From IMG/VR virus record IMGVR_UViG_3300031957_000300, positions 1 through 38,101 of that record: a stretch of DNA of 38,101 nt; one strand, 5' to 3'. Origin of the DNA: a virus. Shown piece by piece: positions 1-38,101 of this stretch. The notes below the pieces were generated by a model. The model ran no database searches and was not told the origin of the DNA. It saw nothing but the letters and a program-made list of their open reading frames with translations. Position 1 is the stretch's first letter, and each line of letters starts with the position of its first letter. The translations under genes were made by a program, and so were the position numbers.

Positions 1-2
1 CA

Positions 3-398
3 GCAGTCTCTACCGGATTACTACTGATAGTAACTACCGGCCTATGGTTTTTCGTACAAATGCAGGCGAAAGAAATCTCTACGCTCAAAGCTAATGCCGT
101 GATCCTTGAAGAAAAAATAGAAGAACAAAACGCCAGCATAGATAACTATTTAGCAAAGCAAAAAGAAACTACTGAACAAATCAATCAACTCAACGCGCAG
201 AATCAAGAAGCAGTGCGCGAAGTTAATCAGCTAAGAAACACCTTCCAGCGTCATAGCCTGAACAATCTAGCCATGGCAAAGCCGGGACTCATAGAAAATA
301 TAATCAACAAAGGCACGGCGAAAGTTAAATCAGAGTTTGCAGAGCTAACAGATCCAAACATGTTTGAGAGCAAAGATGAGGCACCTGCTAGTAATTAG
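3..398 (+). CDS. i-spanin (Rz-like), 5' end outside window
   Basis: The reading frame is open from base 3 with no start codon, so the gene begins before the window. The first 19 visible residues are hydrophobic (GLLLIVTTGLWFFV core) and form one transmembrane segment. They are followed by about 75 residues of charged, Gln/Glu/Lys-rich sequence with a strong coiled-coil look. A single N-terminal membrane anchor plus a periplasmic coiled coil is the build of an inner-membrane spanin, which pairs with an outer-membrane lipoprotein to fuse the membranes at lysis. The next gene is exactly such a lipoprotein and starts inside this one, as in Rz/Rz1 pairs. Similarity to a named Rz family was not tested; the call rests on topology and context. 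Confidence 0.7.
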   Translation, partial: AVSTGLLLIVTTGLWFFVQMQAKEISTLKANAVILEEKIEEQNASIDNYLAKQKETTEQINQLNAQNQEAVREVNQLRNTFQRHSLNNLAMAKPGLIENIINKGTAKVKSEFAELTDPNMFESKDEAPASN

Positions 399-753
399 TT
401 TAGTTTTTGTTGTTAGTGGTTGTTCTTTGTTTCAGCCGCGAACCGCGCCTGTGGAAATCAAAACAATTACTTTGCCTGCACCTATGTACCACCCCCCTAT
501 GCCTTTAGAGGTAAACCTGCAAGACATAAAGTGGCGTGTGCTTACGCCAGAAGTAATGGAGGAATATCTACAGCTTGTTGAGGAAGGTAAGGCGCCAGCT
601 GAACCTTACTATGCGTTATCGACGCAGGGTTATGAAAGTCTTAGCATGAATATGGCAGAGCTAAAAAGATATGTTACCAACGTCCTTGCGATAATAGAGT
701 ATTATAGGGAACAAGATAAACAATTAGAAACGCAGGAGAAGTCGGATGAGTGA
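376..753 (+). CDS. o-spanin (Rz1-like) outer-membrane lipoprotein
   Basis: A 125-aa protein that begins with a classic lipoprotein signal: MRHLL, a hydrophobic stretch, then the lipobox VSGC with the acylated cysteine at residue 16. The mature part is proline-rich near the N terminus (PAPMYHPPMP). The upstream TTG in the same frame is less likely than the ATG at 376, which follows a GAGAG purine run and starts the signal peptide directly. The start lies inside the preceding i-spanin gene, the overlapping arrangement typical of spanin pairs. The role inferred is outer-membrane disruption at the end of infection, by binding the coiled coil of the i-spanin. It is larger than lambda Rz1. Confidence 0.72.
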   Translation: MRHLLVISLVFVVSGCSLFQPRTAPVEIKTITLPAPMYHPPMPLEVNLQDIKWRVLTPEVMEEYLQLVEEGKAPAEPYYALSTQGYESLSMNMAELKRYVTNVLAIIEYYREQDKQLETQEKSDE

Positions 754-1141
754 TGCCCCAGAAGCATACGTCTACGAGGCCGAGCTTGAAAGGGTAATTG
801 ACGGCGACACAATAGATATCACACTCCGGCTGGGATTCGACGTAAATTTAACCAAACAGCGTGTTCGCCTTCACGGGATCGACACCCCTGAGAGTAGAAC
901 CAGAAACCTAGCGGAAAAGGCTCTAGGACTAAAAGCAAAAGAAAGATTGAAGGAGTTATGTGTTGGAAGATTCAAGGTTAAGTCGCTTGGCAAAGGCAAG
1001 TACGGCAGGATCCTTGGCATACCGTATGATCAAAACGGTTCTGACATTTGCAAAACACTTATTAACGAAGGACATGCCGTTGAGTATTACGGCGGTAAGA
1101 AACTTGCCAGAGTCAAAGACGACGGCACATGGGGAGAATGA
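746..1141 (+). CDS. staphylococcal-nuclease-like (SNase) phosphodiesterase
   Basis: A 131-aa protein covering one SNase (thermonuclease) OB-fold domain. The Ca2+ and catalytic residues are all visible: VIDGDT with D19 and D21, RLHGIDTPE with R41, D46 and E49, and YGR with R88. These correspond to D19/D21, R35, D40, E43 and R87 of the staphylococcal enzyme, so activity on DNA or RNA is expected. There is no signal peptide, so it would act in the cytoplasm. It overlaps the o-spanin gene by 8 nt and is one base away from the endolysin gene, so it is transcribed with the lysis genes. Host nucleic-acid degradation or DNA processing is an inference from family and context. Confidence 0.85.
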   Translation: MSDAPEAYVYEAELERVIDGDTIDITLRLGFDVNLTKQRVRLHGIDTPESRTRNLAEKALGLKAKERLKELCVGRFKVKSLGKGKYGRILGIPYDQNGSDICKTLINEGHAVEYYGGKKLARVKDDGTWGE

Positions 1142-1142
1142 T

Positions 1143-1610
1143 ATGAATGATATGAGAGTCACTAGCGAAGAGGGCAAAGCCCTTATTAAAAAATTTGAGG
1201 GTTGTGAACTACAATCTTATTTGTGCAGCGCGTCGAAACTGACGATTGGCTACGGGCATACAGGCACGACAAAAGAAGGAATGGAGATTACGCAAGAAGA
1301 AGCGGAGTCTTTATTAGATCAAGATTTACAACAATTTGAATCTATTGTTAATGACGCTGTGAAGGTGCCATTAGAACAGTGTGAGTTTGACGCTCTTATA
1401 GCTTGGACCTTCAATCTAGGCGGCGGCAACCTCCGATCAAGCACTTTGCTCAAAGTTTTAAATGAAAACAAAAAGAATGAGGTACCAGCTCAGATGCGTA
1501 GATGGAACAAAGCAACGGTCAACGGAGAAAAAGTAGTCCTAGCCGGGTTAGAGAGACGCAGAGAAGCTGAAGCTTTACTTTGGCAGGGTAAGGATTGGTA
1601 TGAAGTCTGA
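1143..1610 (+). CDS. endolysin, T4-type muramidase (GH24 lysozyme)
   Basis: A 155-aa lysozyme with the phage muramidase catalytic arrangement E-8aa-C-5aa-T: E19 in KFEG, C28 and T34 in LTIGYGHT. Many relatives have Asp where this one has Cys; Cys at that place is known in P21/P1-type endolysins. Later family motifs include the AWTFNLGGGNLRSST region and GLERRREAE near the C terminus. There is no signal or signal-anchor sequence, so export would need a holin, which is not in this window and may lie just upstream. The ATG at 1143 was chosen over an upstream in-frame start because it follows GGGGAG with good spacing and gives the normal family length. Confidence 0.9.
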   Translation: MNDMRVTSEEGKALIKKFEGCELQSYLCSASKLTIGYGHTGTTKEGMEITQEEAESLLDQDLQQFESIVNDAVKVPLEQCEFDALIAWTFNLGGGNLRSSTLLKVLNENKKNEVPAQMRRWNKATVNGEKVVLAGLERRREAEALLWQGKDWYEV

Positions 1611-3091
1611 TGGGAGATCTGTCTCTTAAAGATTTTGATATCCTGTCACAACAGGATCAAGCAGAAGCAGTCGCGCTTCTGAGTCGTTATGAGCAGCTGC
1701 AAAAACAAGAGGCATGTCAGAAAGATTTTATAACTTACCTAAAGCACTTGTGGCCAGACTTTATAGAAGGTCGCCACCACAAGATAATCGGTGAAAAATT
1801 CAACCGTATCGCGCAAGGCAAACTCAAGAGACTTATAGTCTGCTTACCCCCTAGGCACTCTAAGTCTGAGTTTGCGAGTACCTACTTTCCAAGCTGGATG
1901 ATGGGCTTGCGCGGTAATCTCAAAATTATACAAACTACTCACACGGCAGAGCTTGCGGTTCGATTCGGACGTAAAGTTAGGAACATAATCGACAGTCAAG
2001 AATACAGCACAATCTTCCCAGATCTAAAGCTACAAGCTGATAACAAATCAGCTGGTAGATGGACCAGTAACCAAGAGGGTGAATTCTTCGCAGCTGGTGT
2101 TGGCGGTGCGATAACTGGTCGAGGCGCTGATTTACTTATTATTGACGATCCGCATTCAGAGCAAGATGCCATGTCACCCACAGCCATGGAAAGCGCTTAC
2201 GAATGGTACACATCCGGTCCGCGACAACGTCTACAACCGGGCGGGATTATCATCATTGTAATGACCCGTTGGTCTACCAAAGACTTGGTTGGAAAGGTTC
2301 TGAAGCAATCAAGCCAAGAAAATGCAGATCAGTGGGAAGTGGTGGAGTTTCCTGCAATCATGCCTGAAACAGATACACCTTTATGGCCAGAGTTTTGGAA
2401 GAAAGAAGAACTGTTGTCGGTGAAGGCATCTCTCCCGGTATCCAAATGGAACTCCCAGTGGCTACAGAATCCGACAGCTGAAGAAGGCTCTATTGTAAAA
2501 CGTGAATGGTGGCAGACTTGGGAGGGCGAGGTGCCAGCTTACAGTTATGTGATACAAAGCTACGATACGGCATTTAGTAAAAAAGAAACGGCTGACTACT
2601 CTGCTATAACCACATGGGCAATATTTAGCCCAGCTGACGGTGAGGCTGATCAAATCATATTGCTCGATGCAAAGCGTGTAAGAGTAGATTTTCCAGAGTT
2701 AAAAAAATTGGCTTGGGATGAATATAAGTATTGGGAGCCTGATTGTATTTTGATCGAGGCTAAAGCAAGCGGCACTCCGCTTACGCAAGAACTCAGGCGC
2801 ATGGGTATTCCGGTTACATCTTATACACCTAGCCGGGGTCAAGACAAAATAGCGCGGATGAACTCGGTAGCGCCTATCTTTGAATCAGGTATGGTTTGGG
2901 CTACCGAGGATCAATTTGCTGATGAGGTTATTGAGGAAATGGCATCTTTCCCATACGGCGATCATGACGACTACTGTGACTCTGCTACAATGGCATTAAT
3001 GAGATTCAGGCAAGGCGGATTTGTAGCGTTAGACGAAGACTATCAAATGGAGGCAGATTTACTACCACGTAAACGCACGGTTTATTATTAA
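1610..3091 (+). CDS. terminase large subunit (TerL)
   Basis: A 493-aa packaging motor. The N-terminal ATPase has a Walker A-like loop PPRHSKS (residues 80-86) and Walker B LLIIDDP (about 175-181). The C-terminal RNase H-like nuclease has an acidic residue in SYDTAFSK (D319), ILIEAKASG (E383) and HDDYCDSAT (about 452-460). It cuts concatemeric or circular DNA and pumps it through the portal. The start codon overlaps the endolysin stop by one base (TGATG), so translation is probably coupled. The matching small subunit gene is not next to it but at 35939-36451, with nuclease and lysis genes between if the genome is circularly permuted. Confidence 0.93.
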   Translation: MGDLSLKDFDILSQQDQAEAVALLSRYEQLQKQEACQKDFITYLKHLWPDFIEGRHHKIIGEKFNRIAQGKLKRLIVCLPPRHSKSEFASTYFPSWMMGLRGNLKIIQTTHTAELAVRFGRKVRNIIDSQEYSTIFPDLKLQADNKSAGRWTSNQEGEFFAAGVGGAITGRGADLLIIDDPHSEQDAMSPTAMESAYEWYTSGPRQRLQPGGIIIIVMTRWSTKDLVGKVLKQSSQENADQWEVVEFPAIMPETDTPLWPEFWKKEELLSVKASLPVSKWNSQWLQNPTAEEGSIVKREWWQTWEGEVPAYSYVIQSYDTAFSKKETADYSAITTWAIFSPADGEADQIILLDAKRVRVDFPELKKLAWDEYKYWEPDCILIEAKASGTPLTQELRRMGIPVTSYTPSRGQDKIARMNSVAPIFESGMVWATEDQFADEVIEEMASFPYGDHDDYCDSATMALMRFRQGGFVALDEDYQMEADLLPRKRTVYY

Positions 3092-3104
3092 AACCGGCAA
3101 GAAG

Positions 3105-3113
3105 TGTTAAACT
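3105..3113 (+). promoter_or_regulatory. extended -10 promoter ahead of portal gene
   Basis: TGTTAAACT reads as TG-n-TAAACT, an extended -10 element, in a 30-nt gap between terminase and portal genes. It ends 8 nt before the portal ATG. There is no recognisable Shine-Dalgarno before that ATG, so a transcript from here would be leaderless or nearly so. Related motifs lie at 11652, 18746 and 36899. Confidence 0.4.
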
Positions 3114-3121
3114 GAAATACT

Positions 3122-5611
3122 ATGGCTATTGAAAAACGACAATTAGGCACGCAAGACAACCCAGACATCAATGTGGGAGGCAATGCGATTGAGGTTTTTC
3201 CAGAGCCTACTAGACAAGATCAAATCCGTGAAGCGGCAGAAATATTAGTCACTGAAGAAGAAATACTTGTTGGTGATGAGATCGACGCAGAAGACCCTCA
3301 AGCTGATCCCGCAGCTTTCGATGCTAACCTTGTAGATTTTGTAGACGAAAGTGAGCTGAAAAGCTTATCGGGAGATATCCTTTCTAGCATACGTCACGAC
3401 AAAGAATCACGTAGCGAATGGGAAAAGACTTACATCGAAGGCCTAAAGTACCTAGGCATGAAGTTTGATGAGGCTAGATCAGAGCCGTTTGAGGGATCTA
3501 GTGGAGTAATACACCCTATACTTGCAGAAGCTGTCACACAGTTTCAGGCGCAGGCATACAAAGAAATGTTACCGGCCAAAGGCCCGGTCAAGACTCAACT
3601 TGTAGGCCAAAGAACCGCAGAGACAGAAGCACAAGCAGATCGTGTGCAAGAGTTTATGAACTTTTACATCATGAACGTGATGCAAGACTACGATCCAGAA
3701 TTAGATATGTTGTTGTTCTACCTGCCACTAGCTGGGTCGGCTTTCAAAAAGATTTACTACGACAATGTATTGAACCGAGCTGTCTCTAAGTTTGTATCTC
3801 CAGAAGATTTAATCGTGCCTTACGAGGCATCTGACATAAGCAGTGCGGAAAGAGTTACTCATGCAATAAGCATGTCGCGTAACGAAATTAAGAAACAACA
3901 ACTCTCTGGTTTCTATGCTGACGTGGAAATCAAATCCGAATCATACGATCCAGATGATGATGAGGTACAAAAAGAGATAGACGAGATTGAAGGACTTAGC
4001 CCTTCATATGCAGAAGACAGAGATCACACCGTCTACGAGGTACACACGATTTTGGACCTTGCAGGCTTTGAAGATATGGATCAAGACGGCAATCCTACTG
4101 GATTAAAGCTGCCTTATATCGTCACGATAGACGAATCTTCACAAACCGTACTGTCCATTAGAAGAAACTTCGTAGAAGGTGATCCCTACAAAAACAAGAT
4201 CAACTACTTCGTACAGTACAAGTTTCTACCGGGACTAGGTTTTTACGGTCTAGGATTGAGTCACATGATTGGTGGCATATCCAAAGCATCTACATCGATC
4301 CTAAGACAATTAATTGATGCAGGCACTCTGGCAAACTTACCAGCAGGTTTTAAAGCCAGAGGCATGCGCATTCGAGATGAGGATGAACCATTACAACCGG
4401 GAGAGTTTAGAGACATAGACACTACCGGCGGATCCTTACGCGAAAACTTAATACCGTTGCCAATCAAAGAACCGAGCAACGTGCTTATGAGTCTATTGGG
4501 CATACTGGTTGACTCAGGCAAAAGATTTGCTGCTATTGCTGATATGAATGTCGGCGATATGAATCAGGCCATGCCAGTAGGCACAACTGTAGCGTTGCTG
4601 GAGCGTGGCACAAAAGTTATGAGTGCTATTCACAAAAGATTGCACTACGCGCAGCGCATTGAGTTTCAACTACTATCAAAATTATTTGGCGAATATTTAC
4701 CGCCTGAATATGCATATGAAACAGGCACCGGACCCAGAGAGGTAAAACAAACTGACTTTGATGACCGCATCGATGTTATCCCGGTATCTGATCCAAACAT
4801 ATTTAGCCAGAGCCAGCGCATAACGCTCGCACAAGAGCTTTTGCAGATGGTTCAATCAAACCCACAAGTGCATGGTCCAAACGGCATATACGAAGCGTAT
4901 AGGCGCATGTATGGGGCGTTAGGTGTGGATAATGTCGAAGCGTTATTACAACCGCCACCAGATATGACTCCCAGACCAATTGACGCAGGATTGGAAAACA
5001 GTGGTTTCTTGATGGGCCAACCAGCGCAAGCTTTTGAAGGCCAGAACCATACAGCTCATGTTGAAACACACAGAGCCTTGTTCTTGACGCAAGTCGTCAA
5101 AGAGAATCCCCAAATACAAGCCATGGTTATAAGCCATGTGATGCAGCACTTACAGTTTTTGGCTTCTGAGATGGCGCAACAACAAATACCGCCAGAAACC
5201 ATGGAAAGAATTAGTCAGGTGCAACAGCAGCTGCAACAAATGCCGGTCGATCAACAGCAACAAGCTGCACAACAAATACAGATGTTGTTGGATCAATTTG
5301 CTGCACCAATCATGGCACAACTCAGTGCGGAGTTTTTACAATCTATCGGTCAGGGATCAGAAGATCCTCTGGTAGAGATACGAAAGGCAGAAGTCGAACT
5401 GCGTGATAAAGAGCTTGATCAAAAGCAATCTCAGTTTGAAAGCAAACAAAATCAACGAGCTGAAGAAAAGGTTCTTGAGAACGAAATACAGAGGCAACGT
5501 ATAAATGTGCAAAAAAACGTAGCTGATGATAAACTGGATGTTGCATTGCAAAGGTTGCAACAGCAAGCAGATCTAAAACTCCTTGAGTTAGAACAGAAAA
5601 TGAGGGGATAA
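3122..5611 (+). CDS. portal protein, large P22-type
   Basis: An 829-aa protein that follows TerL directly. It carries the signature region of large podovirus portals: EPFEGSSGVIHPI, then AVTQFQAQAYKEMLPAKGPV (about residues 121-155), then a long mixed alpha/beta region and a final 160 residues that are extremely Gln-rich and coiled-coil-like (barrel-type C terminus). Twelve copies would form the vertex ring for DNA entry, connecting to the tail adaptors encoded at 15.6-17.3 kb. At 829 residues it is larger than P22 gp1 (725) and far larger than siphovirus portals. The ATG at 3122 lacks a clear ribosome binding site (see the promoter just upstream). Confidence 0.9.
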   Translation: MAIEKRQLGTQDNPDINVGGNAIEVFPEPTRQDQIREAAEILVTEEEILVGDEIDAEDPQADPAAFDANLVDFVDESELKSLSGDILSSIRHDKESRSEWEKTYIEGLKYLGMKFDEARSEPFEGSSGVIHPILAEAVTQFQAQAYKEMLPAKGPVKTQLVGQRTAETEAQADRVQEFMNFYIMNVMQDYDPELDMLLFYLPLAGSAFKKIYYDNVLNRAVSKFVSPEDLIVPYEASDISSAERVTHAISMSRNEIKKQQLSGFYADVEIKSESYDPDDDEVQKEIDEIEGLSPSYAEDRDHTVYEVHTILDLAGFEDMDQDGNPTGLKLPYIVTIDESSQTVLSIRRNFVEGDPYKNKINYFVQYKFLPGLGFYGLGLSHMIGGISKASTSILRQLIDAGTLANLPAGFKARGMRIRDEDEPLQPGEFRDIDTTGGSLRENLIPLPIKEPSNVLMSLLGILVDSGKRFAAIADMNVGDMNQAMPVGTTVALLERGTKVMSAIHKRLHYAQRIEFQLLSKLFGEYLPPEYAYETGTGPREVKQTDFDDRIDVIPVSDPNIFSQSQRITLAQELLQMVQSNPQVHGPNGIYEAYRRMYGALGVDNVEALLQPPPDMTPRPIDAGLENSGFLMGQPAQAFEGQNHTAHVETHRALFLTQVVKENPQIQAMVISHVMQHLQFLASEMAQQQIPPETMERISQVQQQLQQMPVDQQQQAAQQIQMLLDQFAAPIMAQLSAEFLQSIGQGSEDPLVEIRKAEVELRDKELDQKQSQFESKQNQRAEEKVLENEIQRQRINVQKNVADDKLDVALQRLQQQADLKLLELEQKMRG

Positions 5612-5626
5612 GATCAAGGAGAAATT

Positions 5627-5917
5627 ATGACAACTAGTTACAAAAAAGAGGCAATCAAAGAGCTGAAAGCGCAAAAGAAATTAGAGCGCGAAGCTGAGGC
5701 TGAAGCGCTGTCTGCAAAAACAGCAGAAGAAGCAAAAGCACAAGCTGAGAACGAAGCTCGTCTTGCAAAAAAATTAGCGCGTATTGCTAAAGGTGAATCT
5801 GCTCCGGTAGAGCCAGAGCCTACGCCAGAACCAGAACCAGTCGCAGAGGAAGAAAAGCCTGTTGCGAAAAAGCCAGCGCCGAAAAAGCGTGGGCGACCAG
5901 CTAAGAAAAAGGGGTAA
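5627..5917 (+). CDS. Lys/Ala/Glu-rich coil with histone-H1-like, AT-hook tail
   Basis: A 96-aa low-complexity protein. Residues 1-55 are an alternating Lys/Glu/Ala helix typical of a single alpha-helix or coiled coil. Residues 60-75 are a Pro/Glu repeat. The C terminus is KKPAPKKRGRPAKKKG, which contains an AT-hook core (RGRP) in a lysine/proline/alanine tail resembling histone H1 tails. Minor-groove DNA binding is therefore plausible. It has a good AAGGAG ribosome site and lies between portal and scaffold genes, so it should be made late and may be packaged or act on DNA during head filling. No named family was recognised. Confidence 0.6.
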   Translation: MTTSYKKEAIKELKAQKKLEREAEAEALSAKTAEEAKAQAENEARLAKKLARIAKGESAPVEPEPTPEPEPVAEEEKPVAKKPAPKKRGRPAKKKG

Positions 5918-5919
5918 TT

Positions 5920-6069
5920 ATGGAAGGTTATACAAAATACAAACTGAAGAAAAAAACCATTGCTAAGATGGTTGACGGCGAAATGAAAAATCTCGGCGTA
6001 GAAAAAATTATTGACGTTAGAGGCAAGGGTGCCGCAACTAAGGGGCTGAAGTTTAAAGTCAGATCTTAA
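5920..6069 (+). CDS. 49-aa basic protein of unknown function
   Basis: A short gene: ATG at 5920, stop at 6067-6069. The product starts MEGYTKYKLKKK, has VEKIIDVRGKG in the middle and ends LKFKVRS, with a strong positive charge. It lies 2 nt after the preceding gene, and its TAA overlaps the ATG of the next gene (TAATG), so it sits in a tightly packed, coupled series. That packing and its continuous frame support it as real. The GGGGTAATT stretch before the ATG is only a modest ribosome site. Function is unknown; small basic proteins in the portal-capsid interval are common in marine phages. Confidence 0.6.
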   Translation: MEGYTKYKLKKKTIAKMVDGEMKNLGVEKIIDVRGKGAATKGLKFKVRS

Positions 6070-6251
6070 TGGACGATTTAACGCTTCACGACAAGATCAA
6101 GAAAGTGATCAAAGATAGAGAGTCTCAGATAAGCGAGACACTTATGTCGGGAGCATTAGAAAGTATAGAACATTATAAATTTTTGCAAGGCGAGCTTTCT
6201 GCGTTATACTATATCGAATCGGAGATAAAAGAATATAACAAGGAATTGTGA
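6069..6251 (+). CDS. 60-aa helical protein, unknown function
   Basis: A short, charged, all-helical protein (DKIKKVIKDRESQISE, then a second helix ending YYIESEIKEYNKEL). It starts on the TAATG overlap with the gene before and ends 3 nt before the co-chaperonin gene, so it is part of the head-gene operon. No catalytic motif is visible. Proteins of this size and pattern occur between portal and capsid genes in other marine phages; a small assembly factor is possible but not shown. Confidence 0.6.
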   Translation: MDDLTLHDKIKKVIKDRESQISETLMSGALESIEHYKFLQGELSALYYIESEIKEYNKEL

Positions 6252-6254
6252 TAA

Positions 6255-6680
6255 ATGTCTGAACAAGCAAAAAAAGCAATCGTAGATGCCTACGTCGATA
6301 CCGACGATAGGGTCCTCGATCCTACCCTGTTAGATAAATCAGTCTTAGAACGAATGCCTCAACCAACTGGTTGGCGTATGCTGGTTTTGCCATACGGCGG
6401 AAAAAACACAACTAAAGGCGGTATTCTCTTAACTAGTGAAACTAAAGAAAGAGAGTCTTTGGCTACTGTTGTTGCTTATGTTGTGAAGATGGGACCTCAG
6501 TGTTATAACGACAAAAATCGCTTTGGCGACACGCCATGGTGCGAAGAAAAGCAATGGGTGATGATTGGCCGTTACGCTGGCTCTCGTTTCAAACTCGAAG
6601 ACGGCGCTGAAGTCAGAATTATCAACGATGACGAAGTCATAGCCACAATCCTTAATCCAGATGATATAATGAGCGTGTAA
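6255..6680 (+). CDS. GroES-like co-chaperonin for capsid folding
   Basis: A 141-aa protein with a GroES-type beta-barrel. PTGWRMLVLP (37-46) is the first barrel strand. KNTTKGGILLTSETKE (about 50-65) matches the GroES mobile loop, including the hydrophobic tripeptide ILL (IVL in E. coli) that binds GroEL. VVKMGP and the IGRYAGSRFKLEDGAEVRIINDDEVIATI region complete the barrel. It is longer than cellular GroES because of about 36 extra N-terminal residues. Like T4 gp31, it would replace host GroES so that host GroEL can fold the capsid protein. It sits between portal and capsid genes, and no GroEL gene is present in the window. Confidence 0.85.
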   Translation: MSEQAKKAIVDAYVDTDDRVLDPTLLDKSVLERMPQPTGWRMLVLPYGGKNTTKGGILLTSETKERESLATVVAYVVKMGPQCYNDKNRFGDTPWCEEKQWVMIGRYAGSRFKLEDGAEVRIINDDEVIATILNPDDIMSV

Positions 6681-6682
6681 CC

Positions 6683-7618
6683 ATGATTGAAAACAACGAA
6701 AACCTAGAAACCCAAGTCGAAGAAGTCGAAGTAGATATCCAAGAGGATGCTGCTGTCGAAGCACAAACTACCAGCCCGGATGACGAGCTGGACAATTACA
6801 CTAAGAGTGTAAGCAAGCGAATCAACAAAAAGAATGCGCAGGTAAAAGCCGCTGAAGATCGGGCTGCGTATTTTGAGCAGATTGCGCGTCAGCAACAAGA
6901 ACAACTAACCGCTTATCAACAAAGCTATCAAGCTCAAGCAGATACCGTCTTACAGAAAGAAGAAGAGGCGCTTGAAGCTAAAGAGCGCGAAGCAGCAGAT
7001 CTATACAAACGTGCTGTGGAATCTGGTGACGCTGAATTGATGAGCAAAGCCGATGATCTAAAAGGCGATCTCAGGATCCAAAAAGAAAAGATCAAAGTGG
7101 CAAAGCGTAGGAGAGAACAAGCTCCACAAGCGCAGCAAGTCGATCAGTCTTATTACCAACAGCCAGCCGCACAACAACAAGAAGCGGTTCAGCCTACAGA
7201 AGAGGCTTTGGGTTGGTACGAGAATAATAAGTGGTACGGAAACCAAGAAGATCCTGCTCATTTAGAAGCAACACAGTTTGCTTTTTTCCAACATAACATG
7301 CTTATCAATGAAGGTTTTGAGCCAGACTCAGAAGACTACTATGGTGAGCTGAATAACCGAATTTATAAAGTTTATCCACACTTGCAATCCGCAGGTGAGG
7401 GTGACGGTCAAAAGGATGGTAGACCCTCCGTGCAAAGAGTCGCATCCGCTTCCGTTGGAAGTCGTCAACAAACACGTAGTAAAAAGAACGGCGTAACTTT
7501 CTCGAAATCAGAAGTCGAGCGCCTTCGAGGGCTAAAACCGCACAACATGTCTGAACAAGACTGGTTGAAACGAGTAGCTCAAGAGAAGCAAAAAATTGCT
7601 CAAAGGGAGGCAATATGA
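6683..7618 (+). CDS. putative scaffolding protein
   Basis: A 311-aa protein with an acidic N terminus (residues 1-40) and a long Gln/Glu/Lys/Ala-rich coiled coil (about 45-150). A Gln/Pro linker follows, then a short globular part containing GWYENNKWYGNQEDPAHLEA, and finally a basic C-terminal end (SRQQTRSKKNG and the final 40 residues). Acidic, helical, Gln-rich proteins with a basic C-terminal helix-turn-helix that binds the coat are typical scaffolds (P22 gp8 type), and the place between portal and capsid genes is the usual one. No sequence family was recognised, so the call rests on position and composition. Confidence 0.6.
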   Translation: MIENNENLETQVEEVEVDIQEDAAVEAQTTSPDDELDNYTKSVSKRINKKNAQVKAAEDRAAYFEQIARQQQEQLTAYQQSYQAQADTVLQKEEEALEAKEREAADLYKRAVESGDAELMSKADDLKGDLRIQKEKIKVAKRRREQAPQAQQVDQSYYQQPAAQQQEAVQPTEEALGWYENNKWYGNQEDPAHLEATQFAFFQHNMLINEGFEPDSEDYYGELNNRIYKVYPHLQSAGEGDGQKDGRPSVQRVASASVGSRQQTRSKKNGVTFSKSEVERLRGLKPHNMSEQDWLKRVAQEKQKIAQREAI

Positions 7619-8094
7619 CAACTAATGAAAAGAAAGTAACGAATCGAAACTCGCGTGAATCCGAAGCTCACGATAATAATCTTCGTAGTAAACCATGGAG
7701 GCCGGTACGGAACCTAGAGGCGCCTCCTGCACCGCCGGGTATGACATACAGGTGGATCAGGACCGCTATGTTGGGGCAAGAAGATCGATCTAATGTTTCA
7801 AGACGAATCCGTGAAGGATGGGAGCTTGTTAAATTGGAAGAACTTCCTGCTGAATGGCAGCACATGTCAACAACAGAAGTAGGGAAAGAAACTGGCATTA
7901 TTAACAATGAAGGTTTAGTTTTGGGCAAAATGCCCACTGAGATGGTAGAACAACGTAACGAATATTATCAACAAAAAAACTTGGATCAGGTGCAAGCTTT
8001 GGATAACACAGTTTTCAACGATTCAAGAAAAGATAACCGATACGTTAAATACAATCCTCAGAGGGATACCAAAGTGACCTTCGGTAAACAATGA
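7615..8094 (+). CDS. conserved marine-phage head-region protein, unknown function
   Basis: A 159-aa soluble protein with a disordered polar N terminus, then the segment RSKPWRPVRNLEAPPAPPG leading into TYRWIRTAMLGQED, a pattern I recognise from marine phage genomes at the same spot between scaffold and capsid genes. The rest is charged with a conserved-looking EGWELVKLEELP. Its ATG overlaps the scaffold stop (ATGA), so translation is coupled. No enzyme motif is visible. It may be a minor head protein or an assembly factor. Confidence 0.6.
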   Translation: MTTNEKKVTNRNSRESEAHDNNLRSKPWRPVRNLEAPPAPPGMTYRWIRTAMLGQEDRSNVSRRIREGWELVKLEELPAEWQHMSTTEVGKETGIINNEGLVLGKMPTEMVEQRNEYYQQKNLDQVQALDNTVFNDSRKDNRYVKYNPQRDTKVTFGKQ

Positions 8095-8106
8095 TAGGAG
8101 TGTATC

Positions 8107-15638: not shown

Positions 15639-16334
15639 ATGGCATTATCCGGCAGCAAAAATTTTGAACCAGATGTAGCAGAATACATCGAAGAAGCTTT
15701 TGAGCGTTGTGGCTTAGAGCTTCGTACTGGTTATGATTTGCGTACTGCCAAAAGAAGCGCCAATCTGATGCTGGCAGAATGGGCTAACCGGGGCTTGAAT
15801 CAGTGGACGATTAAAGAAGTAGACATAACCATGGTTAAAGACACTTCTACCTACAACATTGATTCTACAAACGCTACGGCGCCTATAGACGTTCTCGATG
15901 CTTACATACGAGAAACTATAAACAGTGAAACGACAGACTTTCCTCTTAACAAAATAAGTCGCGCAGAATATGCAAACTTATCTACCAAGGCCTCTAGCGG
16001 TAAACCAAACCAAGTTTTTGTAAACAAGCAAACGACACCAACAATTACAGTCTGGCCGGTGCCTGATAAGAACAGCACATACACCGTGAGGTTGAATGTC
16101 TTGACACGTATGGACGACGTTGATGGGGCTGTAGATACTGTTGACATGCCTTTTAGGTTTTTTCCGTGTTTTGTAGCTGGCCTTGCTTATTACATCAGCA
16201 TGAAAAAAGCGCCGGAAAGAACAGGCATGCTTAAACAAGTTTACGAAGAAGAATTTACAAGAGCCTTATCGCAAGATGAGCCTCGCACATCATTAAAAAT
16301 CGCGCCAAATCTTGGCAGGTATAACTCAGCATAA
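15639..16334 (+). CDS. head-tail adaptor (P22 gp4-like)
   Basis: A 231-aa protein whose N-terminal helices (DVAEYIEEAFERCGLELRTG, then TAKRSANLMLAEWANRGLNQ) match the pattern of the P22 gp4-type tail accessory factor that docks beneath the portal. The C-terminal half is beta-rich (ITVWPVPDKNSTYTVRL) and ends with a helix that contains AGLAYYISMKK. It fits with the P22-type portal gene and lies ahead of a second adaptor. It would form a dodecameric ring closing the filled head and starting the short tail. Confidence 0.7.
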   Translation: MALSGSKNFEPDVAEYIEEAFERCGLELRTGYDLRTAKRSANLMLAEWANRGLNQWTIKEVDITMVKDTSTYNIDSTNATAPIDVLDAYIRETINSETTDFPLNKISRAEYANLSTKASSGKPNQVFVNKQTTPTITVWPVPDKNSTYTVRLNVLTRMDDVDGAVDTVDMPFRFFPCFVAGLAYYISMKKAPERTGMLKQVYEEEFTRALSQDEPRTSLKIAPNLGRYNSA

Positions 16335-16648
16335 TGGCTTTCGCATCTGGAAAAGAAGCTTACGGAATCTGCGACATTACCGGGTTCCGTTACAAACGAC
16401 GCGAAATGAAAAAAACGTGGAATGGTCTGATTGTGGGTCCAGATCAATGGTCACCCAAACACCCACAATTAGATCCCAAGCCAAAACCAGCTGATCCACA
16501 AGCGATTCGTAACGCTAGACCAGAGACATCAGAATTCAACCAGTCATTTGTGTTGTATACAAATGTAGACAAAGGTATACTTGGCACTAAACTTGACACT
16601 TACGAACTTACTGTAAGTGTTGGCGAGGTAACCATAACGACATCATGA
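16334..16648 (+). CDS. small structural protein with degenerate zinc-ribbon motif
   Basis: A 104-aa protein. The first half (ICDITGFRYKRREMKKTWNG, then LIVGPDQWSPKHPQ) corresponds to a phage family that I know with a CxxC...CxxC ribbon ahead of W-x-P-x-H-P-Q. Here only the first Cys remains, and the later pair reads GPDQ. The second half is beta-rich and ends GEVTITTS. It lies between two adaptor genes and overlaps both (TAATG before, ATGA after), so it is probably a minor connector protein that no longer needs a metal. Confidence 0.55.
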   Translation: MAFASGKEAYGICDITGFRYKRREMKKTWNGLIVGPDQWSPKHPQLDPKPKPADPQAIRNARPETSEFNQSFVLYTNVDKGILGTKLDTYELTVSVGEVTITTS

Positions 16649-17292
16649 GTTTTACGTTAGCGACATTAAAGACTGCAATACAAGACTACTTAGAGTGTAC
16701 GGAAAGTACGTTTGTTACGAATCTGCCCACTTTTATCAAAGAGTCAGAGCAACGCATTTTTAAGCTTGTCGAGCTACCAAAGCAGCGCAAAAACGTCACA
16801 GGACAGGTAACTTCTAGCAATAGATTTTTAGCTACGCCTTCAGACTTTTACGCACCGTTTAGTGTGGCAATAATATCTGCAAACACCTACCACTACTTGG
16901 ATTTTAAGCACACGTCTTTTATTAAAGAGTTTGCGCCGAATACAACTACGACTGGCAGGCCCAGATATTACTCATTGTTTGACGACACCGCATTTGAGCT
17001 TGCTCCGGTGCCTGACGCAAACTACGACGTAGAGATTCACTATCTGCATAAACCGGCGTCCCTAACGTCCGGTGCAGAGAGTGGCACAACACTTCTATCC
17101 ACAGACTACCCTGACGCTCTTCTTTATGGTTCTCTCGCAGAGGCGGCAGTGTTCTTGAAAGAACCACCAGATGTCATTGCGACATTTGAACAACGGTTCA
17201 AAGAGGCCATTGCCAGAATGAAGACTATCGGTGAGGGACGTGAAACCAGAGACGAATATCGTTACGACCTCCTGAGAACAGGAGTAAACTAA
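16645..17292 (+). CDS. tail adaptor protein (podovirus SU10-type)
   Basis: A 215-aa protein with an N-terminal helix pair. LPTFIKESEQRIFKLVELP is the typical signature of the phage adaptor family, followed by a beta-rich middle (FLATPSDFYAPFSVAI, PRYYSLFDDTAFELAPVP) and a C-terminal helical region (LLYGSLAEAAVFLKEPPDV). Such proteins form a ring between the portal/first adaptor and the nozzle in short-tailed phages. It overlaps the previous gene by 4 nt (ATGA) and the next gene by one base. Confidence 0.72.
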   Translation: MSFTLATLKTAIQDYLECTESTFVTNLPTFIKESEQRIFKLVELPKQRKNVTGQVTSSNRFLATPSDFYAPFSVAIISANTYHYLDFKHTSFIKEFAPNTTTTGRPRYYSLFDDTAFELAPVPDANYDVEIHYLHKPASLTSGAESGTTLLSTDYPDALLYGSLAEAAVFLKEPPDVIATFEQRFKEAIARMKTIGEGRETRDEYRYDLLRTGVN

Positions 17293-18011
17293 TGCCCCAA
17301 ATAGAGTCGCTGAAGGGCGCTCACGTAGCGATTGTTGCCTTGGGCAACTCACAAGTAGATTATGCCATTGGTGCAGAAAACAGCATGCAATGGGATGAAG
17401 TCTGGACCGTTAACTCAGCAGCCGCTGTATACAAATCAGATCGTATGTTTATGTTGGACCCGGCCAGTCGGTTTTTTGATACCGATGACGCTGGAGCGCA
17501 AACCGATGTGATGAAAAATTTTTTGCCAGAATGTGACATACCCTGTTACACATGCGAGCTGGATGAGCGAGTGCCATCAGCAGTCGTATATCCTATTAAA
17601 GAGGTGGTTCAGGATACAAAGTGCGCATATCTCAATAACACCATACCGATGACAATTGCATTTGCTTATTGGAACAAAGTAGCGCGGATTGATCTTTTTG
17701 GTGTTGATTATAGCTACCAACACAATTTACATTTTGCAGAAGCTGGCAGAGCTTGTGTGGAGTTTTGGCTGGCTAAGTGCATGGAAGCAAACATTGAAAT
17801 CGGTGTCTCTCATAGATCTGGTTTGCTTGATCAAAATGTGCCTCTTGAAGAGCGCATATATGGCTTTCACCGATTAGACGATCCTGTTGTCGCAGTAAAT
17901 CACGACTCTGGTTGGATAGTTTGCGAAAACTCACAGATTGAAAAAGAAATGAAGAAGGCTGGAGCTAAGGTTCCAGAGCCTGTTTTATCACCGGAGCCTT
18001 ATCGTGGCTGA
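17292..18011 (+). CDS. Rossmann-like protein, possibly MptE/DUF115-related
   Basis: A 239-aa protein. It begins with an alpha/beta nucleotide-binding look (AHVAIVALGNSQVDYAIG), then WDEVWTVNSAAAVYKSDRMF, a long middle and ARIDLFGVDYSYQHNLHFAE with a buried Asp. The order strand-GNS-...-DLFGVDY resembles MptE-like (DUF115) Rossmann proteins, some of which act in surface-glycan or pterin pathways. This is a weak fold guess. It lies among tail genes and overlaps neighbours at both ends, so it is co-expressed with structural proteins. Six cysteines are present. It might modify virion proteins or host surface glycans, but nothing proves it. Confidence 0.45.
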   Translation: MPQIESLKGAHVAIVALGNSQVDYAIGAENSMQWDEVWTVNSAAAVYKSDRMFMLDPASRFFDTDDAGAQTDVMKNFLPECDIPCYTCELDERVPSAVVYPIKEVVQDTKCAYLNNTIPMTIAFAYWNKVARIDLFGVDYSYQHNLHFAEAGRACVEFWLAKCMEANIEIGVSHRSGLLDQNVPLEERIYGFHRLDDPVVAVNHDSGWIVCENSQIEKEMKKAGAKVPEPVLSPEPYRG

Positions 18012-18300
18012 GATGGGTAAAGACAGTTTTTTAGAGCTTGGCAGCGTGATGGTTGAAACCACACATAACAAAGGCCATGATCCTGAGTTTTGGGCAGAGC
18101 AGATAACCAAGAAGATTTGTGATATTTCAGCGGACGCGGCGCCACACGTAAGACAACAAGCTGAAGCTTTTCAAAACTACATCTATACGATAGTGTTGTA
18201 TGGAATTAAGAACGCAATTACCTCAGATCGGACAACTATGGTAAACTTATTGACAAGTCAGGGTCATCATGACATGGCTAAGATAATTAAGGAGTTATAG
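18004..18300 (+). CDS. conserved helical marine-phage protein, unknown function
   Basis: A 98-aa protein. It probably starts at GTG 18004, where GGAG lies 7 nt upstream; an ATG at 18013 is the alternative. It contains GHDPEFWAEQITKKICDIS, then APHVRQQAEAFQNYI and AITSDRTTMVNLLTSQGHHD. I recognise this string of motifs as a conserved small protein in marine phage tail modules. It is all-helical with no membrane segment. A tail assembly role is possible but unproven. Confidence 0.6.
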   Translation: MAEMGKDSFLELGSVMVETTHNKGHDPEFWAEQITKKICDISADAAPHVRQQAEAFQNYIYTIVLYGIKNAITSDRTTMVNLLTSQGHHDMAKIIKEL

Positions 18301-18302
18301 TT

Positions 18303-18731
18303 ATGGCAATATCAAGCGCTATACCAACAAGCTTTAAGCAAGAGCTGCTTGTCGGTACACACAATTTTACTGCCAGCTCCGGTAATGCTTTTAAGCTTGC
18401 TTTGTACACTAGCTCGGCTACTTTGGGCGCGACTACGACAGCTTTTACGACAACCGGGCAGGCATCAGGTACGAACTACACCAGTGGTGGAGCCACTTTA
18501 ACGTCAGTTACGCCGACCACATCAGGCACTACAGCCTTGTGTGATTTTGCGGACCTTACGTTTGGCACTGCTACGGTTACAGCAAGAGGATGCATGATCT
18601 ACAATGATACTCAATCCGACAAAGCTGTGGCTGTCATCGACTTTGGTGGTGACAAGACTAGTACCGCAGGTAATTTTACAATTGTGTTCCCGGCTGCGAA
18701 TGCAACAGCTGCGATTATACGATTGGCTTAA
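18303..18731 (+). CDS. conserved virion structural protein, Thr/Ala-rich
   Basis: A 142-aa beta-rich protein with AIPTSFKQELLVGTHNFTAS, FKLALYTSSATLGA, and then ARGCMIYNDTQSDKAVAVID and FTIVFPAANATAAIIRLA. This pattern is common in phages of marine and freshwater bacteria and is generally treated as a virion protein. Ribosome site AAGGAG. It is encoded just before the nozzle-like protein, so it may be a tail-surface or fibre-base protein. It is one of few candidates for host contact in this genome, which shows no obvious tail fibre or tailspike gene. Confidence 0.6.
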   Translation: MAISSAIPTSFKQELLVGTHNFTASSGNAFKLALYTSSATLGATTTAFTTTGQASGTNYTSGGATLTSVTPTTSGTTALCDFADLTFGTATVTARGCMIYNDTQSDKAVAVIDFGGDKTSTAGNFTIVFPAANATAAIIRLA

Positions 18732-18745
18732 AATTTAATCTTTTG

Positions 18746-18754
18746 TGGTAAAAT
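18746..18754 (+). promoter_or_regulatory. extended -10 promoter ahead of nozzle-like gene
   Basis: TGGTAAAAT (TG-n-TAAAAT) in the 29-nt gap after 18731. It ends 6 nt before the ATG at 18761, so the start of transcription would fall at or next to the A of the start codon. No Shine-Dalgarno is visible there, suggesting a leaderless mRNA. Confidence 0.5.
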
Positions 18755-18760
18755 TTTTGT

Positions 18761-20671
18761 ATGCCACTTACTACTTTAAATTTTAAACCGGGTATCAACA
18801 AAGAAGAAACCGACTACGCAAACGAAAACGGTTGGGTAGATGGCAATCTTATTCGGTTCAGAAAAGGCAGGCCAGAAAAAATTGGTGGCTGGGAAAAGCA
18901 GTCTGACACAAACACTTATTTAGGATCTGGCAGAGCCTTACATAGCTGGATCTCTCTTGGCGGAGCGCGATACTTGGGTATCGGCACGCACCTCAAATAC
19001 TATATCGAAGAAGGCGAGGCCTACAACGATATAACCCCTCTTAGAGTTACTACAAGCGCTGGAGACGTTACGTTTAGCGCAACCAATGGATCCTCAACAT
19101 TAACCGTAACGGACGCCTCACACGGCGCATCTACGGGCGATTTTGTGACTTTCTCTGGCGCCTCTTCATTGGGTGGATTGGTAACAGCTGCCGTTATCAA
19201 TCAAGAATATCAAATACTTCTTGTTACCGGGACAAACACGTACACAGTTACCGCCAAAGACACTAGCGGTTCAGAGGTTACGGCAAACGCAAGTGACAGC
19301 GGCAACGGCGGAAGCAGCGTTGTCGGCGCTTATCAAGTCAACACTGGCTTGGACGTTTATGTGCCTAGCACGGGTTGGGGTGTTGGTACGTGGGGCGCGG
19401 GTACTTGGGGTTCGTCTTCTGCGATTACCGCAAGCGGACAATTGCGATTGTGGACTCACGACAATTTTGGTGAAAATTTAATTATCAATCCAAGAGGCGG
19501 TGGTATATACCGATGGGTTGAGAACAACGGTCTATCTATTAGAGCGCTTGAATTACAGGGTATTACCGGGGCAAGCAAAGTACCTACCTTGGGGCTACAG
19601 GTAATAACCAGCGAAGTAGACCGACATCTAATCGTGCTTGGCGCGGATCCAATCGATAGTAGTAGCGGCAACAGAACCGGCGTTATTGATCCTATGTTGG
19701 TTGCGTTTTCAGATACGGAAAATGAATTAGACTTTAACCCTATAGCTACAAATACAGCTGGCTCCGTAAGGCTGTCATCTGGCTCATTAATTGTAGGCGG
19801 TTTGAAGTCAAGACAAGAAATTTTGATTTGGACCGATACAAGTCTTTACTCGATGACGTTTATCGGGCCACCACTTACTTTTGCTTTGAATCTCATAAAC
19901 GAAGGCGCTGGACTTATTGGCCCAAAAGCAGCCATCAATAGCCCGGTCGGTGTGTTTTTTATGAGCAAGAATGGATTTTACTACTACAATGGCGCAGTCA
20001 AAAAACTACCGTGTAGTGTGCAAGACTATGTGTTCTCAGATCTTAATTTGACGCAAGCTTTCAAATGTTACGCATCTGTTCATGCCGAGCATTCTGAAGT
20101 GTGGTTTTGGTATGTATCAAAAGAAGATGACACTGAAGAGATATCTCGATATGTCATTTACAACTACGAGGAATCAACTTGGAGTATTGGCAAGCTGGTT
20201 AGATACAGCTGGCTAGATGCAGGCATTGAGGATAGACCGATAGCGGCTGGTAAAGTTTCGGATGCTGGCGTCGTTTATCTGCATGAGTCTGGTTTTAACG
20301 ATGATGACAGTGCAATGTCTGACGTGTTTATAGAGTCAGCTGACATTGATCTGGCAGATGGCGAAAACTTCATGTTCGTCAAAAAACTAATTCCTGACAT
20401 CAAGTTTTTAACCACAACTGGTGTGTCAAATACGCCAGCGATGAACATTGTTGTCAAACGCAGAGATTACAACGCTGATACGCTGTCCACCGATAGCACC
20501 AGTCAAATCACTACGTCTACTCGTTTTACAAACTTGCGCACAAGAACCAGACAGGTGGTGCTGCGGTTTGAAAGTGACGACGACAACAGCGTCGAAGCAA
20601 ACAAAAAAGATTACAAATTTAGAGTCGGCAACACTAGACTGGATATACAACCCTCCGGGCGTCGAGGCTAA
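18761..20671 (+). CDS. tail nozzle/hub-like protein (P22 gp10 role)
   Basis: A 636-aa protein with the conserved start LNFKPGINKEETDYANENGW, then GNLIRFRKGRPEKIGGWEK and RALHSWISLGGARYLGIGTH. This N terminus is very common in marine short-tailed phages and corresponds in size and position to the tail nozzle/packaged-DNA stabilisation protein (P22 gp10 type). Residues about 95-180 form an inserted Ser/Thr/Gly-rich Ig-like domain, and WGVGTWGAGTWG is a short repeat. The C-terminal half is beta-propeller-like (FFMSKNGFYYYNGAVKKLP, SRYVIYNYEESTWSIGKL). It has no clear ribosome site but its own promoter. Confidence 0.7.
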   Translation: MPLTTLNFKPGINKEETDYANENGWVDGNLIRFRKGRPEKIGGWEKQSDTNTYLGSGRALHSWISLGGARYLGIGTHLKYYIEEGEAYNDITPLRVTTSAGDVTFSATNGSSTLTVTDASHGASTGDFVTFSGASSLGGLVTAAVINQEYQILLVTGTNTYTVTAKDTSGSEVTANASDSGNGGSSVVGAYQVNTGLDVYVPSTGWGVGTWGAGTWGSSSAITASGQLRLWTHDNFGENLIINPRGGGIYRWVENNGLSIRALELQGITGASKVPTLGLQVITSEVDRHLIVLGADPIDSSSGNRTGVIDPMLVAFSDTENELDFNPIATNTAGSVRLSSGSLIVGGLKSRQEILIWTDTSLYSMTFIGPPLTFALNLINEGAGLIGPKAAINSPVGVFFMSKNGFYYYNGAVKKLPCSVQDYVFSDLNLTQAFKCYASVHAEHSEVWFWYVSKEDDTEEISRYVIYNYEESTWSIGKLVRYSWLDAGIEDRPIAAGKVSDAGVVYLHESGFNDDDSAMSDVFIESADIDLADGENFMFVKKLIPDIKFLTTTGVSNTPAMNIVVKRRDYNADTLSTDSTSQITTSTRFTNLRTRTRQVVLRFESDDDNSVEANKKDYKFRVGNTRLDIQPSGRRG

Positions 20672-20982
20672 TGGCCAAGATCCTTGAGACTCGCTTGCCT
20701 CTTGCTACGGATGGTGAGGTTAGCGCCGATACGTTCAACCGTTTGGTAAGAATCTTAGAGATCAACCTTGGCTCAACAGATGTAGATAGAACGCCGGTTT
20801 TTAACGCTTCAGAAATTTCTGCGTTACAATTCGCTACTGGTGCTATAATATTTAATAGCACCGTGGAGGTCCATCAAGCGTTTGATGGCACGGAATTTAG
20901 GAATTTATATGAGCATCAAACATATGTAACAGGATTGGGAGGCACTTTGAGCGTTGGCAGTGTAAGCGTCACGACAAGTTAA
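20671..20982 (+). CDS. small tail-module protein, unknown function
   Basis: A 103-aa protein that starts on a TAATG overlap with the nozzle-like gene. The N terminus is helical (DTFNRLVRILEINLGS); the rest looks beta-rich and ends GGTLSVGSVSVTTS, similar to the ending of the small adaptor-region protein at 16334-16648 (SVGEVTITTS). The position suggests a tail-tip or fibre-attachment protein. No family was recognised with confidence. Confidence 0.5.
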   Translation: MAKILETRLPLATDGEVSADTFNRLVRILEINLGSTDVDRTPVFNASEISALQFATGAIIFNSTVEVHQAFDGTEFRNLYEHQTYVTGLGGTLSVGSVSVTTS

Positions 20983-20986
20983 TACT

Positions 20987-22741
20987 ATGGCAGAGAACAC
21001 AATATCACCAGAACTTTTAGATCGAATTAACCAATTTGCAGGAGCTGGTGCGGTTTCTGACCAAGAAATGATGATGATGCAAGACGCGCAACGTATGATG
21101 CCGCCAGCACCGACGATGCCTACAGCATCGATGCCCATGACGGGATCAGGCGCCGTGTCAGACCAAGAACTTATGATGATGCAACAAGCTGGTGAAGATG
21201 ATCTGGGCGCGCGTATACAGCAGCTCATGATGGAAATGCAGACCAGCGACGATCCTGACGAACAAAAACAATTAGGCAAAACTATAGAGCGCCTACAACT
21301 AGGCGCGCAAGCGCCATTAGCTGATCAAGCAATAATGATACAAGAGGCTGGTACAGGCGAAGACACTGTATTAGCTCACCTTAGCCCCGGCGAAGTCGTT
21401 TTGCCACCACAGTTTTTAGAAGATCCAGAATTTGAATCCATGATTGAAAAGAAATTCATGGATGCTGGCATTGACCCACAAGAAGCAGTAGCTGGTGTGG
21501 GTATAGCAAGCCTTAATCAAATGACCGGACTCGAAGAGTTTGGTTTTTTCAAAAAGATAGGCAAAGCGCTTAAAAAGGTAGCAAAGAAAATTGCACCTAT
21601 AGCTGGTCCATTAGCTAACTTTATACCCGGTGTTGGGCCGTTGGTTGCTGGTGCTATTGGCGCTGCAACTAATGTAGCAGCAGGTAAAGGCTTGAAGGGA
21701 GCCATATCTGGCGGCTTGGGCGGCTATTCTTTTGGTAAAGCCCTTACAGGTATCGGCAGTTTAGGCGGAACCTCAGCAGCGGATTTTGCTAAAAAAGGCT
21801 TAGTAGGAAAAATACAATCAGTCGGCGGTGGCTTAGCTTCATTACCGGGTGAAGGCTTTTTAGGAAAAACAGCAGAATTAATATTACCGGGTACAGATGA
21901 TACGGGTCTTTTTGGTAATCTACGCAAAGCTGGCGGTTACATTTTTGGCACTGGTCCAGACGGACAACCGTTCTTCCAACCTGATCCAAATGCCACCACT
22001 ACAACAACAACACCATCAACAACTACAACGCCCACGACAACTACAACAGCTGCACAACCACAAGGTAGTGCAATAAGCAGGTTTTTAGGTGGGCTGTTAC
22101 CGGGAGCCGGTGGCGGCGGCGGTTTGGCTGGAGGCTTGGGCAGTTTGGCTGGCCTTGGTCTAGCCGGTGGAGCAGCATTAAAACTTGGCCAACTGGCCAT
22201 GGATGAAGCTAGAAAAGATAAAGGCGTACCGATGACTCCATTAACTACGATGGATGCAGGCGGACGATACAACATAGAAGCTGAGATAGCTCGAAGGATG
22301 GGCAGAGAAGCACCAAATCCTGTTGAGTTTGGTTTACAGCCTAGAATGCCAACACTGAGTGGTGGACAAGCAGGACCAAGAAAGCCTGCGGTTACATCTC
22401 AATATGTGCAGGGAGCCGCAATGGGTGGAGCGATGCAACCGATGTATGCCATGGCGTATGCAAACGGTGGTGACGTAGCCATGGAAGATTTCCAAAGAAT
22501 GAACGGCGATATAGACGGACCCGGAACTGAAACCAGTGACGACATTCCAGCCATGCTTAGTGATGGTGAGTTTGTTATGACCGGCCAAGCGGTAAGAGGT
22601 GCTGGTTCATTTGAATTAAACGAAGAGCCTAACGGCATATTGACTTTGGTGCCTTCTGCTTCTGAAAGCAGAGATCGTGGCACACAGCTTATGTACCAGA
22701 TGATGGATGTTTTCGGGAGATACGCGAATGCAACCAATTAG
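20987..22741 (+). CDS. putative internal/ejection protein with Gly-rich hydrophobic segment
   Basis: A 584-aa protein. The N terminus has repeated Met-rich units (GAVSDQEMMMMQ, GAVSDQELMMMQ and a third weaker one). LAHLSPGEVVLPPQFLEDP follows at about 130-150. Then comes an amphipathic and hydrophobic Gly/Ala region (FFKKIGKALKKVAKKIAPIA, PGVGPLVAGAIGAA; about 186-245) that could insert in membranes. A Thr/Pro linker and second Gly-rich stretch precede the C-terminal motif DDIPAMLSDGEFVMTGQAV. This build is typical of short-tailed phage proteins that leave the virion and help form a conduit across the envelope. It is followed by three more proteins of that kind. Confidence 0.6.
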   Translation: MAENTISPELLDRINQFAGAGAVSDQEMMMMQDAQRMMPPAPTMPTASMPMTGSGAVSDQELMMMQQAGEDDLGARIQQLMMEMQTSDDPDEQKQLGKTIERLQLGAQAPLADQAIMIQEAGTGEDTVLAHLSPGEVVLPPQFLEDPEFESMIEKKFMDAGIDPQEAVAGVGIASLNQMTGLEEFGFFKKIGKALKKVAKKIAPIAGPLANFIPGVGPLVAGAIGAATNVAAGKGLKGAISGGLGGYSFGKALTGIGSLGGTSAADFAKKGLVGKIQSVGGGLASLPGEGFLGKTAELILPGTDDTGLFGNLRKAGGYIFGTGPDGQPFFQPDPNATTTTTTPSTTTTPTTTTTAAQPQGSAISRFLGGLLPGAGGGGGLAGGLGSLAGLGLAGGAALKLGQLAMDEARKDKGVPMTPLTTMDAGGRYNIEAEIARRMGREAPNPVEFGLQPRMPTLSGGQAGPRKPAVTSQYVQGAAMGGAMQPMYAMAYANGGDVAMEDFQRMNGDIDGPGTETSDDIPAMLSDGEFVMTGQAVRGAGSFELNEEPNGILTLVPSASESRDRGTQLMYQMMDVFGRYANATN

Positions 22742-24617
22742 AGAATATCAAACAGGCGGAGCCTTAGACGCATCGTTTTACGGATTTGATCCAGAAGAAT
22801 ATGAACCTTTAACACAGGCAGAGTATGACCAACAAGAAGCCGATTACTACGGTGTTTCTGTCGAAGAACTAAGAAACTTTAGACAACAGCAGGCAGGTAT
22901 CGGTGGCTTACCTGCTGCACAAGAAACAGCGGGTGATGCTCCCTATGTGGCGTCTGCAACTACCTCATCCACAACAAGAGATCCCGCTCTCCAACAATTA
23001 TTGTTTGGACTAGATGGCGAAGGCGGTTTTATACCCGGTGCCATGCGTGCAGCAGAAAGCACCTTTTTCGATGAAGAAGGCAGGCCAGTCATTGTGCCGC
23101 AAGAGGTTGCGGGATTAACTCCTGATCAACTAGCCGCAGCACAACAAGCTAGAGATCTTGTTGGCGTACAAGACAGATTTATAAGTGACGCAGAGAGCGC
23201 TTACAGGGCTGGTATAGATCAACTAGGCGCAGGGCAAGAGGCTGCAAGAGGTTTTGGTTTGCGTGGCTTAGATGCCGTCCAGCGTGGCGTAAGCGAAGAA
23301 GAAAGACTAAGACAATCTGGTTTAGAAGGATTGCTTGGATCTTTAGGCGAAGGCAGAAGATTAAGCACAGCTGCAACAGAAGATTTAGGAACTAGATTAG
23401 CCGAAACTACAGGCATACAGCGAGGAGCTGTAGATGAGTTTGGTACACGTTTAGGCGAAGCTGAAGGCATACAACGAGGCGCTACAGGGCGATTCGGCAG
23501 AGCTGCTGGTGATGTGGCAAGACGACAAATTGGCGCTACAGAGGGATTTGGTGGCGCTCTAGGAGAATCTGAGCGTTTACTGCGCGGAACTACAGGCGCT
23601 TACGATCAAGATTTAACACAACAGTTTATGGATCCTTTCGAGGATGCTGTCGTACAGCAAACCGTCGAGGATGCAGTAAAACAAGCAAACCTAGCAGACA
23701 TACAACAAACAGCCAGAGACATACGTTCTGGTGGTGAGTCAGCATTCGGCTCTAGAGCGCGTTTATCAGCCGATGAGCGTACAGAAGCTTTGGGTAGGGG
23801 TTTAGCTAAGGAATTAGCAGGAATACGTTCTAGAGGCTTTTCACAAGCTCAGAGCGCAGGTATGGGCGAGTTTGCTAGACAACAACAGGCAGCAAGATCA
23901 GCTGCAAGCGGATTGTCTGGTTTAGCAGGACAAAGATTAGGCTCTCAACAAGCATTAGGCAGCACACTACGTGGCGTTGCCAGCGATGTTTTAGGAGCAG
24001 AAAGAGGGTTGGCTTCCGGTCTGGGTTCATTGGGCGCATCCAGACTGGGGTCACAACAACAACTTGCTAGTGGTTTAGGTCAAACCGCACAACAACTTTA
24101 CGGCGCAGGTACAGGTCTAGGAAGGACACTGGTTGGCTTTGGGCAAACCGGACAACAAGCGCAAGCAGGCGCCGGTCAAGCCGCACTAGGTGCAGGACAA
24201 CAGCTGTCAGGCGCATTAGGTCAGATGGGCGGACTCGAAAGTCAGATCGGTCAACAAAGGTTCCAAGCACAGCAGGGCTTGGGCGGATTCTTGCAAGGTT
24301 TAGGTAGTCAGGCGCAACAAGCAGGTATGAGCGGTGTTAACTTGCTATCTGGTATTGGTGGACAGCAGCAACAATTACAACAACAGATTCTGAACGCTCA
24401 AAGGGCTAACGCTCTACAGGCACAACAGGCTCCGCTACAGCAGTATCAAGCGCTTCTACCGTTTATTGGTACAGCAGCTCAGACAGCTGGCACACAGAGC
24501 AACGTACAACAATTTACACCGCCACCTAGCCCATTGATGGCAGGTCTTGGTGTTGGTTTATCTACGCTAGGCGGTATAGGTAGCTTTATGAACCAAGGAC
24601 AACAAAAGGCGGTCTAA
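22728..24617 (+). CDS. Gln/Gly/Leu-rich repeat ejection-type protein
   Basis: A 629-aa protein. The ATG at 22728 was chosen over 22707 because GGGAGA lies 7 nt upstream of it; it overlaps the preceding gene by 14 nt. The N-terminal 70 residues are acidic. Then come helical repeats rich in Gly, Leu, Arg and Gln, with two copies of EGIQRGA/TGIQRGA. A conserved block MDPFEDAVVQQTVEDA and GGESAFGSRARLSADERTE (about 300-345) follows, a pattern seen in podovirus DNA-ejection proteins. The last 250 residues are an AQQ/GLG/SQQ-rich repeat helix. It is likely an internal virion protein. Confidence 0.6.
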   Translation: MQPIREYQTGGALDASFYGFDPEEYEPLTQAEYDQQEADYYGVSVEELRNFRQQQAGIGGLPAAQETAGDAPYVASATTSSTTRDPALQQLLFGLDGEGGFIPGAMRAAESTFFDEEGRPVIVPQEVAGLTPDQLAAAQQARDLVGVQDRFISDAESAYRAGIDQLGAGQEAARGFGLRGLDAVQRGVSEEERLRQSGLEGLLGSLGEGRRLSTAATEDLGTRLAETTGIQRGAVDEFGTRLGEAEGIQRGATGRFGRAAGDVARRQIGATEGFGGALGESERLLRGTTGAYDQDLTQQFMDPFEDAVVQQTVEDAVKQANLADIQQTARDIRSGGESAFGSRARLSADERTEALGRGLAKELAGIRSRGFSQAQSAGMGEFARQQQAARSAASGLSGLAGQRLGSQQALGSTLRGVASDVLGAERGLASGLGSLGASRLGSQQQLASGLGQTAQQLYGAGTGLGRTLVGFGQTGQQAQAGAGQAALGAGQQLSGALGQMGGLESQIGQQRFQAQQGLGGFLQGLGSQAQQAGMSGVNLLSGIGGQQQQLQQQILNAQRANALQAQQAPLQQYQALLPFIGTAAQTAGTQSNVQQFTPPPSPLMAGLGVGLSTLGGIGSFMNQGQQKAV

Positions 24618-26182
24618 TGGCTATTGGCAGACCTCAAATGGAAGAGCAGATCAAAGGCTTTGCTCCCGGTGGTGCAGCTGATGCGGATCCGTTCTCAGGA
24701 CCGATTGATCTTGGGTCTATCGATCCAAACACGTTGCGGTTGATGATGATGCAAGCCAATCAACCAAAATACGAAACCAGTTTTGATAAATATCAACAAA
24801 GACTGTCGCCATATGCTTATCAAGCGCCAAATTTAAATATCTATGACGTAGCATCTGAGCTTGGCGCAGCAATACTTGCTACACCAAAAACAGGCAATGT
24901 TTACGAAGGCATAGGCCGTGGTTTTGCAGGCGTGTCTGCAAGGATTAGAGCGAACAAAGAAGCAAACGCAAAAGCCAATCAACAGGTTGCGTTACAGGCT
25001 GCCAACTTAGCTATGCAAGATGAACAGAAAGCACAAGACTACTTGCAAAAGTATTCGCTTGAGCTACTTAAGATGGCTAATGATCCCGGCGATTTAATCA
25101 CTATCGAGTTTGATGAGATGGTGCCTAGCACAAACGAGCAGGGCAACCCGGTATTAGACGCCGATGGTAATGCAGTCATGGTTGCCAGTGGTGTGCGAAA
25201 ACAAGGCACGTTCAGAGACAACATGACAAACAAGTCAGTCATCAACGACTTGCTAGAAAACAAAAACGGTATTCAAGTAAAAAGCCCGAACACGGTTATT
25301 AACCAAGGCGAGACTGGCGACAAAGAATACATCAAGGCAATGATCAAAAACGAAGACACGATTACAGAAGAAGCTAGATCTGCTTCTGGTGTTATTGATC
25401 AGGTCAAGTATGCAAGAGACGTAGCAAAGCGTATCGGCGAAAGTGGTTACGGTCCACAAGAAGCGTTCTTGTTACCAATCAGAAAAATACTTGTTGGTGT
25501 TGGTCTAGATGGCATGATCGACAGCAGTAAGGTTGGCGACCAAATATTGATGAACCAGCTAGGCATTGGTTTTGCCATGGCGATTGTAGGACAGACGAAG
25601 GGTGCTATCTCTAACCGTGAAATGGAAATGTTCCTAGCCGCTTCCCCGGTTCTAACAAGTACCTATAACGGTTTTATGAAACAGCTTGACTACTTAGAAA
25701 GAATTGCACAGAGAGCCGAAGATTACGCTATTGCCTATGCTGATGAGGCTGACAGGCTCGAAGATTCTAATATGTCTAAAGGCAAACAAAAAAGAGCTTT
25801 GGACAGATTCGCAGCTACATGGCAACGCGACAATCCTATATTCGATCCTGAAGAGTTTGAAACACTTGGCGGTGTTGCTAGAGGCGAAGCTGATGCCATC
25901 AACAAATTAGGCATTGGTGGAGAGGGTGCTGGTATAGCCGCTGGGTTCAGCGTCAATGACAGCATACAACAGTACAGACAAATACAGTCTGCAAAAGAAA
26001 AAACCGATAGCACTACTACAACAAGACAACAAACGACTATCAGCTCTGAGAATTTGGCAGAACAAATTAACAGAGACACGACCATAGATTTTGAGGCTAA
26101 GAAAGAAAAGCTACAAAAAATGGTAGACGGTGGGCTGGCAGTGCCTAATTACCTCATACAAAACTTTGGACTGACAAAGTAA
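24617..26182 (+). CDS. internal virion (ejection) protein
   Basis: A 521-aa protein that starts on a TAATG overlap. The block NIYDVASELGAAILATPKTG, then NVYEGIGRGFAGVSARIRAN and a long Ala/Gln/Lys helix (about 95-150), is one I recognise in ejection modules of marine podoviruses. The middle (PLRKIL-like region LLPIRKILVGVGLDGMIDSS; AMAIVGQTKGAISNREMEMF) resembles the C-terminal part of phage internal core proteins. It ends in a Thr/Ser/Gln linker and a charged tail. The role inferred is part of the complex that carries DNA through the cell envelope. Confidence 0.6.
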   Translation: MAIGRPQMEEQIKGFAPGGAADADPFSGPIDLGSIDPNTLRLMMMQANQPKYETSFDKYQQRLSPYAYQAPNLNIYDVASELGAAILATPKTGNVYEGIGRGFAGVSARIRANKEANAKANQQVALQAANLAMQDEQKAQDYLQKYSLELLKMANDPGDLITIEFDEMVPSTNEQGNPVLDADGNAVMVASGVRKQGTFRDNMTNKSVINDLLENKNGIQVKSPNTVINQGETGDKEYIKAMIKNEDTITEEARSASGVIDQVKYARDVAKRIGESGYGPQEAFLLPIRKILVGVGLDGMIDSSKVGDQILMNQLGIGFAMAIVGQTKGAISNREMEMFLAASPVLTSTYNGFMKQLDYLERIAQRAEDYAIAYADEADRLEDSNMSKGKQKRALDRFAATWQRDNPIFDPEEFETLGGVARGEADAINKLGIGGEGAGIAAGFSVNDSIQQYRQIQSAKEKTDSTTTTRQQTTISSENLAEQINRDTTIDFEAKKEKLQKMVDGGLAVPNYLIQNFGLTK

Positions 26183-26184
26183 CC

Positions 26185-28461
26185 ATGGCTCAACCAAACT
26201 ACGACGAACAAATACAGCAGCTTCTGCAACAGTCTATGCAGAATCAGCAGCAAGAAGACCGTGACTTCATGGACTACGGTCTGATGAAAGCAAGAGGTAA
26301 TTTGTTTTTCAGTGATGACGCTATGCTCGAATACTTTGCGTCAGAAAAGTTTCCTGATGATCCGTCAGCTGTCGCACGTTTTAGATACAAAGACGGCGAG
26401 CTGATCTACACAGACTACGACGGATCCACAAAAAAAGTGTTTGAACCCGGTGAAGATGTTGGCTGGTTTGAAAACTATGTGTTCCCAAACATTGTGCCTG
26501 CATCAACATTTGTTGCAGATGTTAGTGGTGGCATGGCCGGTGCTACAGCTGGATTCAAAAAAGGATTAGATCTTTCTGAAAACATCAGGCACCCGTTAGG
26601 TAAACTGGCAGTAACATTAACCACCACAGCAGCTGGTGGATTTTTTGGCAACTATGTAATTGGTGGTGTGGCCAGAGGCGGACGCGAAGCGTTGATAGAT
26701 ATGTTCTACAACCTGCCGCCAGAAGAGATTAAAGCCGCACACGATGACTTGCTTATGTCGTCTGGTTTTTCAGCAATACCGTTTGGTGCTGGCCCAGTCA
26801 GAAACGTCGTCAATAAGTTTGTCGGCAAAGAGGACAACCTAAGATATTTGATGACCTTGCGAGAAACCAATCAAGGCATCATTGATGAAGCAGCTAAGAT
26901 GGGCGTAAAGCTTACCCCGGCTGAAGCTTCAGACATTGGCTCTAGAGCCATAGGTATACAGTATTACCTCACCAGACAGCCACAGATCGAGTCTATACGC
27001 AGGTTTTACGATAACCGTGCTACTAAGACTAGAGAAGCAATCGAGGCCATGGCGGACAGCTTTGGCAGCATGACGCAACAGTTTGGCGATGTGAACGCCA
27101 GAGTAGCGGCAGCTGGTAAGCAAGCAATCGAAAGGCTTGCGTCAAAACGAAAAGAAAGAGCTACAAAGCTATACGACTCAATTCGTAACGCACCAGAACC
27201 TGTGCTTGTGGACACGGCACCTATTATCAAAAAGATTGATGATCAGCTGGCAAACACAGAATTAGATCCTGATGTGGTTGAGTCGCTAACAGCTTTTAGA
27301 AAACTGTTGTTCGATTCAGAAGATAACCAAATACAGAACATGATGGCACTGCATGATCGCAGGGCCGGATCAATTGAAAATTTAATCAAAGCAAATATAG
27401 GAACAGATCAAGGTTCTAGGCTCATCTCATTACGAGAAGATTTGACTACTTTGTTTGATGCAGCAGACGACACGTATCGTTTGGCCAGAAGAGTATACGA
27501 TCCTACAAAGCCAGCTTTGCAAATGGTAGAGCGTTCAGCGATAGGCAAGCTTTCCAGAGTTATGACTGACAAAGCAAGCGCCAGAGCTGTTAAAGATTTA
27601 TTTGATCCAAACGTATCAATACAGTCTGCGAGGAATGCCAAGCGTATTCTGCGAGCTGTAGACCCGGAAGCTTTCAAAGACGCTAAGAAGTTTTTTATCA
27701 TAGATAAGCTTGATGATTTGATGCGTCAAAGCATTGATCAAGGCATACCACAATTCCAACAATTCTTTGCAAAGAGCAAAACAAACAAACTCATGCAAGA
27801 AATGTTAGAGCCAGAAGAGTATGCAAACTTTAGCCGCATGATCGAGCTGGTTGGCAAAGCCATGCGCGTATCAAAAGGCGGATCAGATACACAGCCATTA
27901 CAGTTAATTGAAAAACAGCTGATGCAAGACACAGCTGGTTTAGGCATGAGGACTGCTAGATTCTTGTTAGCCGGTGTACGTTTACCGGGAAGAATATTCC
28001 AAGGCACAATTGGCGATGACATGCTTCGCAGTATTAACATGAAGCAAGCAGACGCCTACTATCAAACTTTGGCTGATGTCTTATTTGATCCTGACTCTGT
28101 AGCCGACATACAGAAAGCTTACAATTACCTAGATGCTTTTGATTACGGAGTAAAACAAACCGTTACCAGAGGTGCTGCTGAGGGTGTTGATGCAATCACA
28201 TCTGAAGATGAGCCATACTCGCCTACACAGGGCAAACTTGATGAGATGATCCAGCAAAGGATTGAACAATCCCAAGAGTCTCTAAATAATCCACAAAGCT
28301 CTTTGGATGTAGATCTTTTCGAGGACGGGCTACCGGGACAGACTGGGGCGCCATTAAACTTTGATCCTGCAATGTCTCCGACTATCCTGCCAAGAGACGA
28401 AGACAGAGAACTAGCCATGCGAATGAGGGCCAGACGATCTGGCATCGGCGGACTGGTTTAA
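26185..28461 (+). CDS. large internal virion (ejection) protein
   Basis: A 758-aa protein, the last of the structural operon, with a Gln-rich N terminus (QQLLQQSMQNQQQ). A moderately hydrophobic Gly/Thr segment (about 127-160: AVTLTTTAAGGFFGNYVIGG) could cross or enter a membrane. A long helical region follows with KLTPAEASDIGSRAIGIQYY and charged coils (about 270-600), and a short disordered acidic C terminus. Size, position and architecture match large ejection proteins (T7 gp16/P22 gp16-gp20 functional class), but no lytic transglycosylase motif was seen. Its stop codon overlaps that of the convergent gene at 28458. Confidence 0.6.
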   Translation: MAQPNYDEQIQQLLQQSMQNQQQEDRDFMDYGLMKARGNLFFSDDAMLEYFASEKFPDDPSAVARFRYKDGELIYTDYDGSTKKVFEPGEDVGWFENYVFPNIVPASTFVADVSGGMAGATAGFKKGLDLSENIRHPLGKLAVTLTTTAAGGFFGNYVIGGVARGGREALIDMFYNLPPEEIKAAHDDLLMSSGFSAIPFGAGPVRNVVNKFVGKEDNLRYLMTLRETNQGIIDEAAKMGVKLTPAEASDIGSRAIGIQYYLTRQPQIESIRRFYDNRATKTREAIEAMADSFGSMTQQFGDVNARVAAAGKQAIERLASKRKERATKLYDSIRNAPEPVLVDTAPIIKKIDDQLANTELDPDVVESLTAFRKLLFDSEDNQIQNMMALHDRRAGSIENLIKANIGTDQGSRLISLREDLTTLFDAADDTYRLARRVYDPTKPALQMVERSAIGKLSRVMTDKASARAVKDLFDPNVSIQSARNAKRILRAVDPEAFKDAKKFFIIDKLDDLMRQSIDQGIPQFQQFFAKSKTNKLMQEMLEPEEYANFSRMIELVGKAMRVSKGGSDTQPLQLIEKQLMQDTAGLGMRTARFLLAGVRLPGRIFQGTIGDDMLRSINMKQADAYYQTLADVLFDPDSVADIQKAYNYLDAFDYGVKQTVTRGAAEGVDAITSEDEPYSPTQGKLDEMIQQRIEQSQESLNNPQSSLDVDLFEDGLPGQTGAPLNFDPAMSPTILPRDEDRELAMRMRARRSGIGGLV

Positions 28462-28712
28462 CTTTCTAGCTCAAGCTCACCCTGCGGCTCAGACTCATGA
28501 GCTAAGATCACAGCGCTATCTACGTCGTAGTTAAACTCATAGCCCATGTATTGCTCGCCATCTACCTGTATGACTAGGTTACGCGAGATCAAACGCATAA
28601 GCGCAGCTTGGTGGTGTAAGGTTAATCTTGAAAACAAGTCTATAACTTCTTTTGCTTCAAGCACCGGCTGATAAGTCTGGGGTACAGACTTCTTACGTTT
28701 GAAGAGCTTCAT
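28458..28712 (-). CDS. 84-aa protein downstream of RHH regulator, unknown function
   Basis: A minus-strand gene that starts at 28712 on an ATGA overlap with the ribbon-helix-helix gene, so the two form a coupled pair. The N terminus is basic (MKLFKRKKS). The centre is helical (AKEVIDLFSRLTLHHQAALM), followed by VIQVDGEQYMGYEFNYDVD and an acidic tail ELELES. A small basic-to-acidic protein paired with an RHH repressor might suggest a toxin or co-regulator, but no toxin family was recognised. It converges with the structural operon end. Confidence 0.6.
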   Translation of the reverse strand: MKLFKRKKSVPQTYQPVLEAKEVIDLFSRLTLHHQAALMRLISRNLVIQVDGEQYMGYEFNYDVDSAVILAHESEPQGELELES

Positions 28713-28888
28713 GCGCTAACATGCTCGCTGAACAGCGATTTATGCTCCCTTTCGATCAATACCTTTAACTGGTCGATCTTGGTCCTGCGCTCACTGTTAC
28801 AGATGTCTTGCAACATGTTGTAAGTACGAACATCAAGAGCCAAAGACTTACGAGTCTTCGGGTTTACTTCTTGTTGTATGTTATCCAT
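28709..28888 (-). CDS. ribbon-helix-helix (CopG/Arc-type) regulator, 59 aa
   Basis: A 59-codon gene on the minus strand (ATG at 28888, stop TGA at 28709-28711). Residues 13-50 read KSLALDVRTYNMLQDICNSE followed by RRTKIDQLKVLIEREHK, which fits an RHH fold: beta strand SLALDV, helix YNMLQDICNSE, turn RRT, helix IDQLKVLIE. Such proteins bind DNA as dimers and often repress their own promoter. It is the only recognisable DNA-binding regulator in the window. The divergent spacer upstream (28889-28953) holds a promoter for it and an inverted repeat. Confidence 0.72.
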   Translation of the reverse strand: MDNIQQEVNPKTRKSLALDVRTYNMLQDICNSERRTKIDQLKVLIEREHKSLFSEHVSA

Positions 28889-28953
28889 ATTACTACTTTA
28901 ATAAGTTATAAGTGTGGATCATTTTATAAAAATTTGCGACAATATGCAAACTT
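28889..28953. promoter_or_regulatory. divergent promoter/operator between RHH gene and oxygenase gene
   Basis: On the minus strand a -35 TTGCAT (28949-28944), 17-bp spacer and -10 TAAAAT (28926-28921) serve the RHH gene. On the plus strand TATAAA (28925-28930) could be the -10 for the oxygenase gene, leaving a leader of about 17 nt without a Shine-Dalgarno. The inverted repeat TTTGC-8nt-GCAAA (28933-28950) covers the minus -35 and is a good candidate RHH operator. Confidence 0.5.
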
Positions 28954-29667
28954 ATGTATCAATTAAAGAATTACATGTTGTCCATGCAATCGCATTGGAT
29001 GATCAACCAGAACACGTATCAGGCGGTTCAAGACTCTCTCCCCATCATAACTAAGTATGCAGCACAGCAGGGTGTCGGTAAGATGAAAAAGACGCCCATA
29101 CATAAGATGTTGAGCAACCCCTTTCCAGAAGTGTACACCATGCCGATATTCAGGCGCAGCTGGTGCAAGATGATGTGTGAAGAGATTGATCACATGAAGA
29201 AGGAGTTTGGCTTTGAAGGCAATGAAGATGAAGACAGCCTACGCCAGATCCCAGAGATAGTATTGCGAGAGCGCTCCCCGGAGCTGTACCAGAACATGTG
29301 GTTTGTGGTTCGTAACATACTGGACCCCATCATTATGTCTATCTGGCAACGCAGCTGCCCGGATCCTGCCAGCATTCAGATAGCCAACTACAACATCAAA
29401 GAGCGAGATCAAGGTAACTGGCACCATGATGAGAGTGCAGACATAAGCGTTGTTGTGCCGTTAAATACAGGCGAATACACAGGCGGTGGTACAGAGTTTC
29501 ACAATCACGGCAAGCTCAAGCCATTGCCCAATGGACACGGTCTTATCTTCCCATCATTCACACACAATCACCGTGGCCTCCCGGTTGGCGAGGGTGATCG
29601 GTATCTTCTGGTTTTCTGGTTGTGCGACAAAAGCAGGGCGATTGAGCTGTTGCAAAATGCTCCATAA
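28954..29667 (+). CDS. Fe(II)/2-oxoglutarate-dependent oxygenase
   Basis: A 237-aa protein. The C-terminal half is a prolyl-hydroxylase-like double-stranded beta helix. The iron ligands are the HxD motif HHD (H157, D159) and a distal His in FTHNHRG (H206). The 2-oxoglutarate-binding Arg is R216 in EGDRYLLVFW. Strand pattern ISVVVPLN and GGGTEFHN also fits. The N-terminal 110 residues are helical and unrecognised. Such oxygenases are common in marine phages, with protein or nucleic-acid hydroxylation proposed but substrates mostly unknown. The start codon has no clear ribosome site; ATGs at 28975 and 28984 are alternatives. Confidence 0.82.
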   Translation: MYQLKNYMLSMQSHWMINQNTYQAVQDSLPIITKYAAQQGVGKMKKTPIHKMLSNPFPEVYTMPIFRRSWCKMMCEEIDHMKKEFGFEGNEDEDSLRQIPEIVLRERSPELYQNMWFVVRNILDPIIMSIWQRSCPDPASIQIANYNIKERDQGNWHHDESADISVVVPLNTGEYTGGGTEFHNHGKLKPLPNGHGLIFPSFTHNHRGLPVGEGDRYLLVFWLCDKSRAIELLQNAP

Positions 29668-29674
29668 TTAATTG

Positions 29675-29722
29675 TACACATCTGTATAAAAAGCTGTACA
29701 CGGACACGGAAATAGCTATAAT
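29675..29722 (+). promoter_or_regulatory. early-type promoter of orphan cassette gene
   Basis: Box TACACATCTGTATAAAAA (29675-29692), -35-like CTGTAC (29694-29699), a spacer with tandem ACACGG (29698-29709) and -10 TATAAT (29717-29722), with 17 bp between -35 and -10. From the box to the second ACACGG it aligns almost base for base with 9697-9729, with only small insertions. The leader carries CCGGAG 5 nt before the ATG at 29755, as in the helicase cassette. Confidence 0.8.
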
Positions 29723-29754
29723 AGGTGGTGTAAGTTAAATAAACCGGAGAAAAA

Positions 29755-30183
29755 ATGATGTTAAACGATACAGTAAAAATAGCGGGTGAAGTGGTCACAA
29801 AAGAAAAATTTGGAATGGCCAGCATTCATGATGAAAACAAAACCTTTACGGGTGATGTTCTTTTCACAGATCAGCTTAGACCAGATTCTAATGGTAACAT
29901 TTGGAGCAAAAGCATTGAGCAGCAGTTTGAAAAGACAGCACAAGTAGATGGCCTTACAGTTTGGAAGTCTAACGGTGAAGTACCATTTGCAGACATGCTT
30001 TTAGACTTTGTGCAAATCGGTGCAATTACTTTAGAGCAAGCGGAGTTTTCACTGAAGCAAAAACAAAAAGATCAAGCAGCAAGCCTTGAAACTTTGTTTA
30101 AAGCTAAAGACGGTAACATATATCTTGGCGAAGGAGCTTTAGATTATCGTGATGCTCGTTTGGCTAAAATTGCTGAGGCGTAA
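29755..30183 (+). CDS. orphan cassette protein, unknown function
   Basis: A 142-aa soluble protein. It starts with beta strands (VKIAGEVVTKEKFGMASIHD), has TGDVLFTDQLRPDSNGNIW, then helices (VPFADMLLDFVQIGAITLEQ; AEFSLKQKQKDQAASLETLF) and ends with LGEGALDYRDARLAKIAEA. I recognise no family. It is a single-gene unit with a strong promoter like that of the SNF2 helicase, a good ribosome site and its own terminator, so it is probably made early and in quantity. Early host takeover or anti-defence is a reasonable but unsupported guess. ATG 29758 is an alternative start one codon later. Confidence 0.75.
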   Translation: MMLNDTVKIAGEVVTKEKFGMASIHDENKTFTGDVLFTDQLRPDSNGNIWSKSIEQQFEKTAQVDGLTVWKSNGEVPFADMLLDFVQIGAITLEQAEFSLKQKQKDQAASLETLFKAKDGNIYLGEGALDYRDARLAKIAEA

Positions 30184-30201
30184 CAAGCCAACAAATAATA
30201 A

Positions 30202-30225
30202 GGGAGCTTAAGCTCCCTTTTTTTT
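30202..30225. terminator. bidirectional intrinsic terminator between convergent genes
   Basis: A perfect 16-bp palindrome GGGAGCTTAAGCTCCC (30202-30217) followed by eight T on the plus strand. On the minus strand the stem is followed by TTATTATTTG, so it can serve both convergent transcripts. It overlaps the last codons of the minus-strand gene ending at 30208. Confidence 0.88.
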
Positions 30226-30399
30226 GGCCATCATTTTGTCGGTGTATTCCCGGTAATTATCTTGGAACATCTTCTCCCACCACTGTTCCCAAGTAATCAT
30301 TTGTTTTGGTGTACGAACACGACGCCTTGTCCAGACCCACCGAGCAGCGCAAAGTTTCTTTTGCTCCGCCCAGATAGCTTCCTGATCTTCAGATGTCAT
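30208..30399 (-). CDS. 63-aa Trp/Lys/Arg-rich protein, unknown function
   Basis: The last gene of the minus-strand early operon. It overlaps the SET gene by 11 nt at its start and runs into the terminator, whose A-run encodes the final KKKGA. The sequence is basic with five Trp (WAEQKKLCAARWVWTRRRVR, then ITWEQWWEKMFQDNYREY). It is a helical, possibly nucleic-acid-binding peptide. Tight coupling to the SET gene suggests shared function, but nothing identifies it. Confidence 0.6.
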   Translation of the reverse strand: MTSEDQEAIWAEQKKLCAARWVWTRRRVRTPKQMITWEQWWEKMFQDNYREYTDKMMAKKKGA

Positions 30400-30700
30400 A
30401 ATTGAGTGTCAGCTCCTCGCCTTTTTCTATATCCCTGACGGGAAAAAGATGAAAAACAAGATAATCGTCCCACTCGTACACGTTTTCTAGCATGCAATTC
30501 GCATCTTCAGAGTGGTTGAGGAAACCACCCAACGGTGTTCGCACAAAGCCTTTGTATAAAGGCATCTTGATATGAGTAGGGCCTAGATCGGCGCCTTGTT
30601 CTATCTGCTCCGCAGCAAAGACACCATGTCCTTCTATTTCGCTCTCGCCTAACTTCAGGTGGTCGGGCAAAGGCCGATAGTAAAACTTATCTAAAATCAT
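30389..30700 (-). CDS. minimal SET-domain protein (lysine methyltransferase type)
   Basis: A 103-aa protein consisting of little more than a SET core. EIEGHGVFAAEQIEQGADLG (21-40) is the N-terminal SAM-binding strand region. FLNHSEDANC (60-69) matches the NHSxxxN motif, and GEELTLNYDI (94-103) matches GEE(L/I)TxxY with the active-site tyrosine region. The length and motif spacing resemble vSET of chlorella virus PBCV-1 (119 aa), which methylates histone H3; this protein ends right after the tyrosine and lacks vSET's last strand. It starts on a TAATG overlap with the exonuclease gene. Its substrate is unknown; phage, host or lysine-rich virion proteins are all possible. Confidence 0.82.
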   Translation of the reverse strand: MILDKFYYRPLPDHLKLGESEIEGHGVFAAEQIEQGADLGPTHIKMPLYKGFVRTPLGGFLNHSEDANCMLENVYEWDDYLVFHLFPVRDIEKGEELTLNYDI

Positions 30701-31473
30701 TACCAGAGATCGCCCAGCTCCACGACTTGTGTGCCGGTGATGTTGAATGGCTTGTAGTCGTCGTTATCTTTGCAATCCAACAACGTCTTGAGCGCTTGCT
30801 CATTCTTAGCCTTGCCATACTCTACAGCTTCATCTGAGAGCGTATAAACCGCAAAAGGATAGGGGTGTAGCTTCTCTTGTGCCAAGAACATAAACTGCTC
30901 TGCTGGCAGATTTGAGGCCCTAGCAGCCTCTAAATACAGTGCAGCTTGCATATAGTAATTAAAACTATTGATGGCGTTTTTGAAGCCTCTGGGTGATGCG
31001 TCACGCGCAGTTTTAAGATCCCAAACATTCTTCCCGTCATACCAATCGAACCGTGCTTTGAACGGGTGGTTATGCCAATAGAAACAGACAGTCAGCTCTA
31101 CCTTATGTGTTCCATGTGGAACATATTCTTCGACTACCTTTCTGCGGTCCATGCACACGTCGTACATGTCTTGCTTGATCGGTGTGCGGTCACCTATCCC
31201 GGCCTTGAAGTCTTCGTACTCTTCTTTACCGGCTTTGGTCCTGCGGTCTACATTTGGTTCGATCACAAACTCTTCGTCAAACTTATCCAGCTCCAGAAAC
31301 ACACAGTGTTGTACCCGGCCTTCGATTAGGGCCGGTGTTTCCTTCATCGGTCCTTGGTGCTTCCAAGTGTAGGGACATTTAATTACAGAGGTGAGATCAT
31401 GAGATCTGAACGCCTCAATCTCTGCATACTCTGGGTACGGTACGTTTTCGTAAACGCCTACTTTAAACTCCAT
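30700..31473 (-). CDS. RecE/exonuclease VIII-like PD-(D/E)XK nuclease
   Basis: A 257-aa protein. The ATG at 31473 follows AAGGAGGAG and was chosen over an upstream in-frame start that would run through the DUF3310 gene. Motifs fit lambda-exonuclease/RecE-type nucleases: H56 in EGRVQH, D143 in KARFDWYD, D152-x-K154 in VWDLKTA, and the Q-x3-Y motif in YYMQAALY (Q176, Y180). It would degrade one DNA strand 5' to 3' for single-strand annealing recombination. No annealing protein gene was recognised next to it, although an SSB-like protein is encoded at the head of the operon. Confidence 0.82.
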   Translation of the reverse strand: MEFKVGVYENVPYPEYAEIEAFRSHDLTSVIKCPYTWKHQGPMKETPALIEGRVQHCVFLELDKFDEEFVIEPNVDRRTKAGKEEYEDFKAGIGDRTPIKQDMYDVCMDRRKVVEEYVPHGTHKVELTVCFYWHNHPFKARFDWYDGKNVWDLKTARDASPRGFKNAINSFNYYMQAALYLEAARASNLPAEQFMFLAQEKLHPYPFAVYTLSDEAVEYGKAKNEQALKTLLDCKDNDDYKPFNITGTQVVELGDLW

Positions 31474-31729
31474 CGCTCCTCCTTGGATCCTCACCGGCAG
31501 CTCGCTTGGTATACCAGCACGATTTTCCCAGATCTTCAGTATCCGTGGCGCCTTGTTTCTTGCCAGCACGCCATAAATATTTGAACGCATTGATCTTTGC
31601 ATAGATCCGCACTTGGTCTTCGCCAAACGCGCTCACCATGGCATCAATACATTCGATGTCACCACTAAGGTAGTGACTAGGTGAATTGACTACTGAGTCA
31701 ATCTTCTTCGGTCTGCCTCTCTTCGCCAT
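31463..31729 (-). CDS. DUF3310 protein
   Basis: An 88-aa protein with a basic AT-hook-like N terminus (MAKRGRPKKID), then the DUF3310 signature VVNSPSHYLSGDIECID and INAFKYLWRAGKKQGATDTE followed by DLGKSCWYTKRAAG. DUF3310 is found alone in many phages and inside nucleotide kinases such as T7 gp1.7, so a role in nucleotide metabolism is suspected but unproven. It overlaps the exonuclease gene by 11 nt. The C terminus carries a short charged extension (GEDPRRSDGV). Confidence 0.82.
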   Translation of the reverse strand: MAKRGRPKKIDSVVNSPSHYLSGDIECIDAMVSAFGEDQVRIYAKINAFKYLWRAGKKQGATDTEDLGKSCWYTKRAAGEDPRRSDGV

Positions 31730-31820
31730 TTTGTTCTTTCCTCTCTAATAGCTGACGGATGATTTCCAGTATCTCTTCGGCATCATCCTCGTCAAATTCG
31801 ATTATTATTTTCTTACCCAT
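31698..31820 (-). CDS. 40-aa acidic small protein (tentative)
   Basis: A small frame, ATG at 31820, stop TGA at 31698-31700, overlapping the start of the DUF3310 gene by 32 nt. The product is MGKKIIIEFDEDDAEEILEI followed by IRQLLERKEQNGEERQTEED, a strand followed by an acidic helix. It fills the gap in an operon where all genes touch. The upstream ribosome site is weak, so the gene is tentative. Confidence 0.42.
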   Translation of the reverse strand: MGKKIIIEFDEDDAEEILEIIRQLLERKEQNGEERQTEED

Positions 31821-31908
31821 AAGCATTGCTAGGAGACACGCACCCCCGATGTCCGGCCCGGAGATGGAACACCACACCAGCGAGTGCGGCCCCTATTCGC
31901 AAAATCAT
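31813..31908 (-). CDS. 31-aa hydrophobic-basic peptide (tentative)
   Basis: A short frame whose ATG (31908) follows immediately after the stop of the SSB-like gene (TAAATG) and whose end overlaps the next small frame (ATGGGTAA). The product begins MILRIGAALAGVVFHLRAGH, hydrophobic then basic. Coupled spacing supports it; composition and length alone do not. It could equally be untranslated. Confidence 0.3.
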   Translation of the reverse strand: MILRIGAALAGVVFHLRAGHRGCVSPSNAYG

Positions 31909-32637
31909 TTAAAAGGGTACGTCTTCTTCTTCGTCGGGTTCGTCGTCTTTCGCAAGATCCGCTAGACCACCAGACTCAGCAGCTGGTGCTGGTTTTGATC
32001 CGCCCTTTTCTTTAGCAGCTTTCAATTCAAGAGATTCTTCTATCATCTCTTTCATCCATCCCGGCATCTCTTCAAAGATGTCGCACATGGCTTTTGATTC
32101 TTTGCATGACTCGCCAGTAAACTCTTTGCTGTAGATGTCTAGATCAAACGCGACCTGATCGTTCTCAGTCTCAATTGACTTAACGCCACCATCTGGTTTG
32201 TAAACACCCTCGACAGCTGTGCCATCAGAGCCGTCTTGTTTTTGATAGCCAATCACTTCTAACTCACACGTCTTGCCAAGCAAGTTATCGATGTCAAAAG
32301 CTTTGAGCTGATCTGCTGTGAATGGCTTGCCACGCCATGATTTAAGATCGAGATGCAGGGTTGCATTCTCGTTTAATGATGCCGTGTACTTCTTGGAAAT
32401 GCTAAAAGGTCTGTCGTCAGACATTTTTATTTCATCCCAGAACTCATCGCCATCCTCACCCATTTGCATATGGGACACTTCCCAATAAATGTAAACGAGC
32501 GCCCTTTTCTTTTCTGGTCCACCCTTGAAGCTTTCCATCCGACTGCCAGCGTCCACAATCTTGTAGCACGCTGCTTTGTAACGGCCCGGTTGCAAACTTT
32601 CGTAGTCGCCGCCGCCGCTTGATACTGTTAATCCCAT
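31909..32637 (-). CDS. putative single-stranded DNA-binding protein
   Basis: A 242-aa protein, first of the minus-strand early operon, with a good ribosome site (CCGGAGG). It has an N-terminal Gly-rich start, a beta-rich central domain (PGRYKAACYKIVDAGSRM, RALVYIYWEVSH) and the block SISKKYTASLNENATLHLDL with KSWRGKPFTADQLKAFDID, which I know from a widespread phage family. The C terminus is a flexible acidic tail ending DEEEDVPF, closely like the DDxIPF tip that SSB proteins use to bind partner proteins. That ending and the operon with an exonuclease, beside a primase, support an SSB role. Confidence 0.65.
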   Translation of the reverse strand: MGLTVSSGGGDYESLQPGRYKAACYKIVDAGSRMESFKGGPEKKRALVYIYWEVSHMQMGEDGDEFWDEIKMSDDRPFSISKKYTASLNENATLHLDLKSWRGKPFTADQLKAFDIDNLLGKTCELEVIGYQKQDGSDGTAVEGVYKPDGGVKSIETENDQVAFDLDIYSKEFTGESCKESKAMCDIFEEMPGWMKEMIEESLELKAAKEKGGSKPAPAAESGGLADLAKDDEPDEEEDVPF

Positions 32638-32654
32638 TTTTGATCCTCCGGTAA

Positions 32655-32693
32655 TTGATTACTTTTTATAAATGTGTATGATATTGTACACAA
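32655..32693. promoter_or_regulatory. overlapping divergent early promoters
   Basis: Plus strand: -35 TTGATT (32655-32660), 16 bp, -10 TATGAT (32677-32682), serving the primase-helicase. Minus strand: -35 TTGTGT (32693-32688), 17 bp, -10 TATAAA (32670-32665), serving the SSB operon. On the minus strand the box TACACATTTATAAAAA (32678-32663) differs by one base from that at 9697-9712. An inverted repeat GTGTA-8nt-TACAC lies across the plus -10 (32674-32691). The two promoters cannot both be fully occupied at once. Confidence 0.62.
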
Positions 32694-32716
32694 ATGAATA
32701 TATAGAGCAAGTAGGG

Positions 32717-34903
32717 ATGTCACTAAAGATTAAGAAACCAAACCAAAAAAACTTCGAGAGGCCCTTTTCTGGGGATGTGCGAAGCGAGTTTCTTAATTTC
32801 TTATCTCAGAATGGTTTAGAACCGGATCCAAAGAAAGGATTAGTCGATGATGGCAGTGTAGGCAGAGCATACATTAATGTAGGCAACGCACGCAAATTGG
32901 TCGGGTGGTATCAGTTATGGACTGATCAAGCCGTGCCTTTTGGTCGCATCGGTGATTACAGGATCTCAGCTACCGAGCCGGTAGCTATGTTTAAGCCAGA
33001 GCATCAGCAGAAGTATAAAATGACTGATGAGCAGAGAGAAGAAATTAAGGAGTTACAAAGACAAGCCGAAGTAAAGAAGGCTGAGAACTATAACAAGGCA
33101 GCGAAGCGTGCGCAGTCAGCATGGGAGCGCGGACTCCCGGTTGAGCGCCATCCTTATCTAGAGAAGAAGGAAGTCTTGGCTTACGGCCTGAAACAAAACG
33201 AGCAGGGCGCTCTCATGATACCTATGTACGACGCCCAGATGACCATTGTCGGAATCCAATATATAAGTGAAGACGGCAGCAAGAAATTTCTTACTGGTTC
33301 TAAAAAAAGCGGCAGCTTTTTCATACTAGGCAGTGAGATCCTCAAATCCAGTGACGTAGTTAACTACGCCGAAGGATATGCAACAGCGGCATCCTACTAT
33401 GCTGACTTCAGTCAACCCGTCGTCGTTGCATTTGACGCATACAACTTATCGCCTGTCGCAGAGGTGATGTTCGAGTATTTCAATGACCGCATGCATAAAT
33501 TCATCGCGGACAATGATCCAGAATCAAACACGGGTGAAAAGGAAGCCGTTAAAGCGTGTCAGGTGATACGTGGCAAGAACGGCCAAGCCGATGTCTGGAT
33601 GCCTGAGACCAAGGGCGACTATAACGATCATAAGAACGCAACGAAGGCGCTGGAAGGTGAGCTGATGCCTACGTTGAAGAACATAGACATCCCGGTTGAG
33701 TATGACTTCAGCAAAAGCTCTACCGGCAGATACCTTAATACTAAAGAGAACATACAGGGCGTGCTTACCGTGCAGGGCATCCGGGTGGTGTACAACGTGA
33801 TCAAGAAGGTCATGGAAATCGACATACCCAACATGACCTTTATCGATGACCTCAAAGAAGATGCCTCACTGATCGAGATTGAAAATCGCTGCATCAATAT
33901 GGGCATACCGCACACCAAGGTATCGGACTATCTCAAGGTGCTGGCCAAAGAGTACAACCCAGTAAAAGAATGGATGGAATCACGGGCATGGGATGGCCGC
34001 AGTCGCATACAAGAGTTTCTGGATACCATCGGATCCCCAGAGAACGAAGCCCTCAAAGAGATGCTTATGAAGAAGTGGCTGATAAGCTGCTGCGCGGCAG
34101 CGTGTGAACCGAATGGAGTGGAACTCGAAGGCATCCTAGTGTTTCAGGGCGCCCAAGGATTAGGTAAGACGCTGTGGTTTAAGCGTCTTGCCAATTACGA
34201 GAGCGGTTGGCTCCTAGAAGGCGCCACACTAAACCCGTCTGACAAAGACAGCGTTAAGCGAGCTGTAAGCCACTGGATTGTGGAGCTAGGAGAGATAGAG
34301 TCTACCTTTAAGAAGAGTGATATTGACCAACTGAAAGCATTTGTGACGGCCAGAAGCGATGAATTGCGCCTACCGTATGACCGCGGCTTCTCGCGATACC
34401 AGAGACGCACAGCATTCTACGCTAGTGTGAATGCACGCGAATTCTTGACGGACACGTCAGGCAATCGAAGATTCTGGGTAATTCCAGTGCGTGCAATCAA
34501 CTTCAATCACGGTATCGACATGCAACAGCTCTGGGCGGAAGTCAAAGAGACGATGTATGTACCGGGACAAAAGAATTGGTTCTTGTCTCCAGATGAACGG
34601 GAGATGTTGAACGACTCAAACGAGATCTACCGCACACAATCGAGTGTAGAAGACTTATTACTAGAACATGTGCGGTTCAGTAGCAAACAAACCGATGCAG
34701 TACAGATGACCAAGCTTCTCAGGGACTTAGGCATTGCAAATCCTAGGATGCCCGACTTCAAAGAAGCGTCACGGGTACTGCATGAACGTGGCATAGAGCC
34801 AAGGAGATCAAATGGAAAAAAAGTATACGACCTCGACTATGACAAACCAGATGAAGACGATATTGGAGGATACAAGAGCTATGGCGGTGGATATAACGAC
34901 TGA
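32717..34903 (+). CDS. primase-helicase: TOPRIM domain fused to VapE-type helicase
   Basis: A 728-aa replication protein. The start at 32717 was chosen because the upstream in-frame ATG (32672) lies before the predicted transcription start. A TOPRIM-type primase region has the Glu in NYAEGYAT (E219) and the D-x-D in IADNDPE (D265, D267). Residues about 320-700 are a virulence-associated-E type SF3-like helicase with Walker A GAQGLGKT (478-485) and later HWIVELGEIES. It would open and prime DNA at the phage origin. No DNA polymerase gene is present, so host polymerase III is probably recruited. Confidence 0.85.
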   Translation: MSLKIKKPNQKNFERPFSGDVRSEFLNFLSQNGLEPDPKKGLVDDGSVGRAYINVGNARKLVGWYQLWTDQAVPFGRIGDYRISATEPVAMFKPEHQQKYKMTDEQREEIKELQRQAEVKKAENYNKAAKRAQSAWERGLPVERHPYLEKKEVLAYGLKQNEQGALMIPMYDAQMTIVGIQYISEDGSKKFLTGSKKSGSFFILGSEILKSSDVVNYAEGYATAASYYADFSQPVVVAFDAYNLSPVAEVMFEYFNDRMHKFIADNDPESNTGEKEAVKACQVIRGKNGQADVWMPETKGDYNDHKNATKALEGELMPTLKNIDIPVEYDFSKSSTGRYLNTKENIQGVLTVQGIRVVYNVIKKVMEIDIPNMTFIDDLKEDASLIEIENRCINMGIPHTKVSDYLKVLAKEYNPVKEWMESRAWDGRSRIQEFLDTIGSPENEALKEMLMKKWLISCCAAACEPNGVELEGILVFQGAQGLGKTLWFKRLANYESGWLLEGATLNPSDKDSVKRAVSHWIVELGEIESTFKKSDIDQLKAFVTARSDELRLPYDRGFSRYQRRTAFYASVNAREFLTDTSGNRRFWVIPVRAINFNHGIDMQQLWAEVKETMYVPGQKNWFLSPDEREMLNDSNEIYRTQSSVEDLLLEHVRFSSKQTDAVQMTKLLRDLGIANPRMPDFKEASRVLHERGIEPRRSNGKKVYDLDYDKPDEDDIGGYKSYGGGYND

Positions 34904-35033
34904 CGTTACCTTCCGCAAGGCCCTAGGCTACATGGCGCTGGGCCTCAGCTATGTTGCGGCTGCAATCGCGGTGATCCCGGTAGTTATATGGTTCGGGGCT
35001 GGACAGCTGGGCAGGAGGTTGATCGATGAATAG
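34881..35033 (+). CDS. 50-aa single-span membrane protein
   Basis: The product has MAVDITTDVTFRK followed by one transmembrane helix (about residues 14-42: GYMALGLSYVAAAIAVIPVV, then IWFGAGQ) and a short charged end. The ATG at 34881 lies inside the last codons of the primase-helicase gene with GGAGG 11 nt upstream; a longer in-frame start at 34812 would be deep within that gene. Function is unknown; small early membrane proteins in phages often affect the host envelope or superinfection. Confidence 0.6.
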   Translation: MAVDITTDVTFRKALGYMALGLSYVAAAIAVIPVVIWFGAGQLGRRLIDE

Positions 35034-35130
35034 AAAAACAGCAAGAAGGACTAGGCAGGCCATGCTTAAGCGCTACGAGATCAGGAAGCAGCTGGAAGCT
35101 CAACAAAAGAAAGATGGGCAATCTAGATAA
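35026..35130 (+). CDS. 34-aa very basic peptide
   Basis: A small gene with a strong ribosome site (CAGGAGG, 8 nt before the ATG), overlapping the gene before by 8 nt and the gene after by 17 nt. The product begins MNRKTARRTRQAMLKRYEIR and ends KQLEAQQKKDGQSR: a strongly basic amphipathic helix. The good ribosome site and tight overlaps support translation. An RNA- or DNA-binding role is possible from charge only. Confidence 0.55.
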   Translation: MNRKTARRTRQAMLKRYEIRKQLEAQQKKDGQSR

Positions 35131-35341
35131 GTCAGCGGCCAGAGAAGCGCTTGCAGACGTAGGCGTCGGCTTCTTTATGGCGTTCCCGGTGGCCTTAGCC
35201 TGTCTTACCTTCACTACCTACCTAGAACTCGGAGTGACAACTACAGCGGTCTTTCAGACCATTGTGTTCACTCTGGTATCATTACTAAGAAAGTATTTCG
35301 TGCGCGTGCATTTCAAGCGCATCAATGGTGAGTACGAATGA
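35114..35341 (+). CDS. 75-aa two-span membrane protein
   Basis: Two hydrophobic segments (about residues 17-37, GVGFFMAFPVALACLTFTTY, and 41-58, VTTTAVFQTIVFTLVSLL) are followed by a basic tail RKYFVRVHFKRINGEYE. The pattern GF-x-MA...FT-x-VS-x-x-RKY-x-x-R-x-x-F matches a family of short two-span proteins found in many phages near replication genes. It is not a typical holin in position, being in the early block. Function is unknown; superinfection exclusion is one possibility. Confidence 0.65.
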   Translation: MGNLDKSAAREALADVGVGFFMAFPVALACLTFTTYLELGVTTTAVFQTIVFTLVSLLRKYFVRVHFKRINGEYE

Positions 35342-35511
35342 AGATTTTTTTGACGCAATTTATATGGGACGGCACGACGCACACTGGCCCTAATATTATC
35401 GCTGATACCAGAGAACATGCGGAGCTAATTGCCGAAGGATCTGGACTGGAAGTCGTCGGCGAGCTACAGGATATAGTGCTGACAGAAACAGGGTTAGAGA
35501 CACTGCACTAG
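35338..35511 (+). CDS. 57-aa small early protein
   Basis: The ATG overlaps the preceding stop (ATGA). The product is MKIFLTQFIWDGTTHTGPNI then IADTREHAELIAEGSGLEVV and an acidic end: a strand, a GPNIIAD turn, a helix and a strand. This beta-alpha-beta pattern (GPxIxAxxxxxAexxA...VxGEL) is common in short early phage proteins of unknown function. Overlap with its neighbour and the family-like pattern support it as a real gene. Confidence 0.6.
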   Translation: MKIFLTQFIWDGTTHTGPNIIADTREHAELIAEGSGLEVVGELQDIVLTETGLETLH

Positions 35512-35786
35512 GTGTGCGCGTGTCGTTGTATAAGTGAGTATAAATAGGCACGGGAAATATGGGACGACAAAGGGAACAAAAAAGGCGCACTATGCACTGG
35601 GTTGTACCCTATGCTGAAAGCCTTATATTTACTGGGTTTGTTACTATAGGTAGTGTTAGGTAACAGTATATAAAGATATTTTTAATAGGCACATAAACAA
35701 GGAGAAACACAGTTATGTGACGTACAAATAGGTAGTAATGCGGTTATATATACCCTGCACTACCTGAATGCTAACGGAGGCAAAAT
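35512..35786. other. 275-nt intergenic region with short direct repeats
   Basis: No convincing gene. It contains AATAGGCAC twice (35543-35551, 35684-35692), ATAGGTAGT twice (from about 35646 and 35728) and GTATAA motifs at 35528 and 35538, of which GTATAAATAGGCACGG weakly resembles the early promoter spacer. A 23-codon frame (35592-35663, MHWVVPYAESLIFTGFVTIG...) has a modest AAGG site and might be a membrane peptide. An AAGGAG at about 35700 precedes ATG followed at once by TGA. It is probably a control region for the genes that start at 35787. Confidence 0.4.
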
Positions 35787-35975
35787 ATGCATGAGTTTAA
35801 ATACGACGATGAACTAAGTTTTGATTCAAATTTTGATCGATGGTTCTTGCTTAACACGGAGGAGCGAAGGACCTATAATGAAGATCCATACGAGCGTGAC
35901 GAAGCGCTCATGGTGTTTAAAAATTACGTGAAGGACAAATGGCAGGAAGACCAAGAAAAGACAAGCCGCAGCTAG
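35787..35975 (+). CDS. 62-aa acidic/charged protein upstream of TerS
   Basis: A strong ribosome site (ACGGAGG, 7-8 nt before the ATG). The product is very charged: MHEFKYDDELSFDSNFDRWF, then LLNTEERRTYNEDPYERDEA and a Lys/Gln-rich end. Its last 37 nt overlap the start of the small terminase gene, so the two are translated together. No family was recognised. A helper of small terminase function or a DNA-mimic-like protein would fit the charge, but there is no direct evidence. Confidence 0.6.
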   Translation: MHEFKYDDELSFDSNFDRWFLLNTEERRTYNEDPYERDEALMVFKNYVKDKWQEDQEKTSRS

Positions 35976-36451
35976 TCGCAGTACCCGATCAATTCGATAA
36001 GGACGAAGAGCTGGGCATAACTGCTATGCAGAATGCATTCGTCTGGCACTACACCGAAGGTGCATGTAGTCAAACTGAAGCAGCTCGACGTGCCGGGTTC
36101 GAGTTTCCATCGTCAGCTGCAAACAAAATGCTCAACGGCAAGAGCTATCCAAAGGTTACGAAAGCGGTTCGACTCAAGCAGGAAGAACTACGAGAGAAGT
36201 ACGCGATCACTCCACAGAAAACTGGCACGATGCTGTGGAAGATAGCGGAGACTGCATTCGAGGATGGACATCACAATGCGGCGGTGTCAGCTATCAAAGA
36301 ACTCAATCAGCTTGCCGGTTTAAACATCAGCAGGTCCCAGAACCTAAACATCAACGCCAACATTGACTCAATGTCCAGCGAAGATATTAAGGACAGACTC
36401 TCCAAGATTCTGGGCGCAGAAAAGATTGACCCAGATCTTTCTGATCATTAG
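35939..36451 (+). CDS. terminase small subunit (TerS)
   Basis: A 170-aa protein. The N terminus MAGRPRKDK contains an AT-hook-like core. Residues about 29-60 (MQNAFVWHYTEGACSQTEAA, then RRAGFEFPSSAANKML) form the helix-turn-helix typical of phage small terminases, followed by an oligomerisation region (VRLKQEELREKYAITPQKTG, then a long helix) and a polar end with INANIDSMSSEDIKDRLSKI. It recognises phage DNA for packaging and hands it to TerL. Repeats lie 100-200 nt downstream and may be its binding site. It is distant from terL in this window, with lysis genes lying between them if the ends join. Confidence 0.78.
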   Translation: MAGRPRKDKPQLVAVPDQFDKDEELGITAMQNAFVWHYTEGACSQTEAARRAGFEFPSSAANKMLNGKSYPKVTKAVRLKQEELREKYAITPQKTGTMLWKIAETAFEDGHHNAAVSAIKELNQLAGLNISRSQNLNINANIDSMSSEDIKDRLSKILGAEKIDPDLSDH

Positions 36452-36516
36452 AAAAAAAACCAGCTAGAGGGCCGCGCCCTTTCCAGCTCCCAAAAATCCA
36501 GAAAAATCGAGCAAGG

Positions 36517-36659
36517 CCCGTAAGTCATTGATTTTACAGGACTTTTTGCGTGTGTGGGCGTGTGCAAATGTGTGCAACAATGTGCGTGCAGTGAGCAGAG
36601 GGGATACGGCACAGGTCTGCTGGGACCCCTAAGTGCTTGATTTTTATGGAGATTTTGAC
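36517..36659 (+). repeat. diverged direct repeat pair spaced 109 bp
   Basis: Copy 1 begins CCCGTAAGTCATTGATTTT (36517) and continues with GGA and a T-run to about 36548. Copy 2 begins CCCCTAAGTGCTTGATTTT (36626) and continues with GGA and a T-run to about 36657. TAAGT starts at 36521 and 36630. The TGTG array lies between them. Confidence 0.65.
36551..36590 (+). repeat. four phased 10-bp TGTG units
   Basis: TGTGTGGGCG, TGTGCAAATG, TGTGCAACAA and TGTGCGTGCA follow each other exactly, so TGTG recurs every 10 bp at 36551, 36561, 36571 and 36581, on the same helix face. It is iteron-like and lies 100 nt after terS. Confidence 0.75.
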
Positions 36660-36760
36660 CGACCGGACCCCCGTACACCCCCTGTGACAGATCGGCGCGA
36701 GGTGTATTGCTATAGCTGAGTTTGGTACATTCAAAACTCAAAAAAACTCATGGAAAAGTA

Positions 36761-36806
36761 GCCGCCCTTACCACATAACTTAACCGGAGAAGATGATAAG
36801 GACGGC
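36761..36806 (+). other. long-range inverted repeat / RNA hairpin
   Basis: GCCGCCCTTA (36761-36770) pairs with TAAGGACGGC (36797-36806) with one mismatch around a 26-nt loop that contains CCGGAG. It is the first of several hairpins before the nuclease promoter. Confidence 0.5.
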
Positions 36807-36898
36807 CATCCTTCCGCCCTAGGATGTCGGGTGTAAGGGTCGGGCTTCAGGCGCCTGCTTTCGACAAAAGGGAGTTTTGTGGTCCGCAAGCGATCTAA

Positions 36899-36907
36899 TG
36901 GTATACT
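36899..36907 (+). promoter_or_regulatory. extended -10 promoter ahead of nuclease gene
   Basis: TGGTATACT, with the 12-mer TGGTATACTGAC identical to 11652-11663. The transcript would begin near 36914 and reach the ATG at 36942 after about 28 nt that includes an AAGG ribosome site. Confidence 0.62.
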
Positions 36908-36941
36908 GACGACATGGTTATATCAATTTACAAGGTACCCT

Positions 36942-37364
36942 ATGGGCGCAGATTCTAGGAGGAAAGGCGCCACATTTGAAAGATCTGTGGTCACGCAAAT
37001 AAATGAGTGGCTTGAGTCCCAAGACATAAATTTTTCGTGCAAACGAAATTTGGACCAATATCAGCAAAAAGACCTTGCGGACATCGACATCCCGTATCAT
37101 GCGGTGGAGTGTAAACATTACGCCGATGGCTGGACCTACAAACCTGAGTGGCTCGCACAAGTGCGTGAGGCTGCGGGTGATAAAATCCCGGTTTTGATAT
37201 ATAAATACAACAGGAAACCGATACAGGTCTGTTTGCCTATGTACGCCGTCAATACTGAGTGGCCTGCGACAAACGATTTAGTGTGTATAATGACCATGGA
37301 GGATTGGTTTGAGGTGATGAACCGTAACTGGCGTCACTACGAAAGGATGGAAAGTTATGGCTGA
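36942..37364 (+). CDS. PD-(D/E)XK endonuclease, Holliday-junction-resolvase-like
   Basis: A 140-aa protein. The start at 36942 follows AAGG and the promoter; a longer GTG frame from 36879 would begin before the predicted transcript. The motif order fits Hjc/VRR-type nucleases: RRKGATFERSVV with E13, LADIDIP with Asp, then AVECKHY with the E-x-K pair and a Gln-containing helix (WLAQVREAAG). It would cut branched DNA, for example resolving replicating DNA for packaging, which agrees with its place between the small terminase gene and other late genes. Confidence 0.72.
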   Translation: MGADSRRKGATFERSVVTQINEWLESQDINFSCKRNLDQYQQKDLADIDIPYHAVECKHYADGWTYKPEWLAQVREAAGDKIPVLIYKYNRKPIQVCLPMYAVNTEWPATNDLVCIMTMEDWFEVMNRNWRHYERMESYG

Positions 37365-37650
37365 TGTAAAAGATGTTACTCGCACAAAGTCTGGTAGGTT
37401 GACCTACCGGGGCGAATCTTTTCCCGGTTACAACAAGCAAGTCCGCACCTCCGGTGGCAAGAAAAAATTTAAGGTTCTGGCAAAGAAAGGCGATCAAGTG
37501 AAGGTCGTTCGCTACGGTGATCCCAAGATGTCGATCAAGAAGGATCAACCGGCCAGACGCAAATCGTTCCGTGCGCGACATAACTGCGATGCGGTAGAAA
37601 AGAAAAAGGACGTGTTCGCGGCATCATACTGGTCCTGTAAGAACTGGTGA
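37357..37650 (+). CDS. conserved marine-phage protein, RRKSFRARHNC type
   Basis: A 97-aa basic protein, overlapping the nuclease gene by 8 nt. It has GESFPGYNKQVRTSGGKKKF, then KVLAKKGDQVKVVRYGDPKM and RRKSFRARHNCD, ending SYWSCKNW. This string is highly conserved in cyanophages, pelagiphages and some large DNA viruses. Its function is, as far as I know, not established. Two Cys and one His in the C-terminal part could bind a metal. The basic charge and late position suggest a virion or DNA-associated protein. Confidence 0.78.
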   Translation: MADVKDVTRTKSGRLTYRGESFPGYNKQVRTSGGKKKFKVLAKKGDQVKVVRYGDPKMSIKKDQPARRKSFRARHNCDAVEKKKDVFAASYWSCKNW

Positions 37651-37654
37651 TATT

Positions 37655-37999
37655 ATGGCAGCTGAAGACGTAGATATATTTGAAGAACAAGAAAGCATCG
37701 AGATGACCGGCACGCCCGGTGTTGACCAAGTCTTCACGCAGATCATTACCAGCCCAGACTTTCGATCTATGGTTAGGGTGGAGGATGTACCTCCAGAAAC
37801 CTTAGAAGAATCCAGAAAAATATTCGATTACATGCTCAAAAGAGGCACCCTAGACGACGCAATTGGCTATCTGGTCAATACGTTTGGCCGTGCGACCATG
37901 TTCCCGGCTGAGAGAAGTTTAGGGCCAGATCCTAGAACTCAGATTATTAGCGGTATGGAAGAAAGCATGAACCAAGGCATAGGCTCCCTGCCTCAATAA
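37655..37999 (+). CDS. 114-aa protein with DVDIF N-terminal motif, unknown function
   Basis: An acidic protein. The N terminus MAAEDVDIFEEQ is similar to that of the next frame (MATKDIDIFNDQ). The remainder is helical (PETLEESRKIFDYMLKRGTL, then DDAIGYLVNTFGRATMFPAE) with a Met/Gln-rich end. No family was recognised. The start lies 4 nt after the preceding stop. The shared N terminus with its neighbour suggests a common docking or targeting segment. Confidence 0.6.
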   Translation: MAAEDVDIFEEQESIEMTGTPGVDQVFTQIITSPDFRSMVRVEDVPPETLEESRKIFDYMLKRGTLDDAIGYLVNTFGRATMFPAERSLGPDPRTQIISGMEESMNQGIGSLPQ

Positions 38000-38000
38000 T

Positions 38001-38101
38001 ATGGCCACTAAAGATATAGATATCTTTAATGACCAGCAGCGCGACAGCAGTGGCTTAGTCATAACTGGGTCAAACCGTGACCGCGACCTAGATCGGCTTG
38101 A
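38001..38101 (+). CDS. partial protein with DIDIF N-terminal motif, 3' end outside window
   Basis: The ATG at 38001 is followed by 33 open codons to the end of the window. The visible part is MATKDIDIFNDQQRDSSGLV, then ITGSNRDRDLDRL. The first dozen residues match the start of the gene before it. Function cannot be told from this fragment. It lies one base after the preceding gene, in the same operon. Confidence 0.5.
   Translation, partial: MATKDIDIFNDQQRDSSGLVITGSNRDRDLDRL

Follow-up and report, generated by a model that had tools for sequence, protein, structure and literature searches.

A SET-domain gene in a minus-strand gene run

The window (the whole stretch of DNA analysed here, 38,101 bases) is an incomplete IMG/VR record from a marine bacterial virus. 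The initial annotation described a 103-aa SET core with the motifs NHSEDAN and GEELTLNY, a late KKSKGGAMM repeat protein and several other very basic proteins. All of these exist. ORF translation confirms the 97-aa repeat protein (14667-14960), and the protein with an H1-like tail (5627-5917) and the two basic proteins within 13873-14657 are encoded as described. The SET core lies on the minus strand (30700 to 30389, starting with the ATG at 30700); the plus strand is not open at this locus, and no strand had been given before. The relevant features are as follows.

5627..5917, plus strand: 96-aa protein encoded after the portal gene, with an H1-like KKPAPKKRGRPAKKKG tail; homologues in SET-bearing and SET-free relatives
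13873..14331, plus strand: basic late protein with a VYPSAYAN core and an RGCG tail; weak DUF5872 match below cut-off
14331..14657, plus strand: basic late protein of the phrog_23735 family (PHROG match)
14667..14960, plus strand: 97-aa protein of KKSKGG(A/S)(M/L)M lysine/glycine repeats, the proposed substrate; present in both SET-bearing and SET-free relatives
30208..30399, minus strand: Trp-rich 63-aa protein, start overlapping the SET end; conserved in relatives
30389..30700, minus strand: SET-domain protein, 103 aa, candidate protein-lysine methyltransferase of the PHROG 28741 family (profile, predicted fold, conservation)
30700..31626, minus strand: exonuclease VIII-like PD-(D/E)XK nuclease, directly upstream of SET (Pfam/PHROG profile)
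31463..31729, minus strand: DUF3310 protein, same run as SET (Pfam)
31909..32637, minus strand: phrog_862 protein, first gene of the run (PHROG match)

A DUF6321 label for the protein at 14331-14657 was rejected: there is no Pfam match there, and DUF6321 weakly fits a different protein.

The minus-strand run from 32637 to 30208 consists of the phrog_862, DUF3310, exonuclease VIII-like, SET and 63-aa genes. The TAA stop of the exonuclease gene overlaps the SET ATG by one nucleotide (TAATG), and translation of SET is probably coupled to that of both the exonuclease and the 63-aa gene. The latter is conserved in a SET-bearing relative (G008) and in a SET-free one (G010). The earlier placement of SET in an early operon is fair only as an inference from the gene content of this run.

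Near the SET run, on the plus strand, the window encodes a 2OG-Fe(II) oxygenase (28954-29667), and similar oxygenases are found in related pelagiphages. A Superfamily II helicase-like gene (9775-11610) lies between capsid and tail genes, with strong homologues in G004 and G007-G010 and only weak ones in cultured relatives. A very basic 97-aa protein (RRKSFRARHNC..WSCKNW) is encoded at 37357-37650; its G007 homologue lies one gene from SET, on the opposite strand.

Family, fold and conservation of the SET protein

The 103-aa protein matches the Pfam SET profile (PF00856; E 3.5e-10, 40.7 bits against a curated cut-off of 22.4) across its C-terminal half only (residues 59-101), and PHROG 28741 across nearly the full length of that profile (E 1.9e-21; residues 7-102, profile positions 2-94 of 100). 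A scan of viral contigs yielded 72 homologous loci, and dN/dS between close copies (window group and sister lineage) is about 0.05-0.07. Taken together, these results place the SET match far beyond chance. Nineteen columns are invariant in an alignment of 31 relatives, including G26 (of GHGVFA), N62, H63, S64 and Y101. The Ser of NHS is not strictly kept across the family, as two copies outside this alignment read NHA (G007) and NHL (L405), with Asn-His retained in both.

An AlphaFold2 model of the protein (pLDDT 88, pTM 0.80) has 246 PDB matches at E<=0.001, the best 50 of which are all SET-domain structures. The best solved-structure match is the chlorella virus enzyme vSET (3kma; TM 0.71 and 0.70), and annotated SET proteins of uncultured Caudovirales phages are also among the fold matches. 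The family profile likewise matches vSET (5.8e-07) and the MLL/EZH2 SET domains. Profile, invariant residues, predicted fold and low dN/dS establish that the ORF is a real SET protein under selection, and the profile and fold matches uphold its original description as a minimal, vSET-like candidate methyltransferase. Judged by its invariant core residues (catalytic residues being assigned by motif) and by purifying selection, the protein is most likely catalytic. Lysine methylation would be the activity expected from its family.

Like the window protein, vSET (PBCV-1 A612L; PDB 1n3j, 3kma) is a minimal stand-alone viral SET protein of similar length, and the two are about 23% identical in structural alignment. 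They differ at the C-terminus, where vSET runs about 13 residues past the last matched motif and the window protein only 2. In other SET enzymes a post-SET segment closes the lysine channel. The 103-aa form ends two residues past Tyr101 and lacks this segment, which is thus either missing or must come from a partner.

By its profile match, the window protein is a member of an existing, already catalogued phage family (PHROG 28741), to which the "SET domain containing protein" of uncultured Caudovirales phages also belongs. Members are scattered over other gene contexts, and PHROG assigns them no function; one gene of a Manatee Spring phage takes its name from the PBCV-1 enzyme. Although such proteins are annotated, we found no study of a phage-encoded SET lysine methyltransferase in the searchable literature, and no paper naming SET domains in cyanophages in the literature searched.

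SET as a one-gene cargo

Gene order in G008 is the same as in the window, and its SET protein is 77% identical. In G010 (51.7 kb; portal 88% identical to that of the window), the exonuclease and 63-aa genes overlap directly with no SET between them. The portal of G007 is also 88% identical to that of the window, yet its SET gene lies at another place and encodes a protein 65% identical to that of the sister lineage and only 52% identical to that of the window. These comparisons indicate that SET enters and leaves cleanly at gene junctions and that it was acquired more than once.

Elsewhere, SET is found among replication, ribonucleotide reductase or late genes. It lies beside DUF3310/PolA in L044 and L050, beside nrdB in P-SSM7, beside a primase/helicase-like gene in Kolga and beside baseplate genes in P-RSM6 and AG-345-P14; the homologues of P-RSM6, P-SSM7 and Kolga EXVC016S are 40-46% identical. 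The closest catalogued genomes to the window are the pelagiphages HTVC023P, HTVC027P and 023Pt_psg01 together with DSL-LC04 (TerL 57-61%, portal 43-50%). All four share the phrog_23735 basic protein with the window, and a homologue search found no SET in any of them. Across these contexts, SET behaves as a mobile one-gene cargo, which in the window would have been inserted (or retained) between the exonuclease VIII-like gene and the small Trp-rich gene.

The lysine/glycine repeat gene occurs with and without SET

The initial annotation proposed a writer-substrate pair in which SET acts on the phage's own DNA-condensing or virion proteins, such as the KKSKGG repeat protein, or on a host basic protein. 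In almost every related contig examined, SET-bearing or SET-free, the same late slot is taken by a lysine/glycine repeat gene, followed directly in most of them by the homologue of the window gene at 14964. The repeat protein gave no match in BLAST, being masked as low complexity. Repeat genes were sought with regular expressions and with a DNA pattern that was checked on the window and gave at least 120 stretches. The window shares the unit KKSKGG(A/S)(M/L)M with G007, G008 and many others. Other SET-bearing phages have KASKYMAKGG, KGTKYMAKGG or KGVKGKANGG, and SET-free phages ARMMNKGGTVK or KGTKYMAKGGKM; no clear repeat gene was picked up in one SET-bearing cluster (L279).

An early impression of near-perfect co-occurrence between SET and KKSKGG was overturned by wider sampling of relatives. 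Of 86 distinct complete clusters, 29 include SET and 57 do not, and KSKGG repeats occur in 23 of the former and 48 of the latter; the clusters were sampled by SET, portal or repeat pattern, these fractions are not population frequencies, and some of the 57 (window group, G007, G008) carry SET elsewhere. An identical 82-aa KKSKGG protein is encoded in L430, with SET in the cluster, and in L419, without it, and the repeat proteins of L398 and L379 differ by one residue, L419 and L398 being short contigs from genomes that may carry SET elsewhere. There are also KKSKGG contigs of 47-56 kb without SET.

Fourteen clade contigs exceed 40 kb, possibly incomplete genomes themselves. SET accompanies KKSKGG in three (G007, G008, G051) and another repeat unit in one (G048), KKSKGG occurs without SET in five (G087-G090, G092), and the other five (G009, G010, G029, G031, G114) are SET-free and fall outside the KKSKGG class. 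There is no association in this set (Fisher p 0.58); G114 shows no repeat in the stretch at hand, and the outcome is the same without it (Fisher p 0.58 or 1.0).

The presence of the repeat with and without SET, the identical protein in L419 and L430 and the Fisher result leave the specific pairing of SET with KKSKGG unsupported, and SET also occurs with other units. SET genes are largely distributed without a link to the repeat, whose apparently independent spread speaks against an obligate pair.

A weaker association with small basic late genes

A weaker association than the one first proposed holds in three context types, where small basic late genes overlap SET or lie next to it. The sister lineage (portal about 57% identical) encodes a 111-aa SET form from within its late basic cluster, and the gene overlaps a basic gene at each end; a homologue of the 13873..14331 protein is encoded just downstream, and the repeat gene follows 0.9 kb after SET. 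In the T4-like phages P-RSM6 and AG-345-P14, SET shares 4 nt with the gene for a 45-49-aa basic core protein, and L061 encodes a relative of this protein directly downstream of SET. Members of this basic protein's family are found in 447 phage records, of which nearly all lack SET; P-SSM7 encodes the basic protein away from SET, which there neighbours nrdB.

When every locus is counted, SET has a basic neighbour at 6 of 17 loci against 2.2 expected (p 0.007), with four of the loci belonging to one lineage. This excess was lost once related contexts were collapsed (about 3 of 12 against about 1.2 expected, not significant, by a manual count with P-RSM6 added).

The P-RSM6 gene that overlaps SET (L233, 3861-3998) is an unannotated 45-aa basic gene, and relatives of its product are found in 447 cyanophage and related records. 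A separate observation concerns C-terminal tails. The motif RG[QC]G occurs within the last 32 residues of 124 of 593 basic ORFs (homologues not collapsed) against 1.2 expected after shuffling, and near the C-terminus of 4 of 4419 other ORFs. It is carried by the window protein 13873-14331, at its end (14260-14331), and by basic late proteins of L027, L018, L405 and L430. A tail module, GNKGLxKLPxKVRNKMGY...RGCG, is joined to one protein or another depending on the phage, or occurs by itself. The RG[QC]G tail could be a virion or packaging signal. That a marine phage SET writer methylates the small basic virion proteins sharing this tail, with partners differing by lineage, strikes us as quite unlikely; if true, it would be a phage counterpart of histone-tail marking.

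Candidate substrates

We favour the reading that SET is a mobile one-gene cargo and that its product is a minimal, stand-alone protein-lysine methyltransferase, whose likeliest target is a host protein or a phage protein made at the same time (probability roughly 0.6). SAM binding would involve the N-terminal GHGVFA segment together with the NH of NHSEDAN, and the methyl group would be transferred to a lysine next to Tyr101. We infer the activity, the timing and the substrate alike. Since the place of the gene suggests that SET is probably made early, a host protein or a co-made phage DNA-processing protein would be a likelier substrate than the late repeat protein; this choice of a host or co-expressed target is a judgement from gene place only. 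The late-region SET genes of the sister lineage and of P-RSM6 and AG-345-P14 do not fit a uniform early role. A phage host would not be expected to contain a eukaryotic histone of the kind that vSET acts on.

Alternatively, the phage might direct SET at late basic proteins of its own, the KKSKGG repeat or those encoded next to it, and so tune DNA condensation, packaging or ejection. The sister-lineage SET within the late basic cluster shortly before the repeat gene, the 4-nt overlap in P-RSM6 and AG-345-P14 and the downstream relative in L061 would all suit such a role, and there are precedents. vSET, which is packaged, trimethylates H3K27 of eukaryotic histones (PMC7019647). The archaeal Go1-SET, a prokaryotic SET protein with a DNA-binding substrate, methylates the DNA-binding protein MC1-alpha in vitro (PMC3980110), although Go1-SET is cellular rather than viral. 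However, the repeat and the basic proteins occur with and without SET, down to the identical repeat in L419 and L430; the context of the repeat lysines shifts among SET-bearing phages (KYMAKGG, KGKANGG); and neither the Fisher test nor the collapsed count of basic neighbours gives a significant association. We therefore consider methylation of the phage's own basic late proteins unlikely.

SET could instead modify a specific DNA-processing partner from its own gene run, such as the exonuclease VIII-like or the phrog_862 protein. This would agree with the overlapping genes in the window and with the placement of other SET genes next to DUF3310/PolA, nrdB or a primase/helicase-like gene, but G010 and G031 retain the exonuclease and phrog_862 genes while lacking SET, and the partner differs from phage to phage, which makes such a dedicated pair a rather improbable one. 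The very short C-terminus past Tyr101 and the replaced Ser in G007 (NHA) and L405 (NHL) would also suit a SET fold that no longer methylates and serves as a binding protein, a reading that is very doubtful given strong purifying selection and the presence of Asn, His and Tyr in all 31 aligned sequences.

The preferred reading, a mobile methyltransferase acting on a host or co-made phage protein, leaves a short list of candidate targets, from which the comparison across relatives has removed the most tempting one, the KKSKGG repeat, as an obligate partner. Several marine phage lineages carry the SET family, and selection maintains it, so that identifying its target would tell whether lysine methylation is a means by which phages control host or virion proteins.
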